Assembly: GCA_005883575.1 (NCBI GenBank)
Contig: VBFH01000024.1
Span: 1 to 64,000, forward strand
Length of the DNA stretch: 64,000 nucleotides
Origin: Chloroflexota bacterium
GTDB lineage: Bacteria; Chloroflexota; Dormibacteria; Dormibacterales; Dormibacteraceae
Reading direction: 5' to 3'
A program made the position numbers and the translations under genes. Positions 1-64,000 of the stretch are shown in pieces. Under the pieces are notes generated by a model. It worked only from the letters and a program-made list of their open reading frames with translations, was not told the DNA's origin and ran no database searches. Numbering within the stretch: the stretch's first letter is position 1; each line of letters begins with the position of its first letter.

Positions 1-28
1 GCCGTCGCAGGGATGAGCGCCCGATTCG

Positions 29-367
29 CTACGTCGCGGTCGGTCGGTAGACGACCTCGACCCCGTCTTCCGGACCGACGATGGCGTACGCGACCATGCC
101 GATGATGCCCAGGCCGATCAAGTGCAGCACCAGCACCGCGGCAAACCATCCCCACGAACGCAGCCGCCCGAGCTTGATGAGCGCGCCGATCCACATCACC
201 AGCGCCACCAATCCCGCCACGAACATCACCAAGTAGGTCAGGAGGACGCCCGGTGGCGGCGATGTGCTGGCCGGAGCCTGGCGCGATAGCACGATCATCG
301 CGATGAAAGCGACCAACCAGACCGCCCACGCGCCGATGTACCAACGGGTCGTAATCCGCTTGCTCAT
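29..367 (-). CDS. Small three-helix membrane protein, unknown function
   Basis: A 112-residue protein with three hydrophobic segments at about residues 9-27, 41-63 and 72-94, and short charged linkers, so it should be an integral membrane protein without a large soluble domain. I recognise no family. An AGGAGG-type Shine-Dalgarno sequence lies about 6 nt upstream of the ATG, which supports the start. The next feature upstream is the tRNA-Trp gene, read in the same direction about 85 bp away. Confidence 0.6.
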   Translation of the reverse strand: MSKRITTRWYIGAWAVWLVAFIAMIVLSRQAPASTSPPPGVLLTYLVMFVAGLVALVMWIGALIKLGRLRSWGWFAAVLVLHLIGLGIIGMVAYAIVGPEDGVEVVYRPTAT

Positions 368-452
368 CGCGCGCCTCCTGGACCCACCAAGCCCGATTCC
401 TCTACTTGGTGAACGAGACCACGCACGGCGCTACTCGCCAGGCTCAGAAAAT

Positions 453-530
453 TGGCAGGGGCGGAAGGATTCGAACCCTCGGCCCTCGGTTTTGGAGACC
501 GATGCTCTGACCAGACTGAGCTACGCCCCT
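453..530 (-). tRNA. tRNA-Trp (CCA anticodon)
   Basis: The minus strand folds into a full cloverleaf: acceptor arms AGGGGCG and CGCCCCT, D arm GCTC/GAGC, anticodon arm TCGGT/ACCGA with loop CTCCAAA (anticodon CCA, reading UGG), and T arm with loop TTCGAAT. Discriminator G and an encoded CCA tail follow the acceptor stem. The 78-nt length includes the CCA. It stands alone, not beside secE-nusG where tRNA-Trp often sits. Confidence 0.97.
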
Positions 531-543
531 ATGCGCCTACGGA

Positions 544-549
544 ATTCTA
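544..549 (-). promoter_or_regulatory. -10 box of tRNA-Trp
   Basis: TAGAAT on the minus strand ends 13 nt before the first tRNA base, which would start transcription about 6 nt upstream of the mature 5' end. No convincing -35 box was found. Confidence 0.5.
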
Positions 550-571
550 CCCACCCCCTCAAGACCCCCGT

Positions 572-577
572 TAGCAT
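572..577 (+). promoter_or_regulatory. -10 box giving a leaderless start at 584
   Basis: TAGCAT ends 6 nt before the GTG at 584, so transcription would begin at the start codon itself. No Shine-Dalgarno sequence is present. This spacing recurs at other genes of the window. Confidence 0.5.
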
Positions 578-583
578 CGATCC

Positions 584-1252
584 GTGGCGGTGTTTCTCGC
601 CAACGTCGGAGTGAACGCGAGCCACGCGGCGCGTTCGCCTCTCTTCGATGACGGCACTTTCGAGCTCCTTCCGATCCCCGAGCCGCGACCGTGGCGGCGA
701 CCAATGCTCCGCCTCCGCGACCTCCCCCGTCTTCATATCCACGCACCGCGATCCTGGCGCGACATCGCGGTGCATCTCGATCCCGACCTGACTTCAGCGA
801 CACCGACTTACGGCGACAACTGCCGGCGCGCCGGCCGGGCCTTCAGCCTTCGCCGCGCCCAGGCCGGTGACCTGATCGTCTTTCTCGCCCGCCTCCAGCC
901 GCACAACCGCCCGGCCGGCTTCCACCTCGTCGGCTGCCTCGAGGTGAAGGACGCCTTGCAGGACGTCGTCCGCGATCCAGGCCCAGGATGGTGGGACGCC
1001 AACGCCCACGTCCGCCGGGCACGCGCAACCACTAGGTGGGACGCGTTCTGGGTCTTCAAAGGCGGTCGCGCGACGCATCTGTTCGACCACGCGGTGCCGT
1101 TCACCAGGCGTGAAACAGAGATCACGTTCGGCACGATCACGCGCTGGCCGGCCCATCGAACCGAGCTCCAGACCATCGGTTCCTACACACGCGCGGTCAG
1201 GCGGCTCGATGGCGCCGGAGAGGAATGGCTGCGGACGATCTCCCTGTCCTGA
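584..1252 (+). CDS. Nmad3-like protein (nucleotide-modification-associated fold), tentative
   Basis: 222 residues. The N-terminus has GVN followed by SPLFDDG and LPIPEP; then come HLDPDL (about 66-71), a TYGDN-like segment, and GDLIVFLARL (about 96-105). From memory this order of motifs matches the Nmad3 domain found in phage and bacterial loci for modified DNA bases; no search was possible. The C-terminal third has conserved-looking Trp and His but no catalytic motif I can name. It overlaps the next gene, a phosphatase, by 28 nt, so the two are probably translated together. The alternative is an unnamed DUF of the same fold. Confidence 0.6.
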   Translation: MAVFLANVGVNASHAARSPLFDDGTFELLPIPEPRPWRRPMLRLRDLPRLHIHAPRSWRDIAVHLDPDLTSATPTYGDNCRRAGRAFSLRRAQAGDLIVFLARLQPHNRPAGFHLVGCLEVKDALQDVVRDPGPGWWDANAHVRRARATTRWDAFWVFKGGRATHLFDHAVPFTRRETEITFGTITRWPAHRTELQTIGSYTRAVRRLDGAGEEWLRTISLS

Positions 1253-1932
1253 TCGTCGGCGACGTCCACGGCGACATCGAGCGCCTTTTCGCAGCCCTCC
1301 AACCGTACCCGGCCGAGGAATGGCAAACCCTGTTCCTTGGCGACCTGGTCGACTACGGCCTGTTCGGGGTCGGCGCCATGCGATTCGCGCGCGACCGGGC
1401 AAACACGGAGGTGCTTCTCGGCAACCACGAGGTGGCGATGCTGTGGGCCCTACGCGACGCGACCCGGATCGGCTTTTGGATCAGCATCGGGGGCCAGCGC
1501 CACGACCTGGACGAGCTGCGCCGGGATGAGCCCTTACAGCGGTGGATGCGCGAACGACCCGCCTTGATCAGCCTGCCTGACGGCACGCTCGTCCAGCACT
1601 GCGGCAATGACGCGTATCTGAACCTCGGGTCGAGCGTGCGGTCCATCAACGAACGGGTTCGCGATCTCCAGCAAACGGGAGGCGAAGCCCTGCTGTGGGA
1701 TCTCCTGAGCAGCCCCAACGTCTTCGAGGCTCAACCGGCCCGGCTCGACCGCTGGCTCAAGCTGACGGGCAGCCGTCGAGTCGTCTTCGGCCACAAGCCC
1801 CACCGAGGATCGAGGCCGATGACCTACCACGACGGCAAAGCGATCAACTTCGACGGCGGCCTCTCGCGTTCGCACCGCCTCTACCCGCGCGGCGCGCCGG
1901 TCGCAGCCAGCGTGGCGCCGCTGCCGGCTTAA
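1225..1932 (+). CDS. PPP-type metallophosphoesterase
   Basis: 235 residues with the two-metal phosphoesterase signatures in order: GDVHGD (12-17), GDLVDYG (about 39-45), GNHE (about 66-69), QHCGND (about 123) and GHKPH near 189. The normal PPP motif is GDxVDRG; Tyr replaces Arg here, and QHCGN replaces the usual VHGG, so this is a divergent member. The substrate could be phosphoprotein, dinucleoside polyphosphate or a nucleotide. It follows the Nmad3-like gene with a 28-nt overlap and shares a TTAA stop palindrome with the convergent Ogt-Ada gene. Confidence 0.85.
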   Translation: MAADDLPVLIVGDVHGDIERLFAALQPYPAEEWQTLFLGDLVDYGLFGVGAMRFARDRANTEVLLGNHEVAMLWALRDATRIGFWISIGGQRHDLDELRRDEPLQRWMRERPALISLPDGTLVQHCGNDAYLNLGSSVRSINERVRDLQQTGGEALLWDLLSSPNVFEAQPARLDRWLKLTGSRRVVFGHKPHRGSRPMTYHDGKAINFDGGLSRSHRLYPRGAPVAASVAPLPA

Positions 1933-2696
1933 GCGACCGCGGGCCGGCAGTCTTTGCAGGGGCGGTAGCCGGCCGCCCGCGCCTCTGCCTCGTCGTGGAA
2001 GAAGACGAAGTTCTCCTCACGAGCGTGGCGGCCGTGGTAGCACGTCGGGAAGCAGAAGATCTTGGTGCTCTTGACGCCCTCGTAGCGCAGACCCGACCGG
2101 GCCAGCGTCTCCAGGCGCTTGAGCTGCACGCCCTCGAGCGTGAGGATGTTGCGCTTCGCCTCCGGACCTCCGCCTCCGTAGTTGCCGATTACGCCGTCCG
2201 AGCGGACCACGCGGTGGCACGGGATGAAGTACGGGATCGGATTGTTGGCCAGCGCGGTGCCGACCGCGCGCACTGCCGCCGGATGGCCGATCTCGCGCGC
2301 GATCCAGCCGTAGGGCCGCACCTGACCGCGCGGGATCTCGAGCGTCTTCTGCAGCACCGCCTGCGAGAACGGCGTCAGGCCGCGCAGGTCGAACTGCAGA
2401 CGGCGCTTGCCGCGCAGCTGATCCTCGATCTTCGCCGCCACTGCAGCCGGGGCTTCGACCCTCAGCAGCTCCCGCCCGACGTCCTTGCGAAACCATTCCT
2501 CGAACTCAGCCGCCGACTTGCTTCGCATCGCGGCCGAGACTCCGAGCCGGTTCCAGGCCACGTACACAGGTCCGAGCACGGTCTCGAACACCGCGTACGA
2601 ATCCGCCATCCCGGCCTGAGCCAGCACCCGCTCGGCAAATCCCGCCGGCGCCTTCACGTCGCCCAGCCGCTTCAGATCAATCATCACCGTCGCCAT
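1929..2696 (-). CDS. Methylated-DNA methyltransferase fused to a C-terminal Ada zinc domain
   Basis: 255 residues. Residues about 35-190 form an O6-alkylguanine-DNA methyltransferase with acceptor motif PCHRV (Cys160) and downstream GNYGGG. Residues about 203-253 match the Ada phosphotriester-repair domain, with zinc cysteines 215, 219, 247 and 250 (CFPTC and CKDC). In E. coli Ada the zinc domain is N-terminal and followed by an AraC-type helix-turn-helix; here the order is reversed and no AraC domain is seen. The first 30 residues are like neither domain. It overlaps the ECF sigma gene upstream by 20 nt, so an alkylation-linked regulon is plausible (inference). Confidence 0.9.
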   Translation of the reverse strand: MATVMIDLKRLGDVKAPAGFAERVLAQAGMADSYAVFETVLGPVYVAWNRLGVSAAMRSKSAAEFEEWFRKDVGRELLRVEAPAAVAAKIEDQLRGKRRLQFDLRGLTPFSQAVLQKTLEIPRGQVRPYGWIAREIGHPAAVRAVGTALANNPIPYFIPCHRVVRSDGVIGNYGGGGPEAKRNILTLEGVQLKRLETLARSGLRYEGVKSTKIFCFPTCYHGRHAREENFVFFHDEAEARAAGYRPCKDCRPAVA

Positions 2697-3192
2697 GGTT
2701 ATCTCCTCTGAGCATTTTCAGCGCCCGATGCACGTTGGCCTTGACCGTGCCCACCGGTTGACCGAGCGCATCCGCGACCTCCGCGTACGAAAGCTCCTGC
2801 ACGTGGCGAAGCACGACCGCCTCGCGATAGCGGGCCGGAAGGCAGGCCACGCGTGCGGCGAGCTCGTCGATCTCCGCCCGCCGCATCACGTCCTCCTCCG
2901 GTCCGGAACCGCGGTCGGGTTCGCTGCCGTTCAGCTCCACCAGTCGCGGCCGCACGCCGCGCACCCGGTTGCGCACGACGTTGACCGCGATTCGGTGCAG
3001 CCAGGCCTTCTGCTTCAGGTCACGAACCCGGTCCGGCGGATATGCCGTGAGCGCGCGATAGGCACGAAGGAACGTGTCCTGTGCCACCTCTTCCGCGTCG
3101 TGGCGGTTGCCCGTCAGCGCGAGACCGAGCGCGTAGATCCGGTCCTGGTGATCCCGAACCAGGCGCTCGAAGACACGTTCCGTACCTTCCAT
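2677..3192 (-). CDS. ECF RNA polymerase sigma factor
   Basis: 171 residues with sigma region 2 (about 8-75, including DAEEVAQDTFLRAYR) and region 4 (about 118-165, LPARYREAVVLRH and PVGTVKANVHRA). It binds core RNA polymerase and redirects it to its own promoters. An AGGAGGG Shine-Dalgarno precedes the ATG. Its partner gene, with a 20-nt overlap, is the Ogt-Ada fusion rather than a membrane anti-sigma factor. It is divergent from a second ECF gene 85 bp away. Confidence 0.93.
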   Translation of the reverse strand: MEGTERVFERLVRDHQDRIYALGLALTGNRHDAEEVAQDTFLRAYRALTAYPPDRVRDLKQKAWLHRIAVNVVRNRVRGVRPRLVELNGSEPDRGSGPEEDVMRRAEIDELAARVACLPARYREAVVLRHVQELSYAEVADALGQPVGTVKANVHRALKMLRGDNHGDGDD

Positions 3193-3277
3193 CGCCCTCC
3201 TAAACCCACCTCACAGCCGTCTGGTTGCAAACAGACCGGAACCATGATGCGACGCAAGGTGTAGATGATGCGTTCCG

Positions 3278-3841
3278 ATGGAGGGCCGGCCAGCGGACGA
3301 TTCCGAGCTGATCGCTCGCGCCCAGCGCGGCGATTCGGCCGCCTACGAGGAGATCGTGCAGCGATACCAGCAGATCGCGTTCCGCACCGCCTACGTCATC
3401 ACCGGCTCGGCCGCGGATGCTGAGGACGCTGCGCAGGAGGGGTTCGTCAAGGCCTACCGGGCGCTGGATCGCTTCCGGGCCGGCGCCCAGCTTCGGCCCT
3501 GGCTGCTGCGCATCATCGCCAATGAGGCCCGCAACCGGCTTCGCTCGGCGGGCAGGCGGCACCGCCTCGAGCTTCGCCTGACCGAAGGCTTCCGCCCGGG
3601 GGATGCGGCCCAATCCCCCGAGGCGGTTGCCGTGGCGAGTGACGAGCGTAGGCGGTTGCTCGCGATGGTCAGCACTTTGAGCGAGGAGGACCGCCTCGTG
3701 ATCGCGAGCCGCTACTTCCTGCAGCTCAGCGGCGAAGAGACCGCCTCGGCCCTTGGCATCCCGGAGGGCACGGTCAAATCCCGGCTTTCGCGAGCCCTGG
3801 CGAGGCTGAAGACGCGGGTCGAGGAGGCAGCAAGTGCCTGA
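3278..3841 (+). CDS. ECF RNA polymerase sigma factor
   Basis: 187 residues: region 2 at about 15-85 (DAEDAAQEGFVKAYRAL) and region 4 at about 130-180 (LSEEDRLVIASRYF, PEGTVKSRLSRALARL). It overlaps the next gene, a single-pass membrane protein of anti-sigma architecture, by 8 nt, the usual sigma/anti-sigma arrangement. GGAACC at 3238-3243 in the divergent upstream region resembles an ECF -35 element and could be an autoregulatory site, but no good -10 is visible. Confidence 0.94.
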   Translation: MEGRPADDSELIARAQRGDSAAYEEIVQRYQQIAFRTAYVITGSAADAEDAAQEGFVKAYRALDRFRAGAQLRPWLLRIIANEARNRLRSAGRRHRLELRLTEGFRPGDAAQSPEAVAVASDERRRLLAMVSTLSEEDRLVIASRYFLQLSGEETASALGIPEGTVKSRLSRALARLKTRVEEAASA

Positions 3842-4631
3842 CCTCGAAGAACAGCTCACCTCTCTGGCGGCCACGATCGACTGGCCGCCGACGCCGGATT
3901 TGAGGAGAGCACTTCACCTCCCTACTCGTGGGGAGGTGTCGGGCGAATCCCGACGGAGGGGGCGATCCCTGTGGCAAACCCGCTGGGCACTGGCAGCCGC
4001 CGCCGCTCTTCTGATCGTCGCCACCCTCCTGGTTTACACCCCCACCCGCGACGCCATCGCCGGCTGGCTGAACCTGCACACCACGTTCCAGCGCACCCAG
4101 AGCCCACCGCCGTCCCCTTCCCCGCTGCCGTCCGGACCTCTGGGCCAACGCCTGAGCCTCGGCACCCAAACCACGCTCGACGGCGCACAGAGCCAGGTGG
4201 CTTGGAAGATCAAGGTTCCGTCTTCCCTCGGCCCGCCCGACGAGGTCTACCTCAAGCTGCCGCCGTCCGGGCCTTCGGGCGACGAGGTGACCCTCGTGTA
4301 CGCCCAGCGCTCCGACATTCCCGCGTCGAGTGAGACGGGGATCTCGGTCCTGGTCACCGAGGCGCAAGGCAGGGTGAACGAGCAGTTCTTCCAGAAGACG
4401 CTCGGCCCCGATGTGACGATCGAACCGGTCTCGGTCGGCGTTCATTCGGGTTACTGGATCGCGGGCAAACCGCATCAGTTTGCGTTCGCGGACGCCAACG
4501 GAAATCCGTTCTTCGACACCCTGCGCCTGGCCACCAACACGCTGATCTTCGACGACGCCGGGACGATCGTAAGGATCGAGGGCGACATGACCAAGGACCA
4601 GGCCCTGCACATCGCGACCTCGCTCGGCTGA
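3834..4631 (+). CDS. Anti-sigma-like single-pass membrane protein
   Basis: 265 residues from a GTG that overlaps the sigma gene by 8 nt. Cytoplasmic residues 1-50 are short, a transmembrane helix spans about 51-69, and an outer domain of roughly 190 residues follows after a Pro/Ser linker (about 85-100). There is no HxxxCxxC zinc motif, so sigma binding is inferred from position only. Residues 28-43 are encoded by a hairpin-forming repeat (3915-3962) inserted in frame just before the membrane helix. The outer domain may sense an extracellular signal; I do not recognise it. Confidence 0.75.
   Translation: MPDLEEQLTSLAATIDWPPTPDLRRALHLPTRGEVSGESRRRGRSLWQTRWALAAAAALLIVATLLVYTPTRDAIAGWLNLHTTFQRTQSPPPSPSPLPSGPLGQRLSLGTQTTLDGAQSQVAWKIKVPSSLGPPDEVYLKLPPSGPSGDEVTLVYAQRSDIPASSETGISVLVTEAQGRVNEQFFQKTLGPDVTIEPVSVGVHSGYWIAGKPHQFAFADANGNPFFDTLRLATNTLIFDDAGTIVRIEGDMTKDQALHIATSLG
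3915..3962 (+). repeat. Two-hairpin repeat inside the anti-sigma-like gene
   Basis: CACCTCCC and GGGAGGTG (3915-3922 and 3931-3938) pair perfectly around an 8-nt loop, followed directly by TCGGG-CGAAT-CCCGA (3939-3953) and a G-rich tail. The form hairpin, TCGGnGAAnCCGA, GGAGGGGG looks like dispersed palindromic repeats found between genes in other bacteria. Here it is in frame and adds about 16 residues. Confidence 0.6.
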
Positions 4632-4678
4632 GCGAACCGACTGCGCCGTGGCGGTGTATGGGAGGCGAGGTGAAGAGC

Positions 4679-5902
4679 ATGCGAGCAGTGGGATCCATGA
4701 TCTGCTTGGCCGTCTTCGTCGCCGGTTGCGCCGCAGCCCAGCAAGGTCCGCGATCCGGCAATGGCGACAAGCTCTACGAGGCCGTATCGGCCGGTGACTC
4801 GCCGATGCTGGCGGTCATCGACTCCCGCTCACACTCGGCCGACCGTAGGCTCAGCCTCGGCGCTCCGTCGGCGGACTGGAAGCACGTCTATACGATCGTG
4901 GCTACGTCTCTGGTCGACACTGATCCGACGACCGGCGCGACCCAGAAGACAATCCAGCTCCACGGCACCTACCAGCTCCCTCGAGCGACCGCCAACGGAG
5001 TGCCCGGCGGCCTTTCACCGAACGGGCGATGGCTCGTGGTCGAGAGGTTCGATGAGTCCGCCGGCCAGATGCCGAAGGCAAGCCACATGATTCTGATCGA
5101 CACCCTCACGTACTCCGTCCGGCGGCAGGTCGACCTGTCCGGTTACTTCCAGTTCGACGCGGTGAGCGATAGCGGCGACAACCTCTACCTGATCCAGCAT
5201 GTGACTGGCAGGGAGTACTACGTCCGCCTCTACGACGTGCCCTCGGGCTTGCTGACCGACAACATCGTCGTCGACAAGAGCGACGGAACGCAGGCCATGG
5301 CCGGTCTTCGGCTCTCCGGAGTCGCGACACCGGACGGGCAGTGGTTGTTCAGCATGTACGTGCGCGAGCACGAAGCGCCGTTCATCCACGCCTTGAGCCT
5401 GGTTGGTCCGTTCGCCTTCTGTCTCGACCTGCCCGGCGGCGGTTACGCTGACGATCCGGGCGAGATGCAGTGGTCGCTGGCGATGAAGCCTGACGGGTCG
5501 GTTCTCTACGCGACCAACCCGGTGACCGGTGTTGTGGCCGTCATCAGCACGGGTGCGAACGGCGCGCCGGACATCAACCGCACCGGGCGAATCGATAAAT
5601 CGGGCCGCGCCGGTGGCACGACCCAGAGCGTCAACGCCGCGGTTGTGAGCGGGAATGACGTGGTGGTCGGCGGCCCCGCGGGGGTGGCGTGGATCGACGC
5701 GTCCAGCCTCAAGGTTCGAAGCCGCACACTCGACGGATGGCACATCGCGAGCGTCGGCCTCAGCCCGGACGGGCATACCCTTTACGCGGTCAGCGATGCA
5801 GGCCGAATCGCCGAGATCGCGACTGGCTCAGCCGCGGTGGTGGGGATCTTCGACCCGCTGGCCGGCAAGCCGATGGCCCTCATGCGGGTGGCGGCTGCTT
5901 AG
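4679..5902 (+). CDS. Beta-propeller lipoprotein
   Basis: The start at 4679 has GAGGTGA about 7 nt upstream and gives a clean lipoprotein signal with lipobox VAGC (Cys17); an in-frame ATG at 4658 would put seven extra residues before the signal. The roughly 390-residue mature part holds repeats of the type LSPNGRWLVV, PDGQWLFS, PDGSVLYATN and LSPDGHTLYAVS, as in YVTN/WD40-like propellers. It is probably anchored outside the membrane, binding a ligand or sensing with the ECF operon just upstream. Ligand unknown. Confidence 0.8.
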   Translation: MRAVGSMICLAVFVAGCAAAQQGPRSGNGDKLYEAVSAGDSPMLAVIDSRSHSADRRLSLGAPSADWKHVYTIVATSLVDTDPTTGATQKTIQLHGTYQLPRATANGVPGGLSPNGRWLVVERFDESAGQMPKASHMILIDTLTYSVRRQVDLSGYFQFDAVSDSGDNLYLIQHVTGREYYVRLYDVPSGLLTDNIVVDKSDGTQAMAGLRLSGVATPDGQWLFSMYVREHEAPFIHALSLVGPFAFCLDLPGGGYADDPGEMQWSLAMKPDGSVLYATNPVTGVVAVISTGANGAPDINRTGRIDKSGRAGGTTQSVNAAVVSGNDVVVGGPAGVAWIDASSLKVRSRTLDGWHIASVGLSPDGHTLYAVSDAGRIAEIATGSAAVVGIFDPLAGKPMALMRVAAA

Positions 5903-6059
5903 AAGGATCGGTCTCGTAGCCGCGACAGCGGATCACCGGCAGGCGCGGGTAGAGGGGAAAGGACGGGTCCGTCCGTGATCGCTCGCACATCCAGAAGACG
6001 CTCCGCGCGCCCTTGACCGTCCGCGAGTGCTTGCACGTCGCGCAGAGCCCGACCTCCAT
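5880..6059 (-). CDS. Small Cys-motif protein, unknown function
   Basis: A 59-residue protein: LCATCKHSR (5-13), CERSRTDPSFP (25-35), LYPRLPVIRCRGYE (36-49). The CxxC near the N-terminus and two later cysteines (25 and 45) could bind one zinc ion. The DPxFPxYPxLPVxxCxGYE signature matches a small uncharacterised protein family I remember from high-GC bacteria. An in-frame TGA lies just upstream of the only ATG (6059), which fixes the start. Its 3' end overlaps the convergent propeller gene by 23 bp. Confidence 0.8.
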   Translation of the reverse strand: MEVGLCATCKHSRTVKGARSVFWMCERSRTDPSFPLYPRLPVIRCRGYETDPSKQPPPA

Positions 6060-6169
6060 GGCCCCAAATCATGTAGCCCCTCGTCCGCCGCCGTCGCAGC
6101 ATGACCCAGGTGATCGTCATGACGGGATATACGTTGGCCGGGCAGTGTCAGATCAATGCGGCGGGAACG

Positions 6170-7036
6170 TCAGGTTTTGGTAAGGCTGGGAATGGAACTC
6201 AGCGCTTTGACCAGCCGCTCGAGCGAGCTCGCGATCCCGTACTTCTGGCCGAGCTGATCCACCGCCTGCGGATCCTCCGGGTAGCGGTCGCGGCGTCCCC
6301 TGGGCACCTTGATCGCAAGGTCGCGCACGGGCGGCACCACCCGCAGCGCCTTCTCCAGGTACTCCGCGTTCGCGTTTCGGAACACGCCCGCCTCGAGCAT
6401 CGCCCCGACTGACCCGTAACGCGTGACCAGCTCAGCCGCCTTCTTGTCGCCCACGCCCGCGATCCCGGGCAAACCGTCCGAAGGGTCACCGCGCAGGATC
6501 GCGTAGTCGGCATACGCGCGGCCGGGGATCGAGTAACGGCGCGCCACCTCCGCCTCGTCGACGAACGCGATACCGCCCTTCTGTGGATAGAGCACGACGA
6601 TCTCGGTGCCGCGAACCTGGCTGAAGAGGTCGCGGTCGCCGCTTGCGATCTCGATCGGCGTCTTCACCTTCGCCGCCAGCGTGGCGACGATGTCCTCCGC
6701 CTCGTAGCCCTCGAGCCCGACGACGTCGACGCCGACCTCGGCAAGCGATGCCAGGATGATCGGCACCTGCGGGATCAGCGCGGGCGGGATCGGCTCGGCT
6801 GTGCGGTGTTCCTTGTATCCGGGAATCAGCTCGACACGCCAGTCCGGGCGCCAGTCTTCGTCGGTGGTAAAGGCCAGGTGCCGGGGCTTGCGGTCGGTCA
6901 CGTACCGCGCCAGCGTGTCGAGCGTGCCGCGCACAGCGTTGACGAGGACGCCGCCAGGGCCGCGCATCGTCTGCGGAATTGCGTAGAAAGCTCGAAAGAA
7001 CATGCTCGAGCCGTCGACAAGAAGCCACTCAGGCAA
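6170..7036 (-). CDS. 5'-3' exonuclease / flap endonuclease of the PolA N-terminal type
   Basis: About 288 residues from TTG 7036, directly before PEWLLVDGSSMFFRAFY; longer readings only run through the divergent gene. Metal-site motifs typical of the family: LVDGSS, GYEAEDIVATLA, ASGDRDLFSQV, and a helix-hairpin-helix segment GDPSDGLPGIAGVGDKKAAE. The length matches a stand-alone 5' nuclease without a polymerase domain, which should remove RNA primers or flaps during replication and repair. The divergent lipoprotein gene starts 40 bp away. Confidence 0.9.
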   Translation of the reverse strand: MPEWLLVDGSSMFFRAFYAIPQTMRGPGGVLVNAVRGTLDTLARYVTDRKPRHLAFTTDEDWRPDWRVELIPGYKEHRTAEPIPPALIPQVPIILASLAEVGVDVVGLEGYEAEDIVATLAAKVKTPIEIASGDRDLFSQVRGTEIVVLYPQKGGIAFVDEAEVARRYSIPGRAYADYAILRGDPSDGLPGIAGVGDKKAAELVTRYGSVGAMLEAGVFRNANAEYLEKALRVVPPVRDLAIKVPRGRRDRYPEDPQAVDQLGQKYGIASSLERLVKALSSIPSLTKT

Positions 7037-7075
7037 GGCCGAAATATCGTAGCCGGGGTCTAAGATCGCGGCGGA

Positions 7076-8152
7076 TTGAGACTCGGCGCGTTCGTCATCC
7101 TCGCCGCGGCGCTGGTTTCGTGCTCCGGACCGCCCAGTCCAGCTGCCGCGCTGATCCCGTCCACCCCTGCGAAGTCCCAGGCCGGAGACCTCCGCACACG
7201 CCTCGACCTGCTGCTGGGCGAGCACGTGATGATCGTGGCCAAGGAATCGGCCGCCGCGGTCAACCACACCGACGATTACGGGGCGTACGCGGCGCTGCTG
7301 GCGACCAACTCATCCGACATGACCAGGTTGTTGAGCCGGGCGTTTGGGAACACCACCGCCGGCCAGATCGCGAAGGCATGGAACACGCAGAACGGCTATC
7401 TCGTCGACTACACGATCGCCGTCGTTACGCACGACGATGCGAAAGCCAAAGCCGCAATGTTGACGTTGACGGGCGAGTTCGTGCCCCAGTTCGCCCAGCT
7501 GCTAGGCGACGCGAGCGACCTCTCGATCGACACGGTCAAGCAGCTCGCGAGCCGGCAGGTCAGCGCGGACAAAGCGTTCATCGACGACGTCTTCGCCCAC
7601 AGGTACGGCAGCCTCTACAGCGATCTTAATAACGCTTACACGAAGGCTGCCGACCTGGGCGACAAGCTTTCGATTCAGATCGCGACCCGGTTTCCAGACA
7701 AGTTTCCCGGCGACCCCACACGCCCCGAAGTCGTCACGCGGGTCTCGCTCAACCTGCTTCTGCACGAGCACTCGTACCTGTCGACCATGGCGACCGCCGC
7801 CGCGGTCGCCGGCCGCAATCCAGAGGCGGTAGCCGCCTCGAATGCATTGGCGGTGAATCGAGACGCGATCGCCAACAGCATCGGCCCGAGCTTCGTCGAC
7901 GTGTGGACTGCGAGGGACAAGGCCCTATTCGGTTATGCGGCCGGCGATTCGGCTGCCAGATCGGCGCTCACCAGCACGTTCGTCGATGCATTCACATCAC
8001 TCACGCACACAGCGAAACCGCCTGTCATTGATCAGGTCGAGGCGACGCTGAGGGTGATCGACGACCAGCGAGCCAGGTCTTCCAAACAAGTTGCCGACGA
8101 CGATCGAGCGGCCGCAACCGCGATGCAGCCGATCGCCGATTCAATCCGCTGA
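7076..8152 (+). CDS. Lipoprotein with two related helical repeats
   Basis: 358 residues from TTG 7076; lipobox LVSC puts the lipidated Cys at 16. The mature protein seems almost wholly helical and holds two similar halves: about 42-140 (LLLGEHVMIVAKES...) and about 225-320 (LNLLLHEHSYLSTM...), both starting with an L-L-x-E/H-H motif followed by four-helix-bundle-like segments. Histidines at equivalent positions might bind metal, but this is a guess. TAAGAT ends 9 nt before the TTG, so the leader would be very short. Its 3' end overlaps the convergent aminotransferase by 12 bp. Confidence 0.7.
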   Translation: MRLGAFVILAAALVSCSGPPSPAAALIPSTPAKSQAGDLRTRLDLLLGEHVMIVAKESAAAVNHTDDYGAYAALLATNSSDMTRLLSRAFGNTTAGQIAKAWNTQNGYLVDYTIAVVTHDDAKAKAAMLTLTGEFVPQFAQLLGDASDLSIDTVKQLASRQVSADKAFIDDVFAHRYGSLYSDLNNAYTKAADLGDKLSIQIATRFPDKFPGDPTRPEVVTRVSLNLLLHEHSYLSTMATAAAVAGRNPEAVAASNALAVNRDAIANSIGPSFVDVWTARDKALFGYAAGDSAARSALTSTFVDAFTSLTHTAKPPVIDQVEATLRVIDDQRARSSKQVADDDRAAATAMQPIADSIR

Positions 8153-9430
8153 GGAGTGGTCGGCGAGGGCTGAGGCGATGATCTCCAGGCCGGTCGCGGC
8201 CTCGTCTGGATTCAAAACGAGCGGCGGGCTGATGCGTACCGCGCGCGTTCCCGCCGTGAGCAGAAGGAGACCGCGCTCGAAGGCCGACTGGACCAGCCTC
8301 GCCGCCTGCTCTGACGTCTTGAGCTCGAGCGCCAGCATGAGGCCGATACCACGGACGTCTGTGACCTCGTTGTGAGTCGAAGCGATCTCGCGCAGGCCAT
8401 CCTGGAGTTGCGCGCCCACCCGGGCCGCGTTCTCCATCAGGCCGTCCTCCAGCAGGTCCAGGGTCGCGAGCCCGGCCGCGCAAGCCAGCGGGTTGCCGCC
8501 GAACGTGCTGCCGTGCGAGCCCGGCGGCCAGCTCATCTGCTCCGCGCGCGCGATGAAGGCGCCGAGCGGCAGACCTGAGGCGATGCCTTTGGCCAGACAG
8601 ACTATGTCCGGCTCGACGCCCCAGTGCTCGACGGCCAGCAGGTGCCCAGTCCGTCCCATTCCCGACTGGACCTCGTCCGCGACCAGCAAGATGCCGTGCT
8701 TCGATGTCAGCTCCCGGAGCCGGGGAAGGAAATCGTCGGGCGGAACGAGGTAGCCGCCTTCGCCCTGGATAGGTTCGACGAAGACCGCGGCGACGCTCTC
8801 CGGCGGGGCTACGGTGGTGAAAAGCTCTTCGATGCGCTCGATCGCCTGATCCGTGGTCACGCCGCGAGCCGCCGTCGGGAACGGGGCGTGGAACACCTGC
8901 GACAAAAGGGGCGCGAAACGGCGGCGCTGGCTCGCCTTCGAGGCGGTCAGTGACAGCGCCCCGAAGGTGCGGCCGTGGAACGCACCGATAAAGGCGATGT
9001 AGCTCGGACGGCCGGACGTGTAGCGCGCGAGCTTCATGGCGCCCTCGATTGCCTCGGCGCCGGAGTTAGTGAAGAAAACCTTCGCCGGGGTGCCGGGGAG
9101 GATCTTGTCTTCGAGCCTTTCGGCGAGTTCGATCTCGGGGCTGTAGTAGAAGTCGGTGCCCGACATGTGCAGGAAGAGGTCTGCCTGCTCCTTGATCGCC
9201 GCCACGACCTTTGGGTGCGAGTGACCGGTGGTGACCACAGCGATTCCCGCGGTGAAGTCGAGGAATCTGTTGCCGTCGACGTCGGTGACCCAGCAGCCCC
9301 GCCCCTGATCCATCACGAATGGGTACGACCGCGTGAAGCTCGGGGACATCGCTTTGGAATCGCGGGCGATGAGCTCTGCCGCCTTTGGCCCAGGCAACGG
9401 GGTCTTGATCTCGGGCTTCACGGGCGGCAA
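8141..9430 (-). CDS. Class III PLP aminotransferase (GABA / acetylornithine type)
   Basis: 429 residues, full length for the family. Visible motifs: TNSGAEAIEGAMKLAR (cofactor phosphate), GAFHGRT, FVEPIQGEGG, VADEVQSGMGRTG (Asp to the pyridine nitrogen) and CLAKGIASGLPLGA (Schiff-base Lys). It moves amino groups from an omega-amino acid such as 4-aminobutyrate to 2-oxoglutarate; the exact substrate cannot be read from sequence. Its ATG is only a few bases from that of the divergent GNAT gene, so their promoters must overlap the coding ends. Confidence 0.9.
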   Translation of the reverse strand: MPPVKPEIKTPLPGPKAAELIARDSKAMSPSFTRSYPFVMDQGRGCWVTDVDGNRFLDFTAGIAVVTTGHSHPKVVAAIKEQADLFLHMSGTDFYYSPEIELAERLEDKILPGTPAKVFFTNSGAEAIEGAMKLARYTSGRPSYIAFIGAFHGRTFGALSLTASKASQRRRFAPLLSQVFHAPFPTAARGVTTDQAIERIEELFTTVAPPESVAAVFVEPIQGEGGYLVPPDDFLPRLRELTSKHGILLVADEVQSGMGRTGHLLAVEHWGVEPDIVCLAKGIASGLPLGAFIARAEQMSWPPGSHGSTFGGNPLACAAGLATLDLLEDGLMENAARVGAQLQDGLREIASTHNEVTDVRGIGLMLALELKTSEQAARLVQSAFERGLLLLTAGTRAVRISPPLVLNPDEAATGLEIIASALADHSSAD

Positions 9431-9431
9431 G

Positions 9432-9437
9432 CATAAT
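9432..9437 (+). promoter_or_regulatory. -10 box giving a leaderless start at 9445
   Basis: CATAAT ends 7 nt before the ATG at 9445. The box itself covers the alternative ATG at 9436, which argues for 9445 as the true start. Confidence 0.45.
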
Positions 9438-9444
9438 GGTCGGC

Positions 9445-9975
9445 ATGGTTAAGGCGAAGAAATCGGAGCAGTCGAGGACGACGCGCGACTACTCGGTCCG
9501 GGCGGCGACGCGGGACGACCTCAAGGCGATCGTTGGAATCTACAACTGGGCGGTCAACCAGACCTTCGCCACCATCGACTCGGAGCCGCTGGACGCCGAA
9601 GAGGCCCAGGCCTGGTGGGAGATGCACGGCAAGCGGTCGAAGCTCCTGGTGGCGACCGACGACACCGGGGTCATCGGCTGGGCCCGTCTTCTGCCCTGGA
9701 AGCAGCGCGGGTTCGACGTGGCCGAATGTCTGGTCTACGTCGATCCGGTGCATCACGGACGTGGCATCGGGGCCGCGCTTATCACAGAACTGACCAAGGA
9801 AGCACGCGGCCTCGGCTACCTGACGATCGTGGCGAGCGTCGCCAAGGACAATCGCTCAGGGATCGCGCTCTTTTCCCGGCAAGGCTTCGAGATCGTAGGC
9901 ACCATCCGCAACGCGGCGCACAAGTTCGACCGCTGGATGGACATCACGCTGGTCCAAAAAGAGCTCGAGTCCTAA
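9445..9975 (+). CDS. GNAT acetyltransferase, phosphinothricin-acetyltransferase-like
   Basis: About 176 residues. The N-terminal YSVRAATRDDLKAIVGIYNWAV and the acetyl-CoA loop VDPVHHGRGIGAALI (motif A) with NRSGIALFSRQGFEIVGT (motif B) are typical of the PAT/Bar branch of GNAT enzymes. The likely reaction is N-acetylation of a small amine or amino-acid analogue. Start at 9445 chosen because a -10 box overlaps the ATG at 9436. Confidence 0.88.
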   Translation: MVKAKKSEQSRTTRDYSVRAATRDDLKAIVGIYNWAVNQTFATIDSEPLDAEEAQAWWEMHGKRSKLLVATDDTGVIGWARLLPWKQRGFDVAECLVYVDPVHHGRGIGAALITELTKEARGLGYLTIVASVAKDNRSGIALFSRQGFEIVGTIRNAAHKFDRWMDITLVQKELES

Positions 9976-10001
9976 TCCCGCTCCTCGTCGGGGAGAGGGG
10001 C
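9976..10001. terminator. Possible bidirectional hairpin between convergent genes
   Basis: The 26-bp gap contains CCCGCTCC-TCGTC-GGGGAGAGGG, an imperfect stem of about 7 pairs with one mismatch, without a clear U-tract. It resembles the first hairpin of the repeat at 3915 (CTCC.. CTCGT ..GGGGAG) and may be a decayed copy of it. Confidence 0.35.
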
Positions 10002-11183
10002 TTAAGTGGCGTAAGTGGGGGGATAGACGACCTTCATCACCCCCACCGCCTGCCACTGCCCCACCACCGCGGCGGACCGCGTGTTCTGGCCCTCGTCGAG
10101 CGCACCGGGCCCAGCGAACTTCACTCCGCCACCGTTGATGCTGTCGCCCGCGGGGACGTCAACCCTGAGCGCCGCGGCGCGAATCGATTCGGCGTTGATC
10201 GACCCGTCGACGTGCGGCAGCACATCGTGGAACAGCGCCCAGCCCCCGACGAACCCCGCGACCGCCGGGATGTCCATCGAGCTGCCGGTGTACGCGGCTT
10301 TGGCGCTGGCGAGCAGCGCGCGCCCTGACGCCGACAGCGCATCGGGATTGATGCCCGCGTCAGGTTTGTCCGCCGCGAAAACGCCGACCGACCTGGCGCC
10401 TAGCCGCGCGCTGAACTCCGGCATGCAGAACGCCGAGCTGGTCCCGATCGCGCCCTTGAACGACACTTCGTTGTTGAGCACCGCGTTCCAGATCGCCACG
10501 CCATCGTCGAGATAGCTCACGTCCCACAGAAAATCGGCTCGGTCTTCCGCGAGGCGCGCCGCGATCGCGTTCGGATCGAAGGCGTTGGGGTTGTACTCGA
10601 TGACGTCGACGACACTGATGCCGTCCGCCTTCGCGAGCGCCTCCTCGCCGCCGCCAACCGAGCGCCCATAGATGTCGCTCACGCGCACGACGACCGCGCG
10701 CGGGACGGACAGCTGGGACTGCGGCACCAGAACCTCGTGCGTGAACGTCACGGCCATGCGGCCCAAAGAGCTTCCCGTGGCGACGGTGCGAAAAACGTAG
10801 TGACGGTGCGCGGTGATCGGATCAGCCACGGCGCCCGTCTCCCAGTACACCGTCTTGAGCTCTTCGGCCCGCGCCGAGGCGGCGGCAGAAAGCGTGCTGC
10901 CGTAGGTGCCGAGGATCGCGGGGACGTGATATTGGTTGACGAGCTTGTCGACTGCCCTTGCGGCCGACTTCGGCGTGGTGGCGTCGATGACCTGCAGGTG
11001 CACATTGGCGTTTGCCACCCGCAGCGCCGCCTGAACGCCGGCGAGCTCTTCCTTGCCGCCCGCTGCCTGCGGACCGCTCAGCGGGTAGATCGCTCCAAGC
11101 ACGATCTCGTTGCTCGGATTGGACTGGCCGCACGCGACGGCGAGCAAGAGCGCAAACAGCAAAACCCCAAGCCGCCGGGTCAC
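10002..11183 (-). CDS. Branched-chain-amino-acid-type ABC substrate-binding lipoprotein
   Basis: 393 residues. Signal peptide with lipobox AVAC (Cys18), then the type I periplasmic-binding fold starting VLGAIYPLSGPQAAGG, with ILGTYGSTLSAAA and a second lobe around 200-380. The family captures amino acids or small organic compounds for Liv-type importers. No permease or ATPase gene is beside it; instead it ends the sulfurtransferase/DUF4395/thioredoxin series with only 9 bp between genes, so its ligand might be a sulfur compound (inference). Confidence 0.85.
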   Translation of the reverse strand: MTRRLGVLLFALLLAVACGQSNPSNEIVLGAIYPLSGPQAAGGKEELAGVQAALRVANANVHLQVIDATTPKSAARAVDKLVNQYHVPAILGTYGSTLSAAASARAEELKTVYWETGAVADPITAHRHYVFRTVATGSSLGRMAVTFTHEVLVPQSQLSVPRAVVVRVSDIYGRSVGGGEEALAKADGISVVDVIEYNPNAFDPNAIAARLAEDRADFLWDVSYLDDGVAIWNAVLNNEVSFKGAIGTSSAFCMPEFSARLGARSVGVFAADKPDAGINPDALSASGRALLASAKAAYTGSSMDIPAVAGFVGGWALFHDVLPHVDGSINAESIRAAALRVDVPAGDSINGGGVKFAGPGALDEGQNTRSAAVVGQWQAVGVMKVVYPPTYAT

Positions 11184-11192
11184 CGGCTCAGG

Positions 11193-11603
11193 TTACGCGG
11201 TCGCCGCCGTCCTCAAAGCGCCGCCTCGTGCCTCCGCCAGCTGCCGTTCGAGCTTCGGCGCGGGAGCGTAGCCGTAGTTCACGTGAAGCGCGCGACCGTC
11301 GGACGCCATCACCACGGTGGTGGGCAGCGTGTACACGTGGAATCGATCCGCGAGTGTGCGCTCCTCGACCGCGTCGACCTTGTCAATTCGCACGCCGGTC
11401 AATCTCGCGAGCGCCGGCTCCTGGTGTGTCTTGCAAACGGTGCAGCTGTCGCCCGTGAAATAAAGGATGTAAGGCTCTGCAGCCGGGGCGGCTGTGGCGC
11501 CGGTCGCGAACCGCCGCGCCCAGCGTGAGCGGAAGGTCTCCAGGCCGGCGGCGGCGAGCACCACAGCACCCGCCACCGCTAAAGCCCAGAGTTGCGCTGA
11601 CAT
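11193..11603 (-). CDS. Membrane-anchored thioredoxin-like protein
   Basis: 136 residues: one N-terminal membrane helix (about 5-22), then a thioredoxin fold with redox motif CTVC (Cys54 and Cys57) preceded by LYFTGDS, and the cis-Pro region TLPTTVVM. The active site probably faces the outside. The ATG overlaps the stop of the DUF4395 gene (ATGA), so translation is coupled. In mycobacteria a similar thioredoxin lies next to a thiosulfate sulfurtransferase, which supports a joint sulfur or redox role. Confidence 0.87.
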   Translation of the reverse strand: MSAQLWALAVAGAVVLAAAGLETFRSRWARRFATGATAAPAAEPYILYFTGDSCTVCKTHQEPALARLTGVRIDKVDAVEERTLADRFHVYTLPTTVVMASDGRALHVNYGYAPAPKLERQLAEARGGALRTAATA

Positions 11604-12133
11604 CAGAAGGTCTCGGTCGTCTCCGACGACCGACTGGACGGTTTCAACACTCCTCTGCGCTCGAGCTGGTAGAAGATCTGGCAGCCGAGGCAGTAGCCGA
11701 ACGCCAGGTTGACGAACGCGAGGACCGCGACCAGGAGGGCGATCGCGAGTCCGAGAAACGGCACCGGGATCAAGAAGATCGACGCCACGACAAGAAACAC
11801 CCCGCCCAGACCCTGAGCAAAGTTGTGCGGTTCAGGCCGATCCTGGACCGACCGTGGCTTGACGATGCCGCGCGGCTTTAGCGCCTTGAAATAGAGCTGC
11901 TTGAAAAGCGCGAACTGCGGTGCGAACGTGCCCACCAGCAGCACGATCGCGAGCAGGGGGATCAGGACAAGGAGCGGCCGGAAAAGCGCGCTGCCCGCAA
12001 ACGCGACCAGCACGGTCGCCACGATCCCGGTCTGGTTGACCTTCAACGCTGAGTGGTCGACGACGATCCCCACGAAATCGGAGGCTTCGCCTGGATTTCG
12101 CGGGGACCCCTTGACGTGAGTCGCGGCGCTCAC
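11603..12133 (-). CDS. DUF4395 membrane protein with an inserted palindromic peptide
   Basis: 176 residues from GTG 12133, which overlaps the stop of the sulfurtransferase gene as GTGA. Residues 23-176 carry the DUF4395 pattern: VDHSALKVNQTG, two pairs of membrane helices at about 36-75 and 108-148, and a GYCLGCQ motif (Cys148 and Cys151) like that of proteins working with thioredoxins. Residues 8-22 (GSPRNPGEASD) are encoded by a palindromic repeat found again in the DinB gene at 26 kb, so they were probably added by insertion. Confidence 0.85.
   Translation of the reverse strand: MSAATHVKGSPRNPGEASDFVGIVVDHSALKVNQTGIVATVLVAFAGSALFRPLLVLIPLLAIVLLVGTFAPQFALFKQLYFKALKPRGIVKPRSVQDRPEPHNFAQGLGGVFLVVASIFLIPVPFLGLAIALLVAVLAFVNLAFGYCLGCQIFYQLERRGVLKPSSRSSETTETF
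12067..12110 (-). repeat. Palindromic repeat, copy 1 (in frame in DUF4395 gene)
   Basis: A long imperfect palindrome: TCCCCACGAAATC and GATTTCGCGGGGA pair at 12 of 13 positions, and inside them AGGC-TTC-GCCT pairs perfectly. Copy 2 at 26014-26058 is about 80 percent identical over 45 bp and is read in the same frame. Confidence 0.75.
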
Positions 12134-12978
12134 TTCTCGATGGGCACCCGAATCGAGCTGCCCCACTCGGTCCACGAGCCGTCGTAGTTCTTGACGTCGG
12201 GATACCCGAGTAGCTCGTGCAGCACGAACCACGTGTGAGCCGAGCGCTCGCCGATGCGGCAGTAAGCGATCACCTCTTTGTTGGAGACGATGCCCTTGCC
12301 GCCATAGATCTCCTTCAGCTCGTCGGTGCTCTTGAAGGTGCCGTCCTCAGCGTTCACCGCAGTAGCCCACGGGATGCTCGCCGCGGTCGGAATGTGCCCG
12401 CCGCGCTGAGCGCCCTCCTGCGGGAGGTTCTCCGGCGCGAGCAGCTCACCCGAAAACTCCTTCGGCGAGCGCACGTCCACGAGTGCGGCCTTGCCGAGTT
12501 TGTCCAGCACCTGGTCGCGGTAGGCGCGGATCTTCTCGTTCTGCGAGCCATGGAAGTGATAGCTCGTCGCCTGAAACGACGGCGCGTCAGTCGTGTACGG
12601 CCGGCCTTCCTTCTCCCACTTGACGCGGCCGCCGTCGACCAGCTGGACCTTGTCGTGGCCGTAGTACTTCAGCGCCCAGTACGCGTAGGCGGCAAACCAG
12701 TTGTTGTTGTCGCCGTAGAGCACAAGAGTGGTCTCTGGCGTGATGCCGCTGCGTCCGAGCAGCTCGGCAAGAGCTTCTTTCGGGGCGATGTCACGGGCGA
12801 CTTGGTCCTGCAGGTCCCGCTTCCAGTTCCAGCCGACCGCCCCCTCGATGTGCCCCTTCTCGTAGACGCTCGGGTCGACGTCGACCTCAACCAGGCGAAG
12901 GCCGGCATCCTTGGCGTGCTCGGAGATCCACTCGGTGGTGACGAGAGCCTTGGTCTGTGTCTGTGAGCTCAATTCCAA
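12130..12978 (-). CDS. Thiosulfate sulfurtransferase, two rhodanese domains
   Basis: 282 residues with an inactive N-terminal rhodanese domain (about 10-125) and an active C-terminal one (about 145-280) bearing the persulfide loop CRIGERS, Cys240. This loop is typical of actinobacterial CysA/SseA-type thiosulfate:cyanide sulfurtransferases. A GGAGG site fits the second in-frame TTG (12972) better than the first (12978), so the protein may start MSSQTQ. It is the first gene of a tight operon with DUF4395, thioredoxin and a binding protein. Confidence 0.92.
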   Translation of the reverse strand: MELSSQTQTKALVTTEWISEHAKDAGLRLVEVDVDPSVYEKGHIEGAVGWNWKRDLQDQVARDIAPKEALAELLGRSGITPETTLVLYGDNNNWFAAYAYWALKYYGHDKVQLVDGGRVKWEKEGRPYTTDAPSFQATSYHFHGSQNEKIRAYRDQVLDKLGKAALVDVRSPKEFSGELLAPENLPQEGAQRGGHIPTAASIPWATAVNAEDGTFKSTDELKEIYGGKGIVSNKEVIAYCRIGERSAHTWFVLHELLGYPDVKNYDGSWTEWGSSIRVPIEK

Positions 12979-13213
12979 ATCCTCCAGAAAATGGGAAATA
13001 CCGATCCAAACGATCGGGATCAGAAAGCGGTCGGGTGGGCGCTTCTTGTTCGACAGTGCGCCCTGCGCGCGCCCGGCGACGGCGCGAGCAGACGACCGGT
13101 GCTAGCTACAGAAGCAGGCCGGGATGTGGGTCAAACGCTGGGCAGGCCAGATCAGGTCCTGCATAGAACCTCAATTCTAGGCAACCAACAGAGAGCGCGG
13201 GGAATTCCGGAGA
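12979..13213. other. Divergent intergenic region, sulfurtransferase / DapF-like
   Basis: 235 bp without a credible gene. On the minus strand a tentative promoter (TTGACC near 13129-13134 with TGTAGC 18 bp later) would give the sulfurtransferase a leader of about 120 nt, including a small hairpin CCGATC-GTTTG-GATCGG shortly before its Shine-Dalgarno. No known riboswitch core was found. Confidence 0.4.
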
Positions 13214-13234
13214 ATTTGCGACAGTGTCGCAAAT
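13214..13234. promoter_or_regulatory. Perfect 9-bp-arm palindrome on the start codon of the DapF-like gene
   Basis: ATTTGCGAC-AGT-GTCGCAAAT, arms of 9 bp with a 3-bp centre, covers the GTG start at 13224. The GCGACAnTGTCGC core resembles operators of dimeric repressors of the TetR type. It could also form an mRNA hairpin hiding the start codon. Confidence 0.6.
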
Positions 13235-14057
13235 AGAGCTCTTCAAGTACCAGGCGCTTGGCAACGACTACCTGGTCATGGACCTGCCCGGGCCGCTCGA
13301 TGAGGTCGTGGCCCTGCTGCCCGAGCTCTGCGACCGGCACCTCGGTCTCGGCTCGGACGGCCTGCTGGCGTTCGACCCCCGAGCGATGAGCGTGCGGATC
13401 TTCAACCCCGACCGCTCCGAAGCCCAGAAGAGCGGCAACGGCCTTCGCATCACAGCCGCCCATGCCGTCCTCGACCATGGCGCCGATGACCGGTTCGAGC
13501 TGCTCACGGTCGACCGCGCCAACGCCGTCCGCGTGCTCGCCAAGAAGACCGCCGAGGTCGTGACCGAGCTCGACATCGGCCGGCCGTCCTTCCGCGCCGC
13601 CGACCTTCCGGCGAGGTTTGACGGCGAACCGGACCAAGTCGACCTGGAGACGCCCGCGGGCAAGGTCGAAGCCGTGCTCGTCTCCGTCGGCAACCCGCAC
13701 TGCGTGGTATTCGGCCAGCCGGTGACGAAGGAACGCTGCCTGGAGCTCGGCCCGCACCTCGAGCGCCATCCCGCGTTTCCCCAGCGGACCAACGTCCAGC
13801 TTTGCGACGTACTGGATCGCGCGCGCGTGCGCGCGGAGATCTGGGAGCGCGGCGCGGGCTACACACTGGCGTCTGGAACCAGCGCGAGTGCGGTCGCAGC
13901 GGCGTGCATGCGCCGCGGCCTCGTGGACCAGAGCGTCACCGTGCGGATGCCCGGTGGCGATCTCCAACTGCGGCGCGAAGCGAACGGGAACCTCGTCCAG
14001 TCCGGACCCGCCCGCCGCGTCTATCGCGCGACCGTCGACCTAGCGGACTTTGCTTGA
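13224..14057 (+). CDS. DapF-fold protein lacking both catalytic cysteines
   Basis: 277 residues, full length for diaminopimelate epimerase, with clear family motifs (KYQALGNDYLV, GLGSDGLL, NPDRSEAQKSGNG, VSVGNPHCVVF, WERGAG). In DapF the two acid/base residues are the Cys of GNGxRC and of ACGTGA. Here Ile76 follows GNGLR, and the second motif reads YTLASGTS with Ser217, so two-cysteine epimerisation should not work. It may be a related isomerase using other residues (as PhzF and PrpF do), or a true variant enzyme. GTG start; an operator-like palindrome covers it. Confidence 0.85.
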   Translation: MSQIELFKYQALGNDYLVMDLPGPLDEVVALLPELCDRHLGLGSDGLLAFDPRAMSVRIFNPDRSEAQKSGNGLRITAAHAVLDHGADDRFELLTVDRANAVRVLAKKTAEVVTELDIGRPSFRAADLPARFDGEPDQVDLETPAGKVEAVLVSVGNPHCVVFGQPVTKERCLELGPHLERHPAFPQRTNVQLCDVLDRARVRAEIWERGAGYTLASGTSASAVAAACMRRGLVDQSVTVRMPGGDLQLRREANGNLVQSGPARRVYRATVDLADFA

Positions 14058-14708
14058 TCGAGAGACCGCATCAGGTAGCTGCGCCAGACCGTTGATCACT
14101 TCGTCAGCGAGCGACGGATCGTCCCTCTCGCCTTGACGGTTCACCCAGATGCGGGTGATGCCCAGCTCGTGCGTGGGCTTGATGTCGTGGAAATAGCTCT
14201 GGGCGACATGGATCCACGCGTCCGCGGAAGCGCCGAACGTCGATTGGAACAGCCGGAAGTGGGCCGGATTCGGTTTGTAGGCGGACACGTCTTCGGCGGT
14301 GACGACCGCGTCGAACGAAGCGGGGAGGCGACGCTGCGTGAGGGCGACGATGTCGCGGTCGCAGTTCGTCAGGAGCGCGAACTTCCAACCTTCCTTGCGC
14401 AGGTCTGCGAGGGCGGCGCCGACGTCGCCGAACGGCGGCCAATACGGAATCGTGGAAACCAGCGCAGTGGCATCGTCGGGCTTGAGGTCGAGCCCGAGCT
14501 GTCTGGCCGCGCGGCGTGACGTTTCGGTCAGCACCGCGCGGTAGCGCTTGAACGATCCCTCGCTCTCGACTTCAGCCTCGAGCGCGATGTAGGCGTCGAG
14601 AAAAGCCTGACCGTGGCCAGGGAACAGGAGCTCTCCCGTGGTGCGGATGCCGTGGCGCCAGTCGATCAATGTGCCAAAGCAGTCGAAGGTCAGCCACCGG
14701 TCCGCCAT
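14040..14708 (-). CDS. HAD-superfamily hydrolase, haloacid-dehalogenase type II
   Basis: About 222 residues from ATG 14708 (MADRWLTFDCFGTLIDW). HAD motif I is DCFGT (nucleophile Asp), motif II LLTNCD, motif III Lys within SAYKPNP, and the acidic end includes HVAQSYFHDIKP. It most resembles L-2-haloacid dehalogenase-like proteins; a phosphatase is also possible. It overlaps the convergent DapF-like gene by 18 bp. Confidence 0.88.
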   Translation of the reverse strand: MADRWLTFDCFGTLIDWRHGIRTTGELLFPGHGQAFLDAYIALEAEVESEGSFKRYRAVLTETSRRAARQLGLDLKPDDATALVSTIPYWPPFGDVGAALADLRKEGWKFALLTNCDRDIVALTQRRLPASFDAVVTAEDVSAYKPNPAHFRLFQSTFGASADAWIHVAQSYFHDIKPTHELGITRIWVNRQGERDDPSLADEVINGLAQLPDAVSRSSKVR

Positions 14709-14715
14709 TTGTGTG

Positions 14716-15036
14716 TTACCGGCCTGCGGGTCGAAACGAGATGGTCTTCTTTGTGGCCTGGTCAACCTCTTCGGGCGTAAGCAAAACCGTTGTTTTCAGG
14801 CTCACGGTGCCCGACGAACCGATGCCGATGGCGAGCGCCGCCGCGGTCACGTTGTCCGGCACATCCGAGATGACGACGACGTCGCTTTCACCGAATGCGA
14901 AGTAGTACGCCTCCAGCTTGCCGCCCATGGCCTCGATCGCCGACTGGACAGCCTTGCGCCGGCCGGTGCCACCCTCTTTGAGCACACCCTTGATGCCGTC
15001 GACCGTGTAAGTGCCCATCGACAGATACTTCGGCAT
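14716..15036 (-). CDS. GYD-domain protein
   Basis: 106 residues from ATG 15036, which has a strong GAGGAGG Shine-Dalgarno 6 nt upstream. The sequence PKYLSMGTYTVDGIKGVLKEG and AYYFAFGESDVVVISDVPD matches the small GYD family, a ferredoxin-like alpha-beta fold of unknown role. It follows the AIM24-like gene after 13 bp and precedes the HAD gene by 7 bp, so all three are probably one transcript. Confidence 0.88.
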   Translation of the reverse strand: MPKYLSMGTYTVDGIKGVLKEGGTGRRKAVQSAIEAMGGKLEAYYFAFGESDVVVISDVPDNVTAAALAIGIGSSGTVSLKTTVLLTPEEVDQATKKTISFRPAGR

Positions 15037-15049
15037 TTTCGCCTCCTCT

Positions 15050-15745
15050 TCAGCCCGCTTTGGGCAGGTATTCCTGGATCGCATGCGCAAGGTGCTGCAT
15101 GCTCATCGACTGAAGCCACACCCTCCCCGGTCCGGTCAATGCGGCGAGGAATAGTCCCGAGCCGCCGAAAAACATGTTCTGGATCCCAGGAACTGTGACG
15201 ACGTTGAACTGGACCGAATCCTGGAACATGCCCACCTGGCTCGGATGCACACGCAACGTGTTGCCTGGCTGCAAGTCATAGACGACAACCTCGCCGTTCA
15301 ACGCGACCCAGCCCTGGCCCTGACCGGCCAGCTTCTGCAGGCGAAAGCCCGTGCCGCCGAAGACGCCGGCGCCGAGACGCTGCTGGAATCCGATCGAAAA
15401 CTGCACACCGATCGTGGCGCACAGGAAGCCGTGCCGGTGGACCATGTAGCCCTGCCCGGGTGTGATCTCCAACGGTAGGATCTCGCCCGGAAGCTTGGCC
15501 GAGAATGCCAGCAGGCCGGGCCCACCCACGGCCGTGTACTCGGTCATGAACAGCGTGCCTCCGGCCATCGCCCGGCCCAGTGCCCCTAGGAATCCGCCCT
15601 GCTGACCGCCGACCGAGGTGCCGGTCTGCATCTGGATCGCCATCGACATCCAGGAGAGCTCACCAGACTCGGCGAAGACCCTGTCGTTGGGCTGCATGTT
15701 CAGTTCGAGGACAGGCAGAACGGTGCCGATGATCTTGGATTCCAT
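15050..15745 (-). CDS. AIM24 / TIGR00266-family protein
   Basis: 231 residues from ATG 15745 (MESKIIG), with AAGGAGAGG 4 nt upstream. Typical features: NDRVFAESGELSWMS, a glycine-rich run, FSAKLPGEILPLEI, and repeated beta strands with FFGGSGLFLAALTGPGRVWLQ near the end. The family has a double-stranded beta-helix fold of unknown biochemical role, related to mitochondrial AIM24. It lies 10 bp after the Fur-type regulator, so that regulator may control it. Confidence 0.88.
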   Translation of the reverse strand: MESKIIGTVLPVLELNMQPNDRVFAESGELSWMSMAIQMQTGTSVGGQQGGFLGALGRAMAGGTLFMTEYTAVGGPGLLAFSAKLPGEILPLEITPGQGYMVHRHGFLCATIGVQFSIGFQQRLGAGVFGGTGFRLQKLAGQGQGWVALNGEVVVYDLQPGNTLRVHPSQVGMFQDSVQFNVVTVPGIQNMFFGGSGLFLAALTGPGRVWLQSMSMQHLAHAIQEYLPKAG

Positions 15746-15755
15746 GAACCTCTCC

Positions 15756-16199
15756 TTAATGTCGGTGGTGAGGGTCGATCGACCGCCGGCGCGATCCCTG
15801 CGGCGCCGGGTTCCGCGAGCAATCGTCGCAGACACCCACGACCAGGACCTCGGTGCGCACCGGCTTGAATCCATGTCCTTGCTCGAGGTGCTGCTCGAGC
15901 TCGCTTACCAGCTCCTCCTGGATGTGCATGACGCCACCGCAGACCTGGCAGACCGCGTGGTGGTGGTCGCCGCTCGCGAGCTCGTAGTAGGTCGGTCCTT
16001 CGCCGAGGTGGGCCGCGTACACGGAGCCTGACGCGGTCAGGGCCTCGAGCGCTCGGTAGACGGTGCTGCGTGGAAATCCGGGCTTGTTCCGGTGCAGCGC
16101 ATCGGTGATCTCTTCCGCGGTGCAGTGGCCGCCCAACCTGACGATGGCGTGGTAGACCATCTCTCGCTGCGCGGTGCGCCGCATGCCGGGCGCCAGCAT
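15756..16199 (-). CDS. Fur-family metalloregulator
   Basis: 147 residues: winged-helix DNA-binding domain (about 8-75, recognition region PRSTVYRALEALTASG), then the dimerisation domain with DHHHAVCQVCG (His79-81, Cys84, Cys87) and a second pair CDDC (Cys124, Cys127) forming the structural zinc site. The exact metal (Fe, Zn or peroxide sensing by PerR) is not decided by sequence. It is 6 bp after the M24 peptidase gene and 10 bp before the AIM24-like gene. Confidence 0.92.
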   Translation of the reverse strand: MLAPGMRRTAQREMVYHAIVRLGGHCTAEEITDALHRNKPGFPRSTVYRALEALTASGSVYAAHLGEGPTYYELASGDHHHAVCQVCGGVMHIQEELVSELEQHLEQGHGFKPVRTEVLVVGVCDDCSRNPAPQGSRRRSIDPHHRH

Positions 16200-16205
16200 C
16201 TTTAT

Positions 16206-17363
16206 TTAGTGCGCCGCGCCCGCACGCGGCGCTTCAGAAATGACGCGTAGCGAACGGTCTGCCCTGGTCAGCACGCGGCACCCGCCTTCTTCGACCACGA
16301 CATCGTCTTCGATGCGTACGCCACCGAAGCCCGGAATGTAGATCCCTGGCTCGATCGTGAAGACCATGCCCGGCTCGAGCACGGTCTCTGACCCGGGTTC
16401 GAGGCTCGGATCCTCATGCCCTTCCAGCCCGAGGCCGTGGCCCACGCGGTGGAAGAAGCGCTCGCCATATCCGGCAGCCTCGATGACCCGCCGCGCCGCC
16501 GCGTCGACGTCGCCGCTCGTGACGCCCGCTCGGGCGACGCCGATCGCCGCGTCGTGCGCCTCGAGGACGACGCGATGAATCTCGCGCTGCTGCGCGCCCG
16601 GCTCGCCGACCACGGCCATGCGCGTGGTATCGGCTTTGTAGCCATCGACGGCCGCGCCCAAATCGAGCAAGACCAGGTCGCCCGGCGCGAGCTTTCGGGT
16701 CGACGGCTCCAGGTGGGGCAGCGCCGAGTTGGGGCCTGACTGGACGAGCGATGGAAAGGCGAGCGTGGCGCCGAGCTCACCGATTACAGAACCGATCGTC
16801 ACCGCGACCTCGATCTCAGTCTGGCCGGCGCGCAGGATCGCGCAAATCCGATCTGTCGCGGCATCGGTGATCGCGGCTGCTCGCGCCAGCTTCTCGATCT
16901 CGTCCTCGCGCTTGGTCAACCGCATGCGCCTGATCTCGGCGCCGACGTCGACGAGCTCGCTTATGCCGGTGCGCGAAGTGATCACCTCGGCCGCGTCGAG
17001 GCTCAGGTGCTTCTTTTCGACGCCGACCTCGACCAATCCGTGGAGGGCGCCGCTGACGAGCTCATATGGATCCTCGCCGTCCCGCCATGCGATCACGTCC
17101 GCGTGTGAAGAGTGCGTGTTGGCTTCCTGCTGCTCGAGCGCGGGCACGATGAGCTTGACGTCGTCACGACGGACCGCCAGCGCCATCAAGCGCTCATGAG
17201 GTTCGGCGAAAAACCCTGTCAAGTAACCGATCGAGACGGGGCGCGTGATGTAGAGAGCGTCGACGTGGCGGTTCGCCATCCAGCGCCGAAGCTCGACCAG
17301 CGGCGAGGTCAACGGTTTTGAAAATGCCCCCTGCGCGCGCCCGGCGGCTGTGGATTTACTCAA
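16206..17363 (-). CDS. M24B metallopeptidase (Xaa-Pro aminopeptidase / prolidase)
   Basis: 385 residues with an N-terminal creatinase-like domain (about 22-150) and a C-terminal pita-bread domain. The five metal ligands are visible: LLDLGA, YKADTTR, FHRVGHGLG, FTIEPGIY and VRIEDD. It should cleave peptides with proline at position two. The TTG start overlaps the greA stop within TTGAGTAA, so both are translationally coupled; the same TTGAGTAA junction occurs at the thiolase/cupin pair. Confidence 0.92.
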   Translation of the reverse strand: MSKSTAAGRAQGAFSKPLTSPLVELRRWMANRHVDALYITRPVSIGYLTGFFAEPHERLMALAVRRDDVKLIVPALEQQEANTHSSHADVIAWRDGEDPYELVSGALHGLVEVGVEKKHLSLDAAEVITSRTGISELVDVGAEIRRMRLTKREDEIEKLARAAAITDAATDRICAILRAGQTEIEVAVTIGSVIGELGATLAFPSLVQSGPNSALPHLEPSTRKLAPGDLVLLDLGAAVDGYKADTTRMAVVGEPGAQQREIHRVVLEAHDAAIGVARAGVTSGDVDAAARRVIEAAGYGERFFHRVGHGLGLEGHEDPSLEPGSETVLEPGMVFTIEPGIYIPGFGGVRIEDDVVVEEGGCRVLTRADRSLRVISEAPRAGAAH

Positions 17364-17820
17364 TCGCCGTGATGCGGACGCTGTACCTGCCGCTCGGGGT
17401 CTTGATCTCCACCTCGTCGCCGACGCGGTGCCCGATCAGAGCCTTGCCCAGGGCCGACTCGTGGCTGACGCGCCCGGCTTTGGGATCGGCTTCGGTGGGC
17501 CCGACGATGCGGTAGCACTCCTCGTCCTCGCCCGATTCCGAGAAACGCACCGTGCTGCCCATCCCGACCACGCCGTTGGCTGCCGTCCTCACGATCAGCA
17601 CGTGATTCTTGATGATCGCCTCGAGCTCTTTGATGCGAGCCTCCATCATTCCCTGCTCGTTTTTGGCCGCGTGGTATTCGAAGTTTTCGGACAGGTCGCC
17701 GAGCTCCCGAGCGGCCTTGATCTTGGCCACGATCGCGGGGCGCTTTTGTGTTGTGAGCTGGTCGAGCTCCTTCTGGACGGATTCCAGCCCTTCGGGGGTG
17801 ATCGGGACGTCGTTGGTCAT
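17356..17820 (-). CDS. greA: Transcript cleavage factor GreA
   Basis: 154 residues, usual length. The N-terminal coiled coil carries the acidic tip ARELGDLSENFEYHAAK, which enters the RNA polymerase secondary channel and stimulates cleavage of backtracked RNA; the C-terminal FKBP-like domain ends ALIGHRVGDEVEIKTPSG. It is the promoter-proximal gene of a run that continues into the M24 peptidase and Fur regulator. Confidence 0.97.
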   Translation of the reverse strand: MTNDVPITPEGLESVQKELDQLTTQKRPAIVAKIKAARELGDLSENFEYHAAKNEQGMMEARIKELEAIIKNHVLIVRTAANGVVGMGSTVRFSESGEDEECYRIVGPTEADPKAGRVSHESALGKALIGHRVGDEVEIKTPSGRYSVRITAIE

Positions 17821-17861
17821 TGATTCGAGTCTAATCCGTGACTAAGCCCTTACCGCCCGTA

Positions 17862-17867
17862 TACAGT
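17862..17867 (+). promoter_or_regulatory. -10 box giving a leaderless start at 17875
   Basis: TACAGT ends 7 nt before the ATG at 17875 and there is no Shine-Dalgarno sequence. Confidence 0.5.
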
Positions 17868-17874
17868 CCCGGGC

Positions 17875-18324
17875 ATGAGACCACTGATCCTGAGGATCGG
17901 GCTGCTGCTCATGGGTATCGGCCTCGTCGGCGGCGCGGCCGGGACTGTCCTCGTGACGTCGTTCGCGCCGGTCGACGAACAGGTGGGCACGCATGGTTCC
18001 GCGGCGGCCGCGGTGCTTGGTATCGGGCTGATCGTCGCCGCGATCAATCCGTCGGGATCCATCGCCTGGGTTCGGGCCGGCATCCTCTACGGCCTCGTGG
18101 TGCTGATCTTCGAGATCATCTCCGCCCTGCACGGCAAGGGCTTTCATCTGGGACCCGTCATCTTCGGACTTGCCTTCACGCTGCTCCTGATCGCGGCTTA
18201 TCCCGAGCGCCAGAAGCTGATTCCGGAGGGCGCCATGCGTGGCAAACGGACCACCGAAACCACCCCGCCAGCCGAGGACGTGACAGCGGCAGCGGAAGAA
18301 GCACATCCGGAACCGGAAAGCTGA
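17875..18324 (+). CDS. Four-helix membrane protein, unknown function
   Basis: 149 residues with hydrophobic segments at about 5-27, 42-60, 66-84 and 94-111 and a hydrophilic C-terminal tail rich in Glu, Pro and Thr (about 120-149). No family recognised. It is followed without a gap by the sulfite-oxidase-fold gene, so it might help to locate that enzyme or its electron acceptor at the membrane (inference). Confidence 0.7.
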   Translation: MRPLILRIGLLLMGIGLVGGAAGTVLVTSFAPVDEQVGTHGSAAAAVLGIGLIVAAINPSGSIAWVRAGILYGLVVLIFEIISALHGKGFHLGPVIFGLAFTLLLIAAYPERQKLIPEGAMRGKRTTETTPPAEDVTAAAEEAHPEPES

Positions 18325-18347
18325 CGCCAGAGACATCCGACCTGGTC

Positions 18348-19325
18348 GTGCTCCGAGACGACCCGCTCAACTGCGAGGTCCGCCTGTCGCGGCTCGTCGA
18401 AGGTCAGGTCACGCCGAACGATCGCTTCTATGTCCGCAGCCACTTTCCCGTGCCCGCGATCGATGCCGATCGATGGCGGCTCGAGGTACACGGTCTCGTC
18501 CGCACCCCGCTTGGGCTCTCCCTCGACGACCTGAAGCAGATGCCGTCGCGGACCAGCGCCGTAACACTGGAATGCGCCGGCAACGGCCGCTCGTTCTTCA
18601 GCCCGGCGATCGAGGGCGAACCGTGGTCCCTGGGCGCGGTCAGCACCGCCGAGTGGACCGGAGTGCTTCTCTCCGACATCCTCGGGATGGCTGCCCTCGA
18701 CCCGGGCGCGACCGAGCTCATCTTTCGCGGCGCGGAAGGCTTCGAGCGCAGCCTTGAACTCGAAGCTGCTCATGCGACCCCGGTGCTGCTCGTCTACGCC
18801 ATGAACGGCCAGCCTCTGCCGGCTGACCATGGCTTCCCGCTGCGCGCGATCGTGCCCGGTTGGTACGCCGTCGCCTCGGTCAAGTGGCTGACCGAGATCG
18901 AGCTCACCGACCGCCCGTTCGAGGGCTTCTTCCAGACCCAGCGCTATGTGTACGAATGGACTGGCGGCGCAGAACCGGTGACGCGTCAAAAGGTCCGCTC
19001 GGTGATCACGCAACCCGCAGAGGGTGAGACCCTGCGACCCGGAGACCTCACGATCCGCGGCCTAGCATGGTCGGGCTCCGCTCCCGTGACGCGCGTCCAA
19101 GTCAGGCTCGGCAACGGCGCCTGGAACGACGCAGAGCTGAACGAAGCGCAGCCCTACGCGTGGCGTGCCTGGGAGCTCACCACCACGGTCGAGCGATCCG
19201 GCGTGCTGGCCATTCGCTCCCGCGCCACCGACGCCAGCGGTGAAACCCAGCCCGACCACGCCCAGTGGAACCGCCTCGGTTACGGCAACAACTCGATCCA
19301 GAAGGTGACGCTTCGGTTCGGCTAG
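18348..19325 (+). CDS. Molybdopterin oxidoreductase, sulfite-oxidase fold
   Basis: About 325 residues from GTG 18348. Motifs of the sulfite oxidase / SorA / YedY group: TPNDRFYVRSHFPVP, the molybdenum-ligand Cys in TLECAGNGR, GVLLSDIL, and ADHGFPLRAIVPGWYAVASVKWL. A C-terminal Mo-co dimerisation domain follows (about 215-325). There is no signal peptide or haem domain. The frame is open upstream, and a CTG at 18321 overlaps the stop of the membrane gene (CTGA), so the protein could be nine residues longer. It shares a CTAG double stop with the convergent gene. Confidence 0.88.
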   Translation: MLRDDPLNCEVRLSRLVEGQVTPNDRFYVRSHFPVPAIDADRWRLEVHGLVRTPLGLSLDDLKQMPSRTSAVTLECAGNGRSFFSPAIEGEPWSLGAVSTAEWTGVLLSDILGMAALDPGATELIFRGAEGFERSLELEAAHATPVLLVYAMNGQPLPADHGFPLRAIVPGWYAVASVKWLTEIELTDRPFEGFFQTQRYVYEWTGGAEPVTRQKVRSVITQPAEGETLRPGDLTIRGLAWSGSAPVTRVQVRLGNGAWNDAELNEAQPYAWRAWELTTTVERSGVLAIRSRATDASGETQPDHAQWNRLGYGNNSIQKVTLRFG

Positions 19326-20146
19326 GTTCGGGGTACGAGCGCCTGGACCTCTTCCATCATCCGGCGCTGCAGCAGGAAGGAGACACCGTAGACCGCGGCC
19401 CCTAGAGCAGTCCCCGCCAGCACGGCGAGGACCGCATGCAGGGCCGACGGCTCGATGGGCAAAAGCGCCACCACGTCGTCGCCGAGGATCGCGGCCACGG
19501 CAAGAGCGAGCGGGGTCAGCACAGGCAGCAACTGGAGCCTCCTCATCACCGGGGGCACCGGGGGTTCAACCCGGCCGACCATCCGCTGGCCCATCACCCC
19601 GACCGACTTCACGTGCTTCAGGTTGGGCGTGACCGTGAGGACGACGTTGACCTGGTTGCCCGGAACCTGCTTCAGCCGGGCCGGCGGGACCAGGTACTGC
19701 TCCACACCGCCACGGGTCTGGACCATCATCATGCCGAGCCCCATCGAGGTGCTCACGGAGCTCGCGCCCACGAGCTGGCCCTGCACGAGTCGCGGCTCGA
19801 CCTTCCGGTCCTTCAGGGCCAGCCGAAAGCCGGGCCCGACAAAGCTCGCGAGGAGTGCGATCGGCAGCACCCAGGCGACTGAGGCGGCGACCGCGTCGGG
19901 CCAGCCGTAGAGCTCCCGGATCAAGATCAGGCACGTGGCGATGATCACCAGGCACAGCGCCGCGATACCGATTGAGACGTAGCCTATGCGCATCACGTAT
20001 TCGGGCGCGTAGCCCTGCAGCATGCCACCCGACTGGACGTAGCGCTCCCGCTGTTTTCGGCTCGCGCCCGGGGCGTTGGACCCGGCCGTCTTGGGCTGCA
20101 CCTTCCGCATCTGCTGCCGGACCTGCCGGACCTGCTTCTTGCCCAT
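19322..20146 (-). CDS. Four-helix membrane protein, unknown function
   Basis: 274 residues. A basic N-terminal tail (about 1-45, many Lys/Arg/Gln) precedes two membrane helices (about 54-75 and 83-106), a soluble middle part with beta character (about 110-200) and two more helices (about 208-228 and 235-258). No family recognised. GAGGGG precedes the ATG by 2-3 nt. Its stop codon shares a CTAG palindrome with the sulfite-oxidase-fold gene. Confidence 0.65.
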   Translation of the reverse strand: MGKKQVRQVRQQMRKVQPKTAGSNAPGASRKQRERYVQSGGMLQGYAPEYVMRIGYVSIGIAALCLVIIATCLILIRELYGWPDAVAASVAWVLPIALLASFVGPGFRLALKDRKVEPRLVQGQLVGASSVSTSMGLGMMMVQTRGGVEQYLVPPARLKQVPGNQVNVVLTVTPNLKHVKSVGVMGQRMVGRVEPPVPPVMRRLQLLPVLTPLALAVAAILGDDVVALLPIEPSALHAVLAVLAGTALGAAVYGVSFLLQRRMMEEVQALVPRT

Positions 20147-20150
20147 CCCC

Positions 20151-20678
20151 TCAGAGGCCGAGTGTATCCGGGGGCGGATAGGTTATGCGGTCGTCATGAA
20201 CCCGGCCGAATCGGGTCAGAGCGTGGTGCGCCGGCTCACCCTTGCCGGTGATGTGCCTCACCTCGACGCCTCGAACGGTGAGCGCGTCCGCGATGAGCGA
20301 GCGATGGCAGCGCCACGGCACTGCCTCCGCGCACATGACTCCCGACCGGTTTGACCTCGAAAGCTCTTCGAGGCGCGCGATCGCGTCCCAGAACGCGTCC
20401 GTCTGCATGTAGTCGGCATAGCCGCGAAAGCTAACGTTGCGCCAGCCCAGGTTGATCGAATCACGTTTGGGTTGGCGCAAACCTCCGAGCTCCGGCATGT
20501 GCGCGTACACGAGGCCGTGTTGAGGAAGACTTCTCTCGAGGGCGGCCTTCGCGAAATGCGGCATCCGGCGCGAGGCAGGAACCGTGCGCACATCGACAAG
20601 CAGCTCGACGCGATGATGCTTCAAGAGGTCGATGAACTCTTCCAGCGACCGGGTCGAGTGCCCGATCGTGAGGACTAG
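20151..20678 (-). CDS. DUF488 protein without a canonical start codon
   Basis: The conserved DUF488 N-terminus (LTIGHSTRSLEEFIDLL) is in frame, followed by VELLVDVRTVPASR, LPQHGLVYAHMPELGG, and CAEAVPWRCHRSLIAD. But there is no ATG, GTG or TTG between the upstream stop and this motif. The earliest standard codon is TTG 20624, which would delete the motif and the first beta strand. The best candidate is CTA at 20676-20678, which overlaps the TAG stop of the preceding gene as CTAG. The family is uncharacterised; its conserved Cys and His hint at catalysis or metal binding. Confidence 0.8.
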   Translation of the reverse strand, partial: LVLTIGHSTRSLEEFIDLLKHHRVELLVDVRTVPASRRMPHFAKAALERSLPQHGLVYAHMPELGGLRQPKRDSINLGWRNVSFRGYADYMQTDAFWDAIARLEELSRSNRSGVMCAEAVPWRCHRSLIADALTVRGVEVRHITGKGEPAHHALTRFGRVHDDRITYPPPDTLGL

Positions 20679-21874
20679 GGTGTGCGTTGCGAAGGATCTA
20701 CCGCCGGAGCAAGCACATGTTTAACGTAGGTTTTTCCGCTCACCTGCAAGCTTCCAGAGAAAAGGTAAGCCGGCTCGTAGAAGCTGTGGTCTCCGGCCGG
20801 CACGAGCACGTAGACGAGCTCGACGTGCGTCAGCTGGACCGCCGGCGGCGGCAGCACCGACCCGTTTGTGCCCTGTGAGCTGAGCGTTGGCCGAATCGCC
20901 TCATCGGGTGACACGATCCGATAGTCAGCCGTATCCAGGCTCAGAGGCAGAGGGCCTGTGACGCTGGCCAGCTGGTCGGCGCGAAGGTCGACCTCCAGAC
21001 CGTAGCGATCACCGTTGCTGTTGACGAGGTAGGCAAGGCCGTAGCCGGTGACGTCGAACTGCCGCTCGTAAACGACCTTGATCGGGTCGCCGCTCTTGTC
21101 AGTTGTGACGGTGTAAGGCCATTGCGGCTCGAGGCTGTGCTGGGCGAGGAAGATGCTCGCGTAGTCCGCTGGGCTCGCACCCGCCGCATCGATCGGCGGC
21201 ATCGACGTCGACGCATCAATCATGTACGCGGGACTTGATGGCGGCGACCCGACGGTGCCCCGAATCCGTAGGGTGTACTTGGACGCGGCATAGATCCCGA
21301 GGTAGCCCTGCGGCCGCTGGCGCAGCACCGCGCCCAGCGCCGATGCGAACTGATCGGCCGTGTTGATCGACGGCTCGCGGTAGCGGTAAACGTGGACGCT
21401 GCCGCCCGCGACGCTGGCCTTTCCGGCCCATGAGATCTGGGCTGGGCCGAGGTATTCGCTTCCCGTCGGTGCTCCGCCTGAGATCTGCCCGGAGCTCACG
21501 GCGGAGCCCAGGACCGGTGACGGCAGCATGCCGAAGCCGGCGTCGACGGCTCGTGGGGCCGCGCCCGATTGCTCGAAGGTCCCCGACGAGGTGGCTGAAC
21601 CCCCGCCATGGCTGCCGCCGTAGACGATGACCCCGATCGCAAGCGCCGTCACCAGCACCGCCGCCACCGCCCCCATCGGGACTCTCGGCACGGCGCGAAT
21701 CCCCTCGAAGAAGCCCGCAAAAGCATCCCGCAACCTGTTGGTCGCCGGCCGTGCCGCCTGCATCCGCACCCAGAGCTCGTCCTCAAAACCTCGGCGCGGG
21801 CGGGTGCTCTCGAAGGCCCCGTCGAGCTCGCGCTGCAGCGCCTGGAGCTCGAGATCTTCTTCCTGCTCGCTCAT
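20675..21874 (-). CDS. Large anti-sigma-like membrane protein
   Basis: 399 residues. The cytoplasmic part (about 1-65) has acidic heptads and Arg-rich segments, a membrane helix spans about 66-87, and a 300-residue outer domain follows a Gly/Ser linker. There is no zinc anti-sigma motif. It follows the ECF sigma gene by 37 bp on the same strand, so an anti-sigma role is inferred from position. The outer domain has repeated Tyr-rich strands but no family I can name. Confidence 0.72.
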   Translation of the reverse strand: MSEQEEDLELQALQRELDGAFESTRPRRGFEDELWVRMQAARPATNRLRDAFAGFFEGIRAVPRVPMGAVAAVLVTALAIGVIVYGGSHGGGSATSSGTFEQSGAAPRAVDAGFGMLPSPVLGSAVSSGQISGGAPTGSEYLGPAQISWAGKASVAGGSVHVYRYREPSINTADQFASALGAVLRQRPQGYLGIYAASKYTLRIRGTVGSPPSSPAYMIDASTSMPPIDAAGASPADYASIFLAQHSLEPQWPYTVTTDKSGDPIKVVYERQFDVTGYGLAYLVNSNGDRYGLEVDLRADQLASVTGPLPLSLDTADYRIVSPDEAIRPTLSSQGTNGSVLPPPAVQLTHVELVYVLVPAGDHSFYEPAYLFSGSLQVSGKTYVKHVLAPAVDPSQRTP

Positions 21875-21911
21875 AGGGTCCCCGGGAAAATCGCCAGATT
21901 TTTTGGGGTTT

Positions 21912-22466
21912 TCATACTCCCTCTTTCTGCACGGCTTCTCTAACCGCCTTCAGTGCTCGGTGATACAGCATTTTCGCGGCGTCTTCGCTGCAGCCCATGA
22001 GCTTGCCGACCTCGTCGAAGCTGAGCCCCGAATGCCGCAAGGAGATGGCGTCCCGCTGACGCTCCGGAAGCTGGGCGACGCGAGCCAGGAGCGCGCGGTA
22101 CTGAATGCGCTCCTCGGCCTGGCCGGCGGGGTCAGCTTCCGCGACAGGCTGGTGCTCGATCGTCCGCCGCAATCGCTCCCTCCGGCCGTGCGCGCGAAAG
22201 TGATCGAGCGTCGCGTTGCGTGCGATCCGAAACAACCAGGCGGCAGGTGTCGTGTTTCTTGCCTCGAAGCGGCCGTACGCCTGGTAGGCGTTCATGAAGA
22301 CCTGGGCCGTGATGTCCTCGGCGTCGGCCGACGTGCCGACCTGGGCGCGGACATAGGCGTAGATGCGTCCGAGGAAATCCCGGTAAAGGTCTTCGAACGG
22401 GGGCCGGTCGGCGAGCACGGCCGGTTCATGGTAGGTGCGTGCACGGCTACTTGAGCGAACGTCCAT
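21912..22466 (-). CDS. ECF RNA polymerase sigma factor
   Basis: 184 residues: region 2 at about 25-95 (SADAEDITAQVFMNAYQAYGRF, WLFRIARN) and region 4 at about 128-180 (LPERQRDAISLRHSGLSFDEVGKLMG, DAAKMLYHRAL). It heads a two-gene operon with the large anti-sigma-like protein, which may release it when an external signal arrives. Confidence 0.94.
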   Translation of the reverse strand: MDVRSSSRARTYHEPAVLADRPPFEDLYRDFLGRIYAYVRAQVGTSADAEDITAQVFMNAYQAYGRFEARNTTPAAWLFRIARNATLDHFRAHGRRERLRRTIEHQPVAEADPAGQAEERIQYRALLARVAQLPERQRDAISLRHSGLSFDEVGKLMGCSEDAAKMLYHRALKAVREAVQKEGV

Positions 22467-22490
22467 GCCCCGGTCGGGTAACGCTGGGGC

Positions 22491-23249
22491 CTAGACGACC
22501 ACCCAGCTGCGAAGGGCGGCCCCCACCTCCTTGGGGCGATTGCTGAAGATCGCATCCGGCTTGCAGTACCTACACCAGGTCAGGCCCGCCTCGTCGTCGA
22601 CCGGCCACACCGCCACCGCACCGCCCGCCGCATGGACTTCCTTGACGACCTCCGGGTCGGCCGCACCCCAGTGCGGTGAGTAGACGTCGGCGCCCGCCTC
22701 GCGCAGCAGCCTCGCAGGATTCATCGGCCGCGCTCCCTCGAGAATGCCGAGCTGCAGCGACGGCTCGATGTTGCGCAGCTCGTGGATGGCGGCGTGGTTG
22801 AACGAGATGACCGCGCACTCCTGAACGGCGCCCAGCTGGCGCAGCATGTTGACCAGCTTTTCCTCGAGTCCCGGGTACAGCGGCGGAAGCTGCTTGATCT
22901 CGATCACCAGCCCGACCTTGCCGAGCACGAGCTCCACGACCTCCTGGAGGAAGGGGATCTTCTCGCCGTCACCTGCGTCGAGCTTGCGCAGCTCGGCGGC
23001 CGTGTAGTCGCGGACGAGGCCGGTCCCGCTGGTCGTGCGCTCGAGCGTGTGGTCGTGGATGACGACCAGCCTGCCGTCAGACGATAGATGGACGTCGCAC
23101 TCGATAAGGTCGCAACCGGCCGCAATCGCGGAGCGAAACGAGCGCATCGTGTTCTCCGGATTGTCGGCGGGGTTGCCGCGGTGGCCGCCCAAAAGCGGCC
23201 GGCCCTCGTCGTGTGCAGCCTCGTAACGAGCGCGAATCGATTGAGTCAA
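22491..23249 (-). CDS. Glycerophosphodiester phosphodiesterase
   Basis: 252 residues with the GDPD signatures GHRGNPADNPENT (catalytic His), IECDVHLSSDGRLVVIHD and VIEIKQL, then the TIM-barrel end with WPVDDEAG and KPDAIFSNRP. It hydrolyses deacylated phospholipids such as glycerophosphocholine to glycerol-3-phosphate and an alcohol. No signal peptide, so cytoplasmic like UgpQ. The start is a TTG (MTQSIRAR). Confidence 0.92.
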   Translation of the reverse strand: MTQSIRARYEAAHDEGRPLLGGHRGNPADNPENTMRSFRSAIAAGCDLIECDVHLSSDGRLVVIHDHTLERTTSGTGLVRDYTAAELRKLDAGDGEKIPFLQEVVELVLGKVGLVIEIKQLPPLYPGLEEKLVNMLRQLGAVQECAVISFNHAAIHELRNIEPSLQLGILEGARPMNPARLLREAGADVYSPHWGAADPEVVKEVHAAGGAVAVWPVDDEAGLTWCRYCKPDAIFSNRPKEVGAALRSWVVV

Positions 23250-23323
23250 AACGCCAGGTCAGTCTAACTATGTAGACGAAAGAAACCTGTGAGCACATTG
23301 ACGGAAGCGGTCGACTGCTTGTC

Positions 23324-23329
23324 TATAGT
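23324..23329 (+). promoter_or_regulatory. -10 box giving a leaderless start at 23336
   Basis: TATAGT ends 6 nt before the GTG at 23336. A TTGACG at 23298-23303 lies 20 bp upstream, longer than the usual 17. Confidence 0.55.
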
Positions 23330-23335
23330 GCAAGG

Positions 23336-24733
23336 GTGACCTCAGCCCGACCGCATTCGATCGCCGAGCTTCGCGCCACGGGACACAACCGAGAGACGGT
23401 CAAGCAGGAGATGCGCCGCAACCTTCTCACCCGGCTGCGCTCAGGAGAGCCGCTGCTCGCGGGCATCGTCGGCTACGACGACACCGTGCTGCCGCAGCTC
23501 GCCAACGCGGTGATCTCCGGGCACGATGTGATCCTCCTCGGCGAGCGGGGACAGGCGAAGAGCCGGATCATGCGGTCGCTCATCAGTCTTCTCGATGACT
23601 TCGTCCCCATGATCGCAGGCTGCGAGGTCAACGATCACCCCTACGACCCCATCTGCAGGCGCTGCCTCGACCTGGTGGCGAAGGACGGTGACGATGTGGA
23701 GATCGCGTGGATCGGCCGCGACCGGCGCTACGGCGAGAAGCTCGCCACGCCGGACATCTCGATCGCAGACCTCATCGGGGAGGTCGACCCGATCAAGGTC
23801 GCCGAGGGCCGCTACCTTGCCGACGAGCTGACGATTCACTACGGCCTGCTGCCTCGCACCAACCGCGGCATCTTCGGAATCAACGAGCTACCGGACCTCG
23901 CCGAACGGATCCAGGTCGGACTGCTGAACATCATGGAAGAGAAGGACGTGCAGATCCGCGGGTACCGAGTCCGCCTGCCGCTCGACCTGTTTGTGATCGC
24001 GAGCGCCAACCCCGAGGACTACACCTCACGCGGTCGAATCATCACACCCCTCAAAGACCGCTTTGGTTCCCAGGTGCGCACGCATTACCCGCTGAGCATC
24101 GGCGAAGAGCTGCAGATCATGGAGGCGGAAAGACATTCCATTCCCGAGGACTTCGAGCTCATCTTTCCTTCATTTATGAAGGAGATCGTCGCCGAGCTGA
24201 CACACCTTGCCCGGCGCAGCCCACACATCTCGCAGTCGTCGGGCGTCTCGGTGCGCATGTCGATCGCGAACGTCGAAAACCTCGCGAGCAATGCGGTGCG
24301 TCGTGCCGCGCGGGTGGGCGAGCAGCTCGCCGTGCCGCGCATCACCGACCTCGCATTTCTCGCCTCCTCAACCGCCGGACGTGTCGAGATCGAAGCCCTC
24401 GACGAAGGCAAAGAGGAGCAGGTGCTGGCCCGTCTCGAGCGCGGTGCGATCAGCTCGGTGTTCAGCCGCCACTTCTCGCCCTCGCAGTTCGAGGGCGTCG
24501 TTGCGCGTTTCGAAGAGGGCAACATGCTCGAGGTCGGGGAAGGAATTCCCGCCCGCGCCTACACCCGCGCGATCGGTGAGGTGCCGGAGCTGGCGACCGC
24601 ATTGAAGCGGCTGGGACTGCCCGACCGGCCGGAGGTGCGCGCGTCGGTCATCGAGTTCGTGCTCGAAGGCCTGCACCTGAACAAGCGGCTGAACAAGGAC
24701 GAGGTCGAGGGCCGCGCGATCTACCGGCGCTAG
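23336..24733 (+). CDS. MoxR/Mg-chelatase-I-type AAA+ ATPase
   Basis: 465 residues. Nucleotide-binding loop GERGQAKS (about 64-71) is a variant Walker A; Walker B is in GIFGINELPDL, sensor 1 in VIASANPEDYTSRG, and arginine-finger region PLKDRFGSQV. Three cysteines in CEVNDHPYDPICRRC (about 98-112) look like a small metal-binding insert. These ATPases usually act with a von Willebrand A protein encoded next to them to insert cofactors or remodel complexes, but none is encoded in this window. Confidence 0.88.
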   Translation: MTSARPHSIAELRATGHNRETVKQEMRRNLLTRLRSGEPLLAGIVGYDDTVLPQLANAVISGHDVILLGERGQAKSRIMRSLISLLDDFVPMIAGCEVNDHPYDPICRRCLDLVAKDGDDVEIAWIGRDRRYGEKLATPDISIADLIGEVDPIKVAEGRYLADELTIHYGLLPRTNRGIFGINELPDLAERIQVGLLNIMEEKDVQIRGYRVRLPLDLFVIASANPEDYTSRGRIITPLKDRFGSQVRTHYPLSIGEELQIMEAERHSIPEDFELIFPSFMKEIVAELTHLARRSPHISQSSGVSVRMSIANVENLASNAVRRAARVGEQLAVPRITDLAFLASSTAGRVEIEALDEGKEEQVLARLERGAISSVFSRHFSPSQFEGVVARFEEGNMLEVGEGIPARAYTRAIGEVPELATALKRLGLPDRPEVRASVIEFVLEGLHLNKRLNKDEVEGRAIYRR

Positions 24734-24747
24734 CGCGCGTCTGGGGC

Positions 24748-24945
24748 CTACTTCTGGGCGGCGTAGATCCAGACGAACGCCGCCACCATCGCCACGATCA
24801 ACAAGAAAAAGACGAGCTCGACTCGGATCGCAAGTCTTACAAGCCGTCTCGCCCGCCGCGTCCGCGCTCCGCACTTCTCGCAGTACGCGGCGTTCGGCAC
24901 CAGCTCTGTGCCGCAGTTGTCGCACGCGACCTGGACTCTTTCCAC
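24748..24945 (-). CDS. Small zinc-ribbon membrane protein
   Basis: 65 residues: an N-terminal zinc ribbon CDNCGTELVPNAAYCEKCG (about 8-26), a basic stretch RTRRARRLVR, and one membrane helix (about 40-61). The ribbon should face the cytoplasm. Convergent with the AAA+ gene, 14 bp apart. Function unknown. Confidence 0.82.
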   Translation of the reverse strand: MERVQVACDNCGTELVPNAAYCEKCGARTRRARRLVRLAIRVELVFFLLIVAMVAAFVWIYAAQK

Positions 24946-24963
24946 GCGATCGAGTATGCGACT

Positions 24964-25446
24964 TCAGCTGTGGCAGGTCGGGATAGCGTCGAAGCGGACC
25001 GCGCTTGCGACGATTGGCGGCGAGACGCTCACGGTGAAATGCACCAGCTTGTGGGCCGGCGCGCTGGCGATCGTCGAGTTGTCGAACACCTGCACCTGTT
25101 TGCCGGTCTTGTCATAGAACACCGCCCGGAAGGTGAGGCCATTGCAGGCAGTGGCGGTGCTGTAGTCGAACTGAACCTGTGTCGGCGAGTCGATCCTCGC
25201 GTTCGACACGCCGAGTGGAATCTTGTCCGGACTGACCGCGTCGTGGTGAACCTGGGTGAAGAAAACCGCGACAACGCCGACGATGATCACCGCCATTGCG
25301 ATGACAAACCAGTTTGGACGAAGCGATCTGGAGCGCTTGACCGGCTGCCAGACCGTCCCGTTCCACCAGTACCTGCCGTCCTGGGAGATCCAGGCAGCGC
25401 CGTCGAAAGTCGCGGGCCGACCGTCCGGCCCCACGATCCCGTCCAT
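24964..25446 (-). CDS. Single-pass membrane protein with a tryptophan-rich N-terminal motif
   Basis: 160 residues. The N-terminus has WISQDGRYWWNGTVWQPV (about 19-36), like the short DUF2510-type motif in actinobacterial membrane proteins. A membrane helix spans about 47-66 and a beta-rich outer domain of about 90 residues ends with Cys. It lies 18 bp from the zinc-ribbon gene on the same strand, so they are probably co-transcribed. Confidence 0.75.
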   Translation of the reverse strand: MDGIVGPDGRPATFDGAAWISQDGRYWWNGTVWQPVKRSRSLRPNWFVIAMAVIIVGVVAVFFTQVHHDAVSPDKIPLGVSNARIDSPTQVQFDYSTATACNGLTFRAVFYDKTGKQVQVFDNSTIASAPAHKLVHFTVSVSPPIVASAVRFDAIPTCHS

Positions 25447-25490
25447 GGGTCGCCTATCTTGAACCGGCCGGCGCCGCTGTGAACGCCGTC

Positions 25491-25496
25491 TAACCT
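25491..25496 (+). promoter_or_regulatory. -10 box giving a leaderless start at 25503
   Basis: TAACCT ends 6 nt before the ATG at 25503; no Shine-Dalgarno is present. The same hexamer with the same arrangement precedes the next gene. Confidence 0.5.
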
Positions 25497-25502
25497 GTAT
25501 CC

Positions 25503-26075
25503 ATGGAACTCGATGAGGAGATGTCCACGGCGGACGTCGTCCTGCTGCTCAGTTCGGTGCCGGAGCGCACAAGCGACCTCGTCTACTGGCTCGACGAGGC
25601 GCCCCTCCGTTACCGGCACGGCCCCGCCTTCCCGACTCTAGGCAGCCTGATCGCCCACCTGGTCGACTCCGCACCCAGGGTCGACGCGCTCCTCCGCCAC
25701 GCCCACCTGGACGGACAGACAACCGCCGATGTTCGTGCCGCCATCGATCCCGGGCACGACCAGGCACTGACTCGGCCCCTGCAGGAGGCGCTCGAAGACT
25801 TCGCCCGGGTCCGGCGGCGGACGGTCGACCTTCTGCACGGCTGGGGCAATTCGGAATGGAACCGCAACATCTCCGATCCGCGAGGCGGCTACATGACTCT
25901 GCTCGAGGTGTGCCGGCTGGTCGCAAAACACGAGATGGGTCACATCGCCCAGATCCGCAACCTGAGCGCCCTGCTTCCAGAACCGCAAGACCTCGGGCCG
26001 GTGCGGCCTGGCCAGGGGTCCCCTCGAAACCAAGGCGAAGCCTCGGATTACGCGGGTCAAGTGGACGGCAAGTAA
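25503..26075 (+). CDS. DinB-family protein with an added palindrome-encoded tail
   Basis: 190 residues. The four-helix DinB/YfiT fold is suggested by LVYWLDEAPLRYRHGPAFPTLGSLIAHLVDSAPRV and by RLVAKHEMGHIAQIRNL; His residues at about 52, 142 and 146 fit the usual three-histidine metal site. Members include thiol S-transferases and metal-dependent hydrolases. The last 20 residues, GQGSPRNQGEASDYAG and a short tail, lie outside the fold and are encoded by the palindromic repeat copy 2. Confidence 0.85.
   Translation: MELDEEMSTADVVLLLSSVPERTSDLVYWLDEAPLRYRHGPAFPTLGSLIAHLVDSAPRVDALLRHAHLDGQTTADVRAAIDPGHDQALTRPLQEALEDFARVRRRTVDLLHGWGNSEWNRNISDPRGGYMTLLEVCRLVAKHEMGHIAQIRNLSALLPEPQDLGPVRPGQGSPRNQGEASDYAGQVDGK
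26014..26058 (+). repeat. Palindromic repeat, copy 2 (in frame in DinB gene)
   Basis: AGGGGTCCCC, then CGAAAC, AGGC-GAA-GCCT and GATTACGCGGG, about 80 percent identical to copy 1 at 12067-12110 read on the minus strand. Same reading frame: GSPRNQGEASDY here and GSPRNPGEASDF there. Confidence 0.75.
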
Positions 26076-26078
26076 CCT
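26073..26078 (+). promoter_or_regulatory. -10 box giving a leaderless start at 26086
   Basis: TAACCT ends 7 nt before the GTG at 26086. It overlaps the stop codon of the DinB gene. Confidence 0.5.
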
Positions 26079-26085
26079 TCCGTTC

Positions 26086-26649
26086 GTGCCCGACGAGAAC
26101 GAGAACGAGCAGAACCCTCCCGAGCAAGAGAGGCCGGCCAAATCAGGCCGCTCGCGGCGCAAGCGCAAGTCTGGCGGCGGCCGGACGGCGCAGTACTGGA
26201 TGGTCGTCAGCTCGCCGGACAACTTCCGCAAGACCCGTGAGCACGGTTTTTCAATCCAGGGTCTGAAGAGCCGCCACCGGCGTCGTGTCGAAACGATGCG
26301 GGTGGGTGACCGCCTCCTCTACTACATCACCGGCCGGATGGCTTTTGCCGCGACCGTCACCGTCGCCTCGCCGATGTACGAGGACCACACTCCCATCTGG
26401 CGGTCGTCGCGCCGCGACGAGGACTACCCCTGGCGCGTACATATTCGCGTCGACACCGTCCTCGACGAGTCGGACTGGGTTCCTGCCAAGGAGCTCGCGT
26501 ATCGCCTCGACTACGTGCGCAAGTGGCCGCCGGAGCACTGGACGCTCGCCTTTCAGGGTCACATCCACTCGTTGCCCCGGGCCGACTTCACCGTCATCGA
26601 GGACGAGATCTCGCGCAGCTCGCGCCGGCGCAAAGCGGCCGCCGGCTGA
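26086..26649 (+). CDS. EVE-domain protein (UPF0310-like)
   Basis: 187 residues: a charged, probably disordered N-terminus (about 1-35, Glu/Asn then Arg/Lys-rich), followed by an EVE/PUA-like fold with YWMVVSSPDNFRKTREHGFSIQGL, MRVGDRLLYYITGRMAFAATVTV and WPPEHWTLAFQGHIHSL. EVE domains bind modified bases in DNA or RNA in other bacteria. The basic tails at both ends would suit nucleic acid binding. Confidence 0.82.
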   Translation: MPDENENEQNPPEQERPAKSGRSRRKRKSGGGRTAQYWMVVSSPDNFRKTREHGFSIQGLKSRHRRRVETMRVGDRLLYYITGRMAFAATVTVASPMYEDHTPIWRSSRRDEDYPWRVHIRVDTVLDESDWVPAKELAYRLDYVRKWPPEHWTLAFQGHIHSLPRADFTVIEDEISRSSRRRKAAAG

Positions 26650-26713
26650 CCGTTGGACGCGCCCAAAAGCCTTTACTCGACGCCACAATCCAGCGGCCGG
26701 CGGTGCTTTATGA

Positions 26714-27265
26714 GTGGTGGGCTTGAATCTGAGTGCGCGCCGGATGACCGCGGTCCCTAAGGGCCTCTCTGACGAGGAGGCCTTCGAAGCCCTCTTCACG
26801 GCCGAATACGCCCGCGTCGTCGGGATCGCCAACCGCGTCCTCGCCGATCCGCATGAGGCCGAGGACGTGGCGCAAGAGATCTTCATCGACTTCCACCGGC
26901 TGCATTCGGCGACTGCGGAGTACGCGCCCGCGTGGTTGCATCGTGCGGCTGCTCACGCGTCGCTCAACCGCCTGCGAGGCGCCCGGCGCCGGCAGAAGCG
27001 CGAGTTCGCGCAAGCGCTGGAGGCGGAGGACAAGACCCTCGACCCCCAAAAGCAGGCCGAGGTCGCGGAGGACCGCCGCCGGTTGCGCGACGCTCTCGGA
27101 CGATTGGCGCCCAAACCCGCAGCCGTGCTCGTCCTTCGCGCGAGCGGACTCAGCTACGCCGAGGTCGCGCAGGCGCTCGGCATCGGCATCGGACAGATAG
27201 GAACTTTGTTGAGGCGCGCGGAGGCAACGCTGCGCAAGGAGGTAAGCCGTGGCACATCTAACTGA
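26714..27265 (+). CDS. ECF RNA polymerase sigma factor
   Basis: 183 residues from GTG 26714 (an ATG at 26744 is the alternative). Region 2 about 25-90 (HEAEDVAQEIFIDFHRLH) and region 4 about 125-178 (LAPKPAAVLVLRASGLSYAEVAQALGIGIGQIGTLLRRAE). It overlaps its zinc anti-sigma gene by 17 nt. Confidence 0.93.
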   Translation: MVGLNLSARRMTAVPKGLSDEEAFEALFTAEYARVVGIANRVLADPHEAEDVAQEIFIDFHRLHSATAEYAPAWLHRAAAHASLNRLRGARRRQKREFAQALEAEDKTLDPQKQAEVAEDRRRLRDALGRLAPKPAAVLVLRASGLSYAEVAQALGIGIGQIGTLLRRAEATLRKEVSRGTSN

Positions 27266-28346
27266 AGGAACGCTGCGCCGGATGGTGGACGATCCGGACG
27301 CGAAGGTCGGCGCCGACGCCGCGCACCTCGACGGTTGCGCGGAATGCCAGGCCCGATTCAAGCTCGCCTCCGAGGACGCGCGCTCGGTGGCGACGCTGCT
27401 CGCGGTGCCCGAAGCGCCCTTCGACGTGGACAAGGCATTCGCCCGCGTGACGGGCGCACCCAAGGCGCAGCCCACGTTGGGCTTGCGTTTCCCCATCCTG
27501 CGGCCCGCCGCACGGCCAACGCTCGCGTTGGTGGCGGCGGTTGTTGCTGCAGCGGTGGTTGTCGTCGCGTTCGCGTTCAGCGGATTCTTCTTCAAGCCGG
27601 CGACCGTCAAGCCGGTGCCGGTGACCGTCGCAGACATCCAGGCGCTGTCGCAGCTCGCGGACTACGGAACCATCACCTGGACCAAGCAGCCCGACCTCCA
27701 CGTCGTGACAAGCCCGACCGAAGCCGCTGACGCCGCTGCGGGCGTACAGCCTCCGACGGTGTCCGGCCTGCCCAGCGGGATCTCGACCAACATCACCTAC
27801 GCGGCCATGCCCCAGGCGCAAGCGGTCTTCACTTTCAGCGCGGATAAGGCGGCCACCGCGGCCGCCAGCCACGGCAAGACCCTGCCCAGCATGCCCGCCG
27901 GAATGGACGGCGCCACGCTGACCATCACGGTGGGACCTGCGGTGGGTGAAATCTTCGGCACCCTCAGCCAACCGGCCGGCAGCAGCGCCAACGACATCAG
28001 CCTGCCGCAGCTGGTCGTCGCCAAGTCGGCCGCGCCGACGGCGACCTCGACCCAGGTGACCGTGACCCAGCTCGAGGACTTCATCCTGGCCCAGCCAGGC
28101 ATCTCGCCCGAGCTCAAGAAAGCGGTCGAGGCGATCGGTGACCCGAGCACGACCCTTTTGATCCCGGTGCCGATCGAATACGCGAACTCGACACAGGTCA
28201 CTGTTCAGGGCGTCGACGGCGTGGCGCTGGGCGATAACACAGGCGTGGGCTCGGGTGTCGTCTGGGTCAAGGACGGTTTTGTGTACCTCGTCGCCGGCAG
28301 CCTCAAGCAGTCGGACGCCATCAACATCGCGAATAACCTCAAGTAG
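27249..28346 (+). CDS. Zinc anti-sigma (ZAS-type) membrane protein with large outer domain
   Basis: 365 residues. The N-terminal HLDGCAEC (His27, Cys31, Cys34) is the HxxxCxxC signature of zinc-binding anti-sigma domains. A membrane helix spans about 91-112 and a 250-residue outer domain follows, with Thr/Val-rich strands and a final segment GVVWVKDGFVYLVAGSL. The 17-nt overlap with the ECF gene makes it the cognate regulator with fair certainty. It lies just upstream of the ABC exporter genes, a possible target. Confidence 0.85.
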   Translation: MAHLTEGTLRRMVDDPDAKVGADAAHLDGCAECQARFKLASEDARSVATLLAVPEAPFDVDKAFARVTGAPKAQPTLGLRFPILRPAARPTLALVAAVVAAAVVVVAFAFSGFFFKPATVKPVPVTVADIQALSQLADYGTITWTKQPDLHVVTSPTEAADAAAGVQPPTVSGLPSGISTNITYAAMPQAQAVFTFSADKAATAAASHGKTLPSMPAGMDGATLTITVGPAVGEIFGTLSQPAGSSANDISLPQLVVAKSAAPTATSTQVTVTQLEDFILAQPGISPELKKAVEAIGDPSTTLLIPVPIEYANSTQVTVQGVDGVALGDNTGVGSGVVWVKDGFVYLVAGSLKQSDAINIANNLK

Positions 28347-28357
28347 CGACGCGCCGT

Positions 28358-28363
28358 TAGCCT
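28358..28363 (+). promoter_or_regulatory. -10 box giving a leaderless start at 28371
   Basis: TAGCCT ends 7 nt before the GTG at 28371; no Shine-Dalgarno. The ABC genes therefore may be transcribed separately from the sigma operon. Confidence 0.5.
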
Positions 28364-28370
28364 GAGCGAA

Positions 28371-29330
28371 GTGGCTGAGGTAGCGGAGAAGACGGAAGCG
28401 GCCGCCTCCCCTGAGGCGGCCGCCGGCACACCGGCGGTCAAGACGGTCGAGCTGCGAAAGAAGTTCGGCCGCACGATCGCGCTCGCGGGGCTCTCGATGA
28501 CCGTGCCGCGCGGCGAGGTGTTCGGCTTCCTCGGCCCCAACGGCGCCGGCAAGACGACCGCGGTGAAGCTCCTTCTCGGCCTGCTCACGCCCACGTCCGG
28601 CGAGGGCTGGCTGCTCGGCAAGCGGCTGGGCGACCTCGGCACGCGCCGTCACATCGGTTACCTGCCCGAGCTGTTTCGCTACCAGGCCTGGCTCACGGCC
28701 TCCGAGGTCCTTACCTTGCACTGCGAGCTGGCTCCACTCCCGCGCGCGAGCTGGAAGGACGAGATCCGCACCGTGCTCGAGACCGTCGGTCTGACCGAGC
28801 GCGCCAACGACCGGGTCGGCACATTTTCCAAGGGCATGCAGCAGCGCCTCGGACTGGGCGCCGCTCTGCTTGGCGAGCCTGAGCTGGTGTTTCTCGATGA
28901 GCCGACATCGGCGCTGGACCCCGTCGGCCGGCATGACGTGCGCGAGATCATCCGCGGCCTCGCCTCGCGCGGCACCGCGGTGTTCCTCAATTCGCATCTC
29001 CTCAGCGAAGTCGAGCAGGTGTGCGACCGCGTAGCCGTCGTCGACCACGGGCGCGTGATCGCCGAGGGCACCATGGACGACCTCCTCGGCGGGACCGCGG
29101 TACGGGTGCGGGTCGCGGGTCTCGCGCAAGCCGACAAGAATCAGCTCGCGAAGTTTGGGCGCATCGATGACGAAGGCGAGCAGCTGACATTCGCCAGCCT
29201 CGACCCTGGCCGCGTCCCCGAGCTCGTCGCGACGATCGTCTCGATGGGCGGCCGCGTCTACGAGGTGGCGCCGCGCCACCAAACGCTCGAGGACCGCTTC
29301 CTCCAGCTGCTGGAGGATGAAGAGAAGTAA
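28371..29330 (+). CDS. ABC transporter ATP-binding protein
   Basis: 319 residues. After an Ala/Glu-rich leader (about 1-22) comes the ATPase: Walker A GPNGAGKTT, signature FSKGMQQRLGLG, Walker B ELVFLDEPTSALDP and the switch His in LNSHLLSEVEQV. A C-terminal extension (about 240-319) is like that of drug or lipid exporters of the DrrA/CcmA group. The permease gene follows directly. Confidence 0.95.
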   Translation: MAEVAEKTEAAASPEAAAGTPAVKTVELRKKFGRTIALAGLSMTVPRGEVFGFLGPNGAGKTTAVKLLLGLLTPTSGEGWLLGKRLGDLGTRRHIGYLPELFRYQAWLTASEVLTLHCELAPLPRASWKDEIRTVLETVGLTERANDRVGTFSKGMQQRLGLGAALLGEPELVFLDEPTSALDPVGRHDVREIIRGLASRGTAVFLNSHLLSEVEQVCDRVAVVDHGRVIAEGTMDDLLGGTAVRVRVAGLAQADKNQLAKFGRIDDEGEQLTFASLDPGRVPELVATIVSMGGRVYEVAPRHQTLEDRFLQLLEDEEK

Positions 29331-30194
29331 TTGCCTCCCTTCCTCGTCATCGCCCGACTCACGATCCAGGAATCGTCGCGACGCCGGCTGCTCCTGGCGC
29401 TGCTGATCCTCACGTTGGTCGTGGTTGGCTTCTCGGCTTGGGGCTTCAACAAGATCACGACCCTGACTCGCGCCAATGGCACTCCGCTGCCGCCCGAGCA
29501 GGTGGCGCTGCTCACGTCGCAGCTGCTGATCGTCGTCACCTTCATGTTCAGCGGTGTGCTCGCGCTCAGCGCGGCGGTGGTTGCGGGCCCCCTCATCTCG
29601 GGCGAGGTCGAGAGCGGCCTGCTGCTGTCGATGCTTGCGCGGCCCGTTCGCCGCAGCGAGGTCGTAATCGGCAAGTGGCTGGGCCTTGCAGCTCTCGTCG
29701 CGGTCTACGCCGCCGGCGCCGGCTCGCTCGAGCTCGGAGCCGTCGACTGGGCGACCGGCTATCTGCCGCCGCATCCGGTGGAGCTTCTCGTCTTCGTCGC
29801 CGCCGAAGGGCTGGTTCTGCTGTCCGTCGGGATGCTGCTGTCGACGCGCCTATCCGGAATCACCGCTGGCGTGATCGCTCTGGTCGCGTGGCTGATGGCC
29901 TGGATTGCAGGGGTCGTCGGGGACATCGGCACAGGGTTGCAGAACCAGGCGCTCGAGAACGTCGGCGTCGTGAGCCACCTGCTCTTGCCCTCTGACGGCC
30001 TGTGGCGCGGCGCAATCTACGCGATGGAACCCGACACGCTGATCGCGGCCATGCGCGCGCTTGGAGCCGCGGGACGAGCGAATCCGTTTGCCGCCGCGGA
30101 TCCGCCACCAACGCAGTTTTTGGCGTGGGTGGTGATCTGGTTCGCCCTGGTCTTGTCGCTGAGCATCTGGAGCTTCCGGACGAGAGAGATCTAG
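29331..30194 (+). CDS. ABC-2-type permease
   Basis: 287 residues from a TTG immediately after the ATPase stop codon. About six membrane helices: near 20-40, 58-85, 111-131, 150-170, 180-205 and 262-280. With the ATPase it forms an export or membrane-complex pair of NosY/ABC-2 type; the substrate is unknown. Confidence 0.9.
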   Translation: MPPFLVIARLTIQESSRRRLLLALLILTLVVVGFSAWGFNKITTLTRANGTPLPPEQVALLTSQLLIVVTFMFSGVLALSAAVVAGPLISGEVESGLLLSMLARPVRRSEVVIGKWLGLAALVAVYAAGAGSLELGAVDWATGYLPPHPVELLVFVAAEGLVLLSVGMLLSTRLSGITAGVIALVAWLMAWIAGVVGDIGTGLQNQALENVGVVSHLLLPSDGLWRGAIYAMEPDTLIAAMRALGAAGRANPFAAADPPPTQFLAWVVIWFALVLSLSIWSFRTREI

Positions 30195-30499
30195 TCCGGA
30201 CCTCTCGGATAGCCGAAGTTAATCGTGGGAGCGACGGTCAAGATCTTGCCCTCCACCGTGAACAACCGTGCCTGAGTTGATGGCCGTCGCAGCAAGACGC
30301 CGGCCGCTCGCAGCCCGGCCACTGACAGTGGCGGTCGCCGGCGATCAGAGGTCGCCTGGCGCTGGTTGCGATCGACTCCTGGGTCAGAACCTAGCCCCGG
30401 GGGAAGAGCGTCGGGCGCGATGGTGAGCATGCGACAACCCACAGGGGTCCGAGCCACCAGACCCACCCCCGCCACCCTCTTCATCGCCCCGTCCTTTCC
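30195..30499. other. Intergenic region with one doubtful reading frame
   Basis: 305 bp between the convergent permease and glutamate dehydrogenase genes. A minus-strand frame (30191-30484, 97 residues) is open, but its Arg/Pro-rich middle, lack of a Shine-Dalgarno and absence of any recognised motif make it doubtful; only its end (LFTVEGKILTVAPTINFGY) looks protein-like. No strong terminator seen. Confidence 0.35.
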
Positions 30500-31771
30500 C
30501 TACGGATACAACCCCCGCTCCCTCGTGGCCCCCGCCACCCTCGACACCGCCTGCACGTACGCCGCCATCCGCATGTCGACCTTCCGCTCCTCATGCGTCT
30601 TCAGCACCTCGCCGAACGCCCGCGAGAGAATCGCCTTCAGCTTCTGGTTCACCTCATGCTCGGACCAGAAGAAGGACTGCAGGTCCTGCACCCACTCGAA
30701 GTACGACACCGTAACGCCCCCGGCGTTGGCCAGGATGTCGGGCACCAAAAACACCCCCCGCTCGCGAAAGATCGCGTCCGCTTCCGGCGTCGTCGGCCCG
30801 TTCGCCCCCTCGACGATGAGCGTCGCCTTCACATCCCGCGCGTTGCGCGACGTCAGCTGGTTGCCGATTGCCGCCGGCACCAGCAGATCGCACTCGACAG
30901 TCAGCAGCTCCTGGTTGCCGATCTCCTGCGCATCCGGAAAACTGCGCAGCGTCTTCTCCCGCGCGCGGTACTCCAGCACGCGTTTGATGGAGAGGCCGAG
31001 CGGGTTGTAGATCCCTCCGTAATCCTCCGAGACGGCTACGATCGTGCAGCCCGCTTCCTCGAGCAGCTTTGCGCTGATGCTGCCCACGTTGCCAAACCCC
31101 TGGACCGCGACCTTGGTCTGGTGCGGCGCACGTCCGAGATGCTCGAGCGCCGCGACCGCGCAGATCGTCACCCCCCGGCCCGTCGCCTCCACCCGACCCG
31201 CGGACCCACCGACCTCCAGCGGCTTCCCGGTCACCGACGCAGGCACCGAGTAGCCCAGGTGCATCGAGAGCGTGTCCATGATCCAGGCCATCGTCTGACC
31301 GTCCGTGTTCACGTCCGGCGCCGGTATGTCGCGGTCGCTGCCGATGAGGATCGAGATCTCCGTTGCAAAGCGACGCGTCATGTGCTCGAGCTCGTTGGCC
31401 GAAAGCTCGCGCGGATTGACGATGATTCCGCCTTTGGCGCCGCCGAACGGGATGTTGACCACCGCGCACTTCCAGGTCATCCACATCGCGAGCGCTTTGA
31501 CCTCATTGAGGGACACGTCGGGGTGGTAGCGGATACCACCCTTGGCTGGGCCCCGGTTGATGTTGTGCTGCACGCGGTAGCCGGTAAAGATGCGCGTGTG
31601 CCCGTTGTCCAACTTGACCGGGAAGTGGCAGGTGAACTCTCGCTGCACCTCGCGCAGGACCTCGCGCAGCCAGGGCTCGAGCTTGATGATCTCCGCGGCC
31701 TCGTCGAACTGCGACTGGGCGGTGCGCCACTCGTCTGCTTCGACAATGGGTCTCAGCTCGGTTGCGCTCAC
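30500..31771 (-). CDS. gdhA: Glutamate dehydrogenase (Glu/Leu/Phe/Val family)
   Basis: 423 residues, usual length. Motifs: PAKGGIRYHPDVS and FGGAKGGIIVNP around the catalytic Lys, and the dinucleotide-binding VQGFGNVGS. It interconverts glutamate with 2-oxoglutarate and ammonia. The ATG overlaps the stop of the ThDP enzyme gene (ATGA), and the isoaspartyl peptidase lies before that, so the operon joins release of amino acids to ammonia handling. Confidence 0.95.
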   Translation of the reverse strand: MSATELRPIVEADEWRTAQSQFDEAAEIIKLEPWLREVLREVQREFTCHFPVKLDNGHTRIFTGYRVQHNINRGPAKGGIRYHPDVSLNEVKALAMWMTWKCAVVNIPFGGAKGGIIVNPRELSANELEHMTRRFATEISILIGSDRDIPAPDVNTDGQTMAWIMDTLSMHLGYSVPASVTGKPLEVGGSAGRVEATGRGVTICAVAALEHLGRAPHQTKVAVQGFGNVGSISAKLLEEAGCTIVAVSEDYGGIYNPLGLSIKRVLEYRAREKTLRSFPDAQEIGNQELLTVECDLLVPAAIGNQLTSRNARDVKATLIVEGANGPTTPEADAIFRERGVFLVPDILANAGGVTVSYFEWVQDLQSFFWSEHEVNQKLKAILSRAFGEVLKTHEERKVDMRMAAYVQAVSRVAGATRERGLYP

Positions 31772-33393
31772 ATCAGCACTGATGATCGCGGATATTCCGC
31801 ATCCGGATCACAGATCACATTGATGCACGCCGGCAGGCCGGACTTGAAAGCCCGCTCCAGCGCCGGCCGGATCTCTTCCGGCCGCTCGACCAGCTCGCCG
31901 TAGCCCCCGAGGGCTTCGACCACCTTGTCATATCGGGTCTTCGAACCGAGGTCCGCGGCCACGCTCATCCCGAGCAAGCTCTGCATCGGATGCTTCTCCA
32001 ACGCCCAGATCCCGTTGTTTCCGACCAGGCAGACAACCGGGATCCGGTGTCGCACCATCGTGTCGAACTCCATGGCTGAGAAGCCGAACGCGCCGTCGCC
32101 GGACAGCAGGATGACCTGTCGCCCGGGGCGTGCCAGCTTGGCGGCAATCGCGTAGCCGGGCCCCGAGCCCAGACAGCCGAAAGGCCCCGGGTCGATCCAC
32201 AGTCCGGGCTTGTCCCGTTCGATCAGCCGGCCCGCGAACGATATGAAGTCCCCGCCGTCGCCGACGATGATCGCATCGGGGTCGGCGAACTGATCGACCT
32301 CCGCGATCAGCCGCGCCGGATGCACCGGGGCGGACTCGGAGCTGGTCATCGCCTCGTCGCGCTGCCGCGCGGCGGTCTCCGTTTCGCGCAGCGCCTGCAG
32401 CCAGACATCTCGATGAGTGCCACCGGCGAGCGCAGCGCCGAGCTGGCTCAGCGCCGCTTTCACCTGACCGAAGATCGCAACCTCCGCCGGCCGATGCTTG
32501 CGGTGGCCGTCGACGTCGAGGTAGAGCAGACGCGCATCCTCGCCAAAGACCGGCGGCAGACCAAAGTTGAGCCGGAAGTCGAGCAAGACCCCGACCAGCA
32601 CAATCAGGTCCGCATCACGCAGCGCCTGGCCGCGGGCCCGGGAGAAGAAGAGAGGATGCCCAGGAGGCAGCATTCCGCGCGCCATCCCATTGACGGTCAG
32701 CGGAAGGTTTGCGGCTTCGACGAGGGCGCGCAACTCATCCTCGGCGCGCGCCCACCACACGCCGCCGCCCGCCACCACCAGCGGCCGTTCCGCGTCGCGA
32801 ATGACACGCGCGGCTTGCTCGATCAACTCGGGATCTGGTGGCGACCCGGGGTCGACGGTGAGGTGCTCGGTCGCCTCCGGCAGATCGGCCGCACCGAAGA
32901 AGACGTCGATCGGGATGTCCATAAAGACAGGCCCCGTGCGACGGCTCAGGGCGGAGCGGATGCACTCGGCCGCGGTGCGATAAGCATCGTCGGCCGAGGT
33001 GAGCGTGACCGCCTTCTTGGTCAGACTGCGCGTCACCTCGAGGTGGTCCATCTCCTGGAGCGAGCCCATGCCCCACCGCGAGACCGGCGCGCGACCACCG
33101 ATCACAAACATCGGGCTGTCATTGCCCTGCGCCTGCGCCAGAGCGGATGCGGAGTTGAGGACACCAGGCCCCGCCGTGACCGCGGCGACACCGCACTCGC
33201 GGGTCACCTTTGCCCATCCCTCGGCCGCGAAAGCCGCCGACTGCTCGTGCCGGACGTCGATGACGCGGATTCCGTGCTCAGCCGCGCCGGTGAGCACCGG
33301 CCAAATGTGGCCGCCGTTCAGGGTGAACAGATGGCTGACTCCCGCTTGCTTCAGCGCGAGCGCGACGAGCTCGCCCGCGTTGCCGGAGTCCAA
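31768..33393 (-). CDS. ThDP-dependent acetolactate-synthase-like enzyme (2-hydroxyacyl-CoA lyase-like)
   Basis: 541 residues from TTG 33393. Three domains: N-terminal pyrimidine-binding (about 1-170, catalytic Glu in VRHEQSAAFAAEGWA), central (about 180-320), and pyrophosphate-binding with SGDGAFGFSAMEF and GNNGIWALEKHPM. The last motif resembles 2-hydroxyacyl-CoA lyase and ILVBL rather than true IlvB, and no IlvN gene is nearby, so branched-chain synthesis is not likely. The substrate is open. Confidence 0.88.
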   Translation of the reverse strand: MDSGNAGELVALALKQAGVSHLFTLNGGHIWPVLTGAAEHGIRVIDVRHEQSAAFAAEGWAKVTRECGVAAVTAGPGVLNSASALAQAQGNDSPMFVIGGRAPVSRWGMGSLQEMDHLEVTRSLTKKAVTLTSADDAYRTAAECIRSALSRRTGPVFMDIPIDVFFGAADLPEATEHLTVDPGSPPDPELIEQAARVIRDAERPLVVAGGGVWWARAEDELRALVEAANLPLTVNGMARGMLPPGHPLFFSRARGQALRDADLIVLVGVLLDFRLNFGLPPVFGEDARLLYLDVDGHRKHRPAEVAIFGQVKAALSQLGAALAGGTHRDVWLQALRETETAARQRDEAMTSSESAPVHPARLIAEVDQFADPDAIIVGDGGDFISFAGRLIERDKPGLWIDPGPFGCLGSGPGYAIAAKLARPGRQVILLSGDGAFGFSAMEFDTMVRHRIPVVCLVGNNGIWALEKHPMQSLLGMSVAADLGSKTRYDKVVEALGGYGELVERPEEIRPALERAFKSGLPACINVICDPDAEYPRSSVLM

Positions 33394-33394
33394 T

Positions 33395-34216
33395 TTATTC
33401 GGCGGCCGCCCAGGGCATCGCCGGCGTGTTGAATGCCGCCTGCGGCGATCCCTCGCGACCGATGACGATCACTCCACCCGATGCCTTGAGCGCTTTGCCG
33501 AGGTGATCGACCGCACCCCTGGCCACGGACGCGGGCTCCATTCCGTGTTGCAGCTCGACGACCATCAGACGCGCCAGCCCCAGCCAGATGAACGCCTCGC
33601 CCAGCCCCGTGCCGCAGACGGCGCCGAAACGGTCGTCCGCGTAGAAGCCGGCGCCCGCGATCGGCGAGTCGCCGATACGGCCCGGAAGCTTGCCTGTCAT
33701 TCCGCCGGTGGAAACCGCGATGGCGAGGTGTCCGTCGGCGTCCCGCGCTACGGCGCCGACGGTGTCCGCGCCTAGGAGCAGCTCCTGGCGCTTGCGGTCG
33801 GTGATGAAGATCGACGGGTCGCACATCTCGAGGCCGTGCTCGCGCGCAAACTTCGAGGCTCCGGCCGCCGCCAGAAGCACGTGCCGGCCGTCCTCCATCA
33901 CGGCCCGCGCAAGGTCGATCGGATGACGGACGTCACGCAGGCACGCCGCCCCGCCCACCTTCAGCCCGGCCCCGTCCATGACGCCGGCGTCCAGCTCCAC
34001 CCCGCCCTCGGCGTTCAGACAGGCGCCGATGCCCGCGTTGAGAAGTGGCTCGTCTTCCATGTGGCGCACCGCAGCCATGGCCGCCGCCAGGGCGCCATCG
34101 GTGAGCGTCGACCACCCGACCTCTCTAGCCCGCTCGACCGCGGCCTGACGCTGAGTACTCTCGGATTCGGGGACGGGCCCGGCGCCGCCGTGGACGATCA
34201 GGGCCGGGCGGGCCAA
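33395..34216 (-). CDS. Isoaspartyl peptidase / plant-type L-asparaginase
   Basis: 273 residues. IVHGGAGP at the start, LLNAGIGACLN, and the autocleavage site GADTVGAVARD, whose Thr becomes the N-terminal nucleophile, followed by STGGMTGKLPGRIGDSPIAGAGFYAD. It removes isoaspartyl dipeptides or asparagine. Stop and next start are one base apart (TAAATTG). Pcm, elsewhere in this window, repairs the same isoaspartyl damage in proteins. Confidence 0.93.
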   Translation of the reverse strand: MARPALIVHGGAGPVPESESTQRQAAVERAREVGWSTLTDGALAAAMAAVRHMEDEPLLNAGIGACLNAEGGVELDAGVMDGAGLKVGGAACLRDVRHPIDLARAVMEDGRHVLLAAAGASKFAREHGLEMCDPSIFITDRKRQELLLGADTVGAVARDADGHLAIAVSTGGMTGKLPGRIGDSPIAGAGFYADDRFGAVCGTGLGEAFIWLGLARLMVVELQHGMEPASVARGAVDHLGKALKASGGVIVIGREGSPQAAFNTPAMPWAAAE

Positions 34217-34231
34217 AGGTGGGCGGTCTGG

Positions 34232-34429
34232 TTAGTAGGCCAGGGGCTCGGGCCAGCCGCTCCGGCGCTCAACGAAGCGGCGGTCCGCGACCCGCCGGTC
34301 GAAGGGGTTGAGGATGCGCCGGTTTGCGGCGGCGCGCTCAGGGCTGCGGCGCTCGCCGAAGCGCCTGTCGATGCCCGATCGCCTGTCGCCATTTCTCCGT
34401 TCCGGACCGCGCTCAACCATCTCCACCAC
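34232..34429 (-). CDS. Small RR-repeat protein, unknown function
   Basis: 65 residues made almost wholly of spaced double arginines: ERRNGDRRSGIDRRFGERR then FDRRVADRRFVERR. Such (D/E)RR spacing gives an Arg-rich surface interleaved with acids and could bind nucleic acid or polyphosphate. It sits in the 234-bp gap between ThyX-like and peptidase genes on the same strand. Low complexity makes this call uncertain. Confidence 0.5.
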   Translation of the reverse strand: MVEMVERGPERRNGDRRSGIDRRFGERRSPERAAANRRILNPFDRRVADRRFVERRSGWPEPLAY

Positions 34430-34450
34430 TCTCTGCGTGCGCGCGTGATG

Positions 34451-36082
34451 CTATCGCACTCTTTGGTCGATTGCGGACAACTTTTCGTCGATCCGCCGCT
34501 CTGACGCGCGGCGCTCCAGCTCGTCGCCCTTTCCGAGGTCGACAAACCGGGCGTAGCGAGCGAGCCTAGGATGCACCTCCTCAACCCGGCGGAACATCTC
34601 CTGAGCCACCCCGCGGTAATCCGGGTGGCCCTGCGGCGTGGTCCGCAGCTCACACAGGTGGTAGACCTCGCGCAGGTTGGCGCGGAAGTACCAGCGCACG
34701 TGGAAGGCCAGCGGCACGATGTACTGGGCGACAGCAGGGCCGAGGTCGCGCTCGAGTCGTCCGTGAAACTCCGCCGCCGCTTCCACGGCCCTGCCAAACT
34801 CGTCCTCCTTGCCCAGCTCGGCCAGCCCGGGCGGGCTGTCGTAGCCGAGCGATGTGCCCAGCAGCTGGCGGTCCTGGGTCAGCATGCGGTGGCGCTGCAG
34901 GTCACGGTAGGCGGCGAAGTTGGCTGTGATCTCGAACAGGTACTGGGCCTGCTCCAGCGCCCGTGGTGCGCGCTGCCGGCGGTTCGCCCGATCGGCGAGG
35001 AGCGCCTCCAGCACGGTCGAAGGATCGCCCACCTGCTGGTCGAGGGGAAGGTTGGAGTAGGGAAACAGCGCGGCGGCGGCCACCTTCCGCTCCGCGTCGG
35101 CATCGGACTCAAGGAGGCGGACGGAGGGGGGGCTCGATGCGGGATTTCCGGACAATGCCAATCGGGCGCTGGCGGAACGGATCCGCGCCATCCGCTCCGC
35201 GGCCGGCCGCCCGTACTTGTCGTCCAGCGCCCTGCGCACGAACGATGGGATGACGAGTGAAAGCTCCCGGTGCAGCTCCACCGCCAGGGCCTGGCACTCG
35301 GGCAGCTCGTTGGCCGCCATCTTGGTGATCAAGTACTCGAAGGCGCGTCCGTTGCCGAACAGGCCGAGGTTGGTCAGCGTGCCCGCCGGGAGAAGCCCCC
35401 GCAGGAGATCGAGCGCCTTCGCCCTCGTCGCCGACTTCCACCCCCGGTCGGTCTCGCCCTCTTCCTGGGGGAACTTCTCCCGGATCGCCGACGTCACGGG
35501 CTCGACGAGCCGGCTGTAGGTGGCGAAGAGCCCGTCGGCGCCCGGCTCGTAGTCGGGATGACGGAGCTCGGCGCCGCGGTGATACAGGTACTTGCCATCC
35601 GCTCCGGGTCGGTCGAAGCGCACGTACCGGGTCGACTTCTCCAGAGGCGAGATCCCTATCCGGCTGTCCTCGAGGGCCTTTGCCGCCAGCGTCGACACCT
35701 GCTCCACCGCGACGTGAGCGCCGGCCAGCTCGGCCACCGAGTCGTCCCCATATCCCACCAGGACGCGCTCGTAAAAGTCTTCAGCTCGCCTTACCGCGAC
35801 CATGTCGTCGGCGGAGGATGGCGCGCCGGCCAGGCGCTCGAACCCCGAATCGGGTTCGTTGATGAACTCGTCCAGCAGGACGCGCCGTAAGCTCTTCTCC
35901 GTTCTCGAGTAGCGCGAGAAGAGGGCTCCCTTGACCACCTCGGGCAGGTTGCGAAGGGCGAAGACCGGCCGGTCGAGGTTGGTGAAATACCGCTCGAGAA
36001 GGCTCGATTCCGCTGCGTTGAACTCACGCCCGCCCACGGTGGCTATTCTCCCTATCGCATCGCTTCGAAGTCGCCCTGCCAT
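34451..36082 (-). CDS. Double-length ThyX-like FAD-dependent thymidylate synthase family protein
   Basis: 543 residues, about twice the usual ThyX. The C-terminal half has FAAYRDLQRHRMLTQDRQLLG, a form of the ThyX RHR motif without the normal Ser-x4-SxR pattern; the N-terminal half has EKSTRYVRF and GYGDDSVAELAGAHVAVEQVS, which look like a diverged copy. Whether it makes dTMP, or is a paralogue with another flavin-linked task, cannot be told; no thyA or canonical thyX is in the window. Confidence 0.82.
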   Translation of the reverse strand: MAGRLRSDAIGRIATVGGREFNAAESSLLERYFTNLDRPVFALRNLPEVVKGALFSRYSRTEKSLRRVLLDEFINEPDSGFERLAGAPSSADDMVAVRRAEDFYERVLVGYGDDSVAELAGAHVAVEQVSTLAAKALEDSRIGISPLEKSTRYVRFDRPGADGKYLYHRGAELRHPDYEPGADGLFATYSRLVEPVTSAIREKFPQEEGETDRGWKSATRAKALDLLRGLLPAGTLTNLGLFGNGRAFEYLITKMAANELPECQALAVELHRELSLVIPSFVRRALDDKYGRPAAERMARIRSASARLALSGNPASSPPSVRLLESDADAERKVAAAALFPYSNLPLDQQVGDPSTVLEALLADRANRRQRAPRALEQAQYLFEITANFAAYRDLQRHRMLTQDRQLLGTSLGYDSPPGLAELGKEDEFGRAVEAAAEFHGRLERDLGPAVAQYIVPLAFHVRWYFRANLREVYHLCELRTTPQGHPDYRGVAQEMFRRVEEVHPRLARYARFVDLGKGDELERRASERRIDEKLSAIDQRVR

Positions 36083-36217
36083 ATCTTGTGTCGCACGGGG
36101 CGCTACCTACATCCTATGGGCGTCGAGTCCAGGTTGTCCCCGGATTGTCCCCAGCTGTGTTAAAAACTGCCTGCGAAACGGGGACTTCCGCCAGGCACTA
36201 GCCTCCTGATTCAGGCG

Positions 36218-37006
36218 ATGGGCGAGATCGACTGGGTGGCACGCTGGCAAAAGGTCGTCGCGGATCGCGCCACCCTGGCCTCAGGGCACGCCGACTCCGG
36301 CTATTGGGACCGCCGCGCGCGAAGCTACGCCCGCTCGACCCATGCCCGCGGCGATGAGTTCCTCCAGGTGCTGGAGCCGTACCTATCGCCGCGTAAGACA
36401 CTGATCGACGTGGGAGCAGGCACGGGGCGGCACGCCACTCCGCTCGCCGAGCGCCTCGAGTGGGTGACCGCGGTCGAACCTTCCGATGGCATGCGTTCGC
36501 ACATCCCGCCACGCGACAACATGACGGTCATCGCGAGCACCTGGGAGGACGCCCAGGTCGCGCCCGCGGACCTGGTCATCTGCAGCCACGTGCTCTATGG
36601 GGTCGCCGACCCCGTGCCCTTTCTCGACAAGCTGCAGAAGGCGGCGCGCGAGCGTGTGTTCGTGATGATGCGCGAGACCGACCTGCCGCATCCGGCGGCG
36701 GAGATACGCAGGAGGCTGGTCGGCGACTCCGGCCCGCGGCTGCCGCGTTTCAGCGAGCTGTTCATGCTCCTGCTCCAGCAGGGCGTCGCGGCCGACGTAG
36801 ATTTCATCCGCTATCCGATCCTGACGCGATACGCGAACATGGAGGAAGCGCTGACCGACAGCCGCGCGCTGTTCGGCGAGGGATGGGACGAGGTGAAGGC
36901 GCGGGCGGTGCTCGACGACGTGCTCAGCAAAGAAGGCGATGAGCTTGTGTTCGACGGCGGCGTCGCGCTTTCGGGAGTCGCACATTGGAAACCACAGACG
37001 AGCTGA
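36218..37006 (+). CDS. Class I SAM-dependent methyltransferase
   Basis: 262 residues. SAM motif I IDVGAGTGRHATPLAE (about 63-78), motif II region AVEPSDGM, and PADLVICSHVLYGVADP as motif IV. A small N-terminal cap (about 1-50) has RWxxVVADRA. TAGCCT ends 13 nt before the ATG, giving a 6-nt leader. The gene overlaps the GNAT gene by 22 nt. Confidence 0.88.
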   Translation: MGEIDWVARWQKVVADRATLASGHADSGYWDRRARSYARSTHARGDEFLQVLEPYLSPRKTLIDVGAGTGRHATPLAERLEWVTAVEPSDGMRSHIPPRDNMTVIASTWEDAQVAPADLVICSHVLYGVADPVPFLDKLQKAARERVFVMMRETDLPHPAAEIRRRLVGDSGPRLPRFSELFMLLLQQGVAADVDFIRYPILTRYANMEEALTDSRALFGEGWDEVKARAVLDDVLSKEGDELVFDGGVALSGVAHWKPQTS

Positions 37007-37836
37007 CCCTGAGGCCCGTTCGGCCGGCGGATCGCGAGCGCATCGCCGAGATCACCAACGACGTCTGGGAGGGCCATGACTACATCCCGCGCGTTTTCGA
37101 CCGCTGGGTATCGGACTCGGGCGCCGAGTTCCAGGCCGCGGAGCTCGAGGGCGTCGTGGTCGGCGTCCAGCGGCTGCGTCCATACGCCCTAGGCCTCATC
37201 TGGTACGAGGGACTGCGCGTCGCGAGCACCCATCACAGGCGCGGAATCGGGCGGACGATGCTCAACGCAGGGATCGAGGAGGCGCGCGCGCAGGGCTTCC
37301 GCGAGATGCGCCTGGCGACCCGCGACCTGCCGGCGGTGAGACTCTTCGAGTCGGCAGGATTCCACCGCCTGGTCGAGATGCGTTGGTGGCGGGGACTGCG
37401 CGTCGAAGGAGGTGAGCCGGCGCGGATTCCGGACCCTGCCGAAGCGCCGCGGCTGTGGTCCATGGCCGCGTCAAGCGCGGGCATCGACCTGTACGCAGGC
37501 ATCTGCCCGGACATGAACGGCGCTCGTGACCTGAATGTCGAGGAGCTCGAGCGGCTCGCCCGTCGGGGCTTGGTCAGAGTCGGCCCGGGTGGCCGCGCTC
37601 TCGCGCTGCTGCGCGAGCCGTGGGGGCAGAACATCGCCGTTTCACTCCTCGCCGGATCGGGCGGCGCGCTGCGCGAGGTCCTGATGGGGCTTCGCTTCGA
37701 GGCCGATGCGGACGGGTTGAAGCACGTGACCGTCAACCTGCCGCCAGGCCATCCGGCGGAAGAGGACCTTGAGGCCACCGGATACGATTTCGCGGATGCC
37801 GAACGAAGCGCTTACGTCTATTCATTGAAGCTGTAG
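36985..37836 (+). CDS. GNAT acetyltransferase with a C-terminal second domain
   Basis: 283 residues from TTG. The N-terminal GNAT (about 5-140) has LRVASTHHRRGIGRTMLNAGIEEA and TRDLPAVRLFESAGF; a second region (about 150-283) has a weaker related fold ending ATGYDFADAERSAYVYSL. It overlaps the methyltransferase by 22 nt and ends directly before the flavoprotein gene. Substrate unknown. Confidence 0.85.
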   Translation: METTDELTLRPVRPADRERIAEITNDVWEGHDYIPRVFDRWVSDSGAEFQAAELEGVVVGVQRLRPYALGLIWYEGLRVASTHHRRGIGRTMLNAGIEEARAQGFREMRLATRDLPAVRLFESAGFHRLVEMRWWRGLRVEGGEPARIPDPAEAPRLWSMAASSAGIDLYAGICPDMNGARDLNVEELERLARRGLVRVGPGGRALALLREPWGQNIAVSLLAGSGGALREVLMGLRFEADADGLKHVTVNLPPGHPAEEDLEATGYDFADAERSAYVYSLKL

Positions 37837-39057
37837 TTGACCCGCCGCTACATCGTCCTGGGCAACGGCATCGCCGGGCAGACCTGCGCGGAAGACTTGC
37901 GCAAGGCCGACGCCGAATCCACGATCGTCATCATCGCGGCCGAACGCCATCCGCTCTACAACCGCGTCGCGCTGCCCCGCTACCTGCGCGGGCAGGTGCG
38001 GCGCGAGAAGGTCTTCATGCGCACTGTCGAGGATTACGGGAACAAGAACCTCGAGGTCCACTTCGAGACGTGGGCGACCGAGATCGACCTCCACGACAAG
38101 GTCGTGCACACCAATCGCGGACAGGAGTTCAAGTACGACGCGATCCTGATCGCGACCGGCGGCCGGCCCAAACCACCGCCGTGGCCCGGCTCGGGCGAGG
38201 TCTCAGCGTGCTTGGGCTTCCAGACCCTCGACGACACCGACGCGATCATCGAGAAGGCGGATGCGTCGCAGCGCGTGCTGGTGATGGGCGGAAGCTTCAT
38301 CGGCTACGAGCTCGCCGAAGGTGTGAGCTTCCGGCGCAAGACCCAGGTCACGTGGATCATGCGTGGTCCGTGGTTCCTCCGTTACGTCCTCGACGAGGAG
38401 GGCGGCCGCCTGTGTCGCCAGCTCGGTGAGGAGCAGGGCGTGCAGTTCATCACCTCCGACGAGGTCCAGAAGTTCAGTCGCAGCAACGGCCGCTTCACGG
38501 CGGAGACGGTGAACGGACACAAGGTCGAGTTCGACCTGCTGACGTACGGCGTCGGCCTCGATTACTACACCGAGCCGGTGCGCCAAGGAGTGGAGCTGAG
38601 CAAGGGCATCGTTACCGACTCGAAGCTGCGTACGTCAGCGCCCGACGCGTACGCGGCCGGCGACATCGCGGTCTTCTACGACCTCATGGTCGAGCGGCAC
38701 AATCAGATGGGCACGTGGGACAACGCGGAGGCTCACGGAAGGGTCGCCGCACGGAACATGGCTGGCGCGGATGAGGACTTCTTCGATGTGCCGACCTACA
38801 CGACGACGATGTTCGGGTCGACCTTGGCAGTGATGGGCGTCACGCCGGACGTGCAGCCGGGCCTCGAGTCGGTGCGCACGTTCAGCTTCGAGGAGAAGTA
38901 CTACCGCAAGCTATTTTTCAAGGACGACCGGCTCGTCGGCGCGATCATGATCGGACCGCCGAAGGGGCGCAAGAAGCTGATCGAGATCATGCGCTCACGG
39001 CAGAAGATCGAACGGCCGAAACAGGAGTTGCTGGATCCGATGAACCTCAAGGATTAA
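37837..39057 (+). CDS. FAD-dependent pyridine-nucleotide oxidoreductase
   Basis: 406 residues from TTG 37837. FAD-binding YIVLGNGIAGQTCAEDLRK, ATGG after the first Rossmann part, NAD(P)-binding VLVMGGSFIGYELAEG, and AYAAGDIAVF for the flavin ribityl chain. It lacks the CxxxxC redox pair of lipoamide-type reductases, so it fits the rubredoxin/ferredoxin reductase or NirB-like group. Third gene in the four-gene run. Confidence 0.92.
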   Translation: MTRRYIVLGNGIAGQTCAEDLRKADAESTIVIIAAERHPLYNRVALPRYLRGQVRREKVFMRTVEDYGNKNLEVHFETWATEIDLHDKVVHTNRGQEFKYDAILIATGGRPKPPPWPGSGEVSACLGFQTLDDTDAIIEKADASQRVLVMGGSFIGYELAEGVSFRRKTQVTWIMRGPWFLRYVLDEEGGRLCRQLGEEQGVQFITSDEVQKFSRSNGRFTAETVNGHKVEFDLLTYGVGLDYYTEPVRQGVELSKGIVTDSKLRTSAPDAYAAGDIAVFYDLMVERHNQMGTWDNAEAHGRVAARNMAGADEDFFDVPTYTTTMFGSTLAVMGVTPDVQPGLESVRTFSFEEKYYRKLFFKDDRLVGAIMIGPPKGRKKLIEIMRSRQKIERPKQELLDPMNLKD

Positions 39058-39060
39058 AAG

Positions 39061-39594
39061 ATGGCGCCCGAGTATGCGTTCGTGACGCACTGGCGGCTGC
39101 GGGGCACCGCGCAGGAGGTCTTCGACGTGCTCGCCGACCCATTTGGCCTCGCGCGCTGGTGGCCATCCGTCTACCTCGACGTGAGAGAGCTCCGGCCACC
39201 GGATCAAAAAGGCGGCGCCGGTCGCGTGGTCGGCCTGCACACGAAGGGCTGGCTGCCCTACACCCTGAAGTGGAACTTCACGATCACCGAGTCCACTCCG
39301 CCGTCCGGGTTCAAGCTCGTGGCGCACGGCGACTTCGAGGGCACAGGCGTGTGGACCCTCAAACAGGACGGTGACCACGTCGACGTGACCTACGACTGGC
39401 GAATCTCCGCCGAGAAGCAGCTCCTGCGCTACGGGAGCTTCATATTCCGGCCGATCTTCGCGGCCAACCACCGGTGGGCGATGGCGCGCGGCCAGGAAAG
39501 CCTGGAGCTGGAGTTGCGACGGCGCCGGGCGCAGACCGCAGCCGAGCGCGAAGCGGTGCCCGCGCCGCCCGGCCCGACGTTCGCCCGCCGCTAG
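39061..39594 (+). CDS. SRPBCC / polyketide-cyclase-like protein
   Basis: 177 residues. FVTHWRLRGTAQEVFDVLADPFGLARWWPSVY is the usual opening of the START/SRPBCC helix-grip fold, with later TYDWRISAEKQLLRY. It forms a hydrophobic pocket for a lipid or aromatic ligand. It follows the flavoprotein gene by 3 bp and may share its substrate. Confidence 0.87.
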   Translation: MAPEYAFVTHWRLRGTAQEVFDVLADPFGLARWWPSVYLDVRELRPPDQKGGAGRVVGLHTKGWLPYTLKWNFTITESTPPSGFKLVAHGDFEGTGVWTLKQDGDHVDVTYDWRISAEKQLLRYGSFIFRPIFAANHRWAMARGQESLELELRRRRAQTAAEREAVPAPPGPTFARR

Positions 39595-39628
39595 TCCGGA
39601 TTTCGTCGTATCGTTTTGCTCAGGACAA

Positions 39629-40051
39629 ATGGCATTCGCCTACAGCGAAACTGCACAGACCATCCGCCAGGTTCTGGGTTCGGTGCTGCGGGCGCGGCGC
39701 GAGGCGGCGCGTCGAACCCTCAGCGAGATCGCGGCCGAGGCGGGACTCTCGCCCGCTCATCTGTCCGAGGTGGAGCGGGGCCGCAAGGAAGTCTCGACCG
39801 AGCGCCTGATCGCGGTCGCCCACGCCCTGGGCGTCCGGCCGGCCGAGATCTACGCCGAGCTGGCCCGCCTGCTGGGCGCCCAGCCCGAGCAGCATGCCTG
39901 GCCGGATGACCCGCCCGTCAAGCTCCGTCTTGCCACGGCCTCGCTACCTTTAGAGGCGCTGCGTAGCGTGGCCGACTTCAGCGCTTATCTGGCGATGGCG
40001 AATCCACCGCCAAAGCCCAAAGATCGGATTGGGTTTTCGCCAAGGAGGTAG
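39629..40051 (+). CDS. XRE-family regulator, ClgR-like
   Basis: 140 residues with a helix-turn-helix at about 15-72 (LGSVLRARREAARRTLSEIAAEAGLSPAHLSEVERGRKEVS). Its position 6 bp upstream of clpP and the RTLSEIAxxAGLSxxxLSExERGRKExS pattern match ClgR, which activates clp genes in actinobacteria and is itself a Clp substrate. The C-terminal tail (LAMANPPPKPKDRIG..) is longer than the HTH needs. Confidence 0.88.
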   Translation: MAFAYSETAQTIRQVLGSVLRARREAARRTLSEIAAEAGLSPAHLSEVERGRKEVSTERLIAVAHALGVRPAEIYAELARLLGAQPEQHAWPDDPPVKLRLATASLPLEALRSVADFSAYLAMANPPPKPKDRIGFSPRR

Positions 40052-40057
40052 GAATAA

Positions 40058-40711
40058 ATGCATCTCATCCCGACCGTGATCACCAACGACGGGCGTGGCG
40101 AGCGCGCGTACGACATCTACTCGCGCCTGCTCAAGGACGGCGTGATCTTCGTTCGCGGCGTCATCGATGACGACATGGCGAGCACCGTCACCGCACAGCT
40201 GCTGTTTCTGGAAAACGAGTCACCGGATCGCGACATCCAGATCTACATCAACAGCCCCGGTGGCTCGCTGACCGCCGCGCTCTCCATCTACGACGCGATG
40301 CAGTACGTCGGCCCGAAGGTCGCGACGCTCTGCACCGGCCTGGCCGCGAGCGGCGCCTCGATCCTTCTGGCCGGAGGAGACAACGGGATGCGCATGTCGC
40401 TGCCGCACGCGCAGATCCTCATCCACCAACCTTTCACCCAGGGCATCCAGGGACAGGCTTCTGACATTCAGATCCACGCCCAGGAGATCCTCCGCCAGCG
40501 CGAGCAGGTGGCGCGGATCTACGCGAAGCACTGCAAGCGGCAGCTCGAGGACGTGGAGAGAGCGATGGAACGCGACTTCTTCATGACCCCCGACCAGGCG
40601 CGGGACTGGGGCCTCATCGACCTGATCGTCGAAAAGAACCCTCACGTCACCGCCGCCTCGACCGAGGCTCCCGGGCCCGCGAAGGCGCCGGCAGCAAAAG
40701 ATAAAGCCTGA
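40058..40711 (+). CDS. clpP: ATP-dependent Clp protease proteolytic subunit
   Basis: 217 residues. Catalytic Ser98 in [13 protein letters not shown] and His123 in HAQILIHQP, with [18 protein letters not shown] upstream, typical of ClpP. The C-terminal 20 residues (Ala/Pro/Lys-rich) extend beyond the barrel. Shine-Dalgarno AAGGAGG lies 7-8 nt before the ATG. Works with ClpX or ClpC, not in the window. Confidence 0.95.
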
Positions 40712-40724
40712 GGGTCGTCCGCCT

Positions 40725-41690
40725 CTGAGAATCGTCGTTCTGGGCGGCACGCGGTTCATCGGCCGCGCCGCCGTGGAGGAGCTCGCCGCCGCCCGCAACA
40801 AGCTTTTGGTCGTGCATCGCGGCGTCCTCGAGCCGGACGATATGCCGGAGGTCCGGCACCTGCACTGCGAACGCGCAGAGCTGGCGATGCATCGCGCCGA
40901 GCTCGACGCCTTTGCACCCGAGGCCGTGATCGACTGCCGGGCGCTCACGCGGACCGACGCTGAGCTGGCGCTCGGCGCCCTGCTCGACGTGAGCCGCTGG
41001 ATCGTGATCTCGAGCCTGGACGTCTACAGGGCCTTCGGCGCGCTCAACGAGGACCGCGAGACGGATCCCGTGCCGCTCGATGAGGCTTCCCCGGTGCGCA
41101 CAGAGCGCTATCCATACCGCGGCAAGATGCCGGGCATGGACGAGTACGACAAGCTCGACGTGGAAGACGTGTACCTGCCGAGGGGCGCGACCGTGCTGCG
41201 TTTGCCGATGGTCTACGGAGAGCACGACTATCAGCGCCGCGAGGAGTTCCTGCTGCGGCGGCTTCGTGCAGGCCGGAAGCGCATTCCCTTCGGCGCGGGC
41301 ACGTGGCTGACCTGCCGGGGTTACGTGCGCGACGTGGGACGTGCGGTGCGCTTGGCGCTGGGGACGTCAGTGAGCGGCGAGGTCATGAACATATGCGAGG
41401 ACCGCTCCTACTCGATGCGGATGTGGTCGCGCATGATCCTCGAGGCTGCGGAGTCCGACGCGGAGCTGGTTCGCGTCGCCGACGACATGCTGCCGGAAGA
41501 CCTCAAGGCGACGGGCAACATGACCCAGCACATCGCGGCGAGCGCGAGCAAAGCGCGTTCCCTGCTCGGCTGGACGACTTCGGATCCGTTCGAAACTCTG
41601 CGCGCCTCCGTGCGCTGGCATCTCGAACATCCGCCCACCGACGGCAGCACCGACTTCGCTGAGGACGATCGCGCTCTGGCCTCGCTCTAA
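40725..41690 (+). CDS. NAD-dependent epimerase/dehydratase, probable CTG start
   Basis: About 321 residues if it starts at CTG 40725. The Rossmann motif VVLGGTRFIGRAAVEEL needs this start: the first ATG/GTG/TTG is the GTG at 40773, which would delete GGTxFIG, essential for NAD binding. Other short-chain SDR features: ISSLDVYRAFG and YPYRGKMPG-MDEYDKLDVEDVY (the catalytic YxxxK appears modified), and LRLPMVYGEHD. It resembles extended SDR proteins that act on sugar nucleotides. Confidence 0.85.
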   Translation: MRIVVLGGTRFIGRAAVEELAAARNKLLVVHRGVLEPDDMPEVRHLHCERAELAMHRAELDAFAPEAVIDCRALTRTDAELALGALLDVSRWIVISSLDVYRAFGALNEDRETDPVPLDEASPVRTERYPYRGKMPGMDEYDKLDVEDVYLPRGATVLRLPMVYGEHDYQRREEFLLRRLRAGRKRIPFGAGTWLTCRGYVRDVGRAVRLALGTSVSGEVMNICEDRSYSMRMWSRMILEAAESDAELVRVADDMLPEDLKATGNMTQHIAASASKARSLLGWTTSDPFETLRASVRWHLEHPPTDGSTDFAEDDRALASL

Positions 41691-41702
41691 GCTTCCACTC
41701 AC

Positions 41703-44546
41703 ATGTCCCGGCGATACCGTCCCTTCGATCCGTTCGAGCGCGGCGGTCCGTTCGACCCGAGCCGAGAGTTCCGCATGCCGCAGGTACCGCGCCGTTTCTG
41801 GGGCGGAGTCGCGCTTTTTGCCCTCGCAGTCCTGGTCTTCATCGCCGCCAGCCCGATCGTCGGCTTCGTCACCGAGGTCGAGTGGTACGACTCGCTCGGC
41901 CTCCGCGACGTCTACACGACACGGGTCGGACTCCAGTGGTCGCTGGGGCTCGGCAGCTTTGTGATCGCGCTCGCCTACCTGGCGGTCAACGTCCTGATCG
42001 CGCTCCGCGTGCGCTCCGGGGGAGCGCTCCGCGCAGTCGGCATCCGGCGCTCGGTGCTGCGGAGCACAGCCGGTTGGATCAGCCTCGGCGCCGCGGCAGT
42101 GATCGCCTTGATCCTGTCTGGCGGCGTGGCGAGCCAGTGGCAGTCTCTCGCCCTGTTCCTGCACTCCTCGCCGACGGGCACCACCGATCCGGTCCTGGGC
42201 CAGGACATCTCCTTTTATCTACTCACGCTTCCGTTCCTCCACGCGGTGGCCAACTGGTCAGTTGGACTCGACTTCATGGCGATCCTGTTGATCGCCGCCC
42301 TCTACTCGTGGCGCGGCGACAGCTTTGACTTCCGCCCGACGCCGCGCGCGCTCGCGCACGTCTCGGTCCTGATCGCGGCGTTCGCGGTCACGCTGGCGGC
42401 CTCGGCATGGCTCGGCCGGTACGACCTGCTGTTCGCGCACAACAGCAACGTCGTATGGGGCGCCGCGTACACCGACATCAACGCGAGGCTGCCGCTGTAC
42501 ACATTCCAGGCCGGCGTGGGCATCGTGCTCGCGGGCGGGCTGCTGGCGAATGCCTGGTTTCAGCGCCTGTGGGTGCCGGCGGCTGCGGCCGGGGCTTGGA
42601 TCCTGATCGCGATCGTCGGCCAGGTCTACCCGACGGTCGTGCAGAGCGTCTCGGTAACACCCAACGCGCAGTCCTACGAGCTTCCGTACATTCAGCGCGA
42701 GATCGCGGGCACGCGCGCCGCCTTCGGGCTGTCCGACGTCGCGGTCAACAATTTCAACGGCGACCAGCCACTCACAGCGCAGGACGTGCAGAACGACCAG
42801 GCCACGGTCAACAACGTGCGCCTCTGGGACTACGCACCGCTGAAGGACACCTATCAGCAGCAGCAGACGATCCGCACCTACTACACCTTCAACGACATCG
42901 ACATCGACAGGTACACGGTCAACGGGCAGTATCAGCAGCTCGAGATCAGCGCGCGCGAGGTCGACACCAACAGGCTGTCCGCCAGCGCGCAGAACTGGGT
43001 CAACCTCCATCTCCAGTACACGCATGGCTACGGAGCCGCCGCAAGCCCGGTCAACGCGGTCGTCGGCGAAGGCCTGCCCGATTACGTCGTAGGTGATGTT
43101 CCGCCGGCCGGCCCGCTCAAGATCACGCAGCCCGCGATCTACTATGGCGAGGTCCCGCGGGAGAACGACTATGCCGTGGCGCCGTCGCAGGTCCGCGAGT
43201 TCGACTTCCCGCAGGGCAGCCAGGACCAGTACACGAACTACACCGGCACCCATGGCGTGCCGATGAACAGCCTGAATCGCGCGCTCTGGTCGCTGAAGCT
43301 CGGCGACTTCAACTTGCTCGTCTCGCAGCAGGTGACGGACAAATCCCTGATGCTCTTCCGCCGCAACATCAAGGACCGCGCCTCCGAGCTCGCGCCCTTC
43401 CTGACCTTCGACAGCGATCCGTACCTGGTGGTCGTCGACGGGCGCCTGTACTGGATCCTCGACGCATACACCACCGCGTCCACCTACCCATACGCGCAGA
43501 CCGTGTCGGTCAGCAGCGACACCGACATCAACTACATCCGCAACTCGGTGAAGGTTGTGATCGACACCTACCAGGGCACGACGGACTTCTACGTGATCGA
43601 TCCGAAAGACCCCTTGATCCGGGCTTACGAGGCCACGTTCCCCTCACTCTTCAAATCGATCGACAAGATGCCGCAGGGTCTCCGGTCCCACCTGCGCATC
43701 CCCGAAGGCCTCTTCAGGGTGCAGGTTGGGATCTACGCCACCTACCATGTCACGGCGGACGCCGCGGGAGCGAGGGTGCTGTTCGCGCGGGAGGACGTAT
43801 GGGCGATCCCCACAGCACAGACCTCACCCAACAGCGCGGCGACGGCGCTGCAGCCGTACTACGTGCTGTTCCGCCTGCCCGGCCAGCAAAACCCCGAGTT
43901 CCTGTTGATCATGCCGTTCACCCCGCTCGGCAAGAACAACATGGTCTCGTGGCTGGCGGCTCGCAACGACGGTTCGCAGTACGGGCAGTACGTGTCCTAC
44001 GTGCTTCCCAAGGACAAGGTCATCTTCGGACCGCAGCAGGTCGCCAACCGCATCAATCAGAACACGACCATCTCCGCTGACTTCACACTTTTCAGCCAGG
44101 CCGGCTCGGAGGTACAGCAGGGCAACCTGCTGGTGGTGCCGATCGGCAACTCGTTCCTCTACTTCGAGCCGGTCTATCTCCGGGCCAAGGAGTCGTCGGC
44201 GCTGCCGGAGCTAAAGCGCGTCATCCTCGCGGACCAGACCGACGTGGCCTACGCCACCACCCTGGACGGCGCCATCAAGCAGCTGGTGGGTACGGCGACC
44301 GCGCCGCCGCTCCCGAACCAGCCTCCGACCGTGATCACGCCGGCGGTGGTCGCCCAGATCACCGACCTGGTGACCCAGGCAAACCTGCACTACAAGGCGG
44401 CATACGACGCTTTGAAGCGAGGTGACCTGACCACGTTCTCGACCGAGATGGGGCAGGTTGGCGTCATCCTCCAGCAGCTCCAGGCATTGACGGGGACATC
44501 GTCCATATCGCCGAGCCCTTCGCCAAAAGCCTCACCCAGTCCGTAG
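41703..44546 (+). CDS. UPF0182-family membrane protein
   Basis: 947 residues, usual length of UPF0182. About seven membrane helices in the first 320 residues (near 33-55, 80-102, 115-137, 165-185, 190-206, 218-238 and 265-310), then a large outer domain of about 590 residues with YTFNDIDIDRY and LPDYVVGDVPP, and a Pro/Ser tail PSPSPKASPSP. Function unknown. Very short predicted leader (TAAGCT, 9 nt before the ATG). Confidence 0.93.
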   Translation: MSRRYRPFDPFERGGPFDPSREFRMPQVPRRFWGGVALFALAVLVFIAASPIVGFVTEVEWYDSLGLRDVYTTRVGLQWSLGLGSFVIALAYLAVNVLIALRVRSGGALRAVGIRRSVLRSTAGWISLGAAAVIALILSGGVASQWQSLALFLHSSPTGTTDPVLGQDISFYLLTLPFLHAVANWSVGLDFMAILLIAALYSWRGDSFDFRPTPRALAHVSVLIAAFAVTLAASAWLGRYDLLFAHNSNVVWGAAYTDINARLPLYTFQAGVGIVLAGGLLANAWFQRLWVPAAAAGAWILIAIVGQVYPTVVQSVSVTPNAQSYELPYIQREIAGTRAAFGLSDVAVNNFNGDQPLTAQDVQNDQATVNNVRLWDYAPLKDTYQQQQTIRTYYTFNDIDIDRYTVNGQYQQLEISAREVDTNRLSASAQNWVNLHLQYTHGYGAAASPVNAVVGEGLPDYVVGDVPPAGPLKITQPAIYYGEVPRENDYAVAPSQVREFDFPQGSQDQYTNYTGTHGVPMNSLNRALWSLKLGDFNLLVSQQVTDKSLMLFRRNIKDRASELAPFLTFDSDPYLVVVDGRLYWILDAYTTASTYPYAQTVSVSSDTDINYIRNSVKVVIDTYQGTTDFYVIDPKDPLIRAYEATFPSLFKSIDKMPQGLRSHLRIPEGLFRVQVGIYATYHVTADAAGARVLFAREDVWAIPTAQTSPNSAATALQPYYVLFRLPGQQNPEFLLIMPFTPLGKNNMVSWLAARNDGSQYGQYVSYVLPKDKVIFGPQQVANRINQNTTISADFTLFSQAGSEVQQGNLLVVPIGNSFLYFEPVYLRAKESSALPELKRVILADQTDVAYATTLDGAIKQLVGTATAPPLPNQPPTVITPAVVAQITDLVTQANLHYKAAYDALKRGDLTTFSTEMGQVGVILQQLQALTGTSSISPSPSPKASPSP

Positions 44547-45158
44547 GGGGACGAAAAGCACCGGGAACAGCGAGCGATACGTCACCTCTGTCCCCTGCCG
44601 CATATAGACCCGGAGGTCCTGCGGCTCTTCCGGTGACATCGCCACGGGGATGACCATCCGGCCGCCGTCCGCCATCTGGTCGATCAGCGCCTGCGGGACT
44701 CCCCGTGCGGCGGCCGCGACCAGGATCACCCCGTAGGGAGCTCTTGCGGGCCAGCCCAGGCTGCCGTCGCCGACGGCGACCTCGACGTTGTCAAACCCAA
44801 GCCGCCGCAGCGTTTCAGAGGCGTGCTCGGCGAGGGCGGGCTCGCGCTCGACTGTGATGACGAGCCGGCAAAGCCGGCTGAGGACCGCGGCCGCGTAACC
44901 CGAGCCGGTGCCGACTTCGAGCGCAACGTCGTCTGGTTGCGGCCCGGCGGCCTGCGCCATGAGCGCAACCACGAGCGGCTGCGAGATGGTCTGACCACAT
45001 TCGATCGCAAGCGCCCGGTCCTCGTAGGCGTGCCGGCGCATCCGCGGCGCCAGGAACTCTTCGCGAGGCACAGATGCCATCGCCTGCAGCACGCGCTCAT
45101 CGGTCACGCCATGCGGTCGCAGCTGCTCGGCCACCATTCGCTGCGCCGGAGTGCTCAT
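44532..45158 (-). CDS. pcm: Protein-L-isoaspartate O-methyltransferase
   Basis: 208 residues. MVAEQLRPHGVTDERVLQAMASVPREEFLAP, GQTISQPLVVALM, SAM motif EVGTGSGYAAAVLS and VAVGDGSLGWP are diagnostic of PIMT. It methylates isoaspartyl residues to restart their repair. Overlaps the convergent UPF0182 gene by 15 bp and is divergent from the HPRT fusion. Confidence 0.94.
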   Translation of the reverse strand: MSTPAQRMVAEQLRPHGVTDERVLQAMASVPREEFLAPRMRRHAYEDRALAIECGQTISQPLVVALMAQAAGPQPDDVALEVGTGSGYAAAVLSRLCRLVITVEREPALAEHASETLRRLGFDNVEVAVGDGSLGWPARAPYGVILVAAAARGVPQALIDQMADGGRMVIPVAMSPEEPQDLRVYMRQGTEVTYRSLFPVLFVPLRTG

Positions 45159-45181
45159 TCGGACGTCCCCAAAGTGGAGAG

Positions 45182-45187
45182 TACAAT
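45182..45187 (+). promoter_or_regulatory. -10 box upstream of the nuclease/HPRT fusion
   Basis: TACAAT, close to consensus, ends 13 nt before the TTG at 45201. Transcription would begin near 45194, leaving about 7 nt of leader. This supports 45201 as start. Confidence 0.5.
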
Positions 45188-45200
45188 CAGCACCGTCTCA

Positions 45201-46196
45201 TTGGCGTCGTCGGTCCACTCCTCGATCCCGCAGAAATGGCGCCGCCCGGTCCGGCAGCGGTCGCGGCTGGTCAGACGAACGGGCCCCGCTCACTCGCGCG
45301 TCGAGTTCGCGCATCCGTCAGAGCAGGAGTTCGCGCGCTTCCTCGACTACTACCGCATCCGCTGGCAGTACGAGCCGGTGTCCTTCCCGATCGCCTGGGA
45401 GGGGACGCGTGTGGCCGAGATGTTCACACCCGACTTCTACCTGCCCGAGCACGACCTCTACATCGAGCTGACGACCATGAAGCAGTCGCTGGTCACGCCG
45501 AAGAACCGCAAGGTGCGCCTCGTCCGCGAGCTGTATCCGGAGCTCAACGTCCGGCTGCTCTATCGCAAGGATTACCAGCAGCTGCTCGCCAAGGCCGGAT
45601 ACGGCGCGCTGGAGGTGCAGCACCTGCGCAAGGAGGATATCGGCGAGATCCTCATCTCTCCGGTCGAGCTCGAGACGCGATTGCGCGCGCTGGGTCGCAA
45701 GATCTCGCGCGACTACCGCGGCCAGTCTCTCGTCCTGGTGGGCGTCCTCAAGGGCGTCACCTTCTTCCTGGCCGACCTCGCCCGCCAGATCAGAGTCCCA
45801 TTCGTCATCGACTACCTCGACCTGCACCGGTTCGCGGGCGCGCAGCCGCAGGACCGCGTGCGGATCGCCCGCGACATCGACTACCCGATCGAGGGGCGCC
45901 ACGTGCTGCTGGTCGAAGACATCATCAACACCGGGTTCACGATCGACTACGTGCTCGATGAGCTGCGGCGGCGACGGCCCGCCTCGCTCGAGGTCGTGAC
46001 TTTGCTCGACCGCCCGCTCCGCCGCATGGTCAAGGCGGCGGTGCGCTACGTGGGCTTCCAGATCCCCAACGACTACGTGGTCGGCTACGGCCTGGACTAC
46101 CGCGAGCTGTATCGCAACCTGCCGTTCATCTGCACTCTGCGCGCTAGCGTGTACGACATGCCGACGCCGCAGCCGGCCGCGGACCCCTTGGCCTGA
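45201..46196 (+). CDS. PD-(D/E)XK-nuclease-like domain fused to a hypoxanthine phosphoribosyltransferase
   Basis: About 331 residues from TTG 45201. Residues about 38-130 have the restriction-endonuclease-like pattern: YEPVSF, then FTPDFYL (Asp78), then LYIELTTMK (Glu89, Lys94) and VRLLYRKDY, as in PD-(D/E)XK/Vsr-type folds. Residues about 140-325 are an HPRT: LVGVLKG, DYLDLHRF, and the PRPP loop VLLVEDIINTG. HPRT makes IMP/GMP from bases and PRPP. I recall related fusions from other high-GC bacteria, but know of no function for the nuclease-like half. Confidence 0.85.
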   Translation: MASSVHSSIPQKWRRPVRQRSRLVRRTGPAHSRVEFAHPSEQEFARFLDYYRIRWQYEPVSFPIAWEGTRVAEMFTPDFYLPEHDLYIELTTMKQSLVTPKNRKVRLVRELYPELNVRLLYRKDYQQLLAKAGYGALEVQHLRKEDIGEILISPVELETRLRALGRKISRDYRGQSLVLVGVLKGVTFFLADLARQIRVPFVIDYLDLHRFAGAQPQDRVRIARDIDYPIEGRHVLLVEDIINTGFTIDYVLDELRRRRPASLEVVTLLDRPLRRMVKAAVRYVGFQIPNDYVVGYGLDYRELYRNLPFICTLRASVYDMPTPQPAADPLA

Positions 46197-46234
46197 TTAG
46201 CCCCGGCGCAAGGCTCTCGCGACTCCTAGCGTGG

Positions 46235-46507
46235 ATGGCCGGCCAGGACTTCGCCGACCTGGTCAGCACGGGCCTGTTAAAGGACGTGGAAGAGATCGTG
46301 GTCGACGCCCACCGCACCGTCTATGCAAGGGCGGCCCAACCGTGGTCCCGGCCGGCTGCTTACCGGTGGCTGCGCTACGAGGATCCGGCCCCTGTCGCCC
46401 GCCTGGCCGAGGGTGTCAGGCGGCTGCGGAAAAAGGGTGCGAACTTCGACGCCGGGGCTGTGGACAAAGCCTGCGCAAAGGCGCGCAAGCGGGGCGTTTT
46501 GAATTAA
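46235..46507 (+). CDS. Small basic protein, unknown function
   Basis: 90 residues. Two helical segments (about 1-30 and 50-85) around YARAAQPWSRPAAYRWLRYEDP; the C-terminal half is Lys/Arg-rich (RRLRKKGAN, KACAKARKRG). Short and without a family I recognise, but the codon pattern matches the neighbours. Confidence 0.6.
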   Translation: MAGQDFADLVSTGLLKDVEEIVVDAHRTVYARAAQPWSRPAAYRWLRYEDPAPVARLAEGVRRLRKKGANFDAGAVDKACAKARKRGVLN

Positions 46508-46789
46508 GTAGGCCGTGTGGAGGTTCTGGGGAAAAGTAATGCCCCAAGAGACCTTCCTGTTTACCCTGAAGTCCCCTATGCGTTTTTCGGTTTCCATCCC
46601 GGGTTGCCCCGGACCTTCCACCTAGTCGACGTTCGGTATCCTCAGGTTTACCGTACTCAGCCGCTTGGGGCGTCGCGAAAGTTAACAGGCGTCTATAGAC
46701 ACGTCAACAATAAAAAAACTCGAACCGCCAGGCAAATCCTGGTGGCTTGACACAGAGACGACGGAATCGTTAGAGGAGGGCACTGACGG
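46508..46789. other. AT-richer intergenic region upstream of thiolase
   Basis: 282 bp with clearly lower GC than the rest of the window and a run of A residues near 46710. A 77-residue plus-strand frame (46517-46750) is open but has no motif, and I do not call it. Near the 3' end CCGCCAGG-CAAAT-CCTGGTGG forms a 7-pair hairpin directly before the predicted promoter. No riboswitch recognised. Confidence 0.45.
46747..46775 (+). promoter_or_regulatory. Promoter of the thiolase gene
   Basis: A perfect TTGACA (46747-46752), 17-bp spacer, and TTAGAG (46770-46775) place the start of transcription about 7 nt before the ATG at 46790. The GAGGAGGG that could be a Shine-Dalgarno overlaps the -10 box and would then not be transcribed. 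Confidence 0.5.
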
Positions 46790-47944
46790 ATGCGGGACGC
46801 AGTAATCGTTGAAGCCGTTCGGACGCCGATCGGCCGGCGCAACGGAAAGCTCAAGGACATTCACCCGGTCGTGCTCGGCTCGCTCGTCCTCAAAGAAGTC
46901 GTCAAGCGGGCGGGCGTCGAACCTTCGCTGGTCGACGATGTGGTCTTCGGTTGCGTGAGTCAGGCAGGCGAGCAGAGTCTCAACGTCGGACGCAACGCGT
47001 GGCTGACCAGCGGGTTCCCTTTCACCACGCCGGCGACCACGGTCGACCGCCAGTGCGGTTCCAGCCAGCAGGCGCTCCACTTCGCCGCGAGCCTCATCCA
47101 GTCGGGCGTGTGCGACGTGACGATTGCTGGTGGCGTCGAGTCGATGTCACGCGTGCCGATGGGCAGCAACGCGCTTTCGCCCGGCACTCCGTTTCCGCCT
47201 GAGCTGATGGAGCTCTATGACCTCGTGCCGCAGGGCATCTCCGCTGAGCTGATGGCCCGCAAGTACGGCATCTCGCGCAAAGCGATGGATGAATTCAGCG
47301 TCGAGAGCCACCACCGCGCGGACAACGCCACCGAGAAGGGTTACTTCAAATCGCAGGTGATGCCGGTCGAGATCTCCAATGGGCAGGTCGAGATCTTCGC
47401 GCGCGACGAAGGCATCAGGGCCAACGCAAGCTACGAGGCGACGTCAGCACTGCAGCCGGCGTTTAACCCCGAGCACTCGATCACCGCGGGAAACGCGAGT
47501 CAGATCTCCGACGGGGCCGCGGCGGTGCTGCTGATGTCGCTCGAAAAGGCGAAGGAGCTCGGGCTCAAGCCACGGGCGCGGATCCGGGCGATGGCGGTGG
47601 TCGGCACTGACCCGGTGCTGATGCTCGAGGGCCCCATCCCCGGCACGGCCGCGGTCCTCAAGCGCGCTGGTCTCGACCTTAAGAGCATCGACCTGTTCGA
47701 AGTCAATGAGGCATTCGCTTCGGTGGTGCTCGCATGGCAGAAGGAAACAGGCGCCGACCTGGAGAAGACGAACGTCAACGGCGGCGCGATCGCGGTGGGC
47801 CATCCCCTTGGGGCTTCCGGCGCGATCCTGATGACCCGCTTGCTCCACGAGCTCGAGCGCCGCGGCGGCCGCTACGGCCTGGAGACCATGTGCTGCGGAG
47901 GGGGGCTCGGCACGGCGACCATCATCGACCGCGAAGTTGAGTAA
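46790..47944 (+). CDS. Acetyl-CoA acetyltransferase / thiolase
   Basis: 384 residues. Nucleophilic Cys89 in DRQCGSSQQA, FEVNEAFA, NGGAIAVGHPLGASGA (catalytic His) and the second Cys in TMCCGGGLG. It joins or splits acyl-CoA chains; no hydroxyacyl-CoA dehydrogenase gene is close, so the pathway is not fixed. The ending GTTGAGTAA overlaps the cupin start. Confidence 0.94.
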   Translation: MRDAVIVEAVRTPIGRRNGKLKDIHPVVLGSLVLKEVVKRAGVEPSLVDDVVFGCVSQAGEQSLNVGRNAWLTSGFPFTTPATTVDRQCGSSQQALHFAASLIQSGVCDVTIAGGVESMSRVPMGSNALSPGTPFPPELMELYDLVPQGISAELMARKYGISRKAMDEFSVESHHRADNATEKGYFKSQVMPVEISNGQVEIFARDEGIRANASYEATSALQPAFNPEHSITAGNASQISDGAAAVLLMSLEKAKELGLKPRARIRAMAVVGTDPVLMLEGPIPGTAAVLKRAGLDLKSIDLFEVNEAFASVVLAWQKETGADLEKTNVNGGAIAVGHPLGASGAILMTRLLHELERRGGRYGLETMCCGGGLGTATIIDREVE

Positions 47945-48308
47945 GACCTTTCGGCCACTGGCCGGCCTGCGACGGATCAAGCTCCGTGAGGGCATCATCG
48001 CCCGCGCGGTCAACGGAGAGCGGTTGACGATGGCGGTCGTCGACCTGGAGCCCCACATCGCGTTACCGGAGCACCGACACGAGAACGAGCAGCTCGGCTT
48101 CATCCTCAGCGGTTCGATGACCATGCACATCGGAGGCGAGGTGCGGACGCTCCGGGCGGGAGACACGTACACGATTCCGAGCAACGTTCCGCACGATGCG
48201 TCCGCGGGCCCCGAAGGCTGCACGGTCGTGGACGTGTTTGCGCCCATCCGGGCGGACTGGGAGAAGCTAGAGCACACCGAGCCCGCGGCGAGCACCCGCT
48301 GGCCGTAG
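47937..48308 (+). CDS. Cupin-domain protein
   Basis: 123 residues from TTG, overlapping the thiolase by 8 nt. The cupin motifs ALPEHRHENEQLGFILSGSMTMHIGG (metal ligands His-x-His-x4-Glu) and GDTYTIPSNVPHDASAG (His) are complete. Single-domain cupins act as small dioxygenases, isomerases or sugar binders; the ending FAPIRADWEKL is common in the group. Role unknown. Confidence 0.88.
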   Translation: MSKTFRPLAGLRRIKLREGIIARAVNGERLTMAVVDLEPHIALPEHRHENEQLGFILSGSMTMHIGGEVRTLRAGDTYTIPSNVPHDASAGPEGCTVVDVFAPIRADWEKLEHTEPAASTRWP

Positions 48309-48317
48309 GCCAAATGC

Positions 48318-48364
48318 GAGGGAACCTAGCGGTTCCCTCTCATCGCGGCGTCGGCAAAGCCGAC
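48318..48364. terminator. Two tandem hairpins between convergent genes
   Basis: GAGGGAACC-TAGC-GGTTCCCTC (48318-48339) is a perfect 9-pair stem with a 4-nt loop, and GTCGGC-AAA-GCCGAC (48350-48364) a perfect 6-pair stem. No U-tract follows, so they may protect 3' ends or belong to a repeat family rather than be classical terminators. Confidence 0.5.
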
Positions 48365-48369
48365 CCGGC

Positions 48370-49014
48370 CTAACGGCCTGGCAAGCGCCGCTGCTCTCCT
48401 TCCCTGATGTTGGGCCTTTTCAGGCGTTTTGGGATCGGCCGGGATAGGCTCGGCGAATCGACGGCGTAACGCAGCAAACGCTTCTCCCAGCGCCCGGTGC
48501 CTTGGACGCCGATCCGCGGCGTGATGAAGATTCGCCCCCGAGGCTCGCCGTCGTCGAGCACATAGAGGTCAGGCGGCCGGAGGAGGGCACCGTTGAGCGC
48601 ACGATCGATGCCCAGGGCGCGGGTGACGAGTCCCGGCCCGCTGCACCTACCCACGCCGGGCCCCGGTTCCAGGGCTCGCACCAGCACCGCCTGCGGCATC
48701 CCGGCCTCGCGCGTGACGAAGTTGAGGCACCAGTGCATCCCATAGGTGAAGTAGACGTAGGCATGCCCCGGGGCGCCGAACATGACCTCGGTGCGCGCCG
48801 TCCGCCGCCCACCTTTGGAGTGAGCGGCGAGGTCGTCCGGCCCTAGATAGGCCTCCACCTCGACCAGCTTTCCCCACAGGCGCCGGCCGTCAAGCTCGCG
48901 CACCAGCAACTTGCCGAGCAGGTCGCGCGCGACCACACGCGTATCTCGCTGAAAGAACGACGCGTCAAGGACTGCTCCCTCAGGAAGTCGGGGTCTTGAC
49001 TGGAGTCTGGCCAA
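48370..49014 (-). CDS. DNA-3-methyladenine glycosylase (AAG/MPG type)
   Basis: About 214 residues from TTG 49014. DLLGKLLVRELDGRRLWGKLVEVEAYLGPDDLAAHS includes the catalytic Glu of the human-AAG family; HAYVYFTYGMHWCLNFV and VLVRALEPG follow. It removes alkylated purines from DNA. It overlaps the diguanylate cyclase gene by 35 nt, and Ogt-Ada repairs the same kind of damage at the start of the window. Confidence 0.92.
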   Translation of the reverse strand: MARLQSRPRLPEGAVLDASFFQRDTRVVARDLLGKLLVRELDGRRLWGKLVEVEAYLGPDDLAAHSKGGRRTARTEVMFGAPGHAYVYFTYGMHWCLNFVTREAGMPQAVLVRALEPGPGVGRCSGPGLVTRALGIDRALNGALLRPPDLYVLDDGEPRGRIFITPRIGVQGTGRWEKRLLRYAVDSPSLSRPIPKRLKRPNIREGEQRRLPGR

Positions 49015-50422
49015 GCCTCTTCTTGGCTGAATGGCGCCGGCGTTTGTCAACGTACAGCGCTTTGTCGGCCGACTGGTACATGGCCTGCCAGTCGAGGCCC
49101 TGACGCCACGCGGTGATGCCGATGCTGAACTCCACCGGCACCGGGAGCTTGGCCGTGCGGTTGAGATGCTCCAGAGCTTCGCGCACGCGGATCCCGACCT
49201 CGCGGGCATCGCGCTCGTCCGCATCCGGCATCGCGACGCCGAACTCGTCGCCGCCGAGGCGCCCGCAGGTGTCGGTGGCCCGGACCGCGCGCTGCAGCTC
49301 TGCCGCGAGCACGCGGATCGCCTCGTCGCCGACGTGGTGGCCGTACGAGTCGTTGATGTCCTTGAGGTTGTCGAGGTCGAGCATCATCAGCGCCAGCCGG
49401 CGCTTGTGCCGCTCGGCCGAGGCGACCGCGCGGTCGATCGCACGCTCGAACTCGGGCCGGTTGGCAAGCCCGGTCAGGTAGTCGGTGCGCGCTTCCTTGG
49501 TGTGCTGGCGCGCACGGTCGAGCGCCACGGCGATCTGGTCCGCGACCGCGGCGACGAACTCCAGGTCGCTTGGCTCGAATGTGCGCGGCAAGCGCGTCGC
49601 GACGGTCATCGCGCCCAGCAGCACGCCCTTGGTCCGCAGCTCGGCGCGGATCGCGCTCCACTCGCCGGCGATGCGGTCGACCCGCGACTCGGCTGGACCG
49701 GAGGAGATCTCGACGACGCGGCTGAGCCCTGACCGGCCGGTTTGGGAGAACTCTTCTTCTTCACCCTGCTGCATGCCGATCGTCTTGGCGAGCTTGAGTC
49801 GCGCGCCCTCGCGGACCCACACCGCACCGGCCTGCAGTCCGAGCACCTTGAGCGTCTCTCTAAGACCGACCTCGGCGATCTCGTTGACGTCGAGCGAGCG
49901 GCCGAGGGCGCTGGCGATGTGGTACAGCCCGTGGAGCTCGGTCTGGCGCGCGCGGTGCTTGCTCTCGGTGTAGTCGAGATAGCCGCGGATGAAGCTTGAG
50001 TTCAGGTGCTCGATCACATCGCCGAGCCTGCTCTGGGCCAGCAGCAGCACCTCATCGGCGTACGGGCTCTCCTCGAGCCCTTCGGTCACTCGCGCCACCA
50101 CGGTGCGGCGGAAGACGGCGAGTCCCTCCATCAGCGACTCGAGCGGGACTCCTCGCTCGGCGTAACGGCGGGCAAACTCGCGCGCCTGGGTGTAGTACTC
50201 CGGCCAGGGGATCTTCGAGTCCAGACGCAGCGAGCGGAAGAGAGCCTGGAGAAAACCGACCGACATCCTCGCCAGCTCGTCGATCGTCCCGTCCCGGTAC
50301 CCCTGCAGGAGCTCCGGTTCGATCGCCCGGACCGCTTCGGCGGCCACGATCCCGCTCTCGCTGGCGTCGGTGGAGAGCCGGTCAGCCACCTCGGCAAGAA
50401 GGTCGCTCGCCCGCTGGGTCAT
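48980..50422 (-). CDS. Diguanylate cyclase with GAF-type sensor
   Basis: 480 residues. N-terminal helical part (about 1-160), GAF domain (about 165-310, ending FVAAVADQIAVALDRA), and GGDEF domain (about 320-465) with active motif RLGGDEFGV. The inhibitory site RATD lies exactly five residues before GGDEF, so product inhibition is expected. Makes cyclic di-GMP from two GTP. No membrane segment. TATAGT ends 8 nt before the ATG. Confidence 0.95.
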   Translation of the reverse strand: MTQRASDLLAEVADRLSTDASESGIVAAEAVRAIEPELLQGYRDGTIDELARMSVGFLQALFRSLRLDSKIPWPEYYTQAREFARRYAERGVPLESLMEGLAVFRRTVVARVTEGLEESPYADEVLLLAQSRLGDVIEHLNSSFIRGYLDYTESKHRARQTELHGLYHIASALGRSLDVNEIAEVGLRETLKVLGLQAGAVWVREGARLKLAKTIGMQQGEEEEFSQTGRSGLSRVVEISSGPAESRVDRIAGEWSAIRAELRTKGVLLGAMTVATRLPRTFEPSDLEFVAAVADQIAVALDRARQHTKEARTDYLTGLANRPEFERAIDRAVASAERHKRRLALMMLDLDNLKDINDSYGHHVGDEAIRVLAAELQRAVRATDTCGRLGGDEFGVAMPDADERDAREVGIRVREALEHLNRTAKLPVPVEFSIGITAWRQGLDWQAMYQSADKALYVDKRRRHSAKKRLGQTPVKTPTS

Positions 50423-50495
50423 ATCGGCGCACTATAGAGTGACGGATGGTCGTTCGCGTACCTGCGTAACACGCTAATCAAATGTGTAAGAGGCA

Positions 50496-51575
50496 ATGAT
50501 GGCAACAGTCACCAGAGGATCGCTGGAAAAGCTGGAAGAAGAACTGGGCGCAGACGCCGAGGATCTCCTCGACCACAAATGCCAGACAATCCCCAAAGAG
50601 CAGCTTCACCTGCCCGGGGCCGACTTTGTCGACCGGGTCTGGAAGGACAGCGACCGGCCGACCCGAGTGCTGCGCAGCTTCGAGTCACTCCTGGCGCACG
50701 GCCGCCTCGCCGGCACCGGCTACCTCTCGATTCTTCCCGTCGACCAGGGCATCGAGCACGCCGCCGGCGCCTCGTTCGCGCCGAACCCGATCTACTTCGA
50801 CGGCGCCAAGATCGTCGAGCTGGCGATCGAAGGAGGATGCAACGCGGTTGCCTCGACCTTCGGCGTCCTCGGCTCGGTCGCGCGGCGCTACGCGCACCGG
50901 ATCCCGTTCATCTGCAAGCTCAACCACAACGAGCTCCTGACCTACCCCAATCACTACGACCAGATCCTCTTTGGGACGGTCAACGAGGCCTGGGAGATGG
51001 GTGCGGTCGCGGTCGGGGCGACGATCTACTTCGGGTCCGAGCAGTCGGACCGGCAGCTGCAGGAGATCGCTTTCGCGTTCCACGAGGCGCATCGGCTTGG
51101 CATGGCGACCGTCCTGTGGTGCTACGTCCGGAACAACGCTTTCAAGAAGGACGGCCTGAACTACGAGACGGCGGCCGACCTGACGGGTCAGGCCAACCAC
51201 CTGGGAGTCACGATCGAGGCCGACATCATCAAGCAGAAGCTGCCGGACACCAACCGCGGCTACGAGGTGATCGGATTCGGCAAGACCTCTCCCGCCGTTT
51301 ACGACAAGCTGTCAAGCGACCACCCGATTGACCTCTGCAGGTATCAGGTGATCAACAACTACATGGGTCGCGCGGGCTTGATCAACTCGGGGGGTGAGAG
51401 CAAAGGCGCCACAGACCTGAAGGAGGCTGTCCGCACCGCCGTCATCAACAAACGCGCGGGCGGCATGGGTCTGATCAGCGGCCGGAAATCGTTCCAGCGC
51501 CCAATGAAGGAGGGCATCGAATTACTGCACGCAATCCAGGACGTGTACCTCAACCCGGCGGTGACCATCGCTTAA
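50496..51575 (+). CDS. Class I fructose-bisphosphate aldolase (DhnA type)
   Basis: 359 residues. [26 protein letters not shown] (Schiff-base Lys region), [10 protein letters not shown] and [13 protein letters not shown] match the FbaB/DhnA family. It splits fructose-1,6-bisphosphate in glycolysis and forms it in gluconeogenesis. Two ATGs lie next to each other at the start. Its TAA stop overlaps the candidate TTA start of the MBL gene. Confidence 0.93.
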
Positions 51576-52261
51576 AGCTCGCATTTCTCGGTAGCGGCGC
51601 TGCGTTTTCGCTCGACCGCTACAACGGCGCCGTCGTGGTCGACGGTCGCGTGCTCCTGGATGGCGGCGCACCCCTCCTGCCGCACATGCACAGGCTGGGC
51701 GTCGACCCTGGCGGCATCGAGGTCGTCTTCCTGACGCATTTTCATGGCGACCACACGCTCGGGCTGCCGCCTTTCGTGCTCCACCGCGTGTTCGTCGACC
51801 GGCGCCCCCTGACCTTCGTCGGCCCGTCGGGCGTGGAGGAGTACCTCGAGAAGCTCTGGGAGGTGAGCTGGGGTCCGGATTGGAAGCGTGTCATGCGACC
51901 GCAGTTCAAGGCACGCTACGTGACGGCCAGAAGCTCCGGTACGGCTGCGGGCGTCCGGTACGAGACCGTGAGACTCGATCATGGGACGATGGGTGGGACC
52001 GGATATCGCATCCACGTCAACGGCAAGGTGGTGGCGTATTCGGGCGACACCGAGCCGACCGCGCCCCTCGACAAGCTCGTCGACCACGCGGACATCGCCA
52101 TCGTCGAGGCCACCGGTCCCGGTGACGTCTTCAGCCACATGAGCTGGGAGGCGGCGAGCAAATTGAAGCGCCGGCACCCCGACACGCGCTTCTTCTTCAA
52201 CCACGTGTATTCGGGCACCGTGGCCGGCGCCGTCAAAGACCTGCAGGTGATCGAGGTCTGA
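51572..52261 (+). CDS. MBL-fold metallohydrolase, possible TTA start
   Basis: About 229 residues when read from 51572. [26 protein letters not shown] is the standard MBL opening and lies directly behind the aldolase stop; no ATG/GTG/TTG precedes it, and the first GTG (51635) would remove the first strands. TTA at 51572-51574 overlaps the TAA stop. Metal motif [12 protein letters not shown] (HxHxDH), then [10 protein letters not shown] and FFFNHVYSG. RNase Z-like, but too short for full RNase Z; substrate unknown. Confidence 0.86.
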
Positions 52262-52485
52262 GACCCCGACTCACCCCAGCGGCGCTCATCGCTGCCGCCG
52301 CGGGCGGTGTGGCCGGCGCGTTGGTTTTCGGCGGACTGGTGGGTTTTGGCAGCCTGCTGTCGAGCCGCGTCGGCAATCCGGTGCCGCTGATCGTGCTCAC
52401 CGTTGCCGGGGCGTACGCCGGCTGGCTCTTAGGTGTGATCGTGTTTGGAGCGGTGCGTGGTGGAAACGGCAAAACCTCTCCTTGA
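52258..52485 (+). CDS. Small two-helix membrane protein, probable CTG start
   Basis: 75 residues if read from CTG 52258, which overlaps the MBL stop as CTGA. A basic start (RPRLTP) precedes helix one (about 8-34) and helix two (about 42-65), then RGGNGKTSP. The third codon positions are GC-rich like those of real genes. A GTG (52309) is the only standard start, in the middle of helix one. It overlaps the DUF3052 gene by 41 nt. Confidence 0.65.
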   Translation: MRPRLTPAALIAAAAGGVAGALVFGGLVGFGSLLSSRVGNPVPLIVLTVAGAYAGWLLGVIVFGAVRGGNGKTSP

Positions 52486-52852
52486 CAAGCTCGGCGTCAA
52501 ACCGGGATCGAAGGTCGCCGTGGTCGACCTCCACAACCCCACCTTCATGAAGCTGCTCCGCGAGCGCACGCACGACGTCGTCGAGGGCAAGCCCCGAACT
52601 CCCTGCGACATAGTCTTTGTCGGAGCCAACGAGATGCACGACCTTCAGCGCCTGCTTGAGGTGAAGAGCTGGATCGAGCCCAACGGAGCGATCTGGGTGG
52701 TGCGCCCGAAAGGCGGGCGCAGCGCCCTTCGTGACACGGACCTCATCGATGCCGGACTCGCGGCGGGCCTGGTCGACAACAAGATCGCGAGCTTCTCGGA
52801 CACGCACGGCGCCATGCGCTTCGTGTTCCGCCTGCGCGACCGTCCGAAATGA
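52445..52852 (+). CDS. DUF3052-family protein
   Basis: Up to 135 residues. LLDKLGVKPGSKVAVVDLHNPTFM, CDIVFVGANEMHDLQRLLEVKSWIEPNGAIWVVRPKG and LVDNKIASFSDTHGAMRFVFR are typical of DUF3052, a small alpha-beta protein of unknown function. The start is uncertain: TTG 52445, or the double GTG at 52457/52460, which gives MVETAKP and suits the family better. Its stop overlaps the GNAT start by 4 nt (ATGA). Confidence 0.88.
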   Translation: MERCVVETAKPLLDKLGVKPGSKVAVVDLHNPTFMKLLRERTHDVVEGKPRTPCDIVFVGANEMHDLQRLLEVKSWIEPNGAIWVVRPKGGRSALRDTDLIDAGLAAGLVDNKIASFSDTHGAMRFVFRLRDRPK

Positions 52853-53346
52853 CGCTGCACATCCGGGCCGGCGAGCCGGCCGACGTGGCCGTGATCGCGC
52901 AGCTGATTCGCGACCTCGCGCACTACGAGAAGCTCGAGCACGAGGTCACGATGACCGAGGAGAAGCTGACCGACTCGCTCTTCGGCGAGCGCCGTTACGC
53001 CGAGACGCTGATCGCCGAAGACTCAGGCGAGCCCGTCGGCTTCGCCTTGTTCTTCCACAACTTCTCGACGTTTCTCGCCCAGCCCGGGATCTACCTCGAG
53101 GACCTGTTCGTGGTGCCCGCGCGCCGCGGCCAAGGGATTGGCCAGGCGCTGCTCAAAGCTCTGGCCCGGACCGCAGCCGAGCGGGGCTGCGGACGGCTCG
53201 AATGGGCGGTGCTCGACTGGAACCAGGACGCGATCAGGTTCTACGAGCGACTCGGCGCGAAGCCGAACTCCGACTGGACCGTGTACAGGTTGACCGGAGA
53301 ACCGCTCCGCTCCCTTGCCGCCCGCCGCGAGCTACCGGGAGAATAG
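52849..53346 (+). CDS. GNAT acetyltransferase, spermidine/diamine-type
   Basis: 165 residues. IRAGEPADVAVIAQLIRDLAHYEKLEHEV at the N-terminus and YLEDLFVVPARRGQGIGQALLKAL (acetyl-CoA loop) with LDWNQDAIRFYERLGA are close to the SSAT group that acetylates polyamines. Substrate not certain. Confidence 0.9.
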   Translation: MTLHIRAGEPADVAVIAQLIRDLAHYEKLEHEVTMTEEKLTDSLFGERRYAETLIAEDSGEPVGFALFFHNFSTFLAQPGIYLEDLFVVPARRGQGIGQALLKALARTAAERGCGRLEWAVLDWNQDAIRFYERLGAKPNSDWTVYRLTGEPLRSLAARRELPGE

Positions 53347-53354
53347 GAGCGCGC

Positions 53355-53642
53355 ATGGAAGTCCGCCGTCCCAAAGTGCTCGACACGCATCCGGGCGAGG
53401 AGATCGTCGCCTGGGCGCGCGAGCAGCTGGCGATCGCGCAGTCGATCCTCGACAACCCCGGCGGCGGCCTGCTGTTCGCGACCCAGACCATAGGCCAGGT
53501 GCGCTCTGGCCTTGCGGAGCGCGACGCGACACGATGGAGGGAGGTCGTCGAGCTGCTCGATCGGGCCGAGGACGCGAGCGTGCACCGCGAGTTCGGCGTA
53601 GCGCGCAAGCTGCTGGACGAAGCAGCCGCCAAGGTCGTCTAG
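53355..53642 (+). CDS. Small helical protein, unknown function
   Basis: 95 residues, ATG 53355 with AGGAG 7 nt upstream. Almost wholly helical (GEEIVAWAREQLAIAQSIL, RWREVVELLDRAED), soluble. No family recognised. It shares a CTAG double stop with the convergent LLM oxidoreductase. Confidence 0.7.
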   Translation: MEVRRPKVLDTHPGEEIVAWAREQLAIAQSILDNPGGGLLFATQTIGQVRSGLAERDATRWREVVELLDRAEDASVHREFGVARKLLDEAAAKVV

Positions 53643-54586
53643 GCTCCCGCGACCGCCTCCAGCGTGGCTTCGAAACCTTTCGCGCCCTCGTGCCCGCTGA
53701 ATGGACCCACTCCGGGCAAAGTCACCCCCGCCTCCCGATAACGGCGGACCGCGTCCCGGACCCGTTCCTCGTCGCCGATGCCCGCAAGCTCGTCCAGCAC
53801 GCGCTCGCCAACGCGTTCGTTGTCAAGCTCGGCCTTCAGGCCGCTGGCGTCCATCATCTTTCGGTAGTAAGGAAGGCTCGCGTAACGAGCCACGGTTTTG
53901 CGGAACACGTCATGGGCCGCGGCTCGATCCGAGGTCAGGCTCACCGGCACCGCCGAGACGACCTCGAATCCTTCGGATGACTTGCCCACCTTCTCCCGGC
54001 CCTTGCGCACAGCCGGCAGCACGTGGTCGCGTACATAGGCCGGCGTGCACATGTAGAGGACGACGCCGTCGGCCAGCTCGCCCGCAAGCTCGAGCATGCG
54101 CGGGTTCAGGGCCGAGATCATGATCGGAAGGTCGGCGCGGCGCGGTCCCGAATAGACCCCACGGGCGGTGAAGTGTCGGTCCTCGAAATTGCTGCCCCCT
54201 TTCTGCAGGATCGTGCGCACGATGGTCAGGTACTGCCGCATCGCCTGGAGGGGATCCTCGAGCTTCAGCCCCCACATGCCCTCGACCGTCACCTTGTGGC
54301 TGATCCCAATGCCCAGGATGAACCTGCCATGCGAGAGCTCGTCCAGCGTCGCCGCCATCTGGGCCATCGCCGTCGGGTGTCGGGTGTAGATCGGAAGCAC
54401 ACCTGTGCCGAGCTTCACGTGCTCGGTGTTCATGGCGTAGGCGGCCAGCACCAGCGAGGCATCGCGGGCGTCTGGCATCTGCGTCGTCCACACCGACTCG
54501 TAGCCCAGCCTTTCGGCGGCCCTCGCCCGGGCGATGGATTCATCTAGCGTCCTCACGGCCGGGTTGAAAGCAGCGAGCCTCGTCAT
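53639..54586 (-). CDS. LLM-class flavin / F420-dependent oxidoreductase
   Basis: About 315 residues from ATG 54586. The TIM-barrel of the luciferase-like family: AERLGYESVWTTQMPDARD, LGTGVLPIYTRHPTAMAQMAATLDELSHGRFILGIG, and EDPLQAMRQYLTIVRTIL. Members reduce or oxidise small compounds with F420 or FMN; F420 is likelier in this lineage. TATATT ends 9 nt before the ATG; the uppP start is only 20 bp away on the other strand. Confidence 0.92.
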   Translation of the reverse strand: MTRLAAFNPAVRTLDESIARARAAERLGYESVWTTQMPDARDASLVLAAYAMNTEHVKLGTGVLPIYTRHPTAMAQMAATLDELSHGRFILGIGISHKVTVEGMWGLKLEDPLQAMRQYLTIVRTILQKGGSNFEDRHFTARGVYSGPRRADLPIMISALNPRMLELAGELADGVVLYMCTPAYVRDHVLPAVRKGREKVGKSSEGFEVVSAVPVSLTSDRAAAHDVFRKTVARYASLPYYRKMMDASGLKAELDNERVGERVLDELAGIGDEERVRDAVRRYREAGVTLPGVGPFSGHEGAKGFEATLEAVAGA

Positions 54587-54606
54587 CGCTCCGCGAATAT
54601 ATCCCG

Positions 54607-55464
54607 GTGAGTCTGCCGCAGGCATTGTTCATGGGCCTGCTGCAGGGGGCGAGCGAGCTCTTCCCCGTCTCATCGCTCGGCCACGCGGTGCTCGTCCCCA
54701 GCCTCCTCCACTGGAGCTTCAAACAATCCGATCCTTCATTTGTCCCTTTCCTCGTGCTTCTGCACCTGGGGACCGCGACCGCGCTGCTCCTGCTCTACCG
54801 GGAGCAGTGGGTCGCGATCGTCCGCGGCTTTTTCGCAGCCGCGATTCGGGGCCAGATGAAGACCGAATCCGAACGACTCGCCATGCTCCTGCTCGTCGGC
54901 ACGATCCCCGCCGCCGTGCTCGGCGTCTTTCTCGAAAGCCGGATCAAGAGCCTGTTCGCCAGCCCGGACGAGGCCGCCGGCTTTCTCGTCCTCAACGGTG
55001 GGCTGATGCTTGGGTTCGAGCTGATGCGGCGGCGCGCCGAACGCGGCTTGTCGCGCAGCGAGCAGGAATCGCACTTCGCCGAGGCCGAGCGCATCAGCTT
55101 TCGCGCCGCTGCGCTCGTCGGCGCCTGCCAGGCACTTGCGTTCCTGCCGGGCATCTCGCGCTCCGGCGTCACGATCGGCGGCGGACTGCTGGCGGGCCTT
55201 CGCCACCAGGAAGCGGCCCGCTTCTCGTTTCTCCTCGCGACGCCGGTAATCCTGGGCGCGGGAATCGTCGAGGTGCCGCAGCTTTTCTCAACGGGAGTGC
55301 CCGTCGCCGAGTACCTTGCGGCCGCGTTGCTCTCGGGCATCGCGGCCTACGCGAGCGCGCGATTCCTGCTGCGTTACTTCCGTTCTGGACGGCTCGATCC
55401 TTATGGCTGGTACTGCATCGGGGCCGGGCTCATCAGCCTGGCTTTGTTACATTTCAGCCTGTGA
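54607..55464 (+). CDS. uppP: Undecaprenyl-diphosphatase
   Basis: 285 residues from GTG. The two BacA active-site regions are visible: LLQGASELFPVSSLGHAVL and ALAFLPGISRSGVTIGGGLLAG. About eight membrane helices. It recycles the lipid carrier for cell wall polymers and gives resistance to bacitracin. Followed by a small membrane protein with GTGA overlap. Confidence 0.95.
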   Translation: MSLPQALFMGLLQGASELFPVSSLGHAVLVPSLLHWSFKQSDPSFVPFLVLLHLGTATALLLLYREQWVAIVRGFFAAAIRGQMKTESERLAMLLLVGTIPAAVLGVFLESRIKSLFASPDEAAGFLVLNGGLMLGFELMRRRAERGLSRSEQESHFAEAERISFRAAALVGACQALAFLPGISRSGVTIGGGLLAGLRHQEAARFSFLLATPVILGAGIVEVPQLFSTGVPVAEYLAAALLSGIAAYASARFLLRYFRSGRLDPYGWYCIGAGLISLALLHFSL

Positions 55465-55664
55465 CCAGGTCGCAGTCGGTCTCGGTCGCGCTGGGGGCGC
55501 TCGGGGTCGTCTTCATCGTCGTCGCCGCCCTTTATGCGTTGGGCGTGCTGCAGATCCTCACGTCGTCAACGTCGGGGCCGCACTACAAGCACGCAGTGCT
55601 GTTCGTCGTCCTTGCGGTTGCCAGCTTCGTGGCCGCCAACTTCGCCCGACCCAAAACGGCCTGA
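55461..55664 (+). CDS. Small two-helix membrane protein
   Basis: 67 residues from a GTG overlapping the uppP stop (GTGA). Helices at about 6-26 and 44-61 with a short linker SSTSGPHYKHA between. Coupled to uppP, so it may be a small partner of the same membrane complex (inference). Confidence 0.75.
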   Translation: MTRSQSVSVALGALGVVFIVVAALYALGVLQILTSSTSGPHYKHAVLFVVLAVASFVAANFARPKTA

Positions 55665-55677
55665 AAGAGACCGCCGC

Positions 55678-57189
55678 CTAAGCTTTCGCCCTCATTCGTT
55701 CCGCCACCTGGCGGCCGGTGAGATCGCGCTCACCAACCTTGATGTCCTCGTGGTACACGGCGTCGGCGTTCACCTTCCAGGGGTCGAGCCGAGAACCCGC
55801 GGCGATGTTTCTCGCCACCAGCAGCGCGGTCATCATCGAGTGGTCCTGGTTGTTGTACTTGTGCATGCCGTTGCGCCCCGCGAGGTGAAGGTTCGGCAGA
55901 GACCGCGCCAGATAATCGCGGACGACGGCGACGTTGGCCTGATAGCCGTCGTCGTAGACGGGATAGGCCTTCTGCTGCCGCACTACGACACCGTCGAACA
56001 CATCGCCTGCCGAGCAGATGCCGAGCTGCCCGAGCTCTTTCTTCGCCAGCTCGATCAACTCCGCGTCCCGCATGGTCCAGAGCCCGTCGCTTTCGAAGCA
56101 GAAATACTCCAGGCCCAGGCAGGTCTTGCCCTGGTCTGGCACCATGTCCGGGCTCCAGTTCTTGAAGTTCTGAATCCGCCCAACCCGCACTCTCGGGTCG
56201 TGGATGTAGATCCAGTTGTCAGGGAAGACCGCAGGCCTGTCGATCATCAGGGCGATGCTGATGAAGTCGCGATAGCCCAAAGCGCTTGCTGCCCGACGCA
56301 CCTTCTCGGGCGCCGGCGGCTCCAGCCTGGCGATCAGCTCACGGATCGGGATGCTCGAGATGAAGTCAGTCCCGGCGTGCGTCTCGGCGCTGCCGTCAGA
56401 GTCGGTGGTGACGACCGAGCTGACGGCGCCGTCGTCATGGTTGACGCGAACGACCGACCGGTCGAGCAGGACAGGGTGTCCCTTCACGGCGCTGATTTCA
56501 GCCACGCGTTCCCACATCTGGCCGGGACCCAGGCGTGGATAGCGGAATCTGTCGATTAGCGTGGTCACGATCTCGCCGCGGCGGCTGGGATTGCGGCGCG
56601 GCAGCAGCGCGCTCCGGATGACAACCCACAGATCGAGGCTCTTGATGCGCTGCGCCGCCCAGTCGGCCGACAGCTCCTTGGTGCTGATGCCCCACACCTT
56701 TTCCGTATAGGTCTTGAAGAAGATGCTGTACAGCCGCCAGCCGAACTGGTTGCGTACCCAGTCCTCCAGCGTCAGCGGACTCTTGACCGGCTGCAGCCGC
56801 GCCCGCAGGTAGCTGGCCAGGCACCGCACGGCTTCGAGGGGTCCAAGGTTCCACAGCGCGTTGAAAGCCTGGATGGGATAGGCAAAGAAACGGCCGCGGT
56901 AGTAGATGCGCGAGAGCCGGCCACGATTGAGCATCTCGTCGCCGAGGATCTCGGTCCAGAGGTCCTCGACCTCCTGGTTCTTGGAGAAGAACCGGTGGCC
57001 GCCGATGTCGAATCGGTAGCCGTTGTGTTCGACCGTCCGAGCCAGCCCGCCGACCTGCCGAGGGTCTTTCTCGAGCACCGTGACCGGGACGCTGCGTTTC
57101 ATGAGCTCGTACGCCGCGGTCAGGCCGGCCGGCCCCGCGCCCATGATGACGACGTGCTTGCGTTCGCCTTTGGCGATCAAAGTGGCCAC
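55678..57189 (-). CDS. FAD-dependent amine-oxidase-fold protein (UDP-galactopyranose-mutase/desaturase-like)
   Basis: 503 residues. FAD-binding VVIMGAGPAGLTAAYEL followed by GGLARTVEHNGYRFDIGGHRFFSK, as in UDP-galactopyranose mutase and protoporphyrinogen-oxidase-like proteins. Later NLHLAGRNGMHKYNNQDHSMMTALLVARNI is typical of bacterial members near glycan genes. A likely role in making cell-surface glycans or lipids is inferred; the product cannot be named. Confidence 0.87.
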   Translation of the reverse strand: MATLIAKGERKHVVIMGAGPAGLTAAYELMKRSVPVTVLEKDPRQVGGLARTVEHNGYRFDIGGHRFFSKNQEVEDLWTEILGDEMLNRGRLSRIYYRGRFFAYPIQAFNALWNLGPLEAVRCLASYLRARLQPVKSPLTLEDWVRNQFGWRLYSIFFKTYTEKVWGISTKELSADWAAQRIKSLDLWVVIRSALLPRRNPSRRGEIVTTLIDRFRYPRLGPGQMWERVAEISAVKGHPVLLDRSVVRVNHDDGAVSSVVTTDSDGSAETHAGTDFISSIPIRELIARLEPPAPEKVRRAASALGYRDFISIALMIDRPAVFPDNWIYIHDPRVRVGRIQNFKNWSPDMVPDQGKTCLGLEYFCFESDGLWTMRDAELIELAKKELGQLGICSAGDVFDGVVVRQQKAYPVYDDGYQANVAVVRDYLARSLPNLHLAGRNGMHKYNNQDHSMMTALLVARNIAAGSRLDPWKVNADAVYHEDIKVGERDLTGRQVAERMRAKA

Positions 57190-57207
57190 AAGTATCGACG
57201 GGTATGA

Positions 57208-57714
57208 CTAGTTCAGAGGTCCCTTACTGCGGATTTCGTCCACTTTGACAAGGGCGTCGCGCAAGCCCTTGATCCAGTCCGCCTGGTGCATCCCCACCAG
57301 CCGCACGCACCACGCCAGCGCCTCGCTGCGGCTCCGGGCGACGCCCCCCGCGACCAGCGTGTCGAGGATCGAGCGCTCGTTCATCCGCAGGCGTGTCATC
57401 ACCGGCACGCTCAACGTCGTGAAGATCTTCGACTCGGAACCGCAGCGCGCCCCCCACGCGACCTTGCGGCCGAACTGCCGCTCCGCCCCGCGGGCGATCC
57501 GGATCCTGTCGTCGCGCGTCTCTTCGCGGAAACGGTCGATCCGGGCAAGCCGGGCCGCCGCCCGGCCCTCTTTCGTGGTCGCGCCGGCAAGCTCGACGTC
57601 TGGCAGGGTACCCATGACCAGGATCTCCTCTCCGTCCGCGATCACGTCCGGCGGCCCGGCGAACCAGCCGGACGGAACTCGGGCGGCAAACCAGGCAGCG
57701 GCGTCCTCGGCCAT
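57208..57714 (-). CDS. Protein with a ribbon-helix-helix-like C-terminal region, unknown function
   Basis: 168 residues. DGEEILVMGTLPDVEL in the N-terminal half, RFGRKVAWGARCGS, then TTLSVPVMTRLRMNERSILDTLVAGGVARSRSEALAWCVRLVG, which resembles a ribbon-helix-helix DNA-binding segment. I recall actinobacterial proteins with the same layout but no function for them. 42 bp downstream of ssb on the same strand. Confidence 0.75.
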   Translation of the reverse strand: MAEDAAAWFAARVPSGWFAGPPDVIADGEEILVMGTLPDVELAGATTKEGRAAARLARIDRFREETRDDRIRIARGAERQFGRKVAWGARCGSESKIFTTLSVPVMTRLRMNERSILDTLVAGGVARSRSEALAWCVRLVGMHQADWIKGLRDALVKVDEIRSKGPLN

Positions 57715-57756
57715 CGATTACAACATTACGTTGCATGGCCCGCGCCTGTCTGCGGG

Positions 57757-58104
57757 TCAGGCAGCGGCCTCCTGTGGTTTCTTGCCGAGGAACTGGAGGT
57801 CGTCGAGAATGACCTCGGTCCGGAAGCGCTTCTGACCGGCGGCATCCTCCCATGAGCTTGTGTGCAGCCTGCCTTCCGCGTAGATCTGGCGACCTTTCTG
57901 GATGCACTGACCGGCCAACTCCGCCAGCTTGCCGAAAGCGACGAGGTTGTGGTACTCGGTCTGCTCCTTGCGGTTGCCGGTCTCGTCCTTGCCGGCATAC
58001 GTGTTGGTCGCCAGGCGCAGCTTCGCAACGTATGTGCCTTTGGGCGTCGCCTTGACGTCCGGGTCCGCGGTCAGGTTGCCAACCAGAATGACTTTGTTGA
58101 CCAT
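57757..58104 (-). CDS. ssb: Single-stranded DNA-binding protein, short form
   Basis: 115 residues from ATG 58104 with a near-perfect GGAGGTGAT Shine-Dalgarno. MVNKVILVGNLTADPDVK and FGKLAELAGQCIQKGRQIYAEGRLHTSSWEDAAGQKRFRTEVILDDLQFL form the OB-fold of SSB. It ends shortly after (KKPQEAAA) and lacks the acidic C-terminal tip (DDDIPF-like) by which housekeeping SSB recruits repair proteins. It is not next to rpsF/rpsR. It might therefore be an accessory or mobile-element SSB. Confidence 0.93.
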   Translation of the reverse strand: MVNKVILVGNLTADPDVKATPKGTYVAKLRLATNTYAGKDETGNRKEQTEYHNLVAFGKLAELAGQCIQKGRQIYAEGRLHTSSWEDAAGQKRFRTEVILDDLQFLGKKPQEAAA

Positions 58105-58227
58105 CGCATCACCTCCGTGAAATTGGATCCAGCCTAGGCCCAGCCGGCGCAGATTCCCACCCAGGTTGTTAACCCGAAAAATTTTGGGGTCCCTAGGCCA
58201 CCTCGTCGAGCGAGACCCGATAGCCGA

Positions 58228-58686
58228 GCCGTCGGCCTCCAGCACCTTGTGCACTCGCTGAATCTCGTGTGCTCGTTGCTCGATAAGCGTCCGCCGGTAG
58301 CGCACCAGGTCGCGCAACTCACGTTCCTGGCGATTGGGAATGAAGCTGGGCTTGAGCAGCCCATGGCGAAGCAGGTCGGCGATCCATTCGGCATCTCGGA
58401 CGTCGGTCTTGCGACCTGGCACCGCTTTGATGTGGCGGGCGTTGGCGACCACCACCTCCAACCCTGCCTCCTCCAACAGATTGAACACTGGTCGCCAGTA
58501 GATGCCGGAACTCTCCATGGCGACTGTGTTCACTTGCAGGCTCCTCAACCAGCCGATCAGTTCCTGCAGCCGAGGCGTCGTCGTGCCAAAGCTTCGCAGC
58601 TGCTTGCCTTCCGGCACCATGGCGCAGGCGGTCAAGCTCGACTTATGCACGTCCAGACCGCAGCAGCGCTCGTTCACCACGCGCAT
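58228..58686 (-). pseudogene. IS110-family transposase, N-terminal fragment
   Basis: About 153 residues from ATG 58686. DEDD catalytic residues are present: LDVHK (Asp12), AMESSGIYW (Glu58), [10 protein letters not shown] (Asp95 and Asp98). The sequence stops matching after RVHKVLEADG, and the C-terminal Tnp domain with its catalytic Ser is absent, so it cannot recombine. The frame then runs into ssb by chance. Confidence 0.85.
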
Positions 58687-58858
58687 CGCCACCACCTCCA
58701 ACACAGAGTTCCTGGTGGGGGCTGGTCGAGGGTCAGAGACGTTAACCCGCGTGCTCCAGTCCAAGGGCTGGGCGACAGCAAAGGGTGCCTGACGACCGGC
58801 CGGCCCAAGTTAAGAGTCGGGCTTTCGGCACCAAAAAAGCACGGGCCTTCTCCCACAG
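58687..58858 (-). other. Noncoding region 5' of the IS110 fragment, candidate bridge-RNA remnant
   Basis: About 172 bp without a credible gene lie between the transposase start and the inverted repeat. In the IS110 group a structured bridge RNA of similar length is made from exactly this side. No complete fold was derived by eye. Confidence 0.35.
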
Positions 58859-58907
58859 CCAAAATTTTTCATGTGCAAGGGCGTCTGGCAAGCCGGACAT
58901 GGCGGAG

Positions 58908-59396
58908 TTAAGACGCAAGGAAGACCGCCGGATCAACCGGCACGCCGTCCACGTCGACCTGAAGGTGGACATGCGGACCGGTCGCCAGGCCCGTCGCGCC
59001 GACAAACCCGATTACCTCACCAGGCGATACCGGCGCGCCCGAGCGAACCGCAAACCCCGACAGGTGGCAGTACAGGATGCGGACGCCGACGCCGGCGATC
59101 ACCAGAACGTAGTTACCGGCGCCGGCGGGGTCGTAGCCCGTGATCGCTTCGCCCGACGTCGCCGAATTGACATCGGTGCCGACCGGTGCGGCCAGGTCGA
59201 TGCCTGTGTGTACGTGGTGCGACGGACACGCGGGATCGAACGGTTCCAGCTGCAGAGCCGTGCAGCCGAACGGCTGGGTGATGACGGCTCCGATGACGAC
59301 GGTCGCCACCGGCAGCCGCATGTGACTGGGCACCTGCGTTGCGCCCACCAGGAAGACCGCGACCGCCCCGACCGCAAGCGCAACCAGCCGCGTCAT
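58908..59396 (-). CDS. M23-family peptidoglycan peptidase, membrane-anchored
   Basis: 162 residues from ATG 59396, which overlaps the stop of the preceding gene (ATGA). N-terminal membrane helix (about 3-20), then LytM/M23 domain with zinc ligands His63 and Asp67 in HTGIDLAAP and His142/His144 in GPHVHLQVD. It should cut peptide bridges of the cell wall. With the two membrane genes before it, it is like the wall hydrolase of a secretion or conjugation apparatus. Confidence 0.9.
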   Translation of the reverse strand: MTRLVALAVGAVAVFLVGATQVPSHMRLPVATVVIGAVITQPFGCTALQLEPFDPACPSHHVHTGIDLAAPVGTDVNSATSGEAITGYDPAGAGNYVLVIAGVGVRILYCHLSGFAVRSGAPVSPGEVIGFVGATGLATGPHVHLQVDVDGVPVDPAVFLAS

Positions 59397-60286
59397 GCCT
59401 TTGCCAGCGCGTGCACGACGTTGTGCAACGCGGCATGCAGGCTCGACTCCGCCTTGTGCGCGGCCTTCTCCGCGCCGCCCAGCGCGCCTGGCACCTTGAA
59501 GACGATCAGCAGGGACGCCAGCGCAAACAGGTGGTGGACCGGACTGATGCCGTCTCGCTCGAGCGCGAATCCGATCGCGAGCACGAAAAGCTGCGCCGGC
59601 TGCATGAAAAGGTTGGTGGTGAAGTGTGAGGTCCACATCTTCGCCAGGTGGCTCGTCTCGGGCAGCATGAACAGCAGCGCGGCGAGCGGTGCCGTGACGG
59701 CGAGCACGATCAGGACCGCGTAACGCACGAGGTACGCGATGGCAAGCACCCCGTATCCGCCGGCAAGCGCGCCAGTGGTGATGATCTCCCAGGTCCCCGC
59801 GCTCGCGTCGTTCTGCCGCAAGCTCGTGGCGAGCGTACTCAGGTCGTCGGTCATGGTGAAGGTCTGAACCGAATGGCTGATCGCGTTCGTGGCGGAAACG
59901 AACATCTGGAACAGCGGCATCGCGAAGTTGATCAGGACCGCGGCCATGAACATTCGCGGCAGCAGGATCCGCACCGTGTAGTGAGTGAAAAGACCGTGGC
60001 CCCACATGATTCGGTACGAGGCCCACAGGGCGATCAGGACCAGGGCGGCGTTGGCGATGATCTGGACCGTCGGCTCGAAACGCTGGATCGTGGCGCTGCC
60101 CACGAAATCGCCACCGGTGTCGAAGTCGGTGGTGGTCAGGATGAACTTGAACCACACCTTGAGGAGCAAGCCGACGCTGTCGTCCAGGACCTTGGCGACG
60201 ATTAGGTTCGGATGGACGATGGCGTACAGGTAGCCGTCGATCCGGCCCAGCTCCTCGTAGAGGGCCTTGAGCCACGTGAGGTCCAT
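59393..60286 (-). CDS. TrbL/VirB6-like polytopic membrane protein
   Basis: 297 residues. About six membrane helices between 60 and 275, after an amphipathic N-terminus (LTWLKALYEELGRIDGYLYAIV); long loop around 140-165. The layout and the loop resemble TrbL/VirB6-type inner-membrane channel proteins of type IV secretion systems, but identity is weak. It starts 3 bp after the VirB2-like gene stop. Confidence 0.65.
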   Translation of the reverse strand: MDLTWLKALYEELGRIDGYLYAIVHPNLIVAKVLDDSVGLLLKVWFKFILTTTDFDTGGDFVGSATIQRFEPTVQIIANAALVLIALWASYRIMWGHGLFTHYTVRILLPRMFMAAVLINFAMPLFQMFVSATNAISHSVQTFTMTDDLSTLATSLRQNDASAGTWEIITTGALAGGYGVLAIAYLVRYAVLIVLAVTAPLAALLFMLPETSHLAKMWTSHFTTNLFMQPAQLFVLAIGFALERDGISPVHHLFALASLLIVFKVPGALGGAEKAAHKAESSLHAALHNVVHALAKA

Positions 60287-60289
60287 CTC

Positions 60290-60550
60290 TCAGCGCGTCG
60301 GGACTGAGCTCGTGAGGATGCCGACCAGGGAGCTTGCAACCTCGACGCCGATGGTGCCGACGACGATGCGCTGGATCCACTGCTTGGCCGCGAGCGCCGA
60401 CTTCGATTCGACCGCCGTGATCTTCCAGATGAACGCGAAGATGAAGGCGAGTGCTCCGATCGAACCGACCAATGCCTGGCCGATGTGGATCCAGGTGTTG
60501 ATCAGGTCTGTGATTGGGGTGATGTTGGGCGTCGAGTCGAGAAACAGCAT
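60290..60550 (-). CDS. VirB2/TrbC-pilin-like small membrane protein
   Basis: 86 residues: polar N-terminus (about 1-20), membrane helix about 22-42, basic loop KITAVESKSALAAKQWIQR (about 43-61), second helix about 62-80, short tail. This is the layout of VirB2/TrbC-like pilins, without a clear signal peptide. First gene of a three-gene run with VirB6-like and M23 proteins. Confidence 0.6.
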   Translation of the reverse strand: MLFLDSTPNITPITDLINTWIHIGQALVGSIGALAFIFAFIWKITAVESKSALAAKQWIQRIVVGTIGVEVASSLVGILTSSVPTR

Positions 60551-60664
60551 GCGAACCTCCAGCGTTTTGCGCAGAGGTTAGGAGCGGATCGCGGCCAGAG
60601 AAACCCTGGTTGTTAAGGCCGACTTTCCCAGTAACGTCGTCGGGGGACGGTTCGTTGCACAAGC

Positions 60665-61714
60665 ATGAGGATGGCCGGCCTCGCCTTGATCGCGTTGGTC
60701 GGGGCTTGCAGCGCTCCAGCCACACCTCAGGCCCGGCCGCCTTCCCCGGCGGCGTCGATCTCCCCGGCGCCCAGCCCCACCTGGTCCCTGGGCCTGGGAC
60801 CGACGGCAATCAGCGCCGTCGACTTCTCGTGTCGGCTCCCGGTTTTTGACGATCGCGGCACCGGATCGGTGGGCGGCTTCATCGGCTTTCCCTCCGGGAC
60901 GGTCACACCCGACCCGGCGGCCGGGATGGTTTCCATCGCTCGCCTCGGACGAGAGCTCGTGGGTGACTCTTACCTTCATTACTACGATCGCGCGTACTCG
61001 CGGTGGCTGCCGGTAAGCCGCAACGCGGTCTCACCTGATGGGTCCCATTTCGCATATACGGACCGGGCAATCGGCGGTCAAGCAGACCCGCAGGCTCGAG
61101 CCACGCTCTACGTGGTGGCTGTCAAGACTGGAGTTGAGCTGACCTTCGACGATGGGGGGTGGGCCTCGCCATTTCAAATTCTCGATTACGCGGCCGAGGG
61201 CATTTACCTGACCACGACCTACGTGGATTACGGCCTATGGCTGATGAGCCCCACGACAGGTGCGGTCACGAAGGTCGCCGACCCCTGGGACGTCCAGGGC
61301 AGCGCGGGCAACCGAGTCTTTTGGGTTGGCGCCGTCAATGCGAGCGACCCCCACCCTGTCGCCGGTGTCGCACCTGACCAGCTCGAAAGGCTGAACCTGG
61401 TCGACGGCAGTCGGGTGGCGTGGTTCTACCGGCCAGGTAGCTCGGTGCATTACGTCAGCCAGGACGTGGAAGGCAACCCGATCATCGTCGCGAGCGGCGT
61501 GAGCGGACCGCAGGAGTTTCTGCTCCTTGTGGGTTCTGGTGTCAGCCGCTCCATCTGGACGTCCGGCGACCGGGTTCCGGGGATCGGCAGCCCGATTTCC
61601 GACAACCATGGCGTGTGGTTCGGCAGCCCCGACGGGATCTTCCTCTACTCCCTGGCCAACGGCGTCCAGAAGGTCTCGAACCAGCCTGGATATCCGGCCA
61701 ACGGCTGTTTCTGA
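60665..61714 (+). CDS. Lipoprotein with a beta-propeller-like domain
   Basis: 349 residues. Lipobox LVGAC (Cys15) after a short signal, a Pro/Ser linker (about 18-40), and blades such as VSPDGSHFAYTD, AEGIYLTTTYVDYGLWLMSP, GNRVFWVGAV and SDNHGVWFGSPDGIFLYSL. It is like the propeller lipoprotein at 4679, though not a close copy. Role unknown. Confidence 0.75.
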   Translation: MRMAGLALIALVGACSAPATPQARPPSPAASISPAPSPTWSLGLGPTAISAVDFSCRLPVFDDRGTGSVGGFIGFPSGTVTPDPAAGMVSIARLGRELVGDSYLHYYDRAYSRWLPVSRNAVSPDGSHFAYTDRAIGGQADPQARATLYVVAVKTGVELTFDDGGWASPFQILDYAAEGIYLTTTYVDYGLWLMSPTTGAVTKVADPWDVQGSAGNRVFWVGAVNASDPHPVAGVAPDQLERLNLVDGSRVAWFYRPGSSVHYVSQDVEGNPIIVASGVSGPQEFLLLVGSGVSRSIWTSGDRVPGIGSPISDNHGVWFGSPDGIFLYSLANGVQKVSNQPGYPANGCF

Positions 61715-61742
61715 AGCTCAAGTGCTCGATGCGCCTCAGCCG

Positions 61743-62879
61743 TCAGCCCTGCGTTAAATCGATAGACCTGCTCATCGCTAACGGGCTTTCTCTCGAGTCC
61801 GCCCACGCCTTCTGCAATTTGTCTGTGGCCACGTAGCGCACCGACCGACCGCCTCCACGCTGCTCGAGCCAGCCATCGCGTCGAAGGCGCTGCAGGTCTT
61901 GAACCGCCGTCGGGCTCGCGATGTCGCTCGCGCGTCGATAGTCGGCGTTGGTCACCGGTAAGCCAAGGAGGGCTTGATCCAGAGCGACCACAAATCGCTC
62001 GGGGTACCCCTGCTCACCGGCCACCCTGGTGCAGAAGTCGTGCCGGGCATACGCGACCAAGACCCATTGCCGGCGATCGGCTGCCTCCGAGACGTGCGCG
62101 TCGACACAGAACTCAACCCAGCTGGATGGGTCGCGGGCTGGATCGAAGGCCGAGCCCTGAACCTCTTCCAGGACCGCGTAGTACTCACGCGTGTGCCGCC
62201 CCAGATAAGGCTCGATGGAGACGAACTCCGGGCGGAGCAGCCCCTCCCTGGCAAGGACAAGAGATTGGACCACCCGCGCGAGCCGCCCATTTCCGTCCCG
62301 AAACGGATGCAAGGAGACCACGTTCAGATGCGCCATCGCCGCGCGGACCACCGGATGGCGCGAGACATCGCCTGATTCCAGCCAAGAGGCCAGCTCGTTG
62401 ACCAGCCCGGGGACTTCGGAGGACTCCGGCGGCCGGTAGGGATCGCGGCCCGGTCCGCGAGTCACGAACACCGATCCGTCGCGCAGGCGCCCCGGCCTGG
62501 CATCGCTCTGCGGATGGCAGATCAAGAAGTGGAGCTCGAGGATGGTCTGGCGTGACCAGTGGAAGTGAGGATCCTCAGCCAGGGCGGCGACACGATCCAT
62601 CGCCTGCCCGTAGGCCGCGATGATTCGCTGGGTCTCCTCCGACGCCTGTGGCGGGTGGCCTCCGGCGAGGATCTCAAACGCGGCTTCGACGCTGGTGCCG
62701 TAGCCCTCGATCGACGTGGATCCCACGGTCGCCTCCGCAGCCGCGAGGCGCCGCAGGGCGCCGGTCCAGGGCTGGGCCGATTCCCCCAGGTGCCGAGCAA
62801 GGTAGCGGCGAAGCTTGTCGAGCTTGGTCAACCGGCTTTCGAGAGCTCGTGACTTCGGAGGGGTCGAAAAGATGGCCAT
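61743..62879 (-). CDS. Fic-domain protein with C-terminal winged helix
   Basis: 378 residues. An N-terminal inhibitory helix motif STSIEG (Ser54, Glu58, Gly59) precedes the Fic motif HPFRDGNGR (191-199), so the protein should be self-inhibited for AMP transfer to target hydroxyls. Residues about 305-365 (VTNADYRRASDIASPTAVQDLQRLRRDGWLEQRG) form a winged-helix DNA-binding domain. That layout matches Fic proteins that control their own expression. No antitoxin gene is beside it. Confidence 0.93.
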   Translation of the reverse strand: MAIFSTPPKSRALESRLTKLDKLRRYLARHLGESAQPWTGALRRLAAAEATVGSTSIEGYGTSVEAAFEILAGGHPPQASEETQRIIAAYGQAMDRVAALAEDPHFHWSRQTILELHFLICHPQSDARPGRLRDGSVFVTRGPGRDPYRPPESSEVPGLVNELASWLESGDVSRHPVVRAAMAHLNVVSLHPFRDGNGRLARVVQSLVLAREGLLRPEFVSIEPYLGRHTREYYAVLEEVQGSAFDPARDPSSWVEFCVDAHVSEAADRRQWVLVAYARHDFCTRVAGEQGYPERFVVALDQALLGLPVTNADYRRASDIASPTAVQDLQRLRRDGWLEQRGGGRSVRYVATDKLQKAWADSRESPLAMSRSIDLTQG

Positions 62880-62885
62880 GCCAGC

Positions 62886-62891
62886 AGTTTA
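62886..62891 (-). promoter_or_regulatory. -10 box giving a leaderless start of the fic gene
   Basis: TAAACT on the minus strand ends 6 nt before the ATG at 62879. Confidence 0.5.
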
Positions 62892-62921
62892 GCTGAATAA
62901 ACGATTATTCGCCTATTCAGC
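62892..62921. promoter_or_regulatory. Operator-like palindrome upstream of fic
   Basis: GCTGAATA at 62892-62899 and its exact complement TATTCAGC at 62914-62921 enclose a second inverted pair GAATAA-ACGA-TTATTC. The site abuts the fic -10 box and overlaps the last codons of the TetR-like gene. It is strongly A/T-rich for this window. Confidence 0.6.
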
Positions 62922-64000
62922 CTTTCGACCGACTCGCGCCTCCACCCCGTCGAGCAGGATCTCCAGGGCCGACGCGTGCTTGCCGCCCGCCCGCGGCTCG
63001 GCCGCCGCGGCCGGCGTCGTCTCCTGCGGTTCGTATGAATCGAGCGCGATCTTCACCGCACCGGTCGAGATCTGCAACTCATAGCGATCCGCCGCGATCG
63101 ATGCCTCTCGACTCTGCCAGTGCACGTCGGAGACGGTCACCCTGGTCGAGAAGTCGTCGAGCCTCACCTTGACGGCGCCGGTGCTGACGTTAGCGACCAC
63201 CGCGGCGCCGGCGGCTCGATGAAGTCCAACATCGGCCACACCGCTCGAGATATGAATCGGCACCACGCCGTGAGGCCGGGGGAGGAAGCACTGCAGCTTG
63301 GCAGCTCCGCTATCCACATTCAGCTCGCGCAGGTCCAGCCCGGCCGCATCGATCCGGATGTTCCATGTCGGCGCCTGGACCTGAACTCGCCACGGTCGCC
63401 GTGGGTTGAGCTCGATCTCGCCGAGCCCGATGCCGCGCAAGCGGCGGACGACGACCGTCTCTCCGCGCAGGACCGCGGGCGCGGCCGCCGACTGGTCGTG
63501 AGGAACGCGAAACAGCGCCTCCATGTCGGGAGTGCCCGCCCGCAGGACCACCCCGCGCGATCCGGTGTCGACGGCAATCGAGGCCGGCGCCGCGCTGTCG
63601 ACAACCGGCAGGTCGGCAGGCACCCGGGCTGAGATGACGTTGGTCATGACCATCAAAGCGACCTGGCCCGCCTCGACGGACGGAAGCCCGGCGACCTCGA
63701 GCTGCGTCTTCAGGTCGACGAAGGTGCCGCTGTGCTCGAGCGCCTCGGGGACCTCGAGCAAGATACGGGTCGCGTCCTGCTGAGCTGAGACGCGCCGCCG
63801 TAGCGCCTCCGCCGTGGCGACCGCCGACGGCCGCCAGCCGCCGCCGCGGCGCGGCCGCGGCACGCCTTCGAGGATCGATTCGGCCAGCAGCTCGACCAGC
63901 TCCCGGCGGTCGCGCACGTGCCAGTAGAGAGACGCAGCCTTGACCTCCAGGCGGTCGGCCAGAGCCCGCATCGACAGGCTGTCCAGACCTTCCGCGTTGA
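62913..64000 (-). CDS. TetR-type regulator fused to a beta-rich domain, cut by window end
   Basis: At least 361 residues; the 5' end lies outside the window. The visible start, LDSLSMRALADRLEVKAASLYWHVRDRRELVELLAE, is the TetR helix-turn-helix as in tetracycline-repressor-like proteins. A helical ligand domain continues to about residue 125 counted from the ATG at 63971. The remaining 220 residues, with repeats such as VVLRAGTPDMEALF, LNVDSGAAKLQCFL, NVSTGAVKVRLDDF and QISTGAVKIALDSY, look like a DUF4097-type beta-solenoid, which is not usual for TetR proteins. Target unknown. Confidence 0.82.
   Translation of the reverse strand, partial: NAEGLDSLSMRALADRLEVKAASLYWHVRDRRELVELLAESILEGVPRPRRGGGWRPSAVATAEALRRRVSAQQDATRILLEVPEALEHSGTFVDLKTQLEVAGLPSVEAGQVALMVMTNVISARVPADLPVVDSAAPASIAVDTGSRGVVLRAGTPDMEALFRVPHDQSAAAPAVLRGETVVVRRLRGIGLGEIELNPRRPWRVQVQAPTWNIRIDAAGLDLRELNVDSGAAKLQCFLPRPHGVVPIHISSGVADVGLHRAAGAAVVANVSTGAVKVRLDDFSTRVTVSDVHWQSREASIAADRYELQISTGAVKIALDSYEPQETTPAAAAEPRAGGKHASALEILLDGVEARVGRKAE

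Follow-up and report, generated by a model that had tools for sequence, protein, structure and literature searches.

Hypoxanthine phosphoribosyltransferase (HPRT) is a textbook housekeeping enzyme. Endonucleases of the T7 endonuclease I family cut four-way DNA junctions as domain-swapped dimers, with an active site in which Glu20, Asp55 and Glu65 act as metal ligands and Lys67 is the catalytic lysine. In bacterial HPRT, PRPP and (p)ppGpp share a single binding site, and the protein moves between dimer and tetramer according to the ligand; in the Bacillus enzyme (p)ppGpp is contacted by the side chains of Glu99 and Asp100 and by only the backbone of residues 103-107 (PMC6783271). On the nuclease side, the PD-(D/E)XK superfamily accepts variants such as COG4636, in which the lysine has relocated to the helix after strand beta3, at E+16 (PMC551604). 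The two components come together in a single open reading frame of the window analysed here (the whole stretch of 64,000 nucleotides), with both halves matched, as the first-pass annotation had proposed (Table 1). Each part is already known; the conserved nuclease-HPRT module is apparently undescribed, and no prior account of the pairing was found in the literature searched.

Table 1 Features of the nuclease-HPRT locus, in window coordinates (residue counts refer to 109 Chloroflexota genomes with the domain)
Feature	Position	Strand	Remarks
Nuclease-HPRT fusion ORF	45201..46196	+	331 aa; starts with TTG, though the true start may lie a few codons away
Arg-rich N-terminal tail, aa 13-29, WRRPVRQRSRLVRRTGP	45237..45287	+	kept across Dormibacteria (alignment)
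PD-(D/E)XK nuclease-like domain, aa 33-137	45297..45611	+	
Glu41	45321..45323	+	aligns with T7 endonuclease I Glu20; 109/109
Asp78, PD motif	45432..45434	+	aligns with T7 endonuclease I Asp55; 109/109
Glu89	45465..45467	+	aligns with T7 endonuclease I Glu65; 109/109
Thr91	45471..45473	+	at site of T7 endonuclease I catalytic Lys67; Thr in 109/109
Lys94	45480..45482	+	catalytic Lys of the first-pass annotation; K 68, R 32, other 9 of 109
Lys101 to Lys104, helix alpha2	45501..45512	+	K101 109/109, K104 108/109
HPRT domain, aa 148-316	45642..46148	+	
PRPP loop (loop III) EDIINTGFT, aa 239-247	45915..45941	+	Asn243 (45927-45929) in place of general-base Asp
pcm (PCMT), divergent neighbour	44532..45158	-	PF01135 E=6e-58; lineage-specific synteny, outside the module

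The same fusion recurs in about 30 Dormibacteria genomes and on the complete megaplasmid of Thermomicrobium roseum (WP_012643103.1, where the record annotates hpt alone), and is thus no assembly accident. A model of the full-length protein is confident inside the domains (pLDDT 84, pTM 0.67). A TACAAT just 5' of the TTG start (window 45182-45201) suggests that the transcript may be leaderless. A search of 350 Chloroflexota genomes gave a match to the nuclease-like domain in 120, clear in 109, although the genomes counted here and below are not phylogenetically independent. Among these 109, the domain is fused to HPRT in 48, lies directly upstream of hpt in 46 and is separate in 15, one of the latter having hpt one gene further on and so forming a 47th pair with a single gene between. 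The 46 adjacent pairs are co-directional, with a median of 32 nt from the nuclease stop to the HPRT-homologous region. The fusion is the Dormibacteria form of a two-part Chloroflexota module of nuclease and HPRT, encoded either as one protein or by adjacent co-directional genes, and the tree is compatible with, though not decisive for, a single fusion event. In two genomes with a stand-alone nuclease, a PRPP-synthetase-like gene lies nearby on the opposite strand (L149:7357-8775 and L150:5642-6598). Beyond the phylum, coverage consisted of one genome-contig scan with Dormibacteria-biased peptides as queries; a plasmid search returned Thermomicrobium and an intein, and a search of viral contigs returned one relative.

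By sequence, the nuclease-like domain comes closest to T7 endonuclease I and the phage resolvases. The Pfam family of the former, PF05367 (Phage_endo_I), matches the N-terminal half with E=2e-5 at 22-25 bits, below the gathering threshold of 29.1, so that the domain falls outside the family by that measure. The sequence of the solved T7 endonuclease I was matched with E=2e-4 by the domain alone and E=8e-6 with a family profile, and PHROG searches returned an endonuclease (E=2e-9) and a Holliday junction resolvase (E=7e-7). The likeness to T7 endonuclease I and the phage resolvases and endonucleases (PHROG 945 and 9019) spans about 90 residues, and comprises the TPDF-LP stretch and the region of helix alpha2; the domain differs from these relatives in its linkage to HPRT and in scoring below the Pfam cut-off.

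Since the full-length model, when compared with the PDB, returned HPRT rows only, we modelled the nuclease domain by itself. AlphaFold2 predicts an alpha-beta-beta-beta-alpha-beta core (pLDDT 87), whose order of secondary-structure elements fits that of the PD-(D/E)XK superfamily, and the nearest solved folds are mostly members of it: Bax1, I-Bth0305I, Vsr, VRR-Nuc, TnsA and Hjc, each a modest match with Z of about 5-7. The first-pass annotation had called for a structure prediction compared with Vsr and restriction enzymes, with an unrelated fold as grounds for refutation; the predicted fold is nuclease-like. Foldseek gave zero matches below E 0.001 with the same model, and T7 endonuclease I was absent among the structural matches listed, perhaps owing to its domain-swapped chain. 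Two further proteins of the same nuclease subfamily (L158:4576-5370 and L159:5038-5877) have no HPRT and are fused C-terminally to a Mu-transposase C-terminal-like domain, itself a weak match (PF22483, E 0.008 and 0.09). In the plasmid-borne dnaE of Miltoncostaea oceani (L222:1559-6523), an apparent intein carries an endonuclease domain that is a classic E-x-K relative of the nuclease.

Conservation across the 109 genomes then allows us to ask which residues the active site is built from. Glu41, Glu58, Pro77, Asp78, Glu89, Thr91 and Lys101 do not vary at all, and three of the four residues of the T7 endonuclease I site are kept, the fourth, Lys67, being replaced by Thr. The PD motif and the acidic residue expected of the superfamily are thus in place, while the lysine two residues beyond the latter is missing, ExK having become ExT in every genome. 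The first-pass annotation had named Asp78, Glu89 and Lys94 as the PD-(D/E)XK residues; it was right about the two acidic residues, but 9 of the 109 genomes have neither K nor R at position 94 and 32 have R, a variability that disfavours Lys94 as the catalytic lysine. Loss of Asp, Glu and Lys in most homologues, which that annotation had named as a refutation, is not what the 109 sequences show, since both acidic residues are kept in all of them and a K or R stands at position 94 in 100. The classic E-x-K is retained in the phage relatives and in the intein relative, whereas the stand-alone relative from a viral contig (L160) shares E-I-T and the helix lysines with the Chloroflexota family. Helix alpha2, which carries Lys101 and Lys104, covers residues 95-111 in the full-length model. 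COG4636 (Uma2-type) offers a parallel, in that there too the ExK lysine is lost and a conserved lysine stands on the next helix, although at E+16 rather than at E+12 and E+15, in a different context, and with the migration in our case read from conservation only. From these patterns we infer a predicted active site of the form PD-ExT-K, with Lys101 or Lys104, and not Lys94, supplying the lysine.

The C-terminal half is recognisably an HPRT: it matches TIGR01203 with E=3e-51 and 173 bits against a curated cut-off of 150 bits, matches Pribosyltran with E=2e-21, and has 39-48% identity with bacterial HPRTs of solved structure. It shares loops I, III and IV with the bacterial enzyme; the fusion differs by its N-terminal nuclease domain, by Arg-Phe/Tyr for the Ser-Tyr of loop II and by an Asn for the general-base Asp, the PRPP motif EDIxD[TS]G reading EDIINTG. 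The initial description of an intact HPRT with its PRPP loop therefore holds for the family match and for the presence of the loop, but not for the general base, now Asn243. Every fused genome sampled from Dormibacteria and Thermomicrobia, 23 in number, has this Asn; Asp stands there in other lineages, and the canonical general base is kept in HPRTs encoded by adjacent genes or fused to GAF. The loops that bind PRPP are still kept in the Asn-type proteins of both classes, and in Dormibacteria Lys184-Gly185, Glu239-Asp240, Thr244-Gly245, Thr247, Asp299 and Arg305 are invariant. A loss of loop II in Dormibacteria was considered and rejected, its length being nearly normal there; it is shortened only in Thermomicrobiaceae. 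Since the HPRT of S. aureus has Glu at the general-base position, Asn243 is no proof of lost catalysis, and the substitution may merely slow the reaction. In one genome (G284, L195:1831-2985) the nuclease residues are intact and the HPRT has degenerated, lacking the KG and EDxxD (catalytic and PPi-binding) motifs. The second HPRT of the Thermomicrobia-like genome G172 (L228:696-2675) shares its chain with a PP-loop domain resembling TilS; like the nuclease-HPRT fusion it joins HPRT to a nucleic-acid enzyme, the partner there being a tRNA-lysidine-synthetase-like domain and no nuclease.

The two arrangements of the module differ markedly in what else the genome encodes. Another HPRT above the family cut-off is present in 42 of 44 fused genomes, against 11 of 45 genomes with adjacent genes (Fisher p ~1e-12, uncorrected for relatedness). 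The adjacent hpt is the sole HPRT in the other 34 of these 45, and since it also looks fully canonical, it must still perform salvage there. The genome of the window has one further HPRT gene beside adenosine deaminase and upp (uracil PRTase), and another beside cytosine deaminase. Selection has constrained the nuclease half more strongly than the HPRT half, with dN/dS of 0.047 and 0.079, respectively (55 pairs, one genus). These observations partly establish that the HPRT of Dormibacteria and Thermomicrobia has drifted from salvage enzyme towards binder or sensor, with other HPRT genes taking salvage over. Taken together, the linkage, the invariant residues, the constraint, the G284 protein and the extra HPRT copies suggest that the conserved output is the nuclease, with HPRT in the role of partner.

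As an overall explanation we tentatively favour a resolvase-like nuclease with a moved lysine as the output, and HPRT as its ligand-binding regulator or sensor. Glu41, Asp78 and Glu89 would hold the metal in a variant and probably working active site, with the lysine shifted from strand beta3, at what is now Thr91, to helix alpha2, where Lys101 or Lys104 would substitute. HPRT would bind PRPP, a purine nucleotide or (p)ppGpp and thereby gate or position the nuclease, possibly through its known ligand-dependent switch between dimer and tetramer. The change from Asp to Asn spares the Glu and Asp side chains and the loop backbone that make the published ligand contacts (PMC6783271). Four long fusions of the Dehalococcoidia type were scanned, and the N-terminal GAF sensor domain present in three of them fits with control by a signal. 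A described counterpart exists in Card1 and Can2 (CARF-PD-(D/E)XK), which likewise join a small-molecule-binding domain to a PD-(D/E)XK nuclease and appear as weak fold matches (Z 4.7-5.7), but which have CARF in place of HPRT; our module is without a CRISPR link, and ligand control is in its case a proposal. The full version of this reading is more doubtful: a repurposed HPRT would sense PRPP, purine nucleotides or (p)ppGpp and thereby switch the moved-lysine, resolvase-type enzyme, making it a nuclease gated by metabolites. If true, it would tie nucleotide supply directly to DNA (or RNA) processing. The conserved, phylum-wide pairing implies that in Chloroflexota, among them the cultivable Thermomicrobium, the processing of nucleic acids is linked to purine or PRPP status in a way so far unrecognised. 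It presents an enzyme whose two activities can both be measured and tested, and corrects records annotated simply as hpt.

Because the canonical lysine is missing, the nuclease domain could also be dead, which makes a non-cutting domain the main rival to a ligand-gated nuclease. The domain would bind DNA or RNA and bring HPRT to it, and HPRT would there regulate purine genes or moonlight as an RNA-binding protein. There are precedents in PyrR, a phosphoribosyltransferase that binds RNA, and in TilS and HprT of Bacillus, which act on ftsH. The Thr found in all 109 genomes speaks for such a role, as does the Arg-rich tail of the Dormibacteria proteins, a possible nucleic-acid contact, and PD-(D/E)XK folds with just a binding role do exist (PMC551604). 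Binding would not, on the other hand, require three acidic metal ligands and Lys101 to stay invariant over very diverse partners and architectures, and we regard this explanation as unlikely.

It is less probable again that HPRT is the central component and that the nuclease-like domain merely governs how a salvage enzyme oligomerises or how stable it is. The adjacent-gene partner, usually a sole and canonical HPRT, would suit this, but the nuclease half is the more constrained of the two and its active-site residues are invariant; they persist in G284, where it is the HPRT half that degenerates.

The first-pass annotation had put forward, as one possibility beside a fold that only binds, a domain that cleaves damaged or deaminated nucleic acid, with HPRT salvaging the released purine, and this we consider quite improbable. 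The two parts are indeed physically coupled, and in Dormibacteria the gene for the hypoxanthine-excising MPG is found some 2 kb from the fusion, as mutM adjoins the fusion in Thermomicrobiaceae; yet these are lineage-specific neighbours, and linkage to a glycosylase or nucleosidase was found nowhere outside single lineages. A nuclease yields nucleotides, moreover, whereas HPRT requires the free base, the lineage of the window has lost the general-base Asp, fused HPRTs nearly always share their genome with another HPRT, and the HPRT of G284 is degenerate. The pcm gene is adjacent and divergent, as had been pointed out, but a functional link to it is not supported, 47 of 48 loci with pcm being from Dormibacteria, where it belongs to a general syntenic block. 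We rejected pcm, MPG, UPF0182 and thiolase alike as functional partners, since they are conserved beside the fusion in Dormibacteria only and so say nothing on function.

A phage-defence role, with HPRT detecting a phage-caused nucleotide disturbance and releasing the nuclease, is suggested by the phage resolvases among the relatives and by a sensor-nuclease layout resembling that of Can2 and Card1, but is likewise improbable given that PADLOC gave no clear match (marginal ones, E>0.001, fall at the PD motif only), that the module behaves as core genome, present throughout whole families, and that its neighbours are of housekeeping type. Downstream of the fusion, a 90-residue open reading frame (window 46235-46507) with no Pfam or NCBIfam match is kept in 45 Dormibacteria loci.
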